From contig NZ_CP080575.1 in NCBI RefSeq assembly GCF_019575955.1, positions 496,001 to 560,000 of the forward strand: a stretch of DNA of 64,000 nt, in the 5' to 3' direction. A program made the translations under genes and the position numbers. This DNA is from Nesterenkonia pannonica (GTDB taxonomy: Bacteria > Actinomycetota > Actinomycetes > Actinomycetales > Micrococcaceae). The stretch's first letter is position 1, and each line of letters begins with the position of its first letter. This document shows, in pieces, positions 1 to 64,000 of the stretch. The notes beneath the pieces are model-generated. The model searched no databases, had not been told where the DNA came from, and saw nothing but the letters and a program-made list of their open reading frames with translations.

Positions 1-224
1 AAGTCGCCGGGCCGGGCGAAGAAGTAGCTTACGGTGGACCGGACACTGGGATCCGCAGCGAGGATCAGCAGTGCGCCCACCGCAAGGGCGATGACGACCG
101 CCAGCAGGGAGACGACTGCAGAGGACTGGCCCATTTCTCTGAGGGCCCGGGCGAGCTTCGATTCGGCGTCCGCGAGCGAGGCGCCGTTCTGCTCGGGCTT
201 CTTCGGGGCGTGTTCCTGACTCAT
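1..224 (-). CDS. ABC transporter permease, N-terminal part (BMP-family nucleoside importer)
   Basis: The fragment holds the first 75 or so residues of a membrane permease; the rest lies outside the window. A charged cytoplasmic N-terminus (residues 1-38) precedes a hydrophobic helix (about 40-62) and then YFFARPGDF, a stretch typical of the first permease of BMP-type simple-sugar or nucleoside importers. The ATG overlaps the stop of the upstream ATPase gene (ATGA), so it is the third gene of a lipoprotein-ATPase-permease operon. A GTAAGC at 22-27 encodes Val-Ser just before YFFARP, where Ala-Gly is expected. Confidence 0.75.
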   Translation of the reverse strand, partial: MSQEHAPKKPEQNGASLADAESKLARALREMGQSSAVVSLLAVVIALAVGALLILAADPSVRSTVSYFFARPGD

Positions 225-1786
225 CCGTCCACTTCCTCGTCCACCTCGGAGAGCGCCGTCTGGTGCTCTGCGGCAGTGCGTGCTGCCTCATCGGCGGGGA
301 CCCCGGCCATCATCAGTCCGATGACGTCGCGGGGCGTGTCCGGGCCGACGATGCCGACGACCCGTCCGCGGTACATCACAGCGATGCGGTCGGCCAGGTT
401 GAGCGCCTCATCGAGCTCGGTGGAGACGATCAGGCAGGGGTGCCCCGGTCACGCTCTTCGATGATGGTGCGGTGCACGAACTCGATGGAGCCGACGTCCA
501 GCCCGCGCGTGGGCTGGGAGGCGACGAAGAGCTTGAGGGATCTGCTCATCTCCCGGGCCAGCACGACTTTCTGCTGGTTGCCGCCCGAGAGGGTCCTGAT
601 GGGGTCGTCGACGGTTCCCATGCGCACGTCGAAGCGTGCGGTCTGCTCCTCGGCGGCCGCGCGCATCACCGAGGGCCTCATGGTTACCCGGAGGCGTAGG
701 GCGGCTGGTCATACATGTCCAGGACGAAGTTCTCGGTGATGGAGAAGCCCGCAATCACCCCGTCGGTCGATCTGTCTTCCGGCACGAAGCCCAAGCCCGC
801 GTTCAGCCGCTCCTTGATGCTGCGCGCCCTGAGGCTGGTGCCGTTGAGGAGGATGTCGCCCGAGGCTGGCTGTCGGGCGCCCAGGATCGTCTCCGTCAGC
901 TCGGTCTGGCCGTTCCCGTCCACACCGGCCACGGCCAGAATCTCTCCTGCCCTCACGTCCAGCGTCACGTTGTCCAGCGTCACCTTGCCGGTGCTGGAGA
1001 GCACGGTCAGGCCCTGAATCTGCAGTGCGGGCTCACCGGGCTGTGCGGGCTCCTTCTGCGTGGTCAGGCTGACCTCGCGTCCGACCATCATGGAGGCGAG
1101 CTCCGTCTCGGACGCGCTGGGCGGCGCGGAGCCGACCACTTCGCCCCTGCGGATGACGGTGATGGTGTCCGCCACTGCCTTCACCTCGCGCAGCTTGTGC
1201 GTGATGAAGAGGATGGAGGTGCTTAGCCTCCTTCAGCTGACGCATGATGCTGATGAGCTCATCCGTCTCCTGCGGGGTCAGTACGGCGGTCGGCTCATCG
1301 AGAATCAGGACCTTCGCGTCCCGCGCGAGGGCCTTGATGATCTCGACGCGCTGCTGGACGCCGACCGGAAGCTCTTCGACGGTGGCGTCGGGGTCCACAT
1401 CGAAGCCGAATCGGGCTGAGATCTCCTCGACCCTGCGGCGGGCGGCGGCGAAGTCGAGCATGCCGACGCCGGAGGTGGGCTCGTAGCCCAGGGCCACAGA
1501 TTCGGTCACGGTGAAGACCGGGATCAGCATGAAGTGCTGGTGCACCATGCCGATCCCGGCCGCCACGGCGTCGCCGGGGCCGTCGAAGCTCACGTGCTCA
1601 CCGTCCAGGAGCATGTCCCCGAGGTGGGGAATGCATGCCGTAGATGGTGTTCATGAGGGTCGACTTGCTTACCCTGTTCTCACCGAGCAGGGCGTGGATC
1701 TGCCCAGGCTCAACGGTCAGGCTGATGCTGTCGTTGGCGGTGAAGGAGCCGAACCTCTTGGTGACGTCCCGCAGCTCAAGTTTCAC
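221..1786 (-). CDS. ABC transporter ATP-binding protein, two nucleotide-binding domains (BMP importer)
   Basis: Ribose/nucleoside-type ATPase of about 520 residues with two ABC domains. It starts at GTG 1786 (KLELRDVTKRFGSFTAND). The first domain shows the P-loop region GENxxxKST, MVHQHFMLIP, a signature-like LPVGVQQRVEI and LILDEPTAVLTPQ; the second shows GVDGNGQTEL and LSGGNQQKVVLAREM. Apparent frameshifts lie near 450, 690, 1215 and 1620. The first P-loop reads GENRVSKST instead of GENGAGKST because GTAAGC replaces GCCGGC, and the break at 1215 sits on GCTAAGC where Ala-Gly is expected. Both look like sequence error. It should energise uptake together with the adjacent permease and lipoprotein. 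Confidence 0.85.
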
Positions 1787-1836
1787 GTCGGCGACCTATG
1801 CGTTGCGTGCCTGGGTCCGGCGCTCGTACAGACTCG

Positions 1837-2962
1837 TCACTCGTCCTCGTCGGCGTCGCCCTCTTCGGCCTCAGCGTCATCCTCGGAGGGGCGTTCTCAC
1901 TGTCGATGACCGTCTCGCCCGAGATGATCTCCTCGGTGATCTGGTCGAGGGCGTCCATGACGTCCTCCGGGACCTCGTCCTCGAAGTCGTGGAAGGGCGC
2001 CAGGCCGACGCCGTCGTTCTCCAGGTCGCCGACGTAGGGCTCGTTGCTGAACTCGTCGTTGGCACCCTCTTCGATGGTGTCGTAGACGGCCTGGGAGATC
2101 TGCTTGAGCACCGAGGTCAGGATGATGTCGCCGTATTCGGTGGACTCGTAGCCGTCGGAGTCGACCCAGATCATCCGGGCGTCTGCGGACTCGATGGCCG
2201 GTCCGGCGCCCAGTTTGCTGCTGCTTGGCGACAGGCATGATGATGTCGGCGTCCTGAGCCAGGAGCTGCTCAGTGACCTGCTGGCCCTGGGTCTGGTCGG
2301 AGAAGTCGCCGGAGAAGGATCCGTTCTGGGAGTCCTTGTCCCACCCGACGAGCTCGACGTCCTCGTCGTTGTCCTCGTTGTAGCGCTCCACGCCGCGGCG
2401 AAGCCGTCCATGAAGACGGTCACCGAGGGAATCTGGATGCCGCCCCAGGTGCCGACGACGCCGCTCTCGGTCATAGCGGCGGCCGCATAGCCGCCGAGGT
2501 ATGCCGCCTCTGCGGTGTTGAACACCAGCGGCTTGCCGTTCTCGTGCTCCTCGGAGAACACTTCGTCGATCAGGGCGAAGTCGGTGTCGGGGTTCGCTTC
2601 GGCTGCGGCGTTGAGGGACTCTTCGAGCAGAAAGCCCACGCCGAAGACGATGTCGCAGCCCTGCTGGACCATGGCGTCGACGTTGCTGCTGTAGTCGGCC
2701 TCTGACTGCGACTCTGCGGTCTGGTCATCGATGCCGAAGTCGTCGATGGCGGCCTGCAGGCCTTCGTAGGCGGACTGGTTGAAGGACTGGTCGTCCCAGC
2801 CGCCCTCGTCGGAGACCAGGCATGCGGTGTAGTCGACGTCTTCGGCAGCCTCGCCGTTCTCGCCGTCGCCGTTCTCCTCATCGGGGCTTCGCCGCAGGCG
2901 GAGAGCGTCAGTGCGGCAGCGGCGGCCAGGGCGATGCTTACTCGGGCGGTGATGGGCTTCAT
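1837..2962 (-). CDS. BMP family substrate-binding lipoprotein, first copy
   Basis: Secreted solute-binding protein of about 375 residues. A type II signal peptide (MKPITARVSIALAAAAAL) ends at the lipobox LSAC, followed by a very acidic linker. The PnrA/BMP fold is recognisable from [58 protein letters not shown] and MIWVDSDGYES. BMP proteins of this type bind purine nucleosides or related ligands. Apparent frameshifts near 1885, 2210 and 2880 break the frame. It is the first gene of the operon with the ATPase and permease. A paralogue lies at 36477-37553. The acidic surface fits life in salt. Confidence 0.85.
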
Positions 2963-3109
2963 GGTGGGCTCCTCGGATGGTGCGATGTGAGTGACGGCTG
3001 CGCCCGTTCACGCAGCGTTGGAGAGAATCTTACGTCCGGATGTGTTTCTCCGATGTATCTGGCCGCTGGCGACGACATTGTGACGTCGACGGACGAGGCT
3101 GACGCCCTC

Positions 3110-3732
3110 TCAGTCCAGGGTGCTTACTCGGTATGAGCGGGCCGAGAGCTCAAGCTCCTCGGCGGTGCGGACCAGCTGGTTGGCGCGGGAGGTCAGGCGC
3201 TGGGCGTCGCCGGAGGAGACTCCGCGCTGATCGGCCCAGAGGGCTTGGCCGCGGGCGATGACCCGGCAGAATGCGGCAGCTCGGTCGAAGGCCACGTCGA
3301 CGTCGCCGTCGTGCATGCCGCTGAGCACCCGGTCGGCCAGGCGGGTCATCTCTTCGGCGGTGGGCGGATCGGCGATGCTTGCGATCGCGTGCGGTGCCGA
3401 GTGCGAACGCCCCAGCTGGTAGTACTCGCTCATGCGCTCGGGGAGGCGTGCACGGCGGTGCGAAGGGCGTAGATCCTCCACAGCGAGCTTACCAGAGAAT
3501 GGGCGGAGGAGTGGGACCACAGCTCGGCGACGGCGTCGATGCCCTCGGTCTCGGCGAGGCGGACGAATCGTGATGTCAGATCGGGATCCCCGGCGCTGCG
3601 CCCGGCCTCGACCAGGGCGTGGGCCGAATCATGGGCTGCCTGGGAGATCGCGGCAGGATCGGCTCCGCCTTCTCTGCGGTCGAAGCTGGCCGGGTCGGAC
3701 AGTGAAGGGCGGTGGTGGGAACGGGAGGCCAT
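3110..3732 (-). CDS. Conserved small actinobacterial protein, function unknown
   Basis: About 207 helical residues beginning MASRSHHRPSLSDPASFDRR. Proteins of this pattern (an N-terminal SHHRP..DPASF..R..G segment, then AELWS and LWRIYALR) occur beside transporter genes in Micrococcaceae and are sometimes mislabelled as RNA polymerase beta; nothing here supports polymerase function. No signal peptide or membrane helix is visible. One frameshift near 3440 (a lost C in TCCCC) splits it. Its ATG overlaps the stop of the upstream lipoprotein gene (TGATG), so the two are probably co-translated. Confidence 0.6.
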
Positions 3733-4238
3733 CAGGGCTGATCCGCCTCGGCCGGGTCCTGAACCTCGGTGTCGTCGTTCTCGTCGTCCTGCTCGGGGTA
3801 TTCGGCATCGACGCGGCTGTCCTCGATGTCGAGATCCTCGAGTTCGACGACTTCGCGGTCACCGAGCGGCTCCTCGAGCGGCACGGTGATCTCGGCCTCG
3901 ACGACTTCAGTGGTGCACACCTCCGGGGAATCGGGCAGGACACCGGTGATCAGCGCGACGGCCACCTCGTCCTCGTCCTCCTCCGCCTCGTAGCGGATGC
4001 CGTAGCACTCGGGGTTCCCCATCCAGGTGGTGAAGCGCAGCTCCGCCTCCCCAGACTCCTCCACGCCTGTCCACGGCTGGGGGCGTTCGCTCTCGAGGGC
4101 GTCGGTGGTCTCGGTGACGGTCTCCATGTCGGCGGCGGATGGCGCGCTGGCCGCGCCGTCGTCGGCGTCGTCCCCGCAGGCAGCGAGCGCCAGCGCGGCG
4201 GCACCGGCGGCTGCGGCAAGGCGGAGATGCGATGTCAT
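3732..4238 (-). CDS. Acidic exported lipoprotein
   Basis: Intact gene of about 168 residues with a start at MTSHLRLAAAAG; a further ATG lies 15 bases upstream. A lipoprotein signal peptide ends at LALAAC, so the product should be anchored on the outer face of the membrane. The mature part is strongly acidic and ends in an Asp/Glu-rich tail, with two cysteines (NPECYG and EVCTTE) that could form a disulfide. No enzyme motif is seen. The stop overlaps the start of the next gene on the same strand. Confidence 0.7.
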   Translation of the reverse strand: MTSHLRLAAAAGAAALALAACGDDADDGAASAPSAADMETVTETTDALESERPQPWTGVEESGEAELRFTTWMGNPECYGIRYEAEEDEDEVAVALITGVLPDSPEVCTTEVVEAEITVPLEEPLGDREVVELEDLDIEDSRVDAEYPEQDDENDDTEVQDPAEADQP

Positions 4239-4485
4239 GGGTATACGATCCACCCTCCTACCGGTCCAAGGTCAAGTTTGGGCGGCCTCTGCGGACGGGG
4301 AAACCGCTGCCCTACGCTCCATTCTCTGCACGATTTACGCTACATCCTCTGCATGCTCTGCGTAGGGCTCTCCGGCCGCAGTGCTGACCACCGCAGGGCG
4401 GCTGTTGACCGGCGGGCATAGAACGGTCAGCATGACATCAGCACGACGTCGTCGGCACGAGGCCGCAACCAGGAGGATCCTTCCG

Positions 4486-4698
4486 ATGGACCATCAGAGA
4501 AGCAAGCAGCCCCAGCCCGGCGACCACTCGCGTAAGCGGACGGAGGAGACGCTTACTGAGGAGCTCCTCGAAGGAGAGACGGACGAGTCGCGCGTCGTAG
4601 ATGTTGACGCGGAGACGGAGCACCGCCAGGGCGGCGACAACCAGCAGCAGGACAAGATCGCTGAGGATCAGGACACGGAGAACGATCGCTCGCAGTGA
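4486..4698 (+). CDS. Small highly charged protein, unknown function
   Basis: A 70-residue product with almost no hydrophobic residues, rich in Glu, Asp, Gln and Arg (MDHQRSKQPQPGDHSRKR at the N-terminus). The start is supported by AGGAGGATCC eight bases upstream, a strong ribosome-binding site. No domain is recognisable; it is probably an intrinsically disordered cytoplasmic protein. It converges with the MFS gene on the other strand. Two odd words (GTAAGC at 4532, GCTTAC at 4550) fall inside it, so a few residues may be misread. Confidence 0.5.
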   Translation: MDHQRSKQPQPGDHSRKRTEETLTEELLEGETDESRVVDVDAETEHRQGGDNQQQDKIAEDQDTENDRSQ

Positions 4699-4717
4699 CG
4701 GGCTGTCACCGTGCGGC

Positions 4718-5864
4718 TTACTCGGCCCGGTGGGTCAGGCCCAGCCCCGCCTCACTGCGAAGAAGCGTGGGCAGGATGGCCAGCACCGCGAAGATGCTTA
4801 CCACGATGAACGCCGGGGCTGGAGAGGCAGGATCCAGCAGCAGTCCCAGAATCGCGGAGCCCGCCGCCTGTCCCACCGCAAGTGCGATGAACAGAGCGGC
4901 GGTGCCCGTCGCGGCGCGGTCCGGCACCGCCCGCTCAGCCCAGACGATGAGCAGGCCCGAGACAGCGGTATAGGTCGCGCCGAACGCGGCCGCAGAGACG
5001 TACGCCGCTGCCATGGAGCCTGGCGCTGAGCCGAGCACCACGGTGGCGGCCCCCATGGCGAAGGTGATGCTGCTCCACGATGTGCGCAGGCTCAGCGCGT
5101 GTACGGCGTGGCCCGCCCCTAGTCCCAGCACGCCGAAGCCGCCCAGCAGCATCCACGCGATGACGGAGTAGACCTCGCCGCCGCCCGAGGTCTCCGCCAT
5201 GATGGTGCGGCCGAAGGTCCATATGCCGGCGCTTGAGGCGCCCGCCAGGATCGCGGCGGCGAAGGGCCATGCCAGTGCTCGCCAGTGGGATCGGCTCATC
5301 GACGGCGACCTGCCCCCGGAGGTGTTCTCCGCCTGGGACCGGTCTGTGACGAGGGTGGAGACGGCGGCCGCAGCGGCAGCCAGGGCGATCGTTGCCCATC
5401 CCAGGCGCCATTGGGAGACGGTGGCGAACAGCAGCAGCCCAGCAATGACGATCCCTGCCCCGGTGCCGCGTTGACAGTGGTCTGCGCGTTCTCGCGACGC
5501 TGCGCAGAGACGTTGTTCTGCACTAGGGTGACCAGGCCGGGGTGGCGAACCCGGCTCCTGCCCCGGCCACGACGATGCTCACCGCAAGAACGCCGGCGTT
5601 CGGCGACAGTGCCACTCCCAAGGATCCGAGCGAAGCGGTGGCGCTTGCAGCCATGACGATGCGTCGGGGATGTGTGCTGACGAGAGTCGCGACGACCGCA
5701 GCGACGCAGAAGGAGAGGAAGCTCCCGGCCTGGATGAATCCCGAGACGGCGGAGCTGATGCCGAACTCCTCCATGAAGCGGGGAAGGAACAGTCCGTAGC
5801 CGAAGCGCGCCAGACCGTAGGTCGCGGCGATCAGCGCCATGCCGCTCAGCACGAATCCGCGCAT
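4718..5864 (-). CDS. MFS transporter, YbfB-like, divergent from TetR
   Basis: Major facilitator of about 380 residues with 12 predicted hydrophobic segments. The N-terminus (ATYGLARFGYGLFLPRF) matches the start of YbfB/YjiJ-like MFS proteins. Frame breaks lie near 5300, 5460 and 5530. The present stop is a TAA within GAGTAAGC at 4718-4720; if that word is really GAGCCGGC, the protein continues for four more residues to TGA at 4706. The divergent tetR gene at 5950 and a palindrome between them suggest a regulated efflux system. The substrate is unknown. Confidence 0.75.
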
Positions 5865-5885
5865 CGTCTGCCCTTTCGTCGAAAA

Positions 5886-5899
5886 ATAGAACGATCGTT
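5886..5899. promoter_or_regulatory. Candidate TetR operator
   Basis: ATAGAACGATCGTT contains the perfect palindrome AACGATCGTT (5890-5899) in the AT-rich gap between the MFS gene and tetR. Position and symmetry fit a TetR-family operator controlling both genes. The same word recurs upstream of a second MFS gene at 9579-9613. Confidence 0.6.
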
Positions 5900-5949
5900 A
5901 TATTACATCAAAACGTGCGTTTTGTTTACCGTGCCTCTAGACTGATGCT

Positions 5950-6557
5950 GTGAGTACTGCAGGACGCCTCTCAGCCCGAGACCGACTGCTCCGCGCCGCG
6001 GACAGTCTCCTGTTTCAGCGGGGAATCCGCGTCACAGCCGTCGACGACGTGCTGCGCGAGGCGGACGTCTCCACAGCGAGTCTCTACACGCACTTCGGCA
6101 GCAAGGATGCGCTCACGGCGGAAGTGCTGCGCATCCGTTTCGCCGACTGGCAGGCGATATGGGATCGCTGTGCCGCCGTCGCGGTCACGGATGAGGCTCG
6201 GCTGCTCTCTGTCTTCGACGCGTTGGCGGAGTACCGCGAAAGCTCAGGCCACGCGTCGCGCTGGTGCGCCTTCCTGGCCGCTGCGCACGAACTGGGCGAC
6301 GCGGCGCCGGAGGTGACGCCGATCCTGGCGGAGGAGAGAGAACTGCTCACCTCCCGCCTCCTGCACTTCTCGCGCCCATTGGCGGGGAGCGCGCGCAGGA
6401 GCTCGCCGATCAGGTCCACGTGGCATACACCGGCGCTCTCGCCTCATTCCTGAGCGGTGTGCCGGGGTCGCCGATCACCGTCGGCCGACGACTGGCTTGC
6501 GCCGCCGTGCGTGCGCACTCGACCGCTGACTACGACCAGTCGCAGGCGATGCGATAA
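5950..6557 (+). CDS. TetR family transcriptional regulator
   Basis: About 202 residues from GTG 5950. The N-terminal helix-turn-helix domain is clear (DRLLRAADSLLFQRGIRVTAVDDV, then ASLYTHFGSKDALTAEVL at residues 38-60). The C-terminal ligand domain is variable. A frameshift near 6385 (lost C in CGCCC) makes the apparent protein stop at 6453; the true end, ADYDQSQAMR, is in another frame. It most likely represses the divergent MFS gene and itself through the palindrome at 5886-5899, and perhaps the MFS gene at 9690. Confidence 0.8.
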
Positions 6558-6585
6558 GGTTGAGCCCTGCCTGACGGGCAGGAAC

Positions 6586-6661
6586 GGGCCTTTAGCTCAG
6601 CTGGTAGAGCACTGGACTTTTAATCCATTGGTCGCGGGTTCGAGCCCCGCAGGGCCCACCA
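6586..6661 (+). tRNA. tRNA-Lys (anticodon TTT)
   Basis: The acceptor stem GGGCCTT pairs with AGGGCCC, the D-loop AGCTCAGCTGGTAGAGC and the T-arm GCGGGTTCGAGCCCCGC are canonical, and the anticodon loop is ACTTTTAAT. CCA is encoded at 6659-6661. Confidence 0.95.
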
Positions 6662-6807
6662 GAGAGTCGTTGTTCAAACCGCCGACGTCTCCGGCTGCTT
6701 GCCTCGTTTTCGTTCTTGCCATGCTGGCTCCATGGGCCATCGAGCCCCGCGGACGGCGACATTCCACCCACCTGCCCGATGATGCACAGTCGCCAGAAAG
6801 GGGAGGC

Positions 6808-8054
6808 ATGATCGACAGCCAGCACCAGGAGCCCGAGTCCTTCGAAGGTCACACGGCGATGGGCCTACCGTTGTCCATCAAAACGGCCTACAAGCGCTGG
6901 GAGCTCACTGCTAAGCGTGCGACAGTCATCGACACCGTCGCGCCGCTGCGCCCGCTGCGGAGCCCCTACGTCTGGGGCTGTGTGCTGGCCACCCTCGCCG
7001 GTGTCGGGCTGCTCGTGCAAGGAGAGCTCCTCACCGGCGCGCTCGCGCTGCTCGGCTTCGGGCTTCTCGGCCTCCCGCTCAGCTGCTTCGGCGCCAGCGC
7101 CTACCCGCAGCTGCGGCTCACCCGCGAGGGCGTCGCACTCCAGCGCTCGGCACGGCGCAGGCGCCCGTCGCACTGGACCCTTCCCTGGGACGGATTCGAC
7201 GTCGTGCGGGTGGACGCCTCACGCCGCCCCATCAGCCTCGAGGTGAACGAGCACGGCCAGGAGGCACTGCGCGGCACCCGCGCCAAGCTGGACGGAGTAG
7301 CCCTGCGCCTACCCCGGCTCGCAACCCCCAGCTGCACGAGGCCTACCCTGGCTGGCCGAAGCACGTGCCACCTTCGCTTAGCAGTGAGGCGCGGCTCGAC
7401 GACTCCGCCCGCCCGGCAGGCGCTTACCCGGAGCCCACGTCCGCGTCAGAGCCAGGCAGCGCGCTCGAGTCGGCCAGGCACGCCGAGTGGAACGCCCAGC
7501 TCGTCCACGACGGGCAGGTGACCGTACGGACGTCCCGCACGGGAGCTGCCGTCGCCGCCGTCTTCTTCCTGGTGCTCGCCGCGATCTGCGGCGCCACCGC
7601 ACTGTTCGCTCTCGGGGCCCCGTTCTCCCCGTGGAACACTCCGCTCACTCGGGCGATCATGGCGCTGGGCGCCCTGGGGTGCTTGGCCTGCGCTCTGTGG
7701 GCCGCCGCCCGCATCCTGCGGCCCACTTCCGTAGTGATCCAGCGCGACGGGGTCCACATCGACCAAGTCGCTGTGGCCTGGCGCGAGGTCCAGGAGGTGA
7801 CTAGGGACAGCCGCAGCGTCGCTCTGCTGGTCCCGGCGCCCGCTCAGTCCGCCTCGGTGATGGTAGGCTGCCAGCTCTGAAACGGGTGGGTCGGAGTATC
7901 AACCAGCGTGCTGGGAACGCGACGGCATCCGCCTCCCGGGCTGCTCGCCGAAGGCGAGGAGCTGCGAGGCTGGCTCCAGGAGCTGCACCGCGCCGCCCGC
8001 GCTCAGAAGGCGCCTACGTGCGGTGCCGACCCGGCGGGCAGCCAAGAGGAATGA
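6808..8054 (+). CDS. Membrane protein with two tandem PH-like halves
   Basis: Restored product of about 415 residues starting after an AAAGGGGAGG ribosome-binding site. Each half has a pair of hydrophobic helices followed by a small beta-rich domain: helices near residues 58-100 then LRLTREGVALQR and WTLPWDGFDVVRVD; helices near 235-290 then VVIQRDGVHIDQ and VAWREVQEVTRD. This is the pattern of bacterial PH-domain (PH_10-like) membrane proteins, here duplicated. Breaks lie near 7310, 7345, 7376 (GCTTAGC), 7875 and 7940. The function is unknown. The call of a single gene rather than two depends on the word at 7374 being misread. Confidence 0.55.
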
Positions 8055-8120
8055 CCTCGGGTGTGCGCAGCGCTCACCACCTTCGGCGCCGCACCTGCCG
8101 TGCCGACGAAATCTGCAGCG

Positions 8121-8686
8121 TCAGCGAGGTTCGTTGCTGTCGTGTGTGCTGACGGCTTGGATGAGCTTTTCGAGGAATGTGGCGGCGCTACTCGTTCGGT
8201 GGGGGTGAGCTCTTCGGCGGCGGTGATCATGTCTGCGTGCATGCGGCTCAGGGTGCTTCGTACGTCTCGGTCAGCGGCGGGGAGGACTTTCAGCCCGACG
8301 GAGCGGCGGTCCTCGGGGTGGGGACTCGTTGTACGTAGCTGTGGGCTTCGAGCCGGTCGACCAGGGCGGTCACTGAGGCGGCGGTCAGCTCCAGTGTCGC
8401 GGCGAGGTCCTTCTGCCGGGGTGTGTCCGGCGGTGTCCTGCTGCAGCAGGAACCGCAGGGCCTTCATCTCGGTGTCCTTCATGCCCATCGAGCCTTGGGT
8501 GCGGGCGCGCATGGCTGTTTCTTCGTCGCGGTAGCTGCGCAGCAGGTTCAGCAGGTCGATGGCGGAGTAGGACTCCTGGGTGCGCAGGTACCAGTAGCCG
8601 GTGCCGGAGGCGGCCTCGGGGTTGGTCACTGCCTGCTGCAGCTGCGCCTCGGCGGGCTGCAGGGTGGGGGTCTCTTTGTCCTTCAT
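8121..8686 (-). CDS. MarR family transcriptional regulator
   Basis: About 188 residues from ATG 8686. The core has MGMKDTEMKALRFLLQ, the recognition-helix region ELTAASVTALVDRLEAH (read in two frames) and the beta-wing motif HPEDRRSVGLKVL. An extension of about 45 residues precedes the domain. Frameshifts occur near 8200, 8325 and 8415. It faces the operon starting at 8816, and a perfect 12-base inverted repeat lies between them, so autoregulation and control of that operon are likely. It resembles the MarR protein at 24100 in its long N-terminus and MKDTEM/GETDM segment. Confidence 0.8.
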
Positions 8687-8736
8687 GGTTCCTTCAGGTC
8701 TTCGCCGGATGCGGCTGTCTGAACTGATCAATGAGG

Positions 8737-8769
8737 AGCCTAACAGTTGACCTCATTAACTGTTAGGCT
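8737..8769. promoter_or_regulatory. Perfect 12-base inverted repeat, candidate MarR operator
   Basis: AGCCTAACAGTT (8737-8748) and AACTGTTAGGCT (8758-8769) are exact reverse complements separated by nine bases. The element lies between the divergent marR gene and the operon at 8816, where a MarR dimer would block both promoters. Confidence 0.7.
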
Positions 8770-8815
8770 GGCTAAAAGTTGTACACCTTATAGATGAATT
8801 TGAGATGAGAAGACG

Positions 8816-9199
8816 ATGAGCGAGCAGGTCGAAGAAGCACAGGATCATAAGGTGAGCCCAGCACTGACGGCCCCCAAGGATGCGGGCCAGGACGTGAATG
8901 ATGACAGGGTGCGGCTGGACCAGGCGGCCAAGGCGGTCTCGGCGGGGCTGATGGCCCACCCGGCGGTTGCCTCAGCGATCGTGGAGATCTCTGGGAGCAC
9001 TCAGGCCCCGGACTTGGGTCTGCGGTGCACTCTGCACGAGGAGGACGACACCCGGGAGGTGATGGGCACCATCATCAATGGTGTGGTGCCCAATATGGAG
9101 CTGATCCTGGATCTGGTGTTCGCCTCCCAGGACATCAGCTTCGTCCTTCCCTCCGGTCGGACTCTGAGCCGGGACGAGCTGGAAGGTGCAGGGCTGTGA
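8816..9199 (+). CDS. Conserved hypothetical protein, MarR-linked
   Basis: Intact gene for 127 residues, soluble. The N-terminal 25 residues are charged; the rest (VRLDQAAKAVSAGLMAHP, then a beta-rich stretch and FASQDISFVLPSG) suggests a small alpha/beta domain. I see a weak resemblance to Asp23/AmaP-type envelope stress proteins but not enough to name it. It overlaps the next gene by GTGA and probably forms a two-gene operon controlled by the divergent MarR protein. Confidence 0.6.
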   Translation: MSEQVEEAQDHKVSPALTAPKDAGQDVNDDRVRLDQAAKAVSAGLMAHPAVASAIVEISGSTQAPDLGLRCTLHEEDDTREVMGTIINGVVPNMELILDLVFASQDISFVLPSGRTLSRDELEGAGL

Positions 9200-9420
9200 G
9201 GACCGCGGCCATAGCCACAGCCCAGGCATACCTGACGGTGGCCCTTGTTCTGATGGCCCTGATCGTGGTGATCATCGCCTGCCGCCTACTCCACACCCGA
9301 GCCCAGCAGTCCAAAGCCCTGAACCAGAACCTGCAGGCTGCCCCCAGACCCGCAGCCCAGCCTGACCCATCCCCGCAGCCTGACACCCGGGAACAGCAGG
9401 CCTGGGGCGGAGCCCCGTAA
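9196..9420 (+). CDS. Small single-pass membrane protein
   Basis: A 74-residue product from GTG 9196, which overlaps the stop of the upstream gene. One hydrophobic helix (AYLTVALVLMALIVVIIACRL cut short here, residues 11-31) is followed by a Gln/Pro/Ala-rich cytoplasmic or external tail. The size and pairing with the soluble protein upstream suggest a membrane anchor and partner, but no family is recognised. Confidence 0.5.
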   Translation: MRTAAIATAQAYLTVALVLMALIVVIIACRLLHTRAQQSKALNQNLQAAPRPAAQPDPSPQPDTREQQAWGGAP

Positions 9421-9578
9421 GGCCCACCAGAGCGTCATCCTTCACGCTGCGTGCCACGTGAATCCACGGTGCCTCGGCGGCCAAAGTCCACGTGCTGCCG
9501 TCATGCGCTCGAAGCGTCGCCCCTGAAGGCCCCCACCGCACGGTGGCTCGCTCCTCACGAGTGCCGCCCGCATTCCAG

Positions 9579-9613
9579 AATGATCGTTTTGGTATACCGT
9601 AATGATCGTTCTA
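9579..9613. promoter_or_regulatory. Two direct copies of AATGATCGTT, candidate TetR operators
   Basis: AATGATCGTT occurs at 9579-9588 and 9601-9610, a 22-base spacing that places both on the same helix face. The second copy continues as CTAT, so its complement starts ATAGAACGATC, identical over 11 bases to the operator at 5886. The intergenic stretch 9421-9689 otherwise shows no gene. Confidence 0.5.
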
Positions 9614-9689
9614 TCGGTCTATTGGGCGAGCTGCGCTTCCTCCGGCGAGAAACGTTTTCGCCGCATTGCGCTAGGTGAGGAGAAGATCA

Positions 9690-10843
9690 TGACGCTCTCT
9701 GTCGGCGCCAGGATCGGGGTGGTAAGCGCTGCTGTGGTCGGAGTTGCTTTCGGCATGGCCCGCTACGCCTACGGTCTGACTCTGCCCGGCATCCGCGAGG
9801 ATGTGGGGCTCTCCGAGCTGGTGCTCGGCCTCATCTCCAGCGCCACCTTCGTCGGCTACCTGGTAGGCCTGCTGCTCGCAGGGCGATTGGCTGCCCGTTA
9901 CGGTGCGCGTGCTCCCACCACCGCCGGTGGGATCTGCGGACTTCTCGGCGCGGTGATTGTGGCGCTCGCGCAGTCGCCGGGGCTGCTCGTCGTCGGTGTG
10001 GTCCTGGCAGCGCCATGGTTTGGTCTGGGCACCGTATTCCGACATCGTGACTCGTGCTGTGCCCGTGGGCCAGCAGCCCAGGGCATTGGCGATCATCACC
10101 ACCGGGACCAGCGGAGGGCTCTTAGTGCTGGGCGGGCTGGCAGTGCTTGCCGCACTGGGCTCCTGGCGCTTGGTCTGGGCTAAGCGTGGCACTGGCGATG
10201 GTGGCCGCCGCACTCGTGAACCTGCGCCTGGTTCCGAGAAGCAGGCCGTACGCGCGCCCGGTCGTGCGGGATGGCGATGTCTCGCTGGTCCGGGCGCTTC
10301 GCATCCCGGTCGCCTATTCCGTTGTCTACTTCGCGGTCATCGTCATCTACTTCACCTATGCCGCCGATGTCCTCGGACAGGGTGCTCTTCCCGCGGGAGC
10401 CGTCCCCGTGCTCTATGCGGCGATCGGCCTGTGCGGCATGGTGGGCGTCGCCACCGGGACCTTCGCGCAGAGGATCGGCACGGCGCGGGTGGCCGCCCTG
10501 TGCCTGGCAACGGTGAGTGCGGCGCTGGCGCTGCTGGGACTTGCCAGCGACTCTCTGACCGCCACGATGATCTCGGCGTGCATCTTCGGCGTGGGGTACA
10601 TGACGGGATCGGCGGTGCTCGCGGTGTGGACTGCCGAGCTGGTGCCCCAGCGCGCGGGCGAGGCGTTCACTCTCTGCCTGGTCGTAGGAGCTCTCAGCTC
10701 GGTCGCAGCGCTTACTCGCCGGAGCGGCGATCCCTGCCCTGGGGCTTCCGGCCCTGCTCGTCCTGACCGCCGCCGTGTCACTGCTCGGAGGGGCAGCGCT
10801 GATGATCCACGGGTTCACTCGGGGAACTCAGTCCACAGCCTGA
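9690..10843 (+). CDS. MFS transporter, second YbfB-like copy
   Basis: About 385 residues with 12 hydrophobic segments; the N-terminus (GVAFGMARYAYGLTLPGIRED) resembles the MFS protein at 4718. Conserved loop features include GRLAARYGAR between helices 2 and 3. Breaks lie near 10010 (lost base after CCATGG), 10183 (GGGCTAAGC where GGGCCGGC gives Trp-Ala-Gly) and 10710 (GCTTAC). The last frame ends FTRGTQSTA. The upstream region shares an operator word with the tetR/MFS pair at 5886, so the same repressor may act on both. Confidence 0.75.
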
Positions 10844-10940
10844 AACCCGGGAATAGCAGCCCCATATGCGTGGCTGATGAGTGAACGCGTCCACTCTTCA
10901 GGGCGTGCCATCAGCACGACCTACGCAGAAGGAGCACCCT

Positions 10941-11616
10941 GTGACCACCCTCGCCATCATCGGAGTAAGCAGGAACCTCGGAGAGGCCCTGGCTCGCCGC
11001 TTCGGCAAAGAGGGCTACAGCCTCGCCCTGATCTCCCGCAGCCAGGAGCGGCTCGACGCCCTTGCCTCCGACCTTCAGGCTGACGGCTTCACTGCCCGGG
11101 GCTACGCGGCGAATGTCCGCGACCCTGAGTCGCTGATCGCGGCGCTGGACCAGGCTTACCAGGAGCTGGGGCACATCGAGGTCCTCAGCTACAGCCCGCT
11201 GCCGCAGAAGGAGTTCCTGCGCCCCCTGCTGGAGTCCACCGTGACAGACATCAAGGCGGCTGTGGAGTTCTCCGTCTTCGGGCCTGTGGCCGCAGTGCAC
11301 CAGGTGCTTCAGGGGATGCGGTTCCTCAAGCGGGGAACCGTGCTGTTCGTCAACGGCGGCTCCGCCGTCCAGCCGGTCCAGCACTTCGCTTAAGACGTCC
11401 ATCGGCTTCGCTTACGAAACCGCCTACATCGAGATGCTCGCTCAGGCGATGAAGGACGAGCCGATCTACGTCGGGCAGCTGATCATCCCCGGAGCGATCA
11501 TCCCGGGCGACGAGCAGAAGGACCCCGAGGTGCTGGCCGAGAAGCTCTGGCAGATGCACACTGACCGTGACCAGTTCCGTGTCTTCGCCACCGAGCTGGA
11601 GCAGCAGCCCTACTGA
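10941..11616 (+). CDS. SDR family oxidoreductase
   Basis: About 225 residues from GTG 10941 with AGAAGGAG upstream. The Rossmann start reads IIGVSRNLGEALARRFG, where this subfamily usually has GAGPGLG or similar; GTAAGC encodes the Val-Ser. Downstream come LISRSQERLDALASDL, NGGSAVQP and the FAYETAY segment, where FAGExAY is usual. A break at 11390 sits on GCTTAAG. The canonical Tyr-x3-Lys pair is not clear, as in other short members of this group. The substrate is unknown; it follows an MFS gene. Confidence 0.7.
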
Positions 11617-11660
11617 CCGGAAGACTGCCGTGACGCGAGGTCACAGAGCCGCTTACGCCA

Positions 11661-12713
11661 TCATGCCCGAAGGGCCGGTTCGCGCGGGTCGATGACTGTG
11701 ATGCCGGCAACCGCGGCGGCGTCGAAGGTCGGCAGCATCTCAGCAGCCTGATCCAGCCCCACCGTCCGCTCGATGAGCCGCTGCGGCGCCAGCTCCCCTC
11801 GGGCAATGAGCTCCAGCATCGCAGGGTAGTCCGCTGCGGCCATGCCGTGGCTCCCCAGGATGTCGAGCTCCCAAGCGATCGCCCGGTCCAACGGGATGCG
11901 AGGGTGCCCCCGGTCGGGGCGAGGAGCCCCACCTGCACATGACGGCCGCGGCGCCGAAGGCTCAGCACCGCATCCGCACTCGTCTGCTCGCTGCCGACAG
12001 CATCCACCGCCGCATGGCTGCCCCCACCCGTCAGCGCGGAGACTGCTGCCGGAATGTCCTGCCCTCAGCCAGGAGAACCTGATCGGCCCCCAGGCCCGAG
12101 GCCGCATCAAGAGCACCGCGGTGGCGATCCACTGCAATGGTTCGAGCCCCAGCGCCTTCGCGATCATCACTGTGCTCAGGCCCACACCGCCCGCGCCGAT
12201 CACTGTGACCCACTCACCGGGCTGCACCGCAGCGCGCCCGACCAGCGCGCGGTACGCAGTCGCGAACCGGCACCCGAGCGCTGCGGCGGCCGCCATGCTC
12301 ACACCATCCGGCACCGCGATGAGATTCGTGTCTGCTGCGTGCAGCGCCACATACTCCGCGAACGATCCCCAATGGGTGAAGCCGGGCTGCTGCTGATCAG
12401 GGCACACCTGGGCATCGCCCTGCAGGCACCAGGAGCACTGCCCGCAGCCGCAGATGAAGGGTGCCGTCACCCGGTCGCCCGCCTGCCAGCCCTTCACCTC
12501 CGGCGCCGTCTCGACCACCACGCTTACCAGCTCATGCCCGGGCACGTGAGGGAACGCGACACCATCGTCGTGCCCGGCCCACGCGTGCCAGTCGCTGCGG
12601 CACAGACCCGTGGCCTCCACGCGGATCACCGCCCCGCCCGGAGGCGGGCTGGGCCGCTCGACGTCGGTGACGGCGGGAACGCCCTGGGCCTGGTCAATCA
12701 CGAGTGCACGCAT
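11661..12713 (-). CDS. Zinc-dependent medium-chain alcohol dehydrogenase
   Basis: About 350 residues starting MRALVIDQAQG. Catalytic zinc ligands are in TGLCRSDWHAW and PGHELVSVVVE (GHExAG expected; GTAAGC gives Val-Ser). Structural zinc cysteines lie in CGCGQCSWCLQGDAQVC. The cofactor site is GAGGVGLSTVMIAKALG. Frameshifts occur near 11920, 12050 and 12110 inside the nucleotide-binding domain. It should oxidise an alcohol or reduce an aldehyde with NAD(P); the exact substrate cannot be told. Confidence 0.85.
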   Translation of the reverse strand: MRALVIDQAQGVPAVTDVERPSPPPGGAVIRVEATGLCRSDWHAWAGHDDGVAFPHVPGHELVSVVVETAPEVKGWQAGDRVTAPFICGCGQCSWCLQGDAQVCPDQQQPGFTHWGSFAEYVALHAADTNLIAVPDGVSMAAAAALGCRFATAYRALVGRAAVQPGEWVTVIGAGGVGLSTVMIAKALGLEPLQWIATAVLLMRPRAWGPIRFSWLRAGHSGSSLRADGWGQPCGGGCCRQRADECGCGAEPSAPRPSCAGGAPRPDRGHPRIPLDRAIAWELDILGSHGMAAADYPAMLELIARGELAPQRLIERTVGLDQAAEMLPTFDAAAVAGITVIDPREPALRA

Positions 12714-12737
12714 CGTCAGCATTCTGACAGAAGCCGC

Positions 12738-13452
12738 TCAGTCGATCGCCTCAGCGAACACCACACGATTGTCCAGGTGTCGGCCGTTCTGCTCGTCGAA
12801 AACGCCGGTGCAGGTGATCAGCCGCAGCTCATCGTCGGCGGATAGGCCGAAGACCTCCTGCGTGGGAAAGTCATCCTTCGGGAAGTCAGCCGTGTGCGTC
12901 ACGTCGTACTCGTAGAGCTCACCGTCCTCGCCGGTGATGCTGACCCGGTCACCCTCCTGCATCTCCAGGAGCCGGTAGAACACCGCCGGGCCGGTCAGGA
13001 GTCCACATGGCCTGCAATGACCGTCGGGCCGCGTTCGCCCGGGCGGCTCCCTCGGCGAACCAGCCCACATCGTCCCAGTCCTGCGGCTCCTCAAGACGCC
13101 CCGACGAGTCGATGCTCAGGTCGATCATGGGCTCGTCGATGCCGATGGAAGGAATGGTGACCCGTTCCGGAACCGGTCCGCGGTCAGCACTGGCGGAGAC
13201 TGGGTCAGGCTGCTGCTGATTCTGCTGCTGAGGCGGCGTCGACTCCTCGGCGGACGACGGCGGGCTCCCCTCCCGAACCGTCTCGGCCTCCGACGGGCTG
13301 ACTGACTCCATTGAGGCGGCTGATCCGTCCGGCGCTCCCTCTGCGGCGCATCCGCCGACTCCGAGCATCAGTGCGGCCGCCGCGAGCCAGCGGGCTGCCG
13401 GAGCCGGATGAGACCCGGTCCGACAGCCCGCGGCTGCGCGCGAAGAGCGCAC
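12738..13452 (-). CDS. Class E/F sortase with lipoprotein-like N-terminus
   Basis: About 238 residues from GTG 13452. A hydrophobic leader ends LGVGGC, so the protein may be lipid-anchored; a Ser/Pro/Gln-rich linker follows. The catalytic domain starts PERVTIPSIGIDEPMID, has AGHVDS (catalytic His, in a shifted frame near 13015) and LRLITCTGVFDEQNGRHLDN with the catalytic Cys and the downstream Arg. Frame breaks lie around 13005-13045. It directly follows the CHRD protein gene (6 bases apart), its likely substrate or partner. Confidence 0.8.
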
Positions 13453-13458
13453 CTGGAA

Positions 13459-14172
13459 TCAGGCCTGCTCAGCGCGACGACGCATGAAGGCCAGCGCGCC
13501 CAGCCCGAGCGCTGCGGCAGCTGCGCCGACGCCCAGCATCGGTGCCACGGCCGACTGCTCAGCTCCCCCGCCGCCGGTCTCCACGCCGTCCAGCGGGACC
13601 TGCATCAGCTGACCGCGCACGGTCCCGGCAGGGTAGTCATCGGTGTGCGTGTCGGCCTGGAAGGCGGAGGGGTCCTCTTCGATCTGCGCCACGGTGAAGC
13701 CCTCACCGTGGTCATTGCCCTCGTCGTCGTCCACGCCGGTCACGAACGGACCCTCGATGCAGCCGGAGGACTCACGCACTCCGTCGCCGACGGGCTCCGG
13801 GTCCGCAAACGCAACGCGCGGCGGGCCGAACTCGCCCAATGAGGCTTCGTGAATATGGGTGGCGCTGATCGCAGGGCTCTCGTACTCACCTGAGACGCCG
13901 TTCAGGGTGATCTCGTAGCAGATGGTGTCCGTGTCAGAGTTCATCCAGAGCATGAACTCGCCGGTGGCGCCCTCCTCTCCGGTCTCCTGCTCGCCCTCGT
14001 CGTTGATGACCTCCTCCGGCACTGCCATGACGCTGTAGGCGCTGGTGAACTCCTCCGGCCACTCCGCCTCGTTCATCGCCTGAGCGGGTGCTGCCAGGAG
14101 CAGGGATGCGCCGCCGGTCACAGCGATGCCTGCGCCGATGAAGCCTGTCCGTCTGATCGTGCTGCGAGTCAT
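13459..14172 (-). CDS. CHRD domain exported protein
   Basis: Intact, 237 residues. A signal peptide (to AAPAQA, about residue 32) is followed by an acidic CHRD domain recognised by GEYESPAISATHIHEA and the closing motif DYPAGTVRGQL. The C-terminus has the layout of a cell-wall sorting signal: GVETGGGG, a hydrophobic helix (MLGVGAAAAALGLGALAFM) and the basic tail RRRAEQA, but no LPxTG. The sortase gene lies 6 bases downstream and the sigma/anti-sigma pair is divergent, so this is likely a surface protein made under that sigma factor. Confidence 0.85.
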   Translation of the reverse strand: MTRSTIRRTGFIGAGIAVTGGASLLLAAPAQAMNEAEWPEEFTSAYSVMAVPEEVINDEGEQETGEEGATGEFMLWMNSDTDTICYEITLNGVSGEYESPAISATHIHEASLGEFGPPRVAFADPEPVGDGVRESSGCIEGPFVTGVDDDEGNDHGEGFTVAQIEEDPSAFQADTHTDDYPAGTVRGQLMQVPLDGVETGGGGAEQSAVAPMLGVGAAAAALGLGALAFMRRRAEQA

Positions 14173-14347
14173 TGTCTCGTCCTCTCGGATGGAACAGGCC
14201 GCTGATGCGCCCTGCTACTGTGGTCTACGCAACAAGCAGGGGTTCCGTTGAACAAGCGCCCCGACTTTTTCCAGACCCGCTCAGCACGGCCGCCAGAGAG
14301 GCGACCCGCCGAGCCGTCAGCACCTCGAAAGACAGCGGGGAGGCCGC

Positions 14348-14887
14348 ATGGGCAGAGGCGAGGCACCTGGTGCGCAGAAGCCCACCCATGATGAGGTTCC
14401 CGCGTTCGACCTTTCCGAGGCCTATCTGCAGCATGGCCGGGAGCTCTTCCTGTTCGCCCGCAACGCCGTCGCCGACGCCGGAACCGCCGAAGAGATCACT
14501 CAAGAGACGTTCACCAAGGCGTGGCGGTCCCAAGAGCGGTTCGACGGCCGGTACGGCAGCGTCCGGACATGGCTGTTCGCCATAGCGCGCAACGTCATCA
14601 AAGATGCCTATCGGCGCAATGCTCGCATCCCCGAACCGACCCCAGACCCCGCTGACGGAATCACCGCGCCCGAACCGTCGCACGTCCACGACAGGCTCGA
14701 GCTCATCGAAGCGCTGGCGCAGCTGAGCATCGAGCAGCGCCAGGCAGTGGTGGCGGTTCACGTGCTCGGATGGAGCTACGCTGAACTCTCCGAATCCGTG
14801 GACGTTCCCGTCTCGACGCTGCGCTCCAGAACATTCCATGGACTCAGCGCACTTCGACGCCTGATGGAGGAGGCCGATCATGCATAG
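14348..14887 (+). CDS. ECF sigma factor, SigK-like
   Basis: Intact, 179 residues. Region 2 is clear (YLQHGRELFLFARNAVAD, EEITQETFTKAWRS, FAIARNVIKDAYRR) and region 4 includes QRQAVVAVHVLGWSYAELSE and VSTLRSRTFHGLSALR. The stop overlaps the start of the anti-sigma gene, giving translational coupling. By analogy with SigK/RskA pairs, it should direct transcription of nearby envelope genes, here the divergent CHRD-sortase operon. Confidence 0.85.
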   Translation: MGRGEAPGAQKPTHDEVPAFDLSEAYLQHGRELFLFARNAVADAGTAEEITQETFTKAWRSQERFDGRYGSVRTWLFAIARNVIKDAYRRNARIPEPTPDPADGITAPEPSHVHDRLELIEALAQLSIEQRQAVVAVHVLGWSYAELSESVDVPVSTLRSRTFHGLSALRRLMEEADHA

Positions 14888-15605
14888 TCTCCCGCCCCGA
14901 GCCGAGGAGCTGATCGCCGCCGAGCTGGCCGGTGACATCACCGACGCGGAGCGCGCCGAGCTCGAAGCCTTCGCAGCCGAGGACCACAGCGTGCGCAGAG
15001 CCTGGGATGAGCTCGCCCCAGTGGCCGCGCGCCTGGAACGCAGCGTGGGCACATGGGATGAGGCGCAGCCCCTTGCCCACCCGCCGCAGATCATCGCCGA
15101 GAAGGGGGCCGATGCGGAAGGGCCGCGCGGACGGGCAGTCCCCGCCGCCGCCCTTGAAGGGAACCGCGCGCGCCGTCGACGCTTGAGGGCCTGGTTCGCG
15201 CTCGCAGCAGCAGGGAGCTTCCTCATAAGCGCCGCCGTGACAGCCGTGCTGCAGCAGACGACGGATCGTCCTCCGGAGGCCCTCCGGGAACCTACGGCAT
15301 GGTGGAAGAAGTGACCTTCGCCGAGGAGGCCCGCAGGCAGAGATTGACGCAAGCATCATCGCCCACACCTGGGGCACCGAGACCGTCCTGGAGATCGACG
15401 GTCTCGCGCCCGAGCGGACGTTCACGGTCACCTTGGTCGACGAGGACGGTGCGGAGCACCCTCCGGCACCTTCTTCGGTTCGGAGCTGCTCATCGAATGC
15501 CGCATGAACGCCGCCGTCATGCGGCAGGACGTCAGCCACGTTGAGATCCACGCTGACGACGGCTCCACCGTGGCCGCGGCCGAGCTCCCCTGCGATCGAC
15601 CCTGA
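14880..15605 (+). CDS. Anti-sigma factor, RskA-like
   Basis: About 240 residues. The N-terminal zinc-less anti-sigma domain (AEELIAAELAGDITDAERAEL) is cytoplasmic, one membrane helix lies near residues 105-123 (WFALAAAGSFLISAAVTAVL), and the extracytoplasmic part has the RskA pattern TWGTETVLEIDGLAPERTF with VTLVDEDG. Frameshifts near 15290, 15340 and 15460 split the outer domain. It would hold the sigma factor until regulated proteolysis frees it. Confidence 0.8.
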
Positions 15606-15667
15606 GGAGTGATCCCCATGGCAGCTCCGCCGCCGCAGCCGGGCAGCAATCACCGGGTTGAGGCACG

Positions 15668-17050
15668 ATGACGCGCACCCTCGTCTGGTTCCGCGATGAC
15701 CTGCGCGTCGAGGATCACCCGGCCCTCAGCGCAGCCGCCGACGCAGCCGGGAGAGCCGACGACGTCGTCGGGCTCTACGTTCTGGACGATCACACGGACG
15801 GCGTCAGGCCCCTGGGCGGTGCCTCCCGCTGGTGGCTGCACCATGCCCTGGAGTCGCTGAGGGCCGCGCTCGGGCAGCGCGGAGTGCCGCTGATCGTCCG
15901 GGTAGGCTCGCCTGCCGAGCTGGTCCCTGAGCTTGCCGCGGAGCTCCGCACGGAGAGGGTCCACTGGTCCCGGCGATACGGACCCGGTGAGCGCGCCCTC
16001 GACGCGGCGATCAAGAAGGACCTGCCCGCACGCGGGATCGAGGCGGAGAGCTTCCCCGGAACGCTCCTCCACGAGCCGTGGAAGGTTCAGACCAACACCG
16101 GCGGTCCCTACAAGGTCTTCACCCCTTTCTACAGGGCGCTCACCTCCTCGACGATCCGCGAGCCGGGCCCAGGGGCTGATCTTCTTCCGGAGCAGGACGA
16201 CCCGTCGAGCAGTGCCGCGGTATCAGCGTCGGGCTCGGCGACTCCTCCGACCTCGACCTGCTCCCCACCCGCCCCGACTGGTGGCGGGCTGCGCCGCGCA
16301 TGGGACCCCACCATCGACGGAGCGCACCGTCGCCTCCGGGAGTTCGTCGACAGCCTCGCCGAAGGCTATGCGGATGGGCGGGATGTTCCCTCCTCGGACA
16401 GCACCTCACGGCTCTCCCCGTACCTCAGGTTCGGACAGCTCAGCCCGTTCCAGGTGTGGGCCGCGGCCTCAGACATCCCCGACGAGAAGAGCCGCCGGGC
16501 CTTCCGCTCCGAGATCGGCTGGCGCGAATTCTGCTGGCACCTTCTCTTCCACTTCCCCGACCTGCCGGAGAAGAACCTCCGCTCACAGTTCGACGCCTAT
16601 CCGTGGCAGAGCGCATCCGACGAGCTGGAGACCTTCGAGGCCTGGACCGCTGGCCGGACCGGCTTCCCTTTGTGGACGCCGGTCTCCGGCAGCTATGGGA
16701 CATCGGCTACATGCACAATCGGGTCCGCATGGCCGCGGCCAGCCTGCTCATCAAGAACCTGGGAGTCGACTGGCGCGACGGCGAGGCCTGGTTCTGGGAC
16801 ACGCTGGTGGACGCTGACGCAGCCTCGAACCCCGCCAACTGGCAGTGGGTGGTAAGCTCCGGAATGGACGCCGCCCCTACTTCCGCATCCTCAACCCGGA
16901 GCGGCAGCGTGAACGCTTCGACCCCACGACGAGTACGCCCGCCAATGGATTCCCGAATTCGGCACCGACGACTACGCCGACCCCATCGTGGACCTCAAAG
17001 CCTCGCGGGCAGAAGCCCTGGAGCACTACCAGCGCATCACCGGCGCCTGA
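15668..17050 (+). CDS. phr: Deoxyribodipyrimidine photolyase
   Basis: Class I photolyase of about 460 residues that repairs pyrimidine dimers with light. The antenna domain starts TLVWFRDDLRVEDHPAL; the FAD domain has SRLSPYLRFGQLSPFQVW, FRSEIGWREFCWHLLFH, IGYMHNRVRMAAASLLIKNL and WFWDTLVDADAASNPANWQW. The invariant WVAGSG reads WVVSSG because GTAAGC replaces GCCGGC at 16851. Frame breaks are near 16220, 16680, 16870 and 16935. It heads a region of light-protection genes. Confidence 0.9.
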
Positions 17051-17171
17051 GAGCCGAGGCGCCCCCACGCGTGCGCCGAACCCCATGATCTAGACTCAGA
17101 GGAACCTCTCTGGAGGTGCTAGCCGAGTCGTTCCGCCGCAAACCGACAGCTCAGTCCCCGAGGTGGTCTCA

Positions 17172-18688
17172 ATGCCAGTCTTCGAATATCGCTCCTATCT
17201 TCCCTTTCCGCGCGAGGACGTCTTCGACTGGTACTCCCGGCCGGGTGCGCTCGTGCGTCTCCACCCGCCGTTCGTAAGCCGAGTGGTCAGCGAGCCGTCC
17301 AACGGGCTGCAGGACGGGTCCGAGTCCACGCTCGGCATCAACCTTCCTGGGCTGCTCGGGACCAGCCTGACCGCAGGCGCGGGCCTGGTGAGCGCACAGA
17401 CCCACCTGCCGCTGCGGACCTGGATGAAGTGGGACGCCCGGCACAGCGAGTATGTCCCCGGGGAGGGATTCTCCGACGACATCGTCTCCGGGCCGATCTC
17501 CGAATGGCACCACGAGCGAGAGTTCACGGACGATGGCGAGGGCACTCGGCTCACCGAGAGGGTCCACTACGAGCTGCCCCTCGTCAGCCGAGCGCCAGCA
17601 GCGCTTGCAAGCATCGCCGACTCCCGCTTCGAAGCCGAGATGCGCCGTCTCTTCGAATATAGGGAGCGGCAGACCACCGAGGAGCTCGCCTTCCACCAGG
17701 CTCTCGGCACCCTGGCCTCCTCAGAGAGCCGGCCCAGCGTTCGGGTCGCCGCAGTCTCCGGGGCATCCGGGATGATCGGCAAGCACGTGTGCGCGATCCT
17801 CGGCAGGGCAGGCATTGAGGTCCGCCCCATGGTCCGCAGCTCCGGGACGGACTCGCGGACCTCCACAGACTCCAGCGGACGCCGCACCATCCCCTGGGAC
17901 CCCAAGGCCCAGACGCTCGAGCCCGCGCACCTCGAGGACGTCGACGTGGTGATCCACCTGGTAAGCCACCCGCTCGCGGCACGATTCACCGCCGCCCACA
18001 AACGCAAAGTGCGCGCGTCTCGCGTCGACGGCACAGATCTCATCGCTCGGACCCTTGCTCGCCTCGAGGCGTCAGACCATCGCGGGCGCGCCCTGGTGAA
18101 CGGCTCAGCTGTCGGCTTCTACGGCGCCACACCTCACGACCGGGCCCACCACCAGGAGATTCTGACCGAAGACCTCCCGGTAAGCACCGACTTCCTCGCA
18201 GACGTGTGCAGACAGTGGGAGAAGGCCACAGCTCCTGCGCGGGATGCCGGAGTCAGAGTCTCCATGATCCGGACCGGGATCGTGCAGACCCCCGCCGGAG
18301 GCGTCCTGCAGCAGATGCTCCCGCTCTTCGCCCTCGGGCTGGGCGGACCGCTGGGATCCGAGCAGTGGCAGAGCTGGATCAGCATCGACGACATCGCCTC
18401 CATGATCGTCCACGCCGCGCTGACGCCCACTGTGGAGGGACCCCTCAACGGGACCGCCCCCACCCCGTGCGGGCCAAGGAGTACGCCAAAGAGCTTGCCG
18501 CGGTGCTGCGCCGACCCGCTGCCGTGCCGGTGCCAGGCTTCGGCCCCAAGCTTCTCCTCGGACGCCAAGGCGCGCGCGAAGTCGCCATGGCCGATCAGCG
18601 GGCCAGTGCGGATCACGTGCTCAGTTCGGGATTCGGCTTCAGGCATTCGACCTTGGGCCCTGCGCTCCGTCACGTCCTCGGCCGCTGA
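17172..18688 (+). CDS. TIGR01777-type epimerase with N-terminal SRPBCC domain
   Basis: About 505 residues. The first 160 residues form a SRPBCC/START-like ligand fold (FEYRSYLPFPREDVFDWYSRPGAL cut: begins PVFEYRSYLPF). The rest is an NAD(P)-binding epimerase: AVSGASGMIGKHV, VVIHLVSHPLAARF (VIHLAGxP expected), NGSAVGFYG and SWISIDDIASMI. Three Ala-Gly to Val-Ser changes, at 17273, 17957 and 18180, all lie on GTAAGC. One frameshift near 18458. Such fusions often neighbour photolyase genes; the substrate is unknown. Confidence 0.8.
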
Positions 18689-18765
18689 CCCGCCCCAGGT
18701 CAGAGGGGCCGTGAAGCTCGCAGCACTCTGTAGAGTGTGCGCAAAGACGCCGCCAAGGGGACGCA

Positions 18766-19918
18766 ATGGATTCTTACGATGAAGCGAGCAGCCAACGAGC
18801 GCTCGAACAGCTGAACATCCTCGACACGCTGCCCGATGAGCGCGTGGACCGCGTCACCAGATTGGCGCAGGAGCTCTTCGACGTCCCGATGGTCAGCGTG
18901 ACCCTCCTGGACAAGGACCGTCAGTGGCGTATGTCCGAGATCGGGCTGGGCGGCCGAGAAGCTGGCCGCGAGCACGCATTCTGCGACGTCACTGTGCGTC
19001 AGCCCAATACCCTCATCGTCGAGGACGCCTCTCAGGACGAGCACTTTCACGACAACCCCTTCGTCACCGGGGACCCCCACCTGCGCTTCTACGCCGGGCA
19101 CCCCCTGCGAGCTCCCGGCGGGGAGCCCATCGGCACCCTCTGCATCATGGACAGCGCCACGCGGAGCCTGGACGCGCGCCAGCGGGCGCTTCTTCAGGAC
19201 TTGGCCCAGTGGGTCCAGACTGAGATCGCACGCCGGGCCGAGCTGGATGACCTCGAACTGATACAGCGGGCTCAGTGCCCCGGAAGCTGCCCAGCATCCC
19301 TGGCTACACCGTGGCCACAGGGGCGAAGCCCGCGCGTGCCATATCCGGGGATTTTCACGATCTGCAGCTGACCGAAGACGGCCTGCGACTCACTGTGGCG
19401 GACGTCATGGGCAAAGGTCTGGGCCCGGGGATCGTGGCAGCAGGGCTGCGCTCCACGCTGCGAGCTCTCGGACAGCGGCCCCCGCGGAGGCCATGGCTGA
19501 GGCGGACCGTCTGCTTGCCGAGGACCTGGGCGATATCGACATCTTCGTCACCGCCTTCCATGGAGACCTGAACACCTCCACGGGCATCCTGCGGTTCGTG
19601 GACGCTTAGCCACAACCTCGGGGTTCTCTTCCGCGCTTCGGGAACCAGCACAGAGCGCGCACGAGCGGACTGCCGCTCGGGATGGGGCTGGCGTCCGAGC
19701 ACGAAGAGGCGGTGGTCCACATGGAGCCCGGCGACACCTTCGTCTGCAGCAGCGACGGGCTGCTGGACCTCCTTGACCTGGACGATCCCACCGGAGACGT
19801 CGAGCGGATCTTCCGCGACGTCGAGCCTGCAGATGCGGTGGAGACCGTGCTTGATCTGGCTCGCGCTGCCGAAGACGCCGACGACGTGACGGTCGTGATC
19901 ATCAGGCGCGACGCATGA
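18766..19918 (+). CDS. GAF domain PP2C-type phosphatase (RsbU-like)
   Basis: About 383 residues. An N-terminal GAF domain (LNILDTLPDERVDRVTRLAQ to WVQTEIARRAEL, residues 12-160) is followed by a SpoIIE/PP2C phosphatase domain with ARAISGDFHDLQ, VADVMGKGLGPGIVA and SSDGLLDLLDLDD. The DAGHNLG motif is broken by GCTTAGCC at 19602. Other breaks are near 19275, 19480 and 19660. It should dephosphorylate a STAS-domain protein, and one (21868) is encoded in the same operon. Its stop overlaps the glycosyltransferase start (ATGA). Confidence 0.85.
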
Positions 19919-21883
19919 GCCGCTTACTCATCGTCATCCGCGTCGTCGCCGTCCTGGCGGTGCTGCTCGGCATCAACTATGTGGTCTGGCGCTGGCTGGA
20001 GTCCGTGAACTGGGAGGCGTGGTGGATCGCCGTGCCCCTCATCGTCGCGGAGACGTACAGCCTCATCGACACCTTCCTCTTCGCCGCGACCATGTGGAAG
20101 TCCCAGGAGCGGCCGCGGCCGACCTCGCCCCCGCAGGGCACCGTCGACGTGCTCATCACCACGTACAACGAACCCATCGGGATGGTCATGCAGACCGCTC
20201 TCGCCGCGAAGGGCATCGCCTACCCCACACCACCTACATCCTCGACGACGGGGACCGCCCCGAGATGGCCGAGGCGGCGCGTTCGGCGGGCCTCGGCTAC
20301 ATCACCCGCTCGCAGGACTGGCAGAACAAGCCGCGGCACGCCAAGGTAAGCAACCTCAACAACGCCCTGTTCCAGACGGACGGCGAGTTCCTCCTCATCC
20401 TGGACGCCGATCAGATCCCCGACCCGCTGATCCTCCACAACACCCTCGGGTACTTCGCCGACGACCCCGAGGTCGCACTGGTGCAGACCCCCAGTGGTTC
20501 ACCAACGTGGGGAGACCGACCCGCTCGGCAGCCAGGCGCCCCTCTTCTACGGGCCCATCCAACAGGGCAAGGACGGATGGAACGCCGCCTTCTTCTGCGG
20601 ATCCAACGCGGTCCTCCGGCGTGAGGCGCTCATGCAGCTGGGCATCGTCGGATACGTGCACGATCTGCAGAGCTCCACGCGGCGCACCCTGCGCGCCGCC
20701 GAGTCCCTGCTGACTCGCGAGGCCAAGCGGCACCGCTCCGCTCCCGCTCTGCAGGCTGAGCTGACTCAGCTTCGGGAGGTCACCATGCGCGCCCTCGAGG
20801 AACTGAGGAAGGGAGCCTTCCGCAGATCTCGTATACCGCGTCCACGACGCCGCAGAGAAGGCATCCCGTCGCCTCTCCTCCCAGGACGTGGAGCAGATGC
20901 GGGCGGACCTGGAGTCGCTCCAGCACCTTCCCGTTCAGCGCGACGGTGAGCTGGAAGGCATCGTCATCGACGACGCCGGGCTCCAGGCACTCATCGCCCG
21001 GGAGCACTCGCCGCTGGGCGCCGTCGAATCCGTCGCAGCCCTGCTCGATGAGCTGCGCGTAGACCGCCCCGGAGAGGCGCAGCCGATCCAGCCGCTGGCC
21101 ACCATCTCCGTCACCGAAGACATGGCCACCGCTATGCAGCTGCACTCCATGGGGTGGCGAAGCGTCTACCACCACGAGGTGCTCGCGCGTGGGCTCGCCC
21201 CCGAGGACCTGACTACGATGCTCAAGCAGCGCCTGCGCTGGGCGCAGGGAACGCTGCAGGTGATGCTGCGCGACAATCCGCTGGTGAAGAAGGGCCTCTC
21301 CGCCTACCAGCGGCTCATGTACTTCGGCACCATGTGGAGCTACCTCTCAGGCTTCGCCGCACTCGCCTACATGACCGCCCCGATCCTGTACCTCACGCTG
21401 GGCGTGCTCCCGGTGAATGCGTGGAGCGTCGACTTCTTCGCCCGCTTCATCCCGTACTTCCTGGTCAACCAGATCCTGTTCATCTACGTCTCCCGAGGCA
21501 TGAGCACCTGGCGCGGGCAGCAGTACTCCTTGGCCCTCTTCCCGCTGTGGATCAAAGCCTGCGTGACCACGGTCCTCAACGTCGTCTTCCGGCAGCCGCT
21601 GGGCTTCGTGGTCACCAAGAAGGACGGCAAGGCGGAGGGAGGACCTCCTTGGCGGGAGATCTGGCCGCAGCTGACCTTCATGGTGCTGCTCGCCGTGGCG
21701 CTCATCGTCGGCCTCGCGCGTCTGGCCGTCGGAACGGCGGACGGCACCGGCACCCTCGTCAACACGATCTGGGTGGCGTACATCCTGATCGTTCTCAGTG
21801 TGATAATTCAGGCAGCCCGATACCGCGGCCCGGCAGCGGCCCTCGACGACGACCCCGAAGGAACATCATGGACATCAGCGTGA
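19915..21883 (+). CDS. BcsA-like processive glycosyltransferase (GT2) with helical insertion
   Basis: About 656 residues, membrane-bound. Two N-terminal helices precede the GT-A domain: [29 protein letters not shown] (HAKAGNLN expected; GTAAGC at 20344), [10 protein letters not shown] and [11 protein letters not shown]. An insertion of roughly 140 charged, helix-prone residues follows (about 20640-21100), then [20 protein letters not shown] and [12 protein letters not shown], the product-binding and Q-x-x-R-W motifs. Four or more C-terminal helices form the channel. Breaks lie near 20222, 20492 and 20815. It probably makes an exported polysaccharide. Confidence 0.85.
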
Positions 21884-22199
21884 CCACCCCAGGCGACTAC
21901 GCCGTGCTCAGCCCGCAGGGAAGGCTGACCGCCGTGGGAGCGCCGATGCTGCGGAAGAATGTGGACCGTCTGCTCGAGGAGGGCAGCACCCGCATCGTCA
22001 TCGACCTCTCTCAGACCTCCTTCGTGGACTCCTCAGGCCTCGGCGCTCTCATCGGAGGACTGAAGGCAGCGCGTGTTGCCGGGGCGACCTCCGCATCGCG
22101 GCCGCCACCCCCGCGGTGATGAACGTGCTGAAGCTCACCAACCTCGACAAGGTGCTGCGCACCTATTCGTCCTCTGAGGCAGCCTTCGGCGATGGGTGA
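21868..22199 (+). CDS. STAS domain anti-sigma factor antagonist-like protein (RsbV-like)
   Basis: About 110 residues. The STAS core reads GRLTAVGAPMLRKNVDRLL, then IVIDLSQTSFVDSSGLGALIGGLKAAR, where the Ser pair in VDSSGLGAL is the usual phosphorylation site. One frameshift near 22080 (lost G) hides the C-terminal helix LRIAAATPAVMNVLKLTNL. The start lies inside the end of the glycosyltransferase gene. It should be the switch protein between the PP2C phosphatase upstream and the kinase downstream. Confidence 0.85.
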
Positions 22200-22610
22200 C
22201 CTCGACAACTGCTGCCGGGTCAGCGGCGAAGCCGAGCTGGCGCTCGTCGACAGCGTCCTCGATGAGTTCAGCAGCCTGTGCGCCCGGGTGGGGAGGTCAG
22301 CGATGATGAGCGGGATCAGTTCTCCCTGGCGGTCAGCGAGCTGCTCACGAACATGATCACTCATGGGGAGACCGACGACGCCTCCGGCGTCCGCATCAAC
22401 GCGTGCTTGTGCGTCAGGCCGGACCGTCTCACCGGCACCCTCAGCGACACTGCTCAGGAGGCCGAGGTGGTTCTCGACGGTGTGCGCATGCCGGATCCGA
22501 TGGCCGAGTCGGGCAGAGGCCTTGCCATCTCCACCATGATCCTCGACAGCCTCGAGCACACCACGGACACCGGAAACGTGTGGAGCTTCTGGCGCTCCCG
22601 GGGCCACTGA
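22192..22610 (+). CDS. ATP-binding serine kinase/anti-sigma-like protein (RsbW-like)
   Basis: About 139 residues in the HATPase_c fold. The N-box is FSLAVSELLTNMITHG and the G-box is ESGRGLAISTMILDSL, as in RsbW/SpoIIAB-type kinases. A frameshift near 22288 separates the N-terminal strand (MGDLDNCCRVSGEAELALV) from the rest. It overlaps the STAS gene. No sigma factor gene follows, so its output target may be the glycosyltransferase or a distant protein. Confidence 0.8.
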
Positions 22611-22677
22611 TCCAGGCGTTCGCTCGGAGCCTCAGCCGTTCGGCTGGGACACAGGCTGAGATGGTGGGATACAGCAC

Positions 22678-24125
22678 ATGGCACGTATTGCGGTCACCGG
22701 AGCAACTGGCTACATAGGTGGGCGCCTCGTGCCCCACCTGCTGCAGGAAGGGCACACTGTCCGCGTCCTCACGCGGCGCGCAGAGTCCCTCCGGGATGTT
22801 CCCTGGCGGAAGGACGTGGAGGTTGTCGAGGGCGACCTGTCAGACATTGAGCGCGCTCGCGAGCTCTGCACCGACATGGACGTCGTCTACTTCCTCGTCC
22901 ACTCCATGACGGGCGGCTCCGACTTCGCCGCCGTCGACAAGCAGTGTGCTGAGGCGGTGGGATCTGCGGCCAAGGAGTGCGGTGTGCGCAGCATCGTGTA
23001 TCTTTCGGGGCTCCACCCCGAGGGCGAGCTCAGTCCGCACCTGCGCTCGCGCGTCGAGGTCGGCGAGATCCTCGAGGCCAGCGGCGTACCCGTGCTCACC
23101 CTCCAGGCCGGTCTGGTCATCGGCTCCGGCTCGGCCAGCTTCGAAATGATCCGCCACCTCACCGACGTGCTGCCTGCGATGCCGTCGCCGCGCTGGGTCC
23201 TGAACAGGGTGCAGCCCATCGCCGTGCGGGACGCTCTGCACTACCTCACCCGGGCAGCCGATGTGGAGCTGACCGAAAGCGTCCGTCGCGACATCGGCGG
23301 CCCCGACGTGCACACCTACGCCCAACTGATGAAGCGCTACGCGCGCGCCGCGCTTCCGGGAGCCGATCGTGATGCCGCTGCCCGTGCTCACGCCATGGCT
23401 GGCCGCACAGTGGGTCAACCTCGTCACCCCCATCCCGCGTTCGCTGGCCATCCCGCTCGTGCAGTCCCTGCAGCACGACTGCCTCGTCAAGGGCAACAGG
23501 ATCGATGACCTCATTCCGCCTCCGGACTCCGGACTGACGGACTATGACACCGCCGTGGGTCTGGCGCTGGAGAAGATGTCCGCCGACCTCGTCGAGACCA
23601 CATGGGCCGGAGCCCACCCGCTCGAGACTCCTCCGAACCTCTGCCCTCCGACCCCGACTGGTCCGGCCGCACCGTCCTGATCGACAAGCGGGAAGCCATC
23701 AGCACCGCCTCGCCCGAGGCGGTCTTCAGCGTCATCGAGAGCATCGGCGGCGAGAAGGGCTACTTCTCCCTGTCAAGGCGTGGCGTCTGCGCGGACTCGC
23801 CGACAAGCTCATAGGCGGCGTCGGGCTCGGCCGCGGCCGCCGGAGCAGGAGGAGCTGCAGCTGGGCGACGCGGTGGACTGGTGGCGGGTGGAGAGCCTGG
23901 ACCCAGGCAGACTGCTGCGGCTCCGAGCTGAGATGAAGACCCCGGGGCAGGCCTGGCTCGAATTCCGCGTCGAGCCCGACGGCGATGGTTCGATCCTGAC
24001 CCAGCGCGCCATCTTTTCCCCTCGGGGCTCGGGGTCGGGCCTACTGGCTGGCGCTGGCGCCGTTCCACGCGATCATCTTCCGCAAGATGGTCGCGCGGCT
24101 CACGGCTGAGGCCGAGGCTCGGTAG
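22678..24125 (+). CDS. NAD(P)-binding SDR with C-terminal DUF2867 domain
   Basis: About 482 residues. The N-terminal Rossmann domain starts RIAVTGATGYIGGRLVPHLL and continues VYFLVHSM and IVYLSGLHPEG; VQPIAVRDALHYL is a typical later element. The C-terminal third (VLIDKREAISTASPEAVFSV to IFRKMVARL) matches DUF2867/SRPBCC-like. Breaks occur near 23355, 23620, 23775 and 24025. Genes of this type occur in light-induced clusters with photolyase and carotenoid genes. The 3-prime end overlaps the convergent marR gene. Confidence 0.75.
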
Positions 24126-24653
24126 CGCACAGGTCATCCAGGAAGCCGATGATCGTCCGGCGCTCCTGCGACGTGAGCTCCGCGGCCACACGGAATCGCT
24201 CAGCATGCGTCTTCCCCACCAGCGTGCGAGCGCTTCGACGGGTCTCCTCGGTGACCTCCACCGCGGTGCTCCGCCGATCCGCAGGGTGCGGCAGGCGCAG
24301 GATGTGGTCCTTCGCGGCAAGTCTGTCGAGGATCTTCGTCACCGAGGCCGTGGACACCCCAGGTGCTTGGCCAGGTCGCTCGGAGTCACCACCCGGCCTG
24401 CGCTCATGCCCGCCATGACGAATCGGATGGCACGCATGTCCGTCTCGCCGAGCTCCATGTGCCTGCGTGAGGCTTCGCTCATGCGCCGCTCGGCGGCTCG
24501 CCACCGGCGCATAGCATCCAGCACAGCGGCAGCTTCGGAGACCTCCTCGGGCGTCATAGCGCCCCGGCTGAGCCGTGTGCTCTCAGGGTCCATCGCCAGG
24601 AGCTCAGAGATCGGCTCTTCGGCGGGCCCGAGCGGTTCGGCAACGTGCATCAT
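24100..24653 (-). CDS. MarR family regulator, CrtR-like position
   Basis: About 185 residues. The long N-terminal segment (HVAEPLGPAEEPISELL) precedes the winged helix: ELGETDMRAIRFVMAG, TPSDLAKHLG, STASVTKILDRLAAK and HPADRRSTAVEV. One frameshift lies near 24360. It diverges from idi-crtBIYeYfEb with an AT-rich gap of 65 bases between. In Corynebacterium the MarR protein CrtR sits divergent to the carotenoid operon and represses it; this is the likely counterpart here (inference). Confidence 0.8.
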
Positions 24654-24663
24654 AGGAGATCCC

Positions 24664-24706
24664 CAGTTACGATTAGCTAAGTTAATTACTAGATAGACTA
24701 GCTGAT
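24664..24706. promoter_or_regulatory. AT-rich divergent promoter region with palindromes, carotenoid operon
   Basis: In a GC-rich setting this gap is strongly AT-rich. It contains the palindrome TTAGCTAA (24673-24680) and CTAGATAGACTAG (24691-24703), an inverted CTAG pair. Both would suit binding by the divergent MarR protein. No experiment is implied by the sequence alone. Confidence 0.45.
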
Positions 24707-24718
24707 TGAGGAGCATCT

Positions 24719-25281
24719 ATGGAGCCTGCGATCTCAGACCAGGTGGTCCTTGTGACTCCTCAGGGCGAAGCACGAGGAACCCTCCTCAAGAGTGAGGCCC
24801 ACGGCACCGATACGCCGCTGCATCTCGGCTTCTCCTGCCATGCCATCGACGGCCGGGGGCGCGTCCTGGTCACGCGCCGGGCGCTGAGCAAACGGACCTG
24901 GCCAGGCGTGTGGACCAATTCGTTCTGCGGGCACCCGGGCCCCGGCGAGGCGTGGGAGGACGCGGTCAGACGCCACGGAATGTCGGAATTGGGGCTCGCC
25001 ATCCATGAGGTCGTCTCTGCGCTGCCTGACTTCCGGTACCGCGCCACTGATGCCTCCGGCGTGGTGGAGAACGAGATATGCCCCGTCTTCACCGCGTCCG
25101 CCGAGGATCTTCCGGAGCCGAACCCCACGAGGTCGTGGAGACGGCATGGGTGGCCCCGCATGATCTGCGCAGCGCCGTGGAGGCCGCACCGTGGGCCTTC
25201 AGCCCCTGGATGGTGCTGCAGATTCCACAGATGCCGCTCTACGGAGGCACTCCCAGCAGCGACGCGTCCCCGGGGGCGTGA
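24719..25281 (+). CDS. idi: Isopentenyl-diphosphate isomerase, type 1
   Basis: About 187 residues, Nudix fold; interconverts IPP and DMAPP for terpenoid synthesis in the cytoplasm. HLGFSCHAID, TWPGVWTNSFCGHPGPGE (catalytic Cys and metal-binding residues) and a Nudix-like RRHGMSELGL are visible, then ENEICPVF. A frameshift near 25120 separates HEVVETAWVAPHDL. GAGGAGC lies 8 bases before the ATG. The stop overlaps crtB (TGATG). It opens the carotenoid operon. Confidence 0.9.
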
Positions 25282-26170
25282 TGAGCGTCGTGCCCGCCAG
25301 CAGCGATCTCGGCCTCTACACCAGCTCCGCCCAGGCCGCGGCCGCTGGTGATTGATGCCTACTCGACCTCCTTCGGCCTTGCGACCAGCCTGCTGCCCGC
25401 TGAGACGCGCACAGGCATCCGCAGCATCTACGCGCTGGTGCGCGTCGCCGACGAGATCGTCGATGGAACAGCAGAGGAGGCGGGGCTCGACGCGGAGCAG
25501 CAGCGCGAGGTCCTCGACGCGCTCGAGAGTGAGACCCTCGAGGCCCTCGAGCGAGGGTTCAGCGCCAACCTCGTCGTCCACGCCTTCGCGGTCGCGGCCC
25601 GCACGTCCTCGCTCGAAGCCTCGCTGGTGACCGCATTCTTCGCATCCATGCGACGGGATCTGGAGCCCGTGCAGTCGCTGAGCCGTGAGGAGTACAGCAC
25701 CTACATCTACGGCTCCGCCGAAGTCGTCGGGCTGATGTGCCTGCGCGTGTTCCTGATGCACGAGACGCTCACCCCGGAGGAGCGCGCCGACGCCGAGGCG
25801 GGCGCCTCCAGCCTCGGAGCCGCGTTTCAGAAGGTGAACTTCCTACGCGACCTCGGGAGGACGCCCAGCAGAGGGGCAGGGCGTACTTTCCTGGGACCGT
25901 GCCCGGGCAGCTCAGCGAGTCGGAGAAGGTCGCGTTCCTGCGCGAGATCGAGGCGGACCTCGCAGCGGCGCGCAAAGCCCTGCCGCTCCTGCCGCCCGGG
26001 CCGCGCAGGGCCACCGCCCTGGCTGCATCCCTCTTCGGGAGCTCGCGGCCAGGCTCAGAACCACTCCGGTCGAAGAGCTGCAGAGCCGACGCGTCAGCGT
26101 GCCCACACGTACCAAGCTGCGCCTGCTCATGGCAGTTCTCGCGGCCGAAGCAGCAGGAGGCCTGCGATGA
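25281..26170 (+). CDS. crtB: Phytoene synthase
   Basis: About 297 residues; condenses two GGPP to phytoene. The sequence shows DAYSTSFGLATSLLP, IYALVRVADEIVDG (first Asp-rich motif) and AFQKVNFLRDLGR plus the second Asp-rich stretch in another frame (EDAQQRGRAYFPG). Breaks lie near 25345 and 25855, and about 26040. The stop overlaps crtI. No GGPP synthase gene (crtE) is in the window, so the precursor comes from elsewhere. Confidence 0.9.
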
Positions 26171-27710
26171 AGCGCGGACGCACAGAGACCAAGAGCGCCA
26201 TCGTGATCGGCGGGGGCTTCTCAGGCCTCGCTACGGCCGCCCTGCTCGCCAAAGACGGCATCGATGTGACGGTGCTCGAAGGCCGCGACACTCTGGGCGG
26301 ACGGGTAGGCGAGTGGCACGAGCAGGGCTTTCGATTCGAGACCGGCCCCTCCTGGTACCTGATGCCCGAGGTCTTCGACCGCTTCTTCGAGCAGATGGGC
26401 ACCTCCACCGAGGCGCAGCTGGACCTCGTCACCCTCGACCCGGCCTACCGGGTCTTCTTCGAAGAGGACCCTGACCCCTTCGACCTCCCGGACCAGGGTT
26501 CCCTCCAGGCGCTGAAGGCGCTGGAGAAGGAACCGGGCTCCCTCGACGAGTACATGCGGTCCGCCGCCGTGGCCTGCCGTCTCGCCACGGACCGGCTGCT
26601 CTACTCCACGTACAGCTCGCTCAAGGACTTTACCGACCCCGCTCTGCTTCGCCATCTGCCCCGGCTGCTGCGCCTGCTGGCCGAACCGATGGAACGCTTC
26701 ATCAGCAGGCACACCTCCGACTCACGCGTGCAGAAGGTGCTCGGATATCCGGCCGTCTTCCTGGGCACCTCGCCGAAGGACGCGCCCAGCCTCTATCACC
26801 TGATGAGCCATCTGGACATCAATCAGTCGGTTCTCTATCCCCGCGGAGGGTTCACCGCCATCGTGCAGGCTGCGGCTCGCCTGGCCGAGGACCACGGCGC
26901 TGACGTGCGCACCGGATGCAGAGTCCAGCACATCGCTGCGTCAAAGGCCGTGCCACCGGAGTCCACTTCACCGATGCCGAGGACGACGGCAATTCCTGGA
27001 GGCCGACGCGGTGGTCACCAGCGCAGACATGCACCACACCGAGACGCGGCTGCTCTCCCCGGAGCACCGCACGCGCTCCGACCGCGACTGGACGCGCAGG
27101 GATCCCGGCCCCGGGGCCGTCTTGGCGCTGCTCGGGGTGGAGGGCGAGCTTCCGGAGCTGGCGCACCACTCGCTGTTCTTCACTGAGGACTGGCAGAAGG
27201 GCTTCGACGAGATCGCGGGGGTCCGCGCGCCCGCCGGGCCCCCGCGATCCGTGTACGTGTCTTAAGCCCAGCGCCACCGATGACGTCGCACCGGAGGGCA
27301 CGAGAACCTCTTCGTCCTGGTGCCTGTCCGCGCCGATGAGAGTCTCGGAGGAGGCGGCGTCGACGGAGCGGGGACGCCCAGGTGGAGCAGATCGTCGACG
27401 AGTCCATCGACCAGATCGCGGCGTGGTAGGCATCGACGGTCTGAAGGACCGTGTGCGGGTTCGCCGAAGCATCGGCCCTGCAGATTTCGCCCGCGAGTAC
27501 GGCGCCTGGAAGGGCGGGGCGCTCGGACCGGCCCACACCCTGCGCCAGAGCGCGTTCTTCCGCGGCCCCATCCGCTCCCCGAAGCTCGACGGGCTCTACT
27601 ACACCGGCAGCACCACCATGCCGGGCATCGGCGTGCCCATGTGCCTGATCAGCGCCGAACTGGTGCGGATGTCGCTGCGACGGGCCGCCGGGAGGCCCAC
27701 CGATGCCTGA
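26167..27710 (+). CDS. crtI: Phytoene desaturase
   Basis: FAD enzyme of about 515 residues converting phytoene to lycopene. The dinucleotide motif is AIVIGGGFSGLATAALLA, then GGRVGEWHEQGFRFETGPSWYLMP cut here, YPRGGFTAIVQAAARLAE and the C-terminal signature GLYYTGSTTMPGIGVPMCLIS. Frame breaks are near 26945, 26990, 27258, 27300 and 27375. The one at 27258 creates a stop on CTTAAGCC, where Arg-Pro is expected. It overlaps crtB and crtYe. Confidence 0.9.
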
Positions 27711-28050
27711 GGCCCTCATCGGCTTCGTCTATCTGGCGGGCCTGATCCTCTCGCTGGGCGGCATGCTGCTCATCGATCACCGGTTCTCGCTGTTCGTCTT
27801 CAGCAACCCGATGCGTGCCGCCGCGGTGCTGGTCATCGGCGTCGCCTTCTTCCTCCTGTGGGACGCCGGAGGCATTGCCCTGGGCATCTTCTTCCAGGGC
27901 ACGGGTCCCTACATGACCGGTGTAGTCCTTGCCCCGGAGCTGCCGCTTGAGGAGGTCGTGTTCCTCACGTTCCTCTGCCACCTGACGATGGTTCTCACCC
28001 TGGGCGCACACCGTCTCCTCCAGCATCGGAGGTCAGCATGGGCGAACTGA
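27703..28050 (+). CDS. crtYe: Lycopene cyclase subunit, CrtYe type
   Basis: Intact, 115 residues with three membrane helices (GFVYLAGLILSLGGMLLID, AAAVLVIGVAFFLLWD, and EEVVFLTFLCHLTMVLTLG). The conserved acidic PELPLEEVVFL motif of the heterodimeric C50 cyclase family is present. It works with CrtYf to form epsilon or beta ends on C50 carotenoids after CrtEb. Its end overlaps crtYf. Confidence 0.9.
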   Translation: MPEALIGFVYLAGLILSLGGMLLIDHRFSLFVFSNPMRAAAVLVIGVAFFLLWDAGGIALGIFFQGTGPYMTGVVLAPELPLEEVVFLTFLCHLTMVLTLGAHRLLQHRRSAWAN

Positions 28051-28402
28051 CCTACGCGGTGCTGTGCATCCCCTTTCTGCTGATCAGCGCGGCTGCCGCG
28101 GTCACTGCCCGACGCGCTCACCTGCGCCGCCGTGCGAGCGGAAGCGTGCACGCCGAGGCGCGGCCGCGGGATCTCGTCGTCGCCGCTGCCCTGGCCATGG
28201 GGGTGCTGTTCGTGCTCACCGCCATCTTCGACAACGTGATCATCGGCATCGGCCTGGTCGCCTACGACGAATCCGTCATCTCCGGGCTGCGCATCGGACG
28301 CGCGCCGATCGAAGACTTCGCCTACCCCTGGCGGGTGTGATCCTGCTGCTTAAGCGCTGTGGGTCCTGCTGAGGCCCCTCGGATCCGCAGGGAGCGCGAT
28401 GA
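28038..28402 (+). CDS. crtYf: Lycopene cyclase subunit, CrtYf type
   Basis: About 120 residues; the second half of the cyclase. GGAGGT lies just before the ATG. FDNVIIGIGLVAYD and RAPIEDFAYP are the family motifs. The last helix (AGVILLPALWVLLRP) is read only after correcting a lost C near 28325 and GCTTAAGC at 28348, where Leu-Pro-Ala is expected. The exact stop is uncertain; ATGATC at the crtEb start probably supplies it. Confidence 0.85.
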
Positions 28403-29264
28403 TCGCTGAGCTGCTCCGCTCCTCCCGCCCGCTGAGCTGGATCAACACGGCCTACCCTTCGCCGCCGCCTGGCTGCTCGCCGGGGAGACGTCGGCGCGGA
28501 GCTGATCGTCGGCTCCCTCTTCTTCCTCATCCCGTACAACCTGGCGATGTACGGCATCAACGACGTGTTCGACTATGCCTCCGACCTCGCCAACCCTCGC
28601 AAGGGCGGTGCCGAGGGGCGCTGCTCGACACCTCTCTCCACCGGCCCACACTGATCGCCAGCGGGGTGCTCGCCGCACCCTTCGTCATCGTGCTGGTCGC
28701 GCTGGGGAACCCGGCCTCCTGGGCGGTGCTGGCGGTGAGCCTCCTGGCCGTCGTCGCCTACTCCGCCCCGCCGCTGCGCACCAGGAGATCCCGGTCCTCG
28801 ACTCGGTCACCTCCAGCCTGCACTTCGTCACGCCCGCCGCCTACGCGGTTGCACTGGTAAACGGCGAGGTCAGCGTCGCCGTCGCCTGCGCCCTCGGAGC
28901 CTTCTTCCTCTGGGGCATGGCCAGCCACGCGTTCGGCGCCGTACAGGACATCGGTCCGGACCGCGCCATGCGGCATCAGCTCCATCGCCACAGCGCTCGG
29001 CGCCCGCCTCACCGTCCGAATCTCCCTGGCGCTGTGGGCTGCGGCCGGGGTGCTGATGCTCGGCGCCGGCTGGCCCTGGGCGCTCGCAAGCCTGCTCGCC
29101 CTGCCCTATCTTCTGGCGGCTGCGCCCACGCCCGACTCACCGACGAGACCGCCGCCCGAGCGCACAGCGGGTGGCGTCACTTCCTCTGGATCAACTACGT
29201 GGCCGGGGCTGCACTGACGCTCCTGCTTCTTGAACACCGAACAATCGCCCCAAGCGCAGTATGA
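28399..29264 (+). CDS. crtEb: Lycopene elongase (UbiA prenyltransferase)
   Basis: About 289 residues, membrane UbiA fold; adds C5 units to lycopene to give the C50 backbone. The first Asp motif is NDVFDYASDLANPRKGG and the second lies in GAVQDIGPDRAAG. SRPLSWINTAYPFAAAWLL is conserved at the N-terminus. Frameshifts near 28450 (CCCC to CCC), 28612, 28785, 28965 and 29115. It ends the carotenoid operon, so the pigment is predicted to be decaprenoxanthin- or sarcinaxanthin-like. Confidence 0.85.
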
Positions 29265-29277
29265 AAGGACAGGCACC

Positions 29278-30495
29278 ATGTCAGAGAACGGTCTGAGCTC
29301 AGCCGCTGCGAACAGCAGCGAGTCTGAGACCACCCAGGTCCCCTTCGCCAGCGAAGCCTCACTCCACGGACCCAAGCACGTGACGGTCCCGCAGGAGTAC
29401 GACGCCATCATGCTCGTAAGCTTCGGCGGTCGGAGGGTCAGGACGATGTGATCCCCTTCCTGCGCAACGTCACCCGCGGCCGAGGCATCCCGGACGAGCG
29501 GCTCGAGGAGGTGGCCACGCACTACCGCCACTTCGGCGGCGTGAGCCCCATCAACGAGCACAACCGCCAGCTGCGCCAGGCCATCGAGGATGAGATGCGC
29601 CGCCGCGGCCTCGACCTTCCCATCTACTGGGGCAACCGAAACTGGGCCCCCTATCTGGAGGAGAAGGTCAAGGAGGCCGCCGACGCAAACCACACCCGGA
29701 TTCTGGGAGTGGCGACCAGCGCATACAGCTCATACTCCTCGTGCCGCCAGTACCGCGAGGACTTCGCGAGAGCGATCCTGGACAACGGGCTCGAAGGAAA
29801 GGTCCGCATCGACAAGGTGCGCCAGTTCTTCGACGTTCCCGGCTTCGTCAAGCCCTTCGCCGACGGGGTCGCCGATGCGCTGAAGGGATTCTCGGATCAG
29901 GGGTCGCCCCGAGGACATCCGCGTCCTCTTCGCCACCCACTCGATCCCGACCGCCGATGCTGAGCGGTCCGGTCCTCAGGAGCTCGGCCTGGGCGAAGGC
30001 GGAGCCTACGCCGCCCAGCACCTGGCCGTGGGCGGGCAGATCATGAACCAGCTGCGCGAGGAGGGAAGAGTAGGCGCCGAGACCCAGTGGGAGCTCGTCT
30101 ACCAGTCACGCTCCGGCCCGCCCTCCCAGCCGTGGCTGGAGCCCGACGTCTGCGACCGCATCGCCGAGCTTCCCGCCGAAGGGGCCAAGGCTGTGGCCGT
30201 GGTTCCCCTGGGCTTCCTCAGCGACCACATGGAAGTCATGTGGGATCTCGATGAGGAGGCCATGGAAGCAGCGGAGGAGGTAAGCCTGCACGCAGTGCGC
30301 ACCCCCACGCCCGGTTCCCACGCAGACTTCGTCTCCAGCGTCGTGGACCTCATCGAGGAGAGGATGCAGGCCACCCCGGTGGACCAGCGCCCCCACACGA
30401 CAGACCTGGGCCCCTGGTTCGACGTCTGCCGCCCCGGATGCTGCGAGAACGTCCGGCTCGGCTTCAAGCCCGCCGCGTCCGGGGTCAAGCCCTAA
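29278..30495 (+). CDS. hemH: Ferrochelatase (coproporphyrin-type)
   Basis: About 406 residues; inserts iron into the porphyrin in the last part of haem synthesis. A 40-residue acidic leader precedes YDAIMLVSFGG. Other motifs: FLRNVTRGRGIP, YWGNRNWAPYLEEKV, ATSAYSSYSSCRQYREDF, FATHSIP, YQSRSGPPSQPWLEPDV and VVPLGFLSDHMEV. The C-terminal FDVCRPGCCENVRLG fits the cluster ligands of actinobacterial enzymes. AEEAGLHAV reads AEEVSLHAV at 30285 (GTAAGC). Breaks near 29433 (lost C) and 29905. It follows crtEb closely. Confidence 0.9.
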
Positions 30496-30497
30496 CG

Positions 30498-30971
30498 GTG
30501 CGCCTGTGGTCTCTGCACCCTGCGGCCCTGGACCGGCAGGGACTGATCGCCTCCTGGCGTGAGGCCCTGCTCGCCCAAGCAGTGCTGCTGGGCCGAACGC
30601 GCGGGTACACCCGCCACCCGCAGCTGCACCGGTTCCGGGAGCATCCGGAGCCGGTGCAGGCCATCGTCGCCTTCCTGCACGGGGTGCGGGAGGAGGCGGT
30701 GGTCAGGGCTACAGGTTCGACGCCTACCGCATCGCCGAACCTCCTGAGAGCGCCGCCATGCGGCATTGATCCGTCGCCGATCGAGGTCACCGCCGGTCAG
30801 CTCGATCTTGAGTGGCAGCACCTGCGGGCCAAGATCGCCGCGCGCTCCCGGAGCGGCTCGAAGCCGCCGACGCCCTCGTGGCGGGACCCGTCGGGGCCGG
30901 ACGCGAGCATCCGCCGGCGCACCCCTGTTCACCGTGGTTCCGGGCGGCTTACCGACTGGGAGCGCGCGTGA
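30498..30971 (+). CDS. Pyrimidine dimer DNA glycosylase / endonuclease V family protein
   Basis: About 158 residues from GTG 30498, three bases after the ferrochelatase stop. MRLWSLHPAALDRQGL, WREALLAQAVLLGRTRGYTRHPQL and HRFREHPEPVQAI match the bacterial T4-endonuclease-V-like family that incises UV-damaged DNA. The middle and end are broken (near 30705, 30765, 30850, 30900 and 30945); the last codons probably read DWERA. It overlaps the GT2 gene. A role in UV repair fits the nearby photolyase and carotenoids. Confidence 0.75.
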   Translation: MRLWSLHPAALDRQGLIASWREALLAQAVLLGRTRGYTRHPQLHRFREHPEPVQAIVAFLHGVREEAVVRATGSTPTASPNLLRAPPCGIDPSPIEVTAGQLDLEWQHLRAKIAARSRSGSKPPTPSWRDPSGPDASIRRRTPVHRGSGRLTDWERA

Positions 30972-31793
30972 GCTCCAGCACCGTCTCCGTGGTCATTCCC
31001 TGCAAGGACGATGCTCGACTGCTGCGCGTATGCCTCGCATCGCTGGCCGAGCAGACGGTCCCCGCCGATGAGGTGATAGTGGTGGACAACAGGTCCTCCG
31101 ACGATTCCGCCGCCGTGGCCGAGGCTGCCGGAGCGAGGGTGGTGCGGTGCGAGGAGCCCGGCATTCCCGCGGCCAGCGCCATGCGGCTACGATGCCGCCT
31201 CCGGGGATCTCATCCTCCGGCTCGATGCGGACTGCATCCCGCCGGTCCTGTGGATCGAAGAGATGGCGGCAGGGTTCGACGAGCACCCGCGGGCAGCGGC
31301 GCTGACCGGGTAAGCCCAGTTCTATGACGGCCCCGCTGCTCTGCGCCGACCGCTGGTGGCCTGCTACCTGGGCGCCTATGTCGCCGTCTCATCCGCCGCC
31401 CTGGGGCATCGGCCGCTCTTCGGATCCAACATGGGCATCCGGCGCGCTGCGTGGCGAGAGGTGCGTGACGGTGTGCACCGGAGCGACCAGGAGATACATG
31501 ACGATATGGACCTCTCCTTCCACATCGGCGCAGAGCACCGCGTCGCATACCTGCGAGGAGCCTCGGTGATGGGCATGTCCATGCGACCGTTCTACGATGG
31601 GCGAGCATTTATGAAGAGATTCAGCAGAGGCATGCGCACGGTCACGATCCACTGGCCGGAGGACTTCCCTCCCCGCCGGTGGACGAGGCTCCTGAGGCAG
31701 GGGCGTCCCGATGACCCTGCCGCCGCAGACCGCCGCGTCGATGATGGACCGCTTCCTGCGCCCGCCGGAGACCTACGCCGAGACCGCCGCTGA
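30968..31793 (+). CDS. Family 2 glycosyltransferase
   Basis: About 260 residues from GTG 30968, GT-A fold. STVSVVIPCKDDARLLRVCL, VIVVDNRSSDD, LILRLDADCIPP (the DxD-type motif, after a break near 31190), FGSNMGIRRAAW and DMDLSF are visible. A stop at 31312 arises within GGGTAAGCCC; GCCGGC there restores TGPAQFYDG. The end is uncertain: the current frame runs to 31793, overlapping the next gene, but a one-base change would end it at the ATGA at 31711. It may glycosylate a lipid or pigment (inference). Confidence 0.7.
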
Positions 31794-32310
31794 TGCCCTC
31801 CGGGTCATCGGTGTGCTCGGAGTCATTCTCGCGTTTGCACTCTTTGAGGTGACCGACGCCGGAATCCTTGCCTTCGCCCTGCCGGGGTCTTCGCGCCCCG
31901 CTTCATCGGCCTGCGGCCCTCCTGGACATCACGGTCTCCGTGACGCTGCTGATCGCGGCCTGGAGCAACGTGTTCGACCTGTACACCAGCATCTGGTGGT
32001 GGGACATCGTCGTCCACCTCGTCCTCAACGGCGTGCTCGCCGCCGCGCTGCACGCCTTCCTCGTGACCCAGAGCGTGCTCCCGCAGCCGGGGACCCGCGC
32101 CCCATCGCCACCGTGGGCCTGACCGTCGCACTGGGCCTGGCCATGGCCTCCCTGTGGGAGATGGTCGAATGGGTGGGCTTCGAATACGTCACCCAAGACA
32201 TCTACGTCACCTACGCGGACACGATCGGCGATATGGCTGCCGGAGGACTCGGCTCCCTGTTCGCCGGGTACGTGGTGCTGCGCTGCCGCCTCACGCGCAT
32301 CGAGCGCTGA
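31711..32310 (+). CDS. DUF2238-type membrane protein
   Basis: About 200 residues with five or six membrane helices. The conserved acidic positions of the family are visible: NVFDLYTSIWWWDIVVH and SLWEMVEWVGFEYVTQ, then DTIGDMAAGGLGSLFAGY. Two compensating breaks near 31890 and 32100 leave the middle in another frame. Such proteins are of unknown function. It ends the gene series that starts at the carotenoid operon. Confidence 0.7.
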   Translation: MTLPPQTAASMMDRFLRPPETYAETAADALRVIGVLGVILAFALFEVTDAGILAFALPGSSRPASSACGPPGHHGLRDAADRGLEQRVRPVHQHLVVGHRRPPRPQRRARRRAARLPRDPERAPAAGDPRPIATVGLTVALGLAMASLWEMVEWVGFEYVTQDIYVTYADTIGDMAAGGLGSLFAGYVVLRCRLTRIER

Positions 32311-32363
32311 CCCGACCTCTGAAGGCCCGCTTCAGCCGGAGCACACCCCAGTGCGCGGCAGCT

Positions 32364-33547
32364 TCAGGTCGCGAGCGGCAGAGTCCGCGCCGCGAGCTCC
32401 GCTGCGATGGACCGGACCTGCTCATAGCCGGTGGCCATCAGGAAGGTCGGCGCCCTGCCGTATGACTTCATGCCCGCGATGAAGAACCCCTCCTCCGGGT
32501 GAGAGAGGACGTCCGCGCCGTGAGCGGGCACGGTGCCGCAGGAGTGGATGGCCGGATCGATCAGCGGGGCCAGCGATCGGGGCGCGAGAAGCTGAGAGTC
32601 CAGATCCAGCTCCAGGGAGCTCAGCGGGCCCAGGTCCGGGCCGAAGCCGGTCGCAGAGATGAGCGAGTCGACGCTCGCCGTCCGGCCGTCCGTGAACGTG
32701 ACGGTCAGAGACCCTGCGTCGCTGTGAAGACGGTCGAGTCCGGCTGCGGTGAGGAGCTCCACCTTCTCGCTCTCCACCAGACGGCGCAGACGCTGCCCCA
32801 GCGCCCCGCGCTCGGGCAGCTGATCCGCCTCCCCGCCCCCGTAGGTGCGCTCGGGATCATGTCCGCGGATGGCCCACAGGATCTGCGTCCGGGGCTCTTC
32901 CCGTTTGAGCGCGGCCAGGCTGAGGAGCGAGTTCACGGCGCTGTGGCCCGATCCGACGACGAGCGCCCGTCGACCCGCACACCGAGAGCGATCCCGGCCG
33001 AGCACATCGGGCAGGGCTCCGAGCAGGTGCCGCTGGACGCTCGGGTCGTCCTCACCCGGAACCGGCGCATCGGGGGCGCCGAGCGTGTTGGGCCTGTCCC
33101 ATGTGCCGGAGGCATCGATCACCGCCCGGGCCTGCGCCTGCGTCGGAGCACCGTGCTGATCGCCGCTGAGCAGGAACGCTCCGGCGCCCTCCGCCGCGGC
33201 GGTGCGCGCGATGGCGGTGATGCGAGTGCCCCACCGGATGTGCCCGCGCAGCTCGGGGGTGTCCGCCAGCGGCGTGAGATAGTTCTCGACGAGCTCGGCT
33301 CCGGTGGGAAGAGCGGTGGGCCGAGGAGAGGTCCAGTCCTCAGCCTCGAGCATCCGGCGGGCGGCGGCGTCGAGGTTGTACTGCCAGGGGAGAAGAGCCG
33401 GATGTGCCCCCACCGGCTGACGGCCGCTCCCGCGTGCTCGCCTGCTTCGAAGACGAGTGGCTCGATGCCGTGCTCGATCAGGTGAGCCGCAGCTGCGAGC
33501 CCCACAGGCCCGGCCCCGACGACTGCGACGGGCAGCTGCTCGTTCAT
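32364..33547 (-). CDS. FAD-dependent oxidoreductase, arsenic-linked flavoprotein monooxygenase type
   Basis: About 394 residues. The FAD site is VAVVGAGPVGLAAAAHL, the NADP site is ALVVGSGHSAVNSLLSL, and LISATGFGPD is the typical later motif. GHIRLFSPWQYNLDAAA is conserved in the group. One frameshift near 33395. It lies 10 bases after the Acr3 gene in the arsenic island, where flavoproteins of this kind (ArsO-like) are common; the reaction is not established from sequence. Confidence 0.75.
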
Positions 33548-33557
33548 GCTCGCTCCT

Positions 33558-34670
33558 TCAGAGAGTGGTGGGCGGGGTGTGGGCCATCACGCGCTGGCCG
33601 CGTTCGCCCGCGGTGTGGAAGTGCTTGCGGGCCCAGAGGGCCACGTAGACCAGGCCGACGAGGACCGGCACCTCGATGAGCGGGCCGACGACTCCGGCCA
33701 GCGCCTGCCCGGACGCGGCGCCGAAGGTCGCGATCGAGACCGCGATCGCCAGCTCGAAGTTGTTGCCCGCCGCGGTGAAGGCCAGCGTGGTGGAGCGCTC
33801 GTATCCCATCCTCAGCATCCAGCCGATCGCCATGGAGGCGATGAACGTGACCGTGAAGTAGACCAGCAGCGGCAGTGCGATGCGCACCACGTCCAAGGGC
33901 TGGCTGAGCACCTGCTCACCCTGCAGGGCGAAGAGGACGACGATGGTGAACAGAAGGCCGTAGAGCGCCCACGGGCCGAGCTTCGGCAGGAGCCGCTCCT
34001 CATACCAGGCGCGGCCTTTGCGGCGCTCGCCGACGACGCGGGTGAGGAAGCCTGCCGCCAGCGGTATTCCGAGGAAGACGAGCACCGAGACCGTGATCGC
34101 CCAGATGCTGAACTCCGCCGTCGTCGTCTCCAGGCCCAGCCACGTGGGGAGCACCTGGAGGTAGAACCAGCCGAGGACGCCGAACATGAAGACCTGGAAG
34201 ACGGAGTTGATGCCGACCAGGACGGCGGCGGCCTCACGGTTGCCGCACGCGAGGTCGTTCCAGATCAGGACCATGGCGATGCAGCGGGCGAGGCCCACAA
34301 TGATCAGCCCGGTGCGGTATTCGGGCAGGTCGGGCAGGAAGATCCAGGCCAGAGCGAACATGAACGCCGGAGCAAGGAGCCAGTTGATCACCAGCGAGGT
34401 GATGAGGAGCTTCCTGTCCCGCAGCACCAGATGGGTCTCGGAATAGCGCACCTTGGCCAGGACGGGGTACATCATGACCAGCAGTCCGACTGCGATCGGC
34501 ACCGAGACGCTTAGCCACCTCGACGGCGTGGAGGGCCTGCCCCACCCATGGAGCGACGACGGCGATCAGCAGTCAAGTCCCATCGCTGCGAGAATCCAGA
34601 CCGGCAGGAATCTGTCCAGCAGCGACAGCCGTGCGGCCACGGGCGCTGTGTCGACCGGGGTGGGGTTCAT
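33558..34670 (-). CDS. acr3: Arsenite efflux permease, ACR3 family
   Basis: About 370 residues with ten membrane helices. PIAVGLLVMMYPVLAKVRY and NWLLAPAFMFALAWIFL are hallmark stretches; GLARCIAMVLIWNDLACG holds the essential Cys, and LGWFYLQVLP follows. The N-terminal part is split near 34562 and at 34509, where GCTAAGC replaces GCCGGC in EVAGVSVP. It exports arsenite from the cytoplasm and is divergent from arsR-arsC. Confidence 0.9.
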
Positions 34671-34689
34671 AAGAAGCCGGATCCTTCAT

Positions 34690-34745
34690 CTAGATCGATG
34701 GGTGTCGATATGAGAGTATTCTCTTAAACATCGATGTTCGTCAAT
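34690..34745. promoter_or_regulatory. Divergent ars promoter/operator region
   Basis: Between acr3 and arsR lies an AT-rich stretch with ATCGATG at 34696 and again at 34730 and the short inverted pair GAGA/TCTC around 34714-34725. ArsR usually binds here over both promoters. The exact operator cannot be fixed by eye. Confidence 0.35.
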
Positions 34746-34760
34746 CCAAGGAGGTCGATC

Positions 34761-35165
34761 ATGGCACAGAACGGCGAGCCGCAGCCTGCCGAGTGCCGCA
34801 GTGTCCCTCCGGGGCATCCCGCAGTGGATGCGAACACTGCTGTGGAGGTCGCCTCCAGGATGAAGGCGCTGAGCGATCCGAACCGGCTCGTTCTGCTCTC
34901 ACTCGTGGCGGCCGGGGAGAACGCAGAGGCCTGCGTCTGCGATCTCACGGAGCCTGTGGGCCTCAGGCAGCCCACCGTCTCGCACCACCTGAAGATCCTC
35001 GTCGACGCCGGGTACCTCACCCGCGAGAAGCGCGGAACCTGGTCCTACTACTCCAGTGGTGCCAGGCTCCTGGAGGAGCTGAGCCAGACCCTCAGCAGCC
35101 TGATGCCCGGCACCGTCGTCGACGACCGTGCCGACCAACCCTCGAAGGAGACAGTGAACGTATGA
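34761..35165 (+). CDS. arsR: ArsR family metalloregulator
   Basis: Intact, 134 residues, with AAGGAGG at the ideal distance. The winged-helix reads MKALSDPNRLVLLSLV and LRQPTVSHHLKILVDAGYL; the metal-site motif is ACVCDLTE in the recognition region, as in classical ArsR. It should release DNA on binding arsenite. Its stop overlaps arsC by ATGA. Confidence 0.9.
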   Translation: MAQNGEPQPAECRSVPPGHPAVDANTAVEVASRMKALSDPNRLVLLSLVAAGENAEACVCDLTEPVGLRQPTVSHHLKILVDAGYLTREKRGTWSYYSSGARLLEELSQTLSSLMPGTVVDDRADQPSKETVNV

Positions 35166-35602
35166 GCAGCAGCACTCCGGGCGTCCTGTTCGTCTGCGTG
35201 AAGAACGGAGGCAAGTCGCAGATGGCGGCAGGCCTCTTCGAGAAGGGCCTCGAAGAGCGCGGCCAGTCCGACGCGGTGCGGGTCGCCTCCGCCGGCACGA
35301 AGCCGGGAAGCGCAGTGAACGCGCTGTCAGCAGAGGTCCTCGCTGAGGTCGGCGTCGATATCGCCGACCGCACGCCCACGCAGCTGACGCCCGAGGCGAT
35401 GCAGGAGGCCGGGCGGGTCGTGATCCTAGGCGCAGAGGCGGAGGTCCCCGAGGTCGAGGGCGTCACGATCGAGCGGTGGGAGACCGACGAGCCATCCGAG
35501 CGCGGCATCGAAGGCCGTGAGCGCATGGAGCTCGTGCGAGACGATATCCGTGCTCGGACCGAGAGGCTGACCGACCAGCTGCTGTCGGACAGGGCCGCCT
35601 GA
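35162..35602 (+). CDS. arsC: Arsenate reductase, low-molecular-weight phosphatase type
   Basis: Intact, 146 residues. The active-site loop is FVCVKNGGKSQMAAGLF: the nucleophilic Cys is followed by five residues and Lys instead of the usual Arg. Later come SAGTKPGSAVN and VVILGAEAEVP. Actinobacterial members commonly use mycothiol. It shares an operon with arsR and converts arsenate to arsenite for export by Acr3. Confidence 0.8.
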   Translation: MSSSTPGVLFVCVKNGGKSQMAAGLFEKGLEERGQSDAVRVASAGTKPGSAVNALSAEVLAEVGVDIADRTPTQLTPEAMQEAGRVVILGAEAEVPEVEGVTIERWETDEPSERGIEGRERMELVRDDIRARTERLTDQLLSDRAA

Positions 35603-35610
35603 GCCGCGGA

Positions 35611-36437
35611 TCAGGCGCTGATGATGCCGAAGCTCAGCATCACATAGACGCTGATGCCCAGCAGGATGCGGTAGCCCACGAACAGGCCGTAGCTGTTCCT
35701 CGACACGTAGGCGAGGAACCAGCCGATGATCACATAGGCGACGACGAAGCCGACCGCCGTGGCCAGCATCGTCTGCCCCATCGTGTACGGCCCCGTCTGG
35801 TCCCCGAACGAGCCCATCAGCTTATAGAGGCCTGAGCCGAACACCGCCGGAATCGCGAGAAGGAACGAGTACCGAGCGGCGGCCTCACGGGTGTATCCCA
35901 TCAGGAGCCCCGCGGTGATCGTTCCGCCGGAGCGTGAGACCCCGGGCACCAGGGCCAACGCCTGAGCGAAGCCGAAGATCACACCGTCACGCACGCTCAG
36001 CCGCTCCAGCGGCTTCCGCTGGCTGCCTATCCTGTCCGCGAACCCCAGCAGGATTCCGAACCCGATGAGCATCGTGGCCACGAGCCACAGGCTGCGGAAG
36101 GTGGACATGATGTAGTCCTCCAGCAGAAGCCCCAGCACCACGATCGGGATCGTTCCGACAATGATGAGCCAGCCCATCCGGGCGTCCGGGGAGCTGTGGG
36201 GACCGCGTCCCAGCACTGCGCGGCCCCACGCACCGAGAATGCGGAGAATGTCGCGCCAGAAGAACACCAGGACCGCCGCCTCGGTCCCGAGCTGGGTGAT
36301 GGCGGTGAACGCCGCCCGGGATCCGCTGCGCTGGGCAGAAACTCTCCGACGATCCTCAGATGGGCCGAGGAGGAGATGGGGAGGAATTCGGTGAGGCCCT
36401 GCACCAGGCCCAGAATGATCGCTTCGATCCATTGCAC
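35611..36437 (-). CDS. uppP: Undecaprenyl-diphosphatase
   Basis: About 275 residues, integral membrane. The two signature regions are [15 protein letters not shown] and [18 protein letters not shown], with catalytic Glu, His and Arg/Ser residues as in UppP/BacA. One frameshift near 36325. It recycles the lipid carrier for peptidoglycan synthesis and adds bacitracin tolerance. Its neighbour on the same strand upstream is the orphan BMP lipoprotein, 40 bases away. Confidence 0.9.
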
Positions 36438-36476
36438 CTGCTGAGACTACTCCTGGCCGGGCCCTCCGAAGACCGC

Positions 36477-37553
36477 CTATGTGGGCGCGTTCTCGCTCTC
36501 GATGACAGTCTCGCCCGAGATGATCTCCTCACGGAGCCTGTCCAGGTCGTCGACGAGCTGCTGCGGCACATCGTCCTCGAACTCGTGGAAGGGTGCCAGC
36601 CCCACTCCTTCGTTCTCGAGGTCGCCGACGTAGGTCTCACTGCCGAACTGGTCCGCTTCGCCCTCTTCGATAGTGTCGTACACCGCCTCCGAGATCTTCT
36701 TCATGACGGAGGTCAGCACCACATCGCCGTATCGGGTGGACATGTACCCGTCCGAGTCGACCCACACCATCTTTGCGCCGGCATCCGCGATCGGGTCACC
36801 GGCCCCAGGCCGGACTGGTAACTACGGGCATGATGATGTCCGCGCCCCAGGCGATCAGCTGCTCGGTGACGAGCTCACCCTGCGCACGGTCGGCGAAGTC
36901 GTCGGAGAAGGACCCCTCCTGCGTCTCCTTGTCCCAGCCGACGAGATCCACGTCGGCGTCGTTGTCCTCGTTGTAGCGATCAATGCCGTCCGAGAAGCCG
37001 TCCATGAACACCGTGACCGACGGGATGGGCATGCCGCCCCACGTGCCGACCGTTCCGGTCTCTGACATGCCGGCGGAGAGGTAGCCGGCGAGGTACGCGG
37101 CCTCACCGGTGTTGAAGACCAGTGCCTTGGCGTTCTCATGCTCGTCGGCGAACACGTCGTCGACCAGGGCGAAGTCGGTGTCCGGCTGCGCGTCGGCCGA
37201 GGTGTTCAGCGTCTCCTGCAGGTTGAAGCCGATGCCGAAGATGAGGTCGCACTCCGCCTCCAGCATCTCCTCCATGTTGGGCTCGAAGTCCCACTCATAG
37301 GTGGACTCCGCCTCGTCGTAGCCGATCTCGAGGTCCTCCACCGCGCGCATCAGGCCCTCATAGGCGGACTGGTTGAAGGATTCGTCGTTCCAGCCTCCGG
37401 AGTCTGAGATCAGGCACGCGCCGTAGTCGGCGTCGGCAGGACGGACCTGGGGTCTTCGGAGACTTGCTCCTCCGCAGCCGAGCTGCAGGCAGTGACAGTC
37501 AGAATGCTCGCCGCCGCCATGACCGTTCCGGCGCGAGAGATTTTGGGCATCAT
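36477..37553 (-). CDS. BMP family lipoprotein, orphan second copy
   Basis: About 358 residues. The signal peptide (two adjacent ATGs, [17 protein letters not shown]) ends at VTAC. It is strongly similar to the protein at 1837: both share [32 protein letters not shown] and a C-terminal SGETVIxSENAP. Breaks lie near 36815 and 37450. No ABC transporter genes adjoin it, so it may feed the importer at 1-1786 or act alone. Confidence 0.85.
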
Positions 37554-37695
37554 GTGATTAGGGGTCCTCAGTGGGAAGTTCGAGTGATAGGACGACGTCG
37601 TTCCTCGCCGTCCCGGTCGGAGAGTCTACCCTCTGCCGGAGAGGCCGCCGCGCCGGTTGCCGCATCAGCCCCGCCTCTCGGGCCATACTGAGGAG

Positions 37696-38011
37696 ATGCA
37701 TGAGCAACTTTTCGCGGCCGTCCAGACCACCGTCTCCTCGGAGCCTGAGGCGGAAGCGCTGGCCCGACGGATCATCGAGGAGCGCCTCGCCGCCTGCGTT
37801 CAGGTGACGCAGGTGCGGAGCTACTACCGATGGGACGGAGTGCAGAGCTCTCCTGAGCAGCTCCTGACCTGCAAAACGGCCTCGCGCGGTGTCGGCGCTG
37901 AAGTCGCTGATCGCCCGGGAGCACCCCTACGATGAGCCCGAACTCATCGTGCTTCCCATCACCGACGGCAGTGAGGGCTATCTCGACTGGGTCTCGTCCG
38001 AGACGCGCTGA
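37696..38011 (+). CDS. cutA: CutA family divalent-ion tolerance protein
   Basis: About 105 residues. QTTVSSEPEAEALARRIIEE, RLAACVQVTQVRSYYRW and HPYDEPELIVLPITDG with YLDWV at the end define CutA1, a trimeric alpha/beta protein. A frameshift near 37890 hides the second half. GAGGAG precedes the ATG. The role is not well established in bacteria. Confidence 0.85.
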
Positions 38012-38049
38012 GCACTCCCGCCTGATTGTGTTCGGCCTAGACTCGCAGG

Positions 38050-39106
38050 GTGAGCATCTCTTCCCTCCCCGACACAGATCAGCACCGGCGCACGTTCGCC
38101 TCCGACAACTATTCCGGGGCCCACCCTGAGGTGATGGCCGCTCTCGCTGAGGCGAACGTCGGCCACGCCCCTGCCTACGGCGACGATCCGTGGACGGCTC
38201 AGCTGAAGGAGCTCGTCGGCCGCCTCTTCGCCCCGGAGGCTGAGGTGCATCCGGTGTTCAACGGCACGGGGGCCAACGTCATCGGCCTCCAAGCCGCGCT
38301 GCCGCGGTGGGGCGCCGTCATCTGCGCTTACTCCGCACACATTCAGAACGACGAAGGGGCCGCTCCGGAGAAGACCGGAGGGCTGAAGCTGCTCGCCCTC
38401 GATGCGCCCGACGGAAAGCTCACACCGGAGCTGGTCGAGGGGCGCGCCTGGGGATGGGGCGACCCGCACCGGGCTCAGCCGCTGGCAGTGTCCATCACGC
38501 AGAGCACCGAGCTCGGCACCTGCTACACGCCGGATGAGGTCCGCGCGCTGGCGGAGTGCACGCATCGTTACGGCATGGTGCTGCACATGGACGGATCCCG
38601 GCTCGGCAACGCGGCTGCGCACCTGGGTGCGAGCCTGGCCGAGATCACCGCCGACGCCGGGGTGGACGTCCTCAGCCTCGGCGGCACCAAAAATGGTCTT
38701 ATGGGCGCCGAGGCGGTGGTGGTGCTGCGTCCGCATGCTGCACTCGGCATGGAGTATCTGCGCAAGACGAACATGCAGCTCGGCTCCAAGATGCGATTCC
38801 TGTCCGCACAGCTGCTGGCGCTCTATGAGGGTGACCTCTGGCACCGCTCAGCCGCACATGCGAACGCGATGGCCGCTCGGCTCCGCCGTGGGCTGGAGGA
38901 GATCCCGGAGGTGGGCCTGGACCTCCCGACGCAGGCCAACGTCGTCTTTGCCGTCCTCCCCGGAGGCCAAGAGTCGAGCGCGCGAGGCCTTCCACTTCTA
39001 CGATTGGCCTGGCCGCCCTGGCCTGGTGCGTCTGATGTGCTCCTTCGACACCACCCCGGAGGATGTGGATGCGCTCGTCGATGCGGTGTCCGGCGCCGCC
39101 CGATGA
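38050..39106 (+). CDS. ltaE: Low-specificity L-threonine aldolase
   Basis: About 352 residues from GTG 38050, PLP fold type I. FASDNYSGAHPEVMAAL, GTGANVIGLQAAL, HMDGSRLGNAA and LSLGGTKNGLMGAEAVV (PLP Lys) are visible. VICAYSAHIQNDEG has Tyr from GCTTAC where a small residue is usual. A frameshift near 38970. It splits threonine to glycine and acetaldehyde. The stop overlaps the next gene. Confidence 0.88.
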
Positions 39107-39780
39107 CCTCTGAGGCGGGGGACGGCGCAGAGCCTGCATGGCTGAGTCTGCTGCGCAACGCCGCCCTGGGCGGTGTCGTGCTGCTCATGATCTGGTTGGT
39201 CTTCAACGTCGACCTTCCCTCCGTGGACGCCCTGCAGCAGATGGCGGCAGACTGGGGCCTGCTGGGCATCCTCGCCTTCATCGGTCTCTACGCCGCCGTG
39301 GGGCTGACTCCCATTCCTGTGACCGTGATGGCCGCAGCCGCCGGCGTGCTCTACGGGGTGGCGCTGGGCAGCATCGTCGCGGTGATCGGGGTGACGCTCG
39401 GAGCCTGGGGCGCGTACTGGCTGGCGCGGCTTCTGGGGAGCGAACCGTGCTGAGGATGCTGGGGCGGTATCGGGAACGCCTCGTGGGCCATCTCGGCCGC
39501 GCTTAAACTTCGAAGCGATCACCATGCTCCGCCTGATGCCCGGGATCCCCTACTGGCCCGTGAACTACGGCGCGGGGCCTTCGGCGTCCGGCAGCGGATA
39601 TACCTCACCGCCAGCTTTGTCAGCATCATTCCCGGTCAGGTGTCCCTCGTGTCCGTCGGGGCCTTCGCCGCCGAGCCCACCGCAATGACCGCACTGCCGG
39701 TCCTCGTGGCATGGACTGTGGTGATCGTCCTGACGGTCATCGCGTACCGCCGTTGGCGGGCCGTTGAGAGCAACGGCTGA
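39103..39780 (+). CDS. TVP38/TMEM64-type (DedA-like) membrane protein
   Basis: About 225 residues, five or six membrane helices. The family segment is visible in LTPIPVTVMAAAAGVLYGV and MLRLMPGIPYWPVNYGAGA. Breaks near 39445, 39501 (GCTTAAAC where Ala-Gly-Asn fits) and 39578. Its role is probably lipid or small-molecule transport across the membrane, not assigned. Confidence 0.75.
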
Positions 39781-39789
39781 GGGGTTCGC

Positions 39790-40465
39790 ATGGATGCTCA
39801 GTACACGGCTCTCCGTGAAGGATTCCGCGCCGCCGCTGAGGTGGAGCGGAAGAAGTCCCGCTTCCTTGCGGTGCTCACCAGGGTCCATTCCGCCGAGGAG
39901 GCGCAGAGCCTGGTGGAGGAGCTGAGGCGCGAGCACCCCGGGGCCCGCCATCACTGCTCCGCCTGGGTCATCGGGCCGGAGCGCCGAGTGCAGCGCGCCA
40001 ACGATGATGGTGAGCCGTCCGGCACCGCGCGCGCTCCGATGCTTGAGGCTCTGACCAGAGCTGACACCGCGCGCGGCGGGGCGACCTCTCAGACGTCGCA
40101 TTGGTGGTGGTGCGCTGGTTCGGCGGAACCCTGCTGGGGTCCGGCGGACTCGTCAGCGCCTATTCGGATGCCGCTCGCGCGGCCCTGGACCAGGCCCGCA
40201 GCGCGTTCGTCACTCGTTCGCGGCAGCGGCTCTTCACGCTCGAGGCGCCTCCGGCTCTCTCCGGTCAGTGGGAGAACGAGCTGCGACGGCGCGGAGCCCG
40301 CATCGCGGGGTGGAGTACACCGCGGAGGGCACTGCCGTCATCTGCCTGTCGGCCCTGGATGCGGGCGCCGCCGCTGATCAGCTCGCCGCTCATGCGGCGG
40401 CCGTGACAGGCGGAACGGCCCCGCTGACCCTCTTAGGCGTCGAGTGGATCGACTCGCCGGACTGA
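39790..40465 (+). CDS. YigZ/IMPACT family protein
   Basis: About 225 residues. KKSRFLAVLTRVHSAEEAQ, HHCSAWVIG, RANDDGEPSGTARAPML and VVVRWFGGTLLGSGGLVSAYSDAA define the UPF0029 domain; a DUF1949-type domain follows. Frameshifts near 40087 and 40310. The family is thought to act in translation-linked processes; function uncertain. Confidence 0.85.
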
Positions 40466-40502
40466 GATCAGCGGGGCCGTCAGGACCCGCGTGCCTGAGG
40501 GC

Positions 40503-42530
40503 TCAGACGTGATCGCGCGGAATGGTGGTCTCCCAGGTCTTGGACGCGAACCGCTCCTCGCCCTCGTAGGCGTCCAGTTCGGCGTAGACGTGGAAGTCTG
40601 TGGGGGTGGAGGTCAGCACCGTCTTGGTGCGTATCTCGGTGCTCCAGTCCCCGCGGGAGAAGCCCATGGTCCACACGGTCTCGCCGCGGACCGAGTCGTA
40701 GTCCCGGTCGACGAAGCTGTACTTCTCGAAGGCGCGGCGAGTCAGGTTGAGGTCGATGTCCGGAAGGTGGACGACACCGAGGTCCTTGACCACTTCGAGG
40801 GCGCCGGAGAGGTCCACCAGGCTTCGGGAGACCTTCCAGTCCTTCTCCCCGGGAACGACCTGGTTGACCGGCAGAGTAAGCGTCCCCTCGGGCTCGCCGA
40901 AGACGGGGGTCAGGGCGGAGTCCTCCTCCTCGGAGACCGGCCGCTCCGGCAGCAGGAGCGCCGACTCCTGCGGGTGCACCGTGAGCCGGAACGGCTCAGG
41001 CGACGGCCACACCACTGGCCAGTAGGAGGTGGACACGGACAGGCGCAGCCGGTGGCCGGGCGGAAACGACTGCGCCATGCCGTTGAGCTGCACACGGATG
41101 GTGCGCTTCTCGCCCGGCTGCAGGGGCTGCGGGCTGTCATGGCCGTCATGGTGGTTCAGGTTCAGCACGCCGTAGCTGACCCGTGTGGCGGCGTCGTCGG
41201 GGGCGACGTCGGAGAGGCGCACTGCCACCTGGGCAATGGGCTTGTCCACTTCGACGGTGAGCTCCGCGACGGGCGCCCCAGCAGCTCGACCCGCTCGTTC
41301 AGGGGTTCGGTGGTGAAGATCATCGCACCGCCGTCCTCCTCCCGCTGGTCGTAGGGGAGGTCCGGGGTGCGTTGTAGGAGCACCATTTTCCGCCGAACTG
41401 GCCGACGGTCAGGGGCGATTGGATGCTGACCGGAGGGCTGTCCTCAGACTCGCCGGGCTCGAGGATCCCGTAGCGGCTGAGGGGGCGTCGCACCTCGTCG
41501 ATGCGCGGGCTGGGCCACGACGGTTCGCCGACCCACCGGCCGGGCCGCTCGTCGTAGGCGGTGGCAGGCTCGACGGTGTCCTGCATCCACACCGACAGCT
41601 CGGGGCCGTCCATCGCCCCATTGTCGGTCTTGTCCTTCAGCCAGTGGTCCCACCAGGCGACGACTTCCTGCAGCCAGCCGATGGCCGGGCCCGGCTCCCC
41701 TTGGTGAGGGTATTTGTGGCTCCACGGGCCGATGAGGCCGCGGGTGGGCGAGTCGAGGTTCTCGACGAGCCGGAACACCGAGTTGGAGTAGCCGTCGGCC
41801 CAACCGCTGACGGCAAAGACGGGAACGTCGACGTCCTGGAAGTTCTCGCTGATGGAGCCGTGCTTCCAGTAGTCGTCCCGCCGCTGGTGCTGCAGCCACT
41901 TCTCCAGCCACAGGCCGGAGCCTTCGATGCGGTCGCGCCACATCTCGCGCCACCGGTCGCCTACCACGTCCGGGTCCGGCGGGCATGTGGTGTAGGCGAA
42001 CATGGTCGATGCCCACGACAGGTTGTCCGTGAGCATGAGGCCGCCCATGTAGTGGACGTCGTCGGCGTAGCGGTCGTCCGTGGAGGCCACGGTGACCACG
42101 GCGCCGAGTGACTCCGGGCGACGGGCAGCGACCTGCAGGCCGTTGAAGCCGCCCCACGAGATGCCCATGATGCCGGTGCGTCCTGAGCACCACGGCTGGG
42201 AGGCGGCCCACGCCAGGACCTCTTCGACGTCCTGGAGCTCCTGCTCAAGGTATTCGTCCTCCAGCACGCCCTCGGAGTCGCCGGAGCCGCGCAGGTCCAC
42301 ACGCAGGCACGCGTAGCCGTGCCCTGCCATATAGGGGTGGTGGACCGAATCCCGCTCGGCGGTCATGTCCCGCTTGCGGTACGGGATGGCTTCGACGATG
42401 CAGGGCACCGGGCTGCCCTCCGCGTCGGCGGGCTTCCACAGCCGTGCACCCAGGCGCGTGCCGTCAGAGAGGGTGATGAAGAGGTTCTCGGTCTCTTCGA
42501 CCTGGTGGGGAGTTCTGTGACAGTGTGCAA
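40503..42530 (-). CDS. CocE/NonD-type S15 hydrolase
   Basis: About 675 residues. The N-terminal alpha/beta hydrolase has IPYRKRD, LRGSGDSEG, the nucleophile elbow GISWGGFNGLQ, and DNLSWASTMFAY; the C-terminal jelly roll has LSVSTSYWPVVWPSPEP. A TTG at 42530 is the best start. Breaks near 41290, 41385 and 42505. It follows an ATP-grasp gene by 10 bases. Family members cleave X-Pro peptides or acyl esters; the substrate may be the ligase product. Confidence 0.8.
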
Positions 42531-42540
42531 AAGGGACTCC

Positions 42541-43818
42541 TCAGAGGTCTTCGATCTCGAAGTTCAGCTCGTCGACTACCTTGTTGTACGTCTCGATCAT
42601 GTCGTCCTCAGACTGCCCTGCTGTGAAGATCTCAGCAAGCGCGAAGCTGTAGCTGTCCTCAGCGACGTCGCCGGAGAGCCGTCGTCCCTCGCCCTTGTCG
42701 ACCTGGATCGTCGTGCCGGGATACTTCTCCTCGATGGCCCTGACCTCCTCCGAGGTGGGAGCGCGGCGGATCCAGCCGTCCTTGAAGTGCCGGAGGAACC
42801 AGGTGGCCGCCACCTTGAACTCGCCGTTCTGCGCCGGCATCTGGGGACGGCGGCCCAGAGCCAGATCGACCATGCATGCGTGGTTGGGACGCCCGTCCAC
42901 CAGCTGGAAGAGCTGGGCGTGGGACTGCGAATGCCGCGAATTGATCTCCAGCAGCCGCAGCTTCTGCGCGTCAGCGTCCCAGAAGTATTCGATGTTGAAG
43001 GTGCTGTGGTGCAGACCCACTGCCTCGATGACGCGTTCTGAGACGCTGACGATGCGCTCCTGGACATCCTCCGGGAGCTGGGAGGGTACTGGTACCGGAG
43101 GAAGCTTGAGGTGCCGTCGTAGACGTGGGAGTCGATGACCCCGTACACCTCGACCTCGCCCTCGTAGCTGAAGCCTTCCACGGTGAGCATCGAACCGGAG
43201 GCCTCCTCCTCCACCATGGCGGCGCTTCCGCCGATGCCGCCGATCTCGGCGGGCAGGTCCAGCCGCTCGAGGATCTCGTTGAAGCCGCCTCCCAGCCGGT
43301 TCACGGCTTGGCGCTCCTCCTCGAGGGCGGCCTTGAGGGACTCGTCGTCGGTGATGCGGTATGCGCCCTCCGATGAGGTGGATTTGATGGGCTTGATCCA
43401 TGCCGGGTAGCTGACTCCCTCCGGCAGGGCGGGGTCAGCACCGTTGAGGTCGACGAGCCCGAACCCGGGGATCTCCTCGTCGGCGACGCGCTGCTGCTCG
43501 AGCTTAGCTCCAGTATTTGTGCTCCACCGTGGCGATGCCTTTGAGGTTGGCGGAGGGGAGTCCCTGCTTCTGGGCGAGGACCGGGGCCATCGCGGTGGCG
43601 GGGAAGTCCCAGTAGGCGACGATGCCGTCGATCGTGCCGTCGAAGCCGTTCAGCTGGTCCTCGGCCTTCTCCAGCAGTCCAGTGACGGTGAGGGAGGAGT
43701 CCTGCAGCTCATCGAAGGTGAGCAGCTGATGGAAGGTGTACTCCTCGGCGCCGGGCAGCTTCTGCAGCGCTCGATGGTTCAGGTCGTCCAGACCCAGTAC
43801 GAAGATGTTGCGGCCCAA
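42541..43818 (-). CDS. ATP-grasp ligase
   Basis: About 425 residues from TTG 43818, supported by AAGGAG six bases upstream. GRNIFVLGLDDLNHRAL is the N-terminal domain, WIKPIKSTSSEGAYRI the ATP-binding lysine region, GFSYEGEVEVYGVIDSH a core strand and LLEINSRHSQSHAQLF the Mg-binding acidic/Asn motif. Frameshifts at 43503 (AGCTAAGCT) and 43105. It may join an amino acid or other carboxylate to an amine. It is co-transcribed with the S15 hydrolase. Confidence 0.8.
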
Positions 43819-43963
43819 TGAGGCTCCTTGCGCGTTCGGTGGTTTCGATGACTGTGGAAGCCAACCCCACCCCGCTGAACAGAACCCCACCCGGAACTGG
43901 CGGGCCTCTCCGCAACGGCTGAACACGGCCTCGGAGGGCCGCGGCGCCTCCAAGGCCGGGCCT

Positions 43964-45223
43964 CTACTGCAGCATGCCCGTGGGCAGGAACTCGCTCTCC
44001 TCGTCGGGCTCATCATCCGGCGCTTCCTCGCCGCTGTCGGGGTCCCATGAGGCGCCGTAGCCCTCCCACGTCACCTCGGGGCTCTCATCGGTCATGTCGA
44101 CGATGGGGTCATCCAGACGAAGCTCCGGGCCGATGGTGACTTCGTAGATGCTGCGTTCGCCGTCCACGGTGCCCTCGAACAGCGTGTCCACGGTGACGCC
44201 GCTGATCCATGTGCCCACGAGGTTGGGATTGTTGTAGTCGATCTCGGGTTCGATGCTCTCGAGGCTCTGACGGCTGCTGGTGCTCATGCTGCGCTGCACT
44301 GAGCCCTCTTCGATGTCGACGTTGTCATAGACGATGTCGAGCCCGCACCCGGGCGCGGCCTCCCCGGAATCGAGGCACTCGTCGACGTCGGCGATGATCA
44401 GATCGCGCCACATCTCCTCAGCCTCCTCGGTGAGGGCGAGGTCGGTCGAGCTGAATGTCACCCAGTCGTCGGCCTCGAGGACGAACCAGCCCTCGTCATT
44501 CGACTGCTCGGCCGCGAGCTCGAAGTTCTCGTGGTCGACATCGACCTCATAGGCGAGTCCGGCAACCAGCTCCGCACGATCGCCGTGCCCGCCTTCGCCG
44601 TTGACGGTGTACTCAAGGTCGCCGCCGCTCTGCGGCAGAGTCACTGCGGTGAGCGCGTAGATGTCGTCCACTTCCCACGTCTCGGACTGGAAATCTTGGA
44701 CTGTGTCGATCGAGCCGGAGTGCTGCTCACCCCCGACGGTCCACGTGTAGTCCACCGGAACGCTGTACTCGTCGGTGTAGCTGTCCTCCGAAGGCGCCTC
44801 CGCGATCTCGAGGTCTTCGACGGGAGCGATCTCCAGCGATCTGTCCAGCATCTCTTGGGTGAAGTCGCCGAAAGAGCCTGAGAAGTGATCCTCCGCGCCC
44901 GAGAGGTCGCCCGCGGCCAGGGCCTGCAGGTAGCCCTCGGCGGCGGCGTGGGGGACTGGTTAGCCGGTTCGTCTTCAGCCTGATCGTCCTGGGCTTCGGC
45001 CTCCTGCTCGTCACCGACCGCCTCTGGCTGGGGTTCGTCGTCGCCGCCCAGGAGCAGCCAGCCCACGATGGCCACCATGACGCCGCTTAGCGAGCACCAC
45101 GAGCGCTCCCAGAACGAGGACGGGCAGAAGCCATGCAGGCCGTGAACTCGTGGGCTCGGTGCTGCTCCAGTGATTCTCGGGGCGCTGGCCCTGAGGCTCG
45201 TACGGCTGCTGCGTCTCGGACAT
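43964..45223 (-). CDS. N-terminally anchored extracytoplasmic protein
   Basis: About 418 residues. A short Pro/Gln-rich cytoplasmic part, one membrane helix (LVLGALVVLA then GVMVAIVGWLLL), an acidic Glu/Asp/Gln linker and a large acidic outer domain. The break at 45086 is GCTAAGCGG, where Ala-Gly-Gly continues the helix; another is near 44958. The outer domain starts like NTF2-type folds (GYLQALAAGDLSGAEDHFSG). Function unknown. The LPTG near the end has no hydrophobic tail and is not a sorting signal. Confidence 0.65.
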
Positions 45224-45302
45224 GCTTACCCCTGAAGTCGTCTGTCTGCGGTTGTGACACTGATCCTAGCGCTTGGTCATGACATGGGGCAGGGCGGCTC
45301 GT

Positions 45303-46150
45303 TCAGGTCCGCGCCGCACAGACGTCCTCGTCGTCGAGCCACTGTTCGAGCTCCTGGCCGCTCAGGGCGTCTCCCGGGTGGGGCCCTGCCGCGCGGATGC
45401 GACGCACCTCCGCGTCGGCGAACCCTGCGGAGTCGACCGCGAGCATGAGGTTGCCTTCGGCGGATCCGCTCATCACCTCGTGCGGGGCGGAGAGGAGCAT
45501 CCGGCTGCTGTCGCCGTCGGCAGCGGCAAGCACCGAGGTGACCAGCCTGCGGGCGAAGGTGAGGTCGGCGTCGTCGCCGAAGTTCATCAGCAGAGTCCCG
45601 GGGCTCCTGACGGCAGCCAGCGCCTGGCGGAAGAACGCCTACTGGTCAGGTGCGGCGGTGCCTGGGCCGAATTGAAAGGTCGATGACGAGGAGCTCAAAC
45701 TGAGCGTCCCTGAGGTCCGTGGAGAGCGCCTCTGCCGCGTCGGCGACGATGCTCCTCGGCGGGGAGCCATCGGCAGATGCTCGAGGACGAAGGCGACGAG
45801 CTCCGGCTCATAGTCGACCACCGTCTGCTCGATGCCGGGCCAGGTCACGAGCAGCCACCGGGGCAGGGTCATCGCACCGGCGCCCAGGTGCAGAGCGGTC
45901 CGAGCCCGCTGCCCCGAGAGGCCTCCAAGGCGGTGAGCACCGAGCGCATCCTGCGCAGATAGTCGTGGAGCAGGAAAGCCGGGTCCTGAGCCTCGACGTG
46001 CGACTGCTCGGCGGCTCCGATCGTCAGCACGACGCCTGACTCGGTGATCGAGTCATGCTCCAGCGTCGCGGTGAGTCCGGACCGGCTCAGTCGGACTCGT
46101 GCGGGAAGCTCCGGTGCCATGCGCCCATCAAACCACGGGCCGACGAACAC
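45303..46150 (-). CDS. Spermidine-synthase-like methyltransferase
   Basis: About 280 residues. GTG 46150 (FVGPWFDGRMAPELP) or ATG 46122 may start it. The pattern FLLHDYLRRMRSVLTALEA, then a short glycine motif and QTVVDYEPELVAFVLEHLP, is that of the spermidine synthase fold, often a SAM-dependent methyltransferase. The last third includes LLMNFGDDADLTFARRLV. Breaks near 45640, 45760 and 45890. Substrate unknown. Confidence 0.7.
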
Positions 46151-46176
46151 CTCCGACAGCAGGGGGACGAGACGAC

Positions 46177-46213
46177 TGTGGGTCCAGCTCCTGGGTGAGG
46201 AGCTGGACCCACA
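46177..46213 (-). terminator. Hairpin terminator after symporter
   Basis: TGTGGGTCCAGCTCCT (46177-46192) and AGGAGCTGGACCCACA (46198-46213) form a perfect 16-base stem with a 5-base loop, 18 bases past the symporter stop on the minus strand. Confidence 0.75.
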
Positions 46214-46231
46214 GGTCTCATTGAGGGTGGG

Positions 46232-47910
46232 TCAGGAGCCGATGACCTGGTCAGCCGTACGGGCCTGCGGGTAGCGGATCTCCTCGACCATCTCCTGGAT
46301 CTCCGGGGTCGGAGGCTTGGTGGCCAGCGAGATGATGATGATCAGGGCGGCGTTGATCGTTGCGCCGATCACACCGATGCCCTCGGGGAGATCCCGAAGA
46401 CGTGATCGTTGGCGGCCGTCCCGAAGATCTCCAGGGTGTAGATCATGTAGCTGACCGAGAAGATCAGACCGGCCAGCATGCCGGTGACGGCACCCTTGGC
46501 GTTGGCCTTCTTCCAGAACACGCCGAGGATCAGCACCGGCAGCAGTGTGGACGCTGCGATGCCGAAGGCCAGCGCCACCACCTGGGCGACGAAGCCTGGA
46601 GGGTTCAGGCCGCCGATCACAGCGATGACCACTGCAACACCCATGGCGATGCGGGCCACGAGCATCTGCTTGGCGTTGGATGCCTGCTCCTTGGAGATCA
46701 TCCGGTAGTAGATGTCGTGGCTGGCTGCCGAGGAGATGACCAGCAGCAGGTAGGCCGCGGTGGACAGCGCCGCTGCCATGCCGCCGTAAGCCATCAGGCC
46801 GATGATCGGAGCCGGAAGTCCGCCGATCTCCGGGGAGGCCAGCACCATGATGTCGTTGGAGACGATGAGGTCAGCGCCGGAGGCGGCCTGGTTCGAGACG
46901 GTCTCAATAATGCCGTCAGTGTTCAGGGTGACGTATCCGGCGGTCGACCACGGTTCGATCCAGCTGGGCAGCTCATCCGCCGTGGAGCCCCTGTGCGCCG
47001 CGGAGCAGGTTCAGCTTGGTGAACGCGCCGACGGCAGGAGCTGTCAGGTAGAGGATGCCGATGAAGAACAGGGCCCAGAAGACCGAGTAGCGCGCCCCTC
47101 GCACCGTTCGAGTGGTGTAGAAGCGGATGATCACGTGAGGCGAGTAGGCGGTGCCGAGCATGATGGTCAGCGTCACCAGGAACACGTCGAGCATGCCGCC
47201 CGGGCGTCCGCCGAACGCATCGGTGAACTCGTTGAGCCCGAAGTCGCTCTGGAGTCCGTCCAGCTCGCTGAGGATCTGGCCGAAGGTGACCTGGGGATCG
47301 GGATGCCGCCGAGGCTCTGCGAGACAGCCACTGCCGGGATCAGGTAGGCGGTGATCAGCACGATGTACTGGGCCACCTGGGTGTAGGTGATCCCCTTCAT
47401 GCCGCCGAGGACGGCGTAGAAGAAGATGACAGCTGCCGCAACGATGACGGCCCATTCCGCCGGGAGGCCCAGGAAGCGGGCGAACACCACGCCGCCGCCG
47501 GTCATCTGACCGACCACGTAGGTGAAGGAGGCGATGATCGCACAGGCTGCTGCCACGACGCGGACGGAGTCCGAGTAGCGGTCGCCGACGAACTCAGGAA
47601 CCGTGAACTTGCCCCACTTGCGCAGGTACGGCGCGAGGAGCAGAGCCAGCAGCACGAAGCCGCCGGTCCAGCCGATCAGGTAGACCGAGGCGTCGGAGCC
47701 CATGAAGGCCACCATGCCTGCCATGCCGATGAAGCTCGCGGCGCTCATCCAGTCAGCACCGACGGCCGCGCCGTTGGTGATGGCGGAGACGCCGCGGGAG
47801 GCGACGTAGAAGTCCTTCGACTGGCTGACGCGTGCCCGCCAGGCGATAACGATGTAGATGCCGAAGGTCAGAATGAGGAAGAAGAGGGTCCAGAACTGCA
47901 TAGCGCTCAT
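46232..47910 (-). CDS. Sodium:solute symporter, organic-acid type
   Basis: About 560 residues with thirteen hydrophobic segments. DFYVASRGVSAITNGAAVGADWMSAASFIG (in part: SAITNGAAVGADWMSAASF), KFTVPEFVGDRYSD, GMKGITYTQVAQY, TLTIMLGTAYSPHVIIRFYT and ALSTAAYLLLVISSAASHD are SSS-family motifs close to the acetate permease group. Breaks near 46380, 46985 and 47300. The small DUF4212 partner overlaps upstream (ATGA). Confidence 0.88.
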
Positions 47911-48224
47911 GCCTTGTCACCTCCGGGCTTCTCTGAGACGCCGAATTCTGAGTCGATGCGGTCCATCCAGACGGCGTACACGAGGGTGATCAGGATGAAG
48001 GTGATGATGGATCCCTGGTGGGCGAACCACAGTCCCAGCGGGAAGCCGAGGATCTCGAAGTTGTTCAGCGGCTCGATGAGGAGGACGCTCAGGCCCAGTG
48101 AGACGAACGCCCAGATGCTCAGGAGGACGACGAGCACTCTCACGTTCTTCTTCCAATAGCGTTTCCGCCAGCTGAGGTCCGGCGGCGGACTGCTTACCTC
48201 CTGATGCTGGTCCACGTCGGACAT
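47907..48224 (-). CDS. DUF4212 small subunit of sodium/substrate symporter
   Basis: Intact, 105 residues with two membrane helices. NFEILGFPLGLWFAHQGSI and FILITLVYAVWMDRID are the family motif. It sits first in the operon and overlaps the large symporter gene, as in other organisms where the pair is co-encoded. GTAAGC complements at 48189 encode Val-Ser after QE. Confidence 0.85.
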   Translation of the reverse strand: MSDVDQHQEVSSPPPDLSWRKRYWKKNVRVLVVLLSIWAFVSLGLSVLLIEPLNNFEILGFPLGLWFAHQGSIITFILITLVYAVWMDRIDSEFGVSEKPGGDKA

Positions 48225-48308
48225 AGTGATCTCCTTCTCTTCACAAGGGTGGTGCGTGCGTTACCCAGCGCACTGTTGCGTCAGGGCCTGCAGTTAGAGA
48301 ACACTGAA

Positions 48309-48324
48309 TGTGATTGCAGTCACA
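48309..48324. promoter_or_regulatory. Perfect CRP/GlxR-type site
   Basis: TGTGATTGCAGTCACA has two exact half-sites, TGTGA and TCACA, six bases apart. It lies 85 bases upstream of the DUF4212-symporter operon. In actinobacteria GlxR/CRP with cAMP binds this pattern to control carbon-source genes. Confidence 0.75.
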
Positions 48325-48483
48325 AGCTGAGAGGCGTGAACGGAAGCCACTCTTCCTTCAGCGGTCACTGAGAACTCTTCAGTGGCTCATGCAGAAGGGT
48401 CCTGTGCCGTTTGATCGGGATTGACCACCACTCGGGGGCAGAAAACTGCCGCTCATCGACGATTCCCAGCAAAAACATAGCTA

Positions 48484-48499
48484 TGTGATGTGCCTCACC
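48484..48499. promoter_or_regulatory. Second CRP/GlxR-like site
   Basis: TGTGATGTGCCTCACC matches the TGTGA-N6-TCACA consensus at nine of ten positions. It lies 14 bases before the ATG of the membrane protein gene at 48513, a position suited to repression. Confidence 0.45.
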
Positions 48500-48512
48500 T
48501 TAGTCTGAGGCC

Positions 48513-49058
48513 ATGGCAGCGACACAGCAGTCAAAACCTCGAAAGCACAGAACGCTAAGCAGCATCCAGTCCGCAGCAGAGCTGCAGGGACTCGCTTAGC
48601 GTGGCCCAGCGCCTCAAAGTAAGCAGCCGAGACGGCTTCGGCGTCTTCCACATGGGGAGCTTCGCCATGCTCGGCGCTACTTCATGCTCCTCATCGCCAC
48701 GTTCTCCCCTTGGGTCTACGTCACGCTCACCCAGGACATCATCGGCGAAGCCTTCGTCCTGCGCGGCACCGACGGCCCCGGCATCGTCACCATCTGCATG
48801 GGCGTGCTGGCGCTCGTAAGCGGGTTCTTCCCGCGCAGGCGCTTGGCCATCGCGCATGCTCTCATCGCCGGGGCTGACCGGCCTCGTCGTCGGATGGCAG
48901 GTGTGGAACATCCTCAGCGCCTCCGCCGCCACCGCGTGGGGTCATTCCTTCCCGGCATGGGCCTGGTGCTCTCTGCCTAGCGCCGTGGCGCTGCTCCTGC
49001 ACGCAGCGGTTCGCATGATCCGCGGCTGGGAGAAGCTTACCAGAAGGCCGTGGCGTGA
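48513..49058 (+). CDS. Four-helix membrane protein, LytTR-linked
   Basis: About 180 residues. A charged N-terminus (MAATQQSKPRKHR) precedes helices near YFMLLIATFSPWVYVTL, GIVTICMGVLALVSGFF, LIAGLTGLVVGWQVW and WAWCSLPSAVALLLHAA. Breaks at 48592 (GCTTAGCG), about 48680, 48872 and 49034. The stop overlaps the LytTR start. It may sense an envelope signal for that regulator; no family recognised. Confidence 0.55.
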
Positions 49059-49626
49059 TGTCCGGCGCGCGAGCTCTCATCCTCGACCGGGACCCCCTGA
49101 CCCGGCACCGGCTGCGCCGCTCCTCGCCCCGCTCGGGGCGTAGAGATCATCAGGGAGGTCAGCTGCGCCGAAGAGGCGATGGCTCTGCTCGATCGCCTCG
49201 GCGCCAATGTGCTGATCACCGCAGAGCAGAGCGGGACTCCCGCTGCTCCCCGCCACGAGCCCGAGGCCGAAACGGTCCGCATCCCGTGCAGCGGCAGGGG
49301 CGGACAGTGCTGGTCGACGCCTCACGCATCGTCTTTGCCGACGCCGCAGGCGGCTACGCGCGCCTGAAGCTCGGCGACGAGCGGCACCTGGTCTCCTTCT
49401 CACTCTCTGAGCTCGAGCGGAGGCTCCCTGACCACTTCTTCCGCGCTCACCGCTCATGCTTGGTGAACCTGCATCTGGTCCGGGAGCTCACTCCCGATTT
49501 CGGCGGCTCCCTGACGCTGATCATGGGGATCGCGAACGCTCACGCGTCGGGGTCTCTCGCCGACGCGCACGCGATCTCCGTGCTCGGCTGGGCGTCCCGG
49601 CCACGCGGACTGCCTCGCCTGAATAG
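49058..49626 (+). CDS. LytTR DNA-binding response-regulator-like protein
   Basis: About 189 residues. The N-terminal part (ALILDRDPLTRHRLRRLL, then EEAMALLDRLGANVLITAEQ) resembles a receiver but lacks the phosphoacceptor Asp. The C-terminal LytTR domain reads VLVDASRIVFADAAGGYARL, HFFRAHRSCLVNLHLV and, after a break near 49528, RVGVSRRRARDLRARLG. Another break is near 49110 and 49280. It likely regulates genes with its membrane partner. Confidence 0.75.
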
Positions 49627-49646
49627 AGGGCAAGCACCGCCCTGCA

Positions 49647-49686
49647 CGAAAGAGCCCGCCCCGGAGACCCGGGGCGGGCTCTTTCG
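49647..49686. terminator. Bidirectional hairpin terminator
   Basis: CGAAAGAGCCCGCCCC and its complement GGGGCGGGCTCTTTCG form a long GC-rich stem with T or A runs on either side, between the convergent LytTR and BCCT genes. Confidence 0.85.
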
Positions 49687-49704
49687 CCTGACTGAGGGCG
49701 AAGG

Positions 49705-51822
49705 CTACGAGCTGTTCTCGTCCTTCGGCTTCGTGTTCGGCTCCACCGTTTCGATCGTCCCCGTGGCGACAGTCTCGTCGAAGAACTCCTCGGACTCGCT
49801 CTCCCAGCCCTCGTAGGACTGTGCGTACTCCTCGGAATCGAACTCGGTGTCCGGCAGCGGGTCGCGATATCCAAGCTCTCGGTTCCAGCCCAGAACACCC
49901 GTCTCCGTGTTGACGGTGGTGGCCTGGCCTGGGACGTCCTGGATGGCCAGCACGAGATCGTCATTGGCGACGCCCTCGGCCAGCTTCCGCTCGCTGGAGC
50001 GCGCCGGAAGGCCTGCAAGCGTCGCAGATGCGCCGCCAAACAGAGTGCGCAGGGAGGTCGCCTGCTTATTGAGCAGGCTGAGCAGGTTGCGCTGGACCGC
50101 GGTGCCATTCTCTGCGTAAGCCGCCTCTCGAGCGGCCTTGACCATGGCCGCCTTCGTGGCGTGGTGGCGGACTCGGACGTACTTCGATGAGGTGCGCCCC
50201 TCAAAGAGCAGAAGGCGCAGCATCGCGATCACTGCGAGCGCATAGACGATCGACAGAGGTGCTGCTGCCATGATCGCCGACATCTGCAGCACGGTCATGG
50301 ACGCCTCGGGATCGGGCGCCGCGGAGAGCAGCACGATCGCGGTGATGGCGATCAGCACGGTCCAGAACGTCCTGGTCAGCTTCGGGGTCTCGGTGCGTCC
50401 GCCGTAGGAGAGCACATCGGTGACCAGGGATGCCGAGTCACCTGAGGTGATGAAGAACAGCGTGACGATCAGGATGGCGATGACCGAAGCGATGGACGCG
50501 ATGGGCAGCTGCTCCAGCATCAGGAAGAGGGACTCCTCTGTGCCGATCTCGGCAGCGCCCTCGTCGTCATAGCTGACCATCGTGCCCTCGGTGATCTGGA
50601 ACCACAGGCCGGTGCCGCCGAAGATGGAGAACCACAGGAGCCCCACCATGGTGGGGGCCAGCAGCACGCCCAGGACGAATTCGCGGATGGTGCGTCCCCG
50701 GGAGATGCGGGCGATGAACATGCCGACGAAGGGCGCCCAGGACATCCACCAGCCCCAGTAGTAGACCGTCCAGTCCACGGAGAATGAGCCCAGCAGGCCG
50801 CCGTCCTCCGTGACCCCTTCCCCGCCGGATCCGGCGTAGTCCATCGAGGACTCGAAGAGCATCTGCGGGAAGATCTGAATGTATTCGCCGATGTTGGCCA
50901 CGAACGACTGCAGGAGGAAGAGGGTCGGTTACCGCCAACACGAACAGTGCGAGGCAGGCTGCAGCGATCATGTTGGTGTTGGAGAGCCATTTGAGGCCCT
51001 TGTTGACGCCGGTGATGACCGAAATCGTGGCGATCCCCATGACCACCACCACGACCATGGTGAGCAGGAACTGGTCTGAGCCGTCCTCGACCCAGCCCAT
51101 GAAGCCCAGCCCTGCGGCGATCTGCTGCGTGCCGAAGCCGAGAGAGGTCACGACGCCGAAGACGGTGCCCGTGATGGCGACGATGTCGATCAGGTGGCCG
51201 ACCCAGGATTCGATGAGCCTGCGGCCGAAGATCGGCTCGAGCAGCCAGCGGACGGACAGAGGGCGTCCGCGGCGGAACGTCATATAGGCAAGGCCCAGCC
51301 CCACGACGACGTAGATGGCCCAGGCGTGGAGCCCCAGTGGAAGGCCGTTGCGCCGAAGGCCGATCCGATCATGTCGGACTGCGTGGCCATACCCTCGCTG
51401 GTGGCGTCTCCGGTTGCCTCAGGCGGTGCGACGAAGTGCCAGAGAGGCTCTGCGACACCCCAGAAGACCAGGCCGATGCCCATACCCGCCGCGAAGAGCA
51501 TCGTGAACCACGACCCCAGAGCGAATTCGGGCTTCTCGTCGTCGCGGCCCAGGCGAATGTTGCCCACTTTGGACAGTCCGGCCCAGAAGGCGAAGCCGAC
51601 GAAGACGGCGGTGATGATCACGTACCACCAGCCGATGGTCTCGACCACCGTGTTGTTGAGCTCCTCGAAGCCCTCCCCGCCGTGCTCGGCGCCCCACCAT
51701 GTGGCGAAGATCAGGCCTGCGATGATGATGATCACCGCAGGGATGAATACGGGCTTGTTCAGGCCCCGCCAGACGTCTGACGGCGACCAGTCCCGGAGTT
51801 TCGACTCGGGCTCCACAGCCAT
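49705..51822 (-). CDS. BCCT family osmolyte transporter
   Basis: About 705 residues with twelve membrane helices. The family motifs are MGIGLVFWGVAEPLWHF, GLGLAYMTFRRGRPLS, GFGTQQIAAGLGF and DWTVYYWGWWMSWAPFVG plus FIARISRGRTIREFVLG. A long acidic C-terminal cytoplasmic domain (about 150 residues) may sense osmotic state. Breaks near 50930 and 51335. It takes up glycine betaine or a similar solute with sodium, fitting salt life. Confidence 0.9.
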
Positions 51823-52081
51823 AGCTGTCTGTCCTTCCTCATTGGTTCAGTGATGCACTCCCGCGCCCACCATACTCTTGCTGGAAAAAACAACATGTAA
51901 GGACTAAAAACTAGCTGGACATTGCGGCCGGAATGTCCACGAGGACCCAAGAACAGGAACGTCACGGCTTTATAACATTTCTTCAAATCTTGAGGAGCGG
52001 GGTTGGCACCCTGAGCCGACCTCGTTACGGTGGGGGCATGCCTGAAGGCTTTACTGCTCCTGCGCGCCGTTTTCGAGGGAT

Positions 52082-53348
52082 ATGCGCCGCGGCACCTCTG
52101 CTGCCGCCGTCGTGGCCCTCACCTTCGCGGCCGCTCCGGCGGCTCATTCATCGCGCCTACCCGGAGGCGTCCTTTGCCGCCGCGCTGACCCCTCTGTACC
52201 CCACACCTGGCCAGCCTGCCTCCAGCGAGCCCGGCTCCGAGGCTGAGGTCACTGCTGTGCCCAACGAGGACGGCGATCTCCGCGTCGCGACTCTGCATGC
52301 CGGGCTCACTGCCTCGAATCCCGAGGGCAGCGATCCCCTCGACAGTCTCATCAGCGACTTGGCGGGCGGGAACCACGGCCAGGCGAGGACCTTGGCCGAG
52401 ACTGTCCAAATCAATGAGCCGGATGTGCTGGTCCTCACGGGGGTCAGCCACGACGAGGACGGCCGCATCGCCGAGATCCTGCAGGACCAGTACTTCGCAA
52501 GCGGTCAGAACGGACAGTCCAGCAAGCACTACCCCCACGTGTTCACGGCCCCCACGAACTCGGGTGTGGACTCCGGCGTGGATCTCGACGGAGACGGAAC
52601 CGTCGGAGGCTCCGGCGACGCCATGGGGTACGGCTCCTACCCGGGCCAGGAGGGGATGATCATCTTCTCCAAGGAGCCGCTCGACACTGACGGTGCTCGC
52701 ACTTTCCAGGAGTTTCTGTGGAAGGACATGCCCGGCTCCTCCCTCTCGGACGAGGGCTTCACACAGGCGGAGGAGTCGATCCTGCGCCTGGCCACAACGA
52801 GCCTGTGGGACGTTCCCGTGCTCGTCGAAGGTCATGAGCCCATCCATCTCATCGTTTCGGCGACCGCGGCTTCCGACGAGCCGGGCACCGCGGATCGGGC
52901 TCGGTCCGAGGACTTCGCTCAGCTCCTGGCGGACTATGTGGCCTCTGAAGCCTGGTATCTGTATGACGACGAGGGAGTCGAGGGCGGGCTGCGCCCCGGT
53001 GCTCACGCCATCGTCGTCGGGGAGCCGTTCATCCATGAAGACGCCGGGGCCGAGAAGCTGACCAGCCACCCGGCGCTGGAGGACCCCGAGCCTGAAGCGG
53101 TCACCGACACCGACGTGAGCGAACGTCCGGGCGAACCTTCGCAGACTGACGAGACCGCCACCCGGTGGGTGAGCGGCGGAGAGGACCTGCGAGCGTCCTT
53201 TGCCGTGCCCTCGACAGGGCTGAGCTTCATCCAGTCAGGCGTCTTTTGGCCGGGAGACGGCGAGTTCGGCCATAGGACGGTAGACCCCACCGCCTCGAAC
53301 GCCCTCGACGACCGCCTCGTCTGGCTGGATGTCCACGCCCCGCACTGA
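52082..53348 (+). CDS. Secreted EEP-fold protein with lost catalytic residues
   Basis: About 422 residues. The better start is ATG 52082: MRRGTSAAAVVALTFAAAPA is a signal peptide, with a break near 52170; an alternative ATG is at 52038. The body follows the phytase-like EEP family (FTAPTNSGVDSGVDLDGDG, MGYGSYPGQEGMIIFS, TFQEFLWKDMPGSSL, GVFWPGDGEF, RLVWLDVH). Catalytic positions are altered: INEFD is LTGVS, SHPTPP is SATAAS, GDxN is GEPF and SDHR is LDDR. Probably a non-enzymatic surface protein. Confidence 0.75.
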
Positions 53349-53400
53349 GACGCCCTGGGTGGGGTGACTCCCCAGCTGCGCGGCCCGTAGACTGCCGGGC

Positions 53401-54450
53401 ATGGCCTCGACGAGCATCATCCCCTCCGGCGGCTACGACCCCAGGATCACCCGCCGGTCCCCAGCAGGTCGCCGAGCACCAAGCAGGGCGCTTACTCTGT
53501 GCTGCGCAGCGCCGCCGGCTGGCTACGCGGCGGCCAAGGGGCTCAGCATGGTCTCCCGCAGGACTTTTTCCGAGGACGGTCGCCTCACACCGACGGCGGA
53601 GGAATGGCTCACACGAGCGGTCACCGTTCAGCGGCCCGTCGTCCTGGCCAACCTGCGCCGCCTCCGGAAAGCGCACCCCACCCACACCAACCGGCAGCTC
53701 GCCCATGAGCTCGACCGAGAGTTCAAGCGCACCCTCACCGGCTCCGGGGCGGCAATCGGTGCCACAGCTGCTGTTCCAGGAGTGGGCACTGCGGCTGCGC
53801 TCGGCATCTCCGCAGCCGCTACAGGGGGCTTTCTGGAGCTGTGCGCCCTCTACGCCCAGTCCATGGCAGAACTCTCGGGAATCACCACCGAGGACCCGCA
53901 GAAGGCCAAGCTACTGGTCATGGGCGTGATGCTCGGCGATGACGGCCGCAAACTGCTGGCCGAGCTCAACGCTCAGGTAGGCGGCAGGGGAGCCGGGCCG
54001 ATCAGCTCCATGGTTCCGCTGAGCTCATGGGGTTCGGCCTCTGCAGGCTCCTCGACCATGGGCAATCTGGTGGCCAACCAGCTGAAGCGGCAGTTCCTGA
54101 AGCGATTCTTCGTGCGCCAAGGCTCGTCCATGTTCGCCCGCGCCATACCTTTCGGCATCGGCGCCGCGGTCGGCGGGCTCGGCAACCGTGCCCTGGGCTC
54201 ACGAGTGATCGACAGTGCCCACAAGACCTTCGGCGAGCTGCCGGATGAGACGCCCGCTGCACTCGTCGCGGACTTTCGGCGAGGGCTCGAACGCGATAAG
54301 CACCGGGCCGAACGCCGGGAGCGGCGCCAGCGCAGGAAGGCGCTGAAGGCCGAGGGTCGGTCGGAGCGTGCCCAGCGCAGAGCGCTGCGCGCAGCAGAGG
54401 CCGAGTCCGACGACGAGGACGGCCAGGAGCTGCGAGAAGTCGGGTCCTAG
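53401..54450 (+). CDS. Conserved actinobacterial protein, EcsC-like pattern
   Basis: About 350 residues. After an early break near 53490 (GCTTAC) the frame reads cleanly. A glycine/alanine-rich helical core (GSGAAIGATAAVPGVGTAAAL, FLELCALYAQSMAELSGI, DPQKAKLLVMGVMLG) and a second one (FARAIPFGIGAAVGGLGN) suggest membrane association; the C-terminal 60 residues are extremely basic then acidic. Homologous proteins occur in Micrococcaceae without known function. Confidence 0.6.
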   Translation: MASTSIIPSGGYDPRITRRSPAGRRAPSRALTLCCAAPPAGYAAAKGLSMVSRRTFSEDGRLTPTAEEWLTRAVTVQRPVVLANLRRLRKAHPTHTNRQLAHELDREFKRTLTGSGAAIGATAAVPGVGTAAALGISAAATGGFLELCALYAQSMAELSGITTEDPQKAKLLVMGVMLGDDGRKLLAELNAQVGGRGAGPISSMVPLSSWGSASAGSSTMGNLVANQLKRQFLKRFFVRQGSSMFARAIPFGIGAAVGGLGNRALGSRVIDSAHKTFGELPDETPAALVADFRRGLERDKHRAERRERRQRRKALKAEGRSERAQRRALRAAEAESDDEDGQELREVGS

Positions 54451-54538
54451 ACCGGTTCACCCACTGTTCACCTGACGTTCTGTCTGGGTTTCACCCGTCG
54501 CCCCTCTCCGGTTGATTTCATCGCCTTGCATAGGGGTT

Positions 54539-55496
54539 GTGACGACAGGCCTCTTCAGCGCACAGTCCACAGCCCCTGCCCCTGCCGCCGCGCCGACCAG
54601 GCGACGCGCGCAGATCTTCGCCCACCGCGGTGCCTCCGGAGCATTCGCCGAGCACACCCGCGCCGCCTACCTCCACGCCCTGGCAGAAGGAGCCGATGGG
54701 CTCGAGATCGATGTGCATCTCACCAAGGACGGCCAGGTGGTGTGCTTCCACGACGAGACTCTGGACCGAACCACCGACGCCCGAGGCCTGGTGGCGGAGC
54801 GGACCCTGGCTGAGCTTCGCCGACTCGACGTCTGCAGCTGGAAGACCTCAGCGATTCCCGCCGAGTACGGCGGGCTCCGCAGTCAGCTGATGACCCTGGG
54901 GACACTCTGGAGCTGCTGCTCACTGCTGGTCGAAGCGTGCGCCTGGCCATCGAGCTGAAGCATCCGTCCCCTTCGGCCATCAGCTCGAAGATCACGTCCT
55001 CCGTACGCTGCTGTCCTACGGGTGGGATCCGGAGACGTCTCTCATAGGTGTGAAGGAGGGACAGGCCGTCGAAGTGTCCTTCATGAGCTTTCACCCGGGA
55101 TCCCTCATGCACCTGGCCGAGATGGTGCTTAGCGGAGAAGCTCTGCGCCCTGTTCGCCCCGGTGACATCCGAGGACGTCGGCGCTCGTGCGGGACGCACG
55201 CCCCTGGGTGCGGCATTCAGGCCCCTGATCTCCGCAGTGATGCGCGGCGCTGTCAAAGACGCCGAGGCGCTGGTGTGGAACAGGCAGGTCGGCATCGCGG
55301 GCCCGGGGATGAGCTTCGTGCGCGCGCACCGTGCTGAGGCCAAAGCCTGGATCGCCCGGGCGCGCACCTGCGCGTGTGGACCGTGGATGAGTCCGAGGAC
55401 GCGCAGCTCCTTCTGTCGCTGGGGGTCCAGGAGCTGACGACGAACTTTCCGGGCCGGATGGTCAATGAGGTCTCGACGCAGGCGAGCGTGAGCTGA
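54539..55496 (+). CDS. Glycerophosphodiester phosphodiesterase family protein
   Basis: About 318 residues from GTG 54539. IFAHRGASGAFAEHTRAAY, GLEIDVHLTKDGQVVCFHDETLDRTT (in part: EIDVHLTKDGQVVCFHDE), LAIELKHPS and VWTVDESEDAQLLLSLGVQ cover the TIM-barrel with its His and acidic metal ligands. Breaks near 54880, 54895, 54985, 55128 (GCTTAGC where Pro-Ala fits) and 55365. It would cleave glycerophosphodiesters, probably in the cytoplasm as no signal peptide is clear. Confidence 0.8.
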
Positions 55497-55576
55497 GAGC
55501 TGGCCCATGGCTTCCTGCCGGGCCGGATCCTCTCCGCGTAGAATGAGGAGACCGTACTCAGTGAGGGAGGTCACTC

Positions 55577-56627
55577 ATGACGGATGCACGTGGGAGCACG
55601 AGCCCCAGCGGCGCAGTGGTGGTGGGAGTGGACGGCTCGGAGCAGTCTCTGCGCGCCGCGCACTGGGCCGCGGCTGAGGCCTACCGACGCGGACTGCCGC
55701 TGTCGGTGCTGACCGCATACTCGATGCCACCTTCGCCGCCTCCTCCATGGACGGCGGCTACGCCATGATGGACGATTCCGGCCTGCGCGCCGGAGCTGAC
55801 GGCGTCATCGAGCAGGCCAGGGAGTTTCTCCGGGACTACCCGGCGGAGGTGGCCTACCGCGTCGAATCGGGGATCCTCGACGGTGCTCCTCGAGGAGTCG
55901 CGGACCGCTGAGCTGGTCGTGATCGGCACCCGAGGCCGGGGAGGGTTCCTCGGTAACTGCTCGGCTCCGTCTCGTCAGCGCTGCCCGCGCACGCGCACTC
56001 GCCGGTCGTTCTCGTGCCTCTGCAGTTCTCGTCGCAGGCAGAGAATGCCGTGACCTCGGCAACCGGGGCCATACCGATCGTCTCCGAGTCGGACGGCCCA
56101 GGGCCGCTGCGTAAGCAAGCCTGGTGGAGCAGGGCGCCAAGCCCATCCGCGAGCGGGACCCGCGGCCGGTGATCGCAGGAGTGGACGGATCCGACTACGG
56201 CCGAGTGGCCGCACTGACCGCCGCCCGAGAAGCGTCTGAGCGCGGCACCACGCTGAGGCTGGTGTGCGCACTGCCGCCCGTCAGCGCCATCACCATGTGG
56301 GCTCCGACTCACATCGACGATGCTGAAGCGATCGAGGAGCTGAGGGGCAAGCTCTACGCCGGCGCGCTCTGGCTCAACTATCACTACCCGTCGCTGCACA
56401 TCGACTATGAGGTTCAGTCCGGCACGTCGGTGGACGTGCTGGTCGATCAGACGCGCCATGCTCAGCTCACCGTCCTCGGCACTCGGGGCCGCGGAGGATT
56501 CGCCGGCATGCTGCTGGGCTCCACATCCCAAGGCGTGATCCAGCGTGCGGTAAGCCCGCTGATGGTGGTGCCGGAGAACTCCGATCGTCGCATTGCTAAC
56601 CGCGATGAGTTCGGGCCCGTTCTCTAG
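55577..56627 (+). CDS. Tandem universal stress protein
   Basis: About 345 residues with two USP domains. The first starts GAVVVGVDGSEQSLRAAHWA and ends VVIGTRGRGGFLG; the second starts PVIAGVDGSDYGRVAALTA and ends TVLGTRGRGGFAGMLLGS. The G-x2-G-x9-G(S/T) ATP-binding pattern is present in both. Breaks near 55728, 55885, 55955 and 56112. Proteins of this type respond to stress and bind ATP. Confidence 0.85.
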
Positions 56628-56655
56628 GGGCTCTGAGCCCATATCGCACGCCAGA

Positions 56656-56700
56656 CGCAGGTGGGCCCCGGGGATGTCATATCCCCGGGGCCCACCTGCG
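56656..56700. terminator. Bidirectional hairpin terminator
   Basis: A perfect 20-base inverted repeat (56656-56675 with 56681-56700; core GTGGGCCCCGGGGAT) with a 5-base loop lies between the convergent USP and NlpC/P60 genes. Confidence 0.85.
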
Positions 56701-56716
56701 TGGTGAGGCTCTGGCG

Positions 56717-59022
56717 TCAGCCCACGCGCTGACCGTGGAGGCGCCGCCGAACATGCGACGTTCGGTCACACCGGAGGCCGGAGTGCCAGCGTCGAGGATC
56801 ATGCCGCCGCTTGCGTAGACGGCCACGTGGTAGGCGCTTCCGCGGCCGCCCCAGAAGACCAGGTCCCCGGCCTGCAGGTCACTGATGGAGACGGTGGTCC
56901 CCACCGTGGACTGCTGAGCGGCGGTCCGGGGAGGCTGATCCCTGCCGCGCGGAAGGCTGCGGTGGTGAAGCCGGAGCAGTCGTAGGCGGTCGGTCCATTG
57001 TTTAGCGTGCCGGTAGAACACACCGGGGTGTTCACGATGCTGCGTGCCGCACTGACCGCCGCGGTGGCGCCCCACCCGGAGCGGGCGCTGAGGCCGGGGT
57101 CGCACCCGATCCGGAGCTGGTCGAGTTCGAGCTCGGGGAGCTGGACTGGGTGGGGCTGCTGGACGTTGACGGGCCTCGAGCTGGATCCGGAGCTGCTGCT
57201 CGAGGAGCTGGAGCCGCCGTGGCGGGACTCGAGCATGTTCACGTGCGAGGTCATCGCCACCTGCGAAGCACGGCCGCTCGAGTCCGTCAGCGCATCGTTG
57301 TTCAGCACCGCTCGGTAGTAGTCGCTGCCTGAGCCGGAGAAGTTGGGCTCCAGCTCCGCGCCCCGTTCCATCAGTCGGCGCAGATCGCCGCTGAGGTTCC
57401 CATAGGAGGGGATCGATGGAGCGGACGAGGAGCTGGAGCTGCCGCTCGAGGACGAGCTCGAGCTCGACGAAGAGCTGGATGAGCTGGAGCTGCTCGACGA
57501 GGAGCTGCTGCTCGATGAGGAGCTGGAGCTGCTGCTTGAGTTCGACGAGGAGCCGGATGAGCTGCTGTTCGACGAGGAGCTCGTCTGGGACGGGCTCGGT
57601 GTCGAGGACGGGGTGGGTGACGCGTTGGATTCGAGGTAGCGCACGTGGTCAGACATGGCGTCGAAGTTGAACGAGCCGTCTGAGGACATGAACGTGTCGT
57701 TGCTCTGCGCCAGCGTGTAGTAGTTCGAGGCGCTGGAGATGTTCTCGAGCTCTGCGGCCTCGGCCAGCAGGTCTCGCTGGCTCGATGAGAGCTGGCTGAA
57801 CGGTGCGGGGCCGGAGCGTGCTCGCTCGGTGGGAGTGGACTCCGCCGTGGGGGTGGGCTCTGCGGATGGTGTGGGCTCAGCTGTTTCGCTGGGCTCCTGA
57901 GTGGGAGTCGGCTCCTCGGTGGGCGTCGGCTCTGCGGATGGGGTGGGCTCAGCTGTTTCGCTGGGCTCCTCAGTGGGAGTCGGCTCCTCGGTGGGCGTCG
58001 GCTCTGCGGATGGGGTGGGCTCAGCTGTTTCGCTGGGCTCCTCAGTGGGAGTCGGCTCTGCGGATGGGGTGGGCTCAGCTGTTTCGCTGGGCTCCTCCGA
58101 CGCTTCCTCCTCCTCATCCTCATCTTCGGAGGATGCGGCTTCCCTTCCGCATCCTCCGAAGAGGTGTTGGACGCCTACTCAGCCTGCACGTCCTCGTCGC
58201 GGACCTCGGCCTGCTCTGCCTCGGCGCGCAGCTGCTGCACGCGGAAGGCCAGGGCCTGATAGTCCACATCGCCGTCGTCGTCGAGGAAGTCGGAATTGCC
58301 GAGGACCATCTCGTAGAACTCTTGGAGCGAGTAGCCTTCGCCCTCGAGCTCGTGCAGAGCCACCATCTGGCGGTGGACGTTGGCGCCGAGCTCCTCCACG
58401 TCCTCGACGGTTGAGCTGCTGCTGGTGTCGACGCTGGCCTCGGCCTCGCGGGCCTCCTCTGCCAGGCGCTCCGCCTCAGCTTCGGCTTCGCGTGCCGTCT
58501 GCTCAGCGGCGACGGCGTCAGACTCGGCGCGGTCCTCGAGCTGCTGGTCCGTGGCGTCGTCGGCCAGAGCGTCTTCGTCACCAAGGAGGACATCTGCGGC
58601 AGAGGTGTCGTCGTCCTCAGTGTCCTCTACGGCCATGGCGGCCTCGGCCTCGGTCCGCGCCTGCTGAGCGGCCTCTTCGGCCTCCTCTGCAGCGGCGAGG
58701 CGCTCAGACGCCTCAGCCTGCTGGCGCATCAGGTTCTGCTCCAGCTCGTCAGCGCGAGCGCTGGCCTGGTCGATGCGGCTTACGATGTCAGCGATCATGC
58801 GGTCGCTGGCCCCGCGGTCGCTCTTGGCACCGGAGATGTCGTCGACGGATGGGTTGGCGGGCAGGGCCGTGGTGGTGCCGCCCTCGACGGTGCCGCCCTG
58901 TCCCGCTGCTCGACCGCATTGTTGATGCGGTCGGCGACGATGTCGGGCAGGGTCGTTCCGACCAGGGCGGTGGTCACGATCACGGCGGTGACGGCCGCCA
59001 CCGCAAGATTACGGTTGTTCAC
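56717..59022 (-). CDS. RipA-like NlpC/P60 cell-wall hydrolase with repeat linker
   Basis: About 765 residues from GTG 59022. Order: signal/anchor helix (NLAVAAVTAVIVTTALVG), a long Ala/Glu coiled coil (residues 50-270), Pro/Glu/Thr repeats, a helical segment, poly-Ser, and a C-terminal NlpC/P60 domain with catalytic AYDCSGFTTAAF and HVAVYASGG. A TAG at 58175 and breaks near 58150, 57600, 57105 and 56930 interrupt it; I join them because the second half has no start or signal peptide. The end near 56717 is inferred. It should cleave peptidoglycan peptides. Confidence 0.7.
57430..57600 (-). repeat. Poly-serine low-complexity tract
   Basis: On the minus strand this codes for an almost unbroken Ser run of over fifty residues with a few Asn and Gly, made from AGC/TCG/TCC codons in alternation. 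Such tracts are flexible cell-wall linkers. Codon mixing rather than a simple trinucleotide repeat suggests selection on the protein. Confidence 0.8.
57859..58110 (-). repeat. 72-base tandem repeat in the linker
   Basis: Copies start at 57859, 57931, 58003 and 58057; the last interval is 54 bases, lacking 18. Each encodes a Pro/Glu/Thr unit such as PSETAEPTPSAEPTPTEEPT. Near identity at DNA level implies recent expansion. Confidence 0.85.
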
Positions 59023-59386
59023 AGCAGTTCCTCACTTTGTTCCTCGGGCGCAGCGGGGCTCCAGGTGGGGCCGGGTCGGCACAGAGCGGATGAGGGTGAG
59101 CGATGGGAAGCTCCTCATCCGGTGTCGAGCGATGGGAAAGCTCTGAACCGGTTGGGTCCTGTCGTGGTGCTGCTCCGCTCACGTTAATTGCGAAAGGTCA
59201 CGACGACAAGGTGTGTCGCTTTTTCTGTGATTGAACTGTGAGCCCTAGATCCGCATGATGACGCGGATCCAGGGTTACAAATCAGTCTCGATGAACCTTC
59301 AAGCTACTTGAAGGTTGGCCATTGCCCAGGTTTGTCACAGGCCTGTGCTAAGCGGAGTCATGCGCTGGGGGCCGCACTGTGAGGGC
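59023..59386. promoter_or_regulatory. Leader region of the RipA-like gene, with hairpins
   Basis: This 364-base gap has no gene. It holds two near-copies of GAGCGATGGGAAGCTC (59098 and 59128), a hairpin CTAGATCCGC/GCGGATCCAG around 59246-59273, and the perfect pair AACCTTCAAG/CTTGAAGGTT at 59294-59316. The arrangement suggests a structured leader or regulator sites for the hydrolase. I could not match a known riboswitch. Confidence 0.4.
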
Positions 59387-59739
59387 TCAGCCCCAGCCCA
59401 GGCGGTGCAGGGTCTCGTCGTCGATCCCGAAGTAGTGCGCGACCTCGTGCACCACAGTGATGCGAACCTGTTCGATCACTTCTTCGCGGCTGCTGCAGAT
59501 GCTCAGAATCGGCTCCTTGTAGAGCGTGATGCGGTCGGGCATCGCCCAGGGGCCTCCCCGCGCTCCGTCAGAGGGATGCCCTCGTAGAGTCCGAGCAGCG
59601 TGGTCTCCGGGTCCTCCCACGGCTCTGGGGTGTAGACGTCTTCGACGAAGACCGCCACGTTGTCGATCTTCGAGGCGAGGCGCTCCGGAATGGACTCCAG
59701 TGCGACGCCGACGGCCTCGTCGAACTCCTCGTCTGACAT
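59387..59739 (-). CDS. Zincin-type metallopeptidase family protein
   Basis: About 118 residues from ATG 59739 (an ATG 12 bases upstream is possible). DEEFDEAVGVALESIPERL, a middle IPLTERG, DRITLYKEPIL and the zinc motif VVHEVAHYFGIDDETL identify the small MMP-like zincin family (PF06262 type). One frameshift near 59548. It lies just before three tRNAs on the other strand. Confidence 0.85.
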
Positions 59740-59849
59740 CGCAGGGACCATGTCCCCACTCTAGGGGCGTCGGCACTGATTTGACAGGCTGCGCCGGAGC
59801 GACTATTCTTATCAGGTCCTCATCGTGGGCTTTCGAACGCGATGGAGCA

Positions 59850-59922
59850 GGCCCCATCGTCTAGCGGTTTAGGACACCGCCCTTTCACGGCGGCGGCACG
59901 GGTTCGAATCCCGTTGGGGGTA
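59850..59922 (+). tRNA. tRNA-Glu (anticodon TTC)
   Basis: The anticodon loop CCTTTCACG, the D-arm start and T-arm ACGGGTTCGAATCCCGT are canonical. The 3-prime acceptor strand reads TTGGGGGTA where TGGGGTC would pair with GGCCCCA, and the D-loop has an extra T; both look like sequence errors. CCA is not encoded. Confidence 0.85.
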
Positions 59923-59994
59923 CGGATTGGCGTTGCAGGCAAAGCACTGGTAACGTTCTTCCTCGGCCGTCATGGCCGGTACAACTGAAAATAT

Positions 59995-60071
59995 GGCCCT
60001 GTGGCGCAGTTGGTTAGCGCGCCACCCTGTCACGGTGGAGGTCGCGGGTTCAAGTCCCGTCAGGGTCGCCA
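59995..60071 (+). tRNA. tRNA-Asp (anticodon GTC)
   Basis: GGCCCTG pairs with CAGGGTC, the anticodon loop is CTGTCAC, the T-arm CGGGTTCAAGTCCCG is standard, and CCA is encoded at 60069-60071. Confidence 0.95.
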
Positions 60072-60089
60072 GGCATCGGATTCAGTGAA

Positions 60090-60165
60090 GGCTCTGTAGC
60101 TCAGTTGGTAGAGCGTTCGACTGAAAATCGAAAGGTCACCGGATCGACGCCGGTCGGAGCCACCA
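60090..60165 (+). tRNA. tRNA-Phe (anticodon GAA)
   Basis: GGCTCTG pairs with CGGAGCC, the anticodon loop is CTGAAAATC, and CCA is encoded. The T-loop reads ATCGACG, with A in place of the usual first T. Confidence 0.93.
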
Positions 60166-60177
60166 ATCCGGTGTCAT

Positions 60178-60215
60178 AGATAGCCCCCGTACTCTTCGGA
60201 GTGCGGGGGCTATCT
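60178..60215 (+). terminator. Hairpin terminator after tRNA-Phe
   Basis: AGATAGCCCCCG and CGGGGGCTATCT flank a TACTC/GAGTG extension and a TTCG loop. It is a strong stem 13 bases after the tRNA, ending the Glu-Asp-Phe cluster. Confidence 0.8.
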
Positions 60216-60335
60216 GCGTCACAACCGAGTGTGCTCTCGTCTCTTGGGCTCGGGGCTGAAAGGATGAGCCTCAGACGGCTGACAGAGCCGTTCAGCCGAT
60301 TGTGCTGACCCCACTGTGCAGAGGCAGGACTCTTC

Positions 60336-60952
60336 ATGACTCAGCCCCTCAACCGCCGGAGCCCCACGGACCGGAGTCCGAAGGCGCAGACCCGCATCCC
60401 CGGAGCCCAACGAAGCTCACCGGCCCGAGCCTGCCGAGCCGCACCGGCCGGAGCTTACCGCTGCTGAGCACCAGGCGCAGGGGCCCACGCCCCCGCGTCC
60501 GCCCTACCCGGGCCCGCCAGTGGGCGGCGGGGGTATCAGCCCCGTACCAGCCGCCGACCGGCCCCGGCGGAGGCTCGGACGGGTCAGGAGAGCCGCGTCG
60601 GGACCCGGCCCGCCGCAAAGGGTTCTTCGGTGCTCTGTTCGACCTGACGTTCCGCAGCTTCGTCGCGATCAAGTTCGCGTCGTTCATCTACGTGATCCTG
60701 CTGGTCGCCATCGCCATCGGCTGGATCATCGCCATGATTGCGACGCTGGTGCTCACAGTTGCTGTCGCTCAGGAGAACGGGGTTCTGGCCGTCCTGATGT
60801 TCCTCGGCGGCGTCATCGGCGGGACCATCTGGTCTGCCGTGCAGCTGATCGTTCTGCGCGTGGTTCTTGAGTTCATGATCGCTGCCATCCGTACAGCGGA
60901 GAACACCGGAATCGCCGTCGAGGAACTGGAGCGGCTCAACGCCCGCAGATGA
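60336..60952 (+). CDS. DUF4282 domain membrane protein
   Basis: About 205 residues. A proline-rich cytoplasmic N-terminal half (PRPPYPGPPVGGG) is broken in two or three places (60360-60545). The C-terminal DUF4282 domain is intact: FFGALFDLTFRSFVAIKFAS, a helix (VILLVAIAIGWIIAMIATLV cut), and VQLIVLRVVLEFMIAAIRTAENT. Two membrane helices. Function unknown. Confidence 0.75.
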
Positions 60953-60953
60953 G

Positions 60954-61005
60954 GCGAGGAGGACGCGGCTGCGGTCCGTGTGAGGCCGCGCCGCGTCCTC
61001 CTCGC
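60954..61005. terminator. Hairpin terminator between convergent genes
   Basis: GCGAGGAGGACGCGGC (60954-60969) and GCCGCGTCCTCCTCGC (60990-61005) form a perfect 16-base stem between DUF4282 and the exonuclease gene. Confidence 0.8.
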
Positions 61006-61007
61006 GA

Positions 61008-61807
61008 TCAGCTGAAGTCTGCGATCACCGGCGCATGATCGCTGGCACCCTTGCCGCGTCGCTCGTCCTTGTCGATGAACGCGTCTGCGGCACGGTCCGC
61101 AAGTGCGGGGAGGCGAGGAGAAAGTCGATCCGCATGCCCTGCCTCTTCTGGAAGCGCAGGCTCGTGTAGTCCCAGAACGTGTACGCCCCGGGCCCCGGAG
61201 TGTAGGGGCGGGCCACGTCCGCGTAGCTTGCGTCCAGGAACCCTGGAACGCGGCGCGCTCCTCGTCGGTGACGTGGGTCAGCCGGTTCTTCTCAAAGAAG
61301 TCGATGTCCCAGACATCCTCATCCTCCGGCGCCACGTTCCAGTCGCTTACCAGCACGATCTGCGCGTCGGGCGTCTCGGTCAGCCAGGCCTCGGCATGGT
61401 CGCGGAGGCGGTTCAGCCAGCCGAGCTTGTAGGTCATGTGCTCATCGTCGCGCGAGCGGCCGTTGGGGACGTAGAGGGACCACACCCGCACGTCGCCGCA
61501 TGTTGCAGCGATCGCCCGAGCCTCCTGAACCGGGTCCTTCCCGCCTTCCCGAAGGGGGCTGGTCGGGGAAGGTCCTCTCCACGTCCTTCATGCCCACGCG
61601 CGAGGCGATGGCGACGCCGTTCCACTGGTCGTAGCCGAAGTGGGCCACGTCGTAGCTGTTGTGCTCGAAGACCTCCCACGGGAAGTTCTCGTCCTTGCAC
61701 TTGGTCTCCTGGATGGCCAGAACATCTACGTCCTGGCGCTCCAGAAACTCCTCGACCCTGTCGGCCCGGGCCCGCAGCGAATTGACGTTCCATGTAGCGA
61801 TGCGCAT
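61008..61807 (-). CDS. xthA: Exodeoxyribonuclease III
   Basis: About 266 residues, EEP fold, an AP endonuclease and 3-prime exonuclease. MRIATWNVNSLRARADRV, LAIQETKCKDENFP, LVSDWNVAPEDEDVWD (LAGDWNVAP expected; GTAAGC), YTFWDYTSLRFQKRQGMRIDF (in part) and SDHAPV show all catalytic residues. Breaks near 61110, 61240 and 61535. It contrasts with the inactive EEP protein at 52082. Confidence 0.9.
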
Positions 61808-61820
61808 CGCCAGAACGCTA

Positions 61821-62650
61821 TCAGGACTCGGACTTCCACCACTGGTCGGCGATCGTGACCGGCTCTGTGCGCTTATGGCGCGTCTTCAGCCACTGGTTCT
61901 CGAGCCGGGCTGCCGTCTCCGCGGAGACCTCGCGGCCCTCCAGGTAGTCGTCGATCTCGTCGTAGGTGATGCCGAGCTCCGTCTCGTCAAGCTGTCCTGG
62001 GCTGTCGTCCAGCAGATCGGCGGTGGGAGCCTTGGTGTAGAGCCTCTCCTCCGCGCCCAGGTGCTTCAGGATCTGCCTGACCTGCCGCTTGTTCAGCGTG
62101 AACAGGGGGCGACGTCCACGCCGCCGTCCCCGTACTTGGTGAAGAAGCCGGTGATGCCCTCGGCCCCGTGATCTGTGCCGACCACCAGAGCGTTGTTCTC
62201 GCTTACCACCGCATACTGGGCCACCATGCGCAGGCGCGCCTTGACGTTGCCTCGGTGGTAGTCCTTCAGGGGTCGGCCGTGGCCCTCGGCGAAGGCCGCA
62301 TCCATCCCGGCGACGGCCTGTTCGATGTTGAAGGTGTGCAGGCGGTCCGGGCCGATGAATCCGAGCGCCCGCTCGGCATCCTCCTCATCATGCTGGACCC
62401 CGTGCGGGAGCCGCATCGCATGGAAGGTCGCCTCATACCCGTCCTCGCGCAGCTTCTCGACGGCCAGCTGGCACAGTCGTCCGCCCAACGAGGAGTCCAC
62501 CCCGCCCGAGATGCCCAGCACCAGGCCGTCCGCTCCCGCGGCCTTCACGTACTCAGCCAGGAACGTCGTGCGGCGCAGCACCTCCTCGGTGGGGTCGATC
62601 GTGGGGCTGACGCCCATCTCTTCCAGAATCTGATTCCGCAGATCACCCAT
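61821..62650 (-). CDS. nadE: NAD synthetase, ammonia-dependent
   Basis: About 277 residues; amidates nicotinate adenine dinucleotide. The P-loop is [15 protein letters not shown], then [15 protein letters not shown] and [19 protein letters not shown] (AVAGENN expected at 62202). [13 protein letters not shown] is conserved and [13 protein letters not shown] is read after a break near 62108. The start ATG 62650 gives [14 protein letters not shown]. Confidence 0.9.
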
Positions 62651-62758
62651 ACTGCGCAGTGTATCCGGGGCTTCGTGACCCAGATGTGAATGGCGGCTGA
62701 ACGCCGCCTTGACGGAGGGCGCGCACAGTCCCGGCACGACGGATCATAGGATACCTGT

Positions 62759-63318
62759 ATGACTTCTGCTGCTGACCGCGACCGTCTCAACGAACTCATC
62801 CGCGACCTCGCCGTGGTGCGCGGTCGGGTGACCCTCTCCTCGGGCAGAGAGGCCGACTATTACGTCGACCTGCGCCGCGTCACACTCCACCACGAGGCCT
62901 CCGGCCTGGTGGGCCGGGTGATGCTGAACCTCCTCGACGAGGCGGGGATCGACGTCGACGCCGCAGGAGGGCTGACGATGGGTGCGGACCCGGTCGGAAC
63001 GGCTCTGATGCACGCCGCGCGGGAGCAGGGCCGCAGCGTGGACGCGTTCGTGGTGAGGAAGCAGCAGAAGGACTACGGAATGGGGCGCCAGGTGGAGGGC
63101 CCTCAGTGGAGGGTCGCCGAGTGGTGGTCCTGGAGGACACCTCCACCACAGGAGGCTCGGCGCTGACAGCAGTGGAGGGAGTCCGCGCAGCGGGCGGCAT
63201 CGTCCAGGCTGTGGCCGTCATCGTGGACCGGGCAACCGGGGCCGGGGATCACATTGCGCAGCAGGCGGATGTTCCCTATCTCTACGCCTACACCAAGGAC
63301 GACCTCGGCCTGGAGTGA
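62759..63318 (+). CDS. pyrE: Orotate phosphoribosyltransferase
   Basis: About 187 residues. RVTLSSGREADYYVDLRRV, GGLTMGADPVGTALM, FVVRKQQKDYGMGRQVEG and the PRPP loop VVVLEDTSTTGGSALTA are visible. One frameshift near 63095. It makes OMP in pyrimidine synthesis. AGGATACC lies upstream; the gene is divergent from nadE. Confidence 0.9.
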
Positions 63319-63328
63319 GCACCCCGCC

Positions 63329-63862
63329 TCAGCGCAGGGGGCGCTGGAGCAGGTATGTGCCCAGCGTCCTGCCGTGCTTGACGTCGACCTGCGGCAGGTG
63401 GCCGACGGGACGGAAGCCCAGCTTGGTGTGCAGGGCGAACGACGCCTCACTCTCCTCATCGGTGAGCACGCCGATCATCTGCTGGTGCCCCGCTTCGGCG
63501 CAGCGCTCGATCAGAGCGCTCAGGAGCGCGGTTCCGACGCCGCGGTTTACGGCAGCAGGACTGAGGTAGATGCTGTCCTCAACCGTGATGCGGTGCTCGG
63601 ACTTCGGGCGCCACCAGTCCGCATAGGCGAAGCCGACGATCTCGCCGGGCGCCTCGTCCGCGCTCTCCGCCTCCGGGTGCAGCTCGGCCACGAGGAAGGG
63701 CAGGCCGTCCTCCCGCATGCGCTCCATGCGCACCTGCCAGTCAGCGGCGGTCGGTGCCCGATGCGTGAAGGTGGCCAGAGTGCTGAGCACATAGTGCTCC
63801 ATGATGGTCGCCGCAGCGTCGAGGTCTGCGGTCTGCGCGTCGCGGATGATCGGTTCAGTCAC
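63329..63862 (-). CDS. GNAT N-acetyltransferase
   Basis: Intact, 177 residues from GTG 63862 (TEPIIRDAQTADLDAAATIM). The acetyl-CoA loop NRGVGTALLSALIERC and the C-terminal HTKLGFRPVGHLPQVDVKHG match the phosphinothricin/methionine sulfoximine acetyltransferase branch. It likely acetylates a small amine or amino-acid analogue. Confidence 0.85.
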   Translation of the reverse strand: MTEPIIRDAQTADLDAAATIMEHYVLSTLATFTHRAPTAADWQVRMERMREDGLPFLVAELHPEAESADEAPGEIVGFAYADWWRPKSEHRITVEDSIYLSPAAVNRGVGTALLSALIERCAEAGHQQMIGVLTDEESEASFALHTKLGFRPVGHLPQVDVKHGRTLGTYLLQRPLR

Positions 63863-63885
63863 CCTGCAGAGGGTAGCCGAGAAGC

Positions 63886-64000
63886 TCAGCCGAGCGCCCG
63901 GCCGATGCGCTCTGCGGCCTCGGTGAGCGTCGACTGCGAGCACGCGAAGTTCAGCCGGGCGTGCCGTTCGCCGCCGGTGCCGAATCCGTGCCCGCCGCTC
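63886..64000 (-). CDS. PLP-dependent aminotransferase, C-terminal end
   Basis: Only the last 37 codons are in the window. SGGHGFGTGGERHARLNF and ACSQSTLTEAAERI match the C-terminus of MalY/PatB-type class I/II aminotransferases, with the Arg that binds the substrate carboxylate in HARLNFA. Confidence 0.75.
   Translation of the reverse strand, partial: SGGHGFGTGGERHARLNFACSQSTLTEAAERIGRALG

Follow-up and report, generated by a model that had tools for sequence, protein, structure and literature searches.

Partner-switching trios of the RsbU/V/W type are classically anti-sigma modules, and control by c-di-GMP has its textbook example in the cellulose-type synthases of bacteria. The locus considered here, at positions 18766-22610 of a 64,000-nucleotide stretch of Nesterenkonia pannonica DNA (the window), raises the question of what such a trio controls when its genes enclose that of a BcsA-like processive polysaccharide synthase (GT2) and no sigma gene lies inside the four-gene cluster. 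The reading that we favour, with a probability of roughly 0.6, is that the trio forms a self-contained post-translational switch that acts on the synthase.

The four genes follow one another on the forward strand in overlapping order: a GAF-PP2C phosphatase of the RsbU/SpoIIE type (18766..19918), the BcsA-like processive GT2 (19915..21883), a single-domain STAS protein of the RsbV type (21868..22199) and an RsbW-type HATPase, a putative serine kinase (22192..22610). The first overlap is an ATGA at 19915-19918, and the other two occupy 21868-21883 and 22192-22199. Pfam places GAF on 18766-19251 (3.2e-16), Cellulose_synt (4.1e-14) together with Glyco_trans_2_3 on 20888-21880, STAS on 21868-22113 (3.6e-11) and HATPase_c_2 on 22278-22607 (9.4e-12). 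The SpoIIE/PP2C part of the first gene is read via homology, a PP2C homologue aligning to the window in three frames over 18763-19912, and its Pfam SpoIIE score is taken from the intact phosphatase of the relative L035 (SpoIIE 3.1e-34, GAF 6e-13). Translations of the window GT2 hold LDADQ, SVTED, QRLRW and FVVTKK, and the STAS gene encodes VDSSGLGAL at 22024..22050 (forward strand), in which the serine of codon 22030-22032 is predicted to be phosphorylated, a position that we take to correspond to S58 of SpoIIAA. The Pfam domains and the overlaps thus agree with the identities, order and coordinates that a sequence-only reading had given to the four genes, and its description of the cluster as one without a sigma factor is borne out. 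An ARAGORN call of a tRNA-Val at 22734-22815 was rejected, since it lies within an epimerase-like ORF and has no match in Rfam.

In the window all four genes are interrupted, with at least seven frame breaks in total. The phosphatase gene is in three pieces, broken near 19275 and between ~19410 and ~19500; the GT2 is in four tblastn pieces over three frames, broken near 20223, 20493 and 20813; and the STAS and HATPase genes occupy two frames each, with breaks near 22085 and 22285, respectively. Such damage to all four genes could be taken as the mark of a decayed pseudo-operon, in the window genome specifically. This is improbable, however, as breaks are found outside the cluster too (a sigma gene is split over two matched pieces and another window gene over three frames) and all the motifs checked are still kept. 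Assembly error is the likely cause, since the assembly, a single contig, has a completeness of 62.5% and the primary sigma gene is likewise recovered as a fragment only. Seven further genomes of the genus have the cluster and are 97-99% complete; in six of them (L031, L033-L037) the GT2 is an intact ORF, and in G010 (L032) it lies in two ORFs.

Conservation of the gene order had been set beforehand as the point on which the proposed wiring could be refuted, and the order holds in both sets of genomes. Across 393 genomes of the class, searched for the GT2 at E 1e-150, STAS and HATPase genes lie directly downstream of the GT2 in all 22 other GT2 genomes, with a PP2C gene directly upstream in 19 of the same 22. 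A named set of 79 loci was drawn from 80 of 435 relatives by omission of L051, which is the same strain as L050 with an identical hit layout; here STAS and HATPase genes are downstream on the same strand in 71 loci (72/80 with L051 included), and a PP2C gene is directly upstream in 65. The remaining eight comprise L053, whose contig stops at the GT2, then L081, L104 and L121, where the pair lies at the same locus on the opposite strand and is scored as a miss, and four in which a STAS gene with an adjoining RsbW-type HATPase gene is found elsewhere in the genome. A family sample of 78 loci was limited to the best-scoring ones, no more than 30 from each search, and counts the two halves of one split GT2 (L208 and L210) separately; at the threshold used, STAS was not found in five of these loci and the HATPase in one. 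Moreover, within the genus, the STAS gene is single copy and occurs in 7/7 GT2-bearing vs 0/18 GT2-lacking genomes searched (Fisher 2e-6, phylogeny ignored), these 18 coming from 22 known GT2-lacking genomes with G006, G008, G024 and G025 omitted. Rosetta-stone evidence, in the form of GT2-STAS or PP2C-GT2 fusions, was not found among the loci checked. The four-gene arrangement is far beyond chance. In correction of the earlier reading, the phosphatase proves to be the most mobile piece, and the fixed core is GT2-STAS-HATPase.

The proteins of the trio have the features expected of a sensor-PP2C, a single-domain STAS protein and a stand-alone kinase. Among 173 operons (L032, with its GT2 in two ORFs, being excluded), DSSGL is present in 167 STAS proteins, and the longer DSSGLGAL in 79 of the 83 from L031-L039 and L045-L124. 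The kinase N-box is found in 172/173 HATPases with the loose pattern E...N; the glycine motif of the ATP lid is itself loose, a GRG pattern occurring in 126/173, and this counts against the switch. By Pfam, the L035 and window kinases have HATPase_c_2 without HisKA, and among the HATPase_c_2 matches listed for G011, G012 and G018 (9 of 10, 9 of 12 and 10 of 12, respectively) only that of the operon lies in a short open frame. Judged by these sequence features, the trio would be an RsbU/V/W-type partner-switching module, and the earlier proposal of such a trio without a sigma factor is supported by both its domains and its conserved order. Less survives of the idea of a GAF-sensed input: the GAF domain is indeed present in the window, but it is dispensable, as REC takes its place on the PP2C in some relatives (L062 is a SpoIIE protein with REC; a crude motif assigns 32 of 148 PP2Cs to the REC type).

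The synthase itself has the fold of BcsA cellulose synthase (Foldseek 9b8v, E 3.1e-27) and shares with it DxD, TED, QxxRW and FxVTxK, the last three being present in 172/173 GT2s, with LDADQ in 158/173. It differs from BcsA in three respects. No Pfam PilZ is found in the GT2s of L035, L038 and L039 (E 0.1) or in the window fragment, the same test detecting PilZ in the control L282; the L035 GT2 scores 362 bits against the NCBIfam CelA equivalog, below the cut-off of 699; and a long helical insert separates CGSNAVLRR from TED (20623..21112, forward strand, ~163-165 codons). The RR-to-TED spacing is 158-179 residues in 172/173 actinobacterial relatives, vs 14 in PilZ-type BcsA. In AlphaFold2 models of the relative L035 the insert consists of three long helices, and a PDB search with the insert modelled alone gives no match in fold (best E 0.41). 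Presumably this is the site at which plant cellulose synthases bear their class-specific region. The product is probably a beta-glucan. It may be acylated, since acyltransferase genes of the OpgC type are neighbours of 15 of the 79 named actinobacterial GT2s and also occur in several plasmid clusters. Curdlan was considered and not adopted: GT2s of Cellulomonas with 35-39% identity to curdlan synthase are reported in the available part of PMC3544764, but no link from them to the window-type GT2 was established.

The known outputs of partner switches are sigma release and c-di-GMP. Were the first to apply, the kinase would hold back a sigma factor encoded elsewhere (an ECF, flagellar or primary one), and the synthase gene would be a passenger of the operon or part of the regulon, a reading which accords with the classical role of such trios and with the score of the STAS protein against the TIGR00377 anti-sigma factor antagonist (76 bits, cut-off 53). 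Indeed, in a search for SigB/F/G-type sigmas, 6/20 GT2 genomes exceed the cut-off, and the primary sigma gene is inside the examined stretch in 4/89 loci (L031, L032, L057 and L061); its distance from the cluster in G007 and G010, the closest two relatives, is ~4-7 kb, which is taken as chance. Set against this, no SigB/F/G-type gene lies near the GT2 in the 89 loci searched, and none is found in six of the seven same-genus GT2 genomes (G007, G010, G011, G012, G018 and G021), each of which has a single sigma match; at ~130 bits this stays below the cut-off of 234, and with frames of 457-510 aa the matches are read as RpoD. G027 and G000 have a second sigma, which lies, by ORF reading, among flagellin, fliD and flgK/L-like ORFs and is judged from this context to be flagellar. 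Moreover, the STAS gene tracks the GT2 within the genus, whereas the regulator of a sigma factor would be expected in GT2-lacking genomes as well. A cognate sigma as the sole target of the kinase, the other outcome named beforehand as refuting, is therefore, on these searches for SigB/F/G types, unlikely in the genus, and a transcriptional switch has in our estimate a low probability. For c-di-GMP, the nearest precedent is that of Sinorhizobium meliloti, where, according to part of PMC7647112, a partner switch (BgrU/BgrW/BgrV-BgrR) acts upstream of BgsA, the BcsA-like GT2 of the mixed-linkage beta-glucan, and works through the diguanylate cyclase BgrR. A relay of this type, in which the trio would control a cyclase and c-di-GMP activate the synthase, gains from the binding of c-di-GMP by the C-terminus of BgsA, which is likewise without PilZ (as described in part of PMC5567048), and from a Burkholderia glumae SpoIIE-HATPase protein that lowers c-di-GMP and pellicle formation (from an excerpt of PMC7444824). 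GGDEF proteins, moreover, are present in 12/20 GT2 genomes (the window's own genome has one match), and one Sphingobium locus has a separate PilZ-domain gene immediately before the GT2, so that some relatives may still respond to c-di-GMP. The window cluster, unlike Bgr/BgsA, has no linked cyclase and a large GT2 insert; a GGDEF-EAL gene is near the GT2 in 5/79 named loci and is thus no conserved neighbour; and no GGDEF match is found in 8/20 GT2 genomes searched, including G010, G011, G012, G018 and G027, five of the seven of the genus, each 97-99% complete. A Bgr-type relay is decidedly improbable on this evidence.

Both known outputs are thus unlikely in the GT2-bearing genomes of the genus, since SigB/F/G sigmas are not found in six of the seven, the seventh having a flagellar one only, and GGDEF proteins are not found in five. 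Mixed outputs are possible outside it, because many GT2 genomes there hold SigB/F/G sigmas and GGDEF proteins. A further reading has the trio act on another partner in the pathway (a protein of export, acylation or degradation, say, or a regulator encoded elsewhere) instead of the GT2. OpgC- and GH26-type genes do recur near the GT2, any of four such queries matching in 27/79 named loci, yet they are not found near most of the 79, none is recognised in the window, and the near-constant set is GT2, STAS and HATPase. We consider this reading unlikely.

Returning to the synthase as the target, we infer phosphorylation, a contact between trio and GT2, a direction of control and a product. By analogy with the RsbW/RsbV family, the HATPase would phosphorylate the first serine of DSSGLGAL, and the PP2C would strip the phosphate upon activation of its N-terminal sensor (a GAF domain in the window, REC in certain relatives), such that the phosphorylation state would set which partner is held by the STAS protein or the kinase. 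The end effector would be the GT2 itself, neither a sigma factor nor a diguanylate cyclase, because those outputs are not found in several of the genomes, and the switch would probably turn sugar-polymer synthesis on or off directly. Most likely, the dephosphorylated STAS protein would dock on the synthase from its cytosolic side, probably at the helical insert before TED, and release the gating loop, taking over the role of c-di-GMP and PilZ in BcsA. Alternatively, following the logic of RsbW, the kinase may bind and block the synthase until captured by the STAS protein; contact of the kinase with the GT2 fits the data equally well. A more tentative proposal, with somewhat less than even odds, is that direct gating by a partner-switch protein docked on the pre-TED insert is common to a PilZ-less class of BcsA-like synthases found in Actinomycetota, Proteobacteria and, perhaps, Cyanobacteria. 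Mean-field DCA of the 173 paired operons (an effective number of 83 at 80% identity) gives STAS-GT2 signals over every GT2 segment, with shared ancestry dominant, and yields no clean STAS-HATPase control, the top pair of which lies in the overlapping gene ends.

In comparison with known systems, the trio resembles RsbU/V/W and the SpoIIE/SpoIIAA/SpoIIAB system of Bacillus subtilis in its sensor-PP2C, DSSGLG STAS protein, HATPase_c_2 kinase and gene adjacency, and differs in that its cluster has no sigma gene and its constant companion is a polysaccharide synthase. Enzymes as outputs have precedents. In SiaA/B/C-SiaD of Pseudomonas aeruginosa, a phosphatase and kinase set the state of an antagonist-like protein, the unphosphorylated form of which activates an enzyme through direct binding (PMC8457831, in part); SiaC is, however, a DUF1987 protein with a threonine phosphosite and its enzyme a diguanylate cyclase (according to the available text of PMC7647112, which gives HsbA-HsbD and MtT-MtG as further cases), where here there are a STAS protein and a synthase. 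SypA/SypE of Vibrio fischeri and HmpU/V/W of Nostoc punctiforme likewise have STAS, kinase and phosphatase proteins that govern polysaccharide traits, with targets given as unknown in part of PMC8256260, which does not tie them, unlike the present trio, to a single processive synthase. The earlier statement that direct wiring to an actinobacterial GT2 is not known to be described must be corrected in that the S. meliloti beta-glucan switch, which acts through a diguanylate cyclase, is in print. No description of the PP2C-GT2-STAS-HATPase wiring was found in open-licence literature, which is weak evidence of absence.

The locus belongs to a large sister group of PilZ-less synthases that are almost always accompanied by an RsbV/RsbW pair; in several of the genomes concerned, the usual outputs of such pairs are not found. 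If control is direct, polymer synthesis would be gated by phosphorylation without sigma factor or c-di-GMP, processive synthases would have a second way of being gated, partner switches would have a biosynthetic enzyme among their outputs, the question of the SypA and HmpV targets would become testable by analogy, and the accessory clusters of enterobacterial plasmids and of Klebsiella would gain a possible function.

In this regard, the arrangement is not confined to actinobacteria: of 13 stretches of proteobacterial plasmids picked by hand, 8 have a related GT2 within a few genes of SpoIIE-STAS-HATPase. Accessory block 3b of K. pneumoniae resembles these plasmid clusters, the available part of its source (PMC12974863) giving no mechanism. 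A single system across phyla was considered and set aside: OpgC-type genes are shared by the two groups, but DUF3131, constant in the enterobacterial clusters, is at 0/79 actinobacterial loci, and the one cyanobacterial locus, a Nostoc stretch, has no HATPase among the ORFs listed, so that common descent of whole clusters is not established. PilZ is absent from the three proteobacterial plasmid GT2s tested, and, in contrast to the actinobacterial enzymes, the proteobacterial GT2s examined have SED, with QRFKY in two sequences, and a shorter insert.

The window carries, at positions 18766-22610 of the forward strand, genes for a GAF-PP2C phosphatase, a BcsA-like GT2 synthase, a STAS protein and an RsbW-type HATPase, as identified with Pfam and from their translations. 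The successive start/stop overlaps between them, read from the sequence, are 4, 16 and 8 bases, and the four overlapping genes of the sequence-only reading are confirmed, with at least seven frame breaks in total across them. These breaks are probably assembly errors, since the assembly, a single contig of 2.70 Mb, has a completeness of 62.5% and its primary sigma gene is likewise present only as a fragment; they were left unrepaired and intact relatives were used instead.

Among 393 genomes of the class, the GT2 was found (E 1e-150) in 23, the window's own included, and in all 22 others the STAS and HATPase genes lie directly downstream of it; the phosphatase gene is upstream in 19, downstream in two and missing from the locus in one. 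The four-gene order read from the window is conserved, with GT2-STAS-HATPase as the fixed core of the unit and PP2C as its most mobile piece. A scan of named genomes found 435 relatives, and in the 80 of these that were listed (79 distinct loci; Nocardioides, Arthrobacter, Pseudarthrobacter, Cellulomonas, Geodermatophilus, Microbacterium, Clavibacter, Prescottella and others) STAS and HATPase are directly downstream on the same strand in 71 loci, with PP2C directly upstream in addition in 65. As for the eight exceptions, one (L053) is a contig ending at the GT2, three (L081, L104, L121) have STAS-HATPase in the same locus on the opposite strand, and four (L071, L090, L103, L124) are without it in the locus; the genomes of these four carry elsewhere a STAS gene with an adjoining RsbW-type HATPase gene, a pair which adjoins a GT2 in the genomes of L071 and L090 and a PP2C, without a GT2, in those of L103 and L124. 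Three family samples contained the GT2 in 51/244, 27/201 and 35/199 genomes; STAS and HATPase were both present in 72 of the 78 new loci that scored best. The arrangement is real, conserved and more general than had been proposed from the window.

In a comparison set of 57 relatives plus the window's genome, the GT2 was matched strongly (E 1.5e-157 or better) in 7 of the 29 same-genus genomes, as well as in one same-family genome (G035) and one of another family (G052). The operon STAS query has exactly one match in each of those seven Nesterenkonia genomes, such that no second protein close to the operon antagonist was found there, and none in the 18 GT2-lacking ones searched (both at E 1e-5; Fisher 2e-6 for co-occurrence, with shared ancestry ignored). 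Within the genus, the unit is gained and lost as one. The second GT2 of G035 (L040, 6425-8368) keeps the helical insert but has no QxxRW stretch, nor does its 17 kb locus contain any STAS, HATPase or PP2C match; it is a dead or repurposed paralogue. In Arthrobacter sp. ISL-30 (L133), all that remains of the GT2 in a PP2C-STAS-HATPase set is a 51-aa piece separating PP2C from STAS, which would fit loss of the synthase by this operon.

The known outputs for such a trio are a SigB/F/G sigma factor or a diguanylate cyclase. Sigma queries (SigB/F/G, flagellar, primary) against 89 GT2 loci matched nothing but the primary sigma gene, which is present in four of them (L031, L032, L057, L061); no linked SigB/F/G-type gene turned up in these loci, and no sigma factor had been noticed in the window's cluster. 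Genome-wide, TIGR02980 (SigB/F/G) gave one match each in G007, G010, G011, G012, G018 and G021, scoring ~130 bits where the cut-off is 234; the frames span 457-510 aa and, by size, we take them to be the primary sigma factor. A second sigma gene in G027 and the window genome lies, on ORF reading, among ORFs that we presume to be flagellin, fliD and flgK/L-like. The GGDEF model had no match in 8 of 20 GT2-bearing genomes (G010, G011, G012, G018, G027, G209, G225, G970). In G011, G012 and G018, where neither a SigB/F/G sigma nor a diguanylate cyclase was found, the operon HATPase is the sole short-open-frame HATPase_c_2 among the matches listed (9 of 10, 9 of 12 and 10 of 12, respectively), and these known outputs are unlikely for the trio there. 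Mixed outputs are possible in other GT2-bearing genomes, since 6/20 have a SigB/F/G sigma above cut-off and 12/20, the window's own included, have GGDEF. The window genome's only GGDEF match (L293, G000:C1:977500-985500) is in a GGDEF-EAL-like ORF that adjoins a further GT2-like ORF, and the two may serve a distinct polymer under c-di-GMP control.

The unit is likely to represent a new form of partner switching, with the polysaccharide synthase as its probable direct output. As in the RsbU/V/W family, the kinase would phosphorylate STAS, PP2C would reverse this and GAF or REC would be the input domain; Pfam confirms REC-PP2C in L062 and, downstream in L108, a histidine kinase with GAF, and 32 of 148 upstream PP2Cs have a REC-like motif. 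The effector would be the synthase, and we lean towards a SiaC-like STAS-synthase contact over an RsbW-like kinase-synthase one; coevolution analysis of 173 paired operons favoured neither, its STAS-GT2 signals being scattered across every GT2 segment. Partner switches with enzyme output are described in PMC8457831 and PMC7647112 (SiaC-SiaD, HsbA-HsbD, BgrV-BgrR, MtT-MtG), where the output enzymes are all cyclases; the nearest precedent, overlooked in the sequence-only reading, is BgrV-BgrR of S. meliloti. In EpsW-EpsZ, according to PMC12802240, a response regulator directly controls a polysaccharide enzyme. No account of PP2C-GT2-STAS-HATPase wiring was found in the open-licence literature searched.

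The modelled GT2 of the intact same-genus operon L035 (pLDDT 79.6) has BcsA as its best structural match (9b8v, E 3.1e-27), and FxVTxK, TED and QxxRW are all kept in 172 of the 173 paired GT2s scored. The Glu eight residues before QxxRW (169/173) lines up with a Glu in the E. coli protein, and we map it to the Rhodobacter BcsA residue that, according to PMC10374906 and PMC5567048, forms half of a PilZ-controlled gating-loop latch. Pfam found no PilZ in any of three GT2s, nor in the window's GT2 fragment. From the RR of CGSNAVLRR to TED there are 158-179 residues in 172/173 GT2s, whereas a PilZ-type BcsA has 14; the insert is modelled as three long helices (pLDDT 84) with no fold match in the PDB. 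The plant class-specific region presumably occupies the same place. Inserts in the catalytic region of plant synthases are thought, according to PMC6821405, to influence oligomerisation.

Outside Actinobacteria, a related GT2 occurs on a Nostoc plasmid alongside STAS, DUF3131 and a weak GH26 match, with a SpoIIE gene on the other strand and no HATPase among the ORFs listed; this GT2 (L246, 6918-8903) has a long insert before HHAKAGN, not before TED, a place which we assume is near the plant P-CR. Thirteen proteobacterial plasmid stretches were picked from match lists, including a Vibrio record without annotation. Eight (two Pantoea, Salmonella, Chimaeribacter, Paracoccus seriniphilus, Pseudooceanicola, two Sphingobium) combine a ~605 aa GT2 with annotated SpoIIE/response-regulator phosphatase, STAS and ATP-binding genes, and the six other than Sphingobium all have OpgC/acyltransferase genes and DUF3131; in one Sphingobium locus a PilZ domain is encoded separately, by a gene immediately upstream of the GT2. 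The P. liaowanqingii stretch has SpoIIE without STAS, that of Rhodobacteraceae SC52 has neither, and the classical bcsA loci of Neorhizobium and Caballeronia are without the trio. PilZ was absent from the three proteobacterial GT2s tested, and the insert site is 56-60 residues in the nine measured. A Pantoea OpgC query matched 15 of the 79 actinobacterial loci from the 80 listed relatives, and DUF3131 queries matched none of them; OpgC is an accessory common to proteobacterial and actinobacterial loci. The enterobacterial plasmid clusters (L274, L275, L276, L278) further include a large response-regulator gene, three genes with DUF3131 and, in three of the four, a globin gene, and resemble K. 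pneumoniae accessory block 3b (PMC12974863).

None of the genes scanned on either side of the window's cluster, for a photolyase, an epimerase-like and an NAD(P)-binding protein, is a polysaccharide gene. A tRNA-Val called by ARAGORN at 22734-22815 was rejected, lying inside the epimerase-like gene and having no Rfam support. With the photolyase upstream, a NUDIX gene, possibly for an IPP isomerase, precedes a single ORF at 25348-27186 in which a phytoene synthase domain comes before one of the amine-oxidase family (phytoene-desaturase-like); the ORF is a genuine fusion or else results from a frame error that joined two genes.
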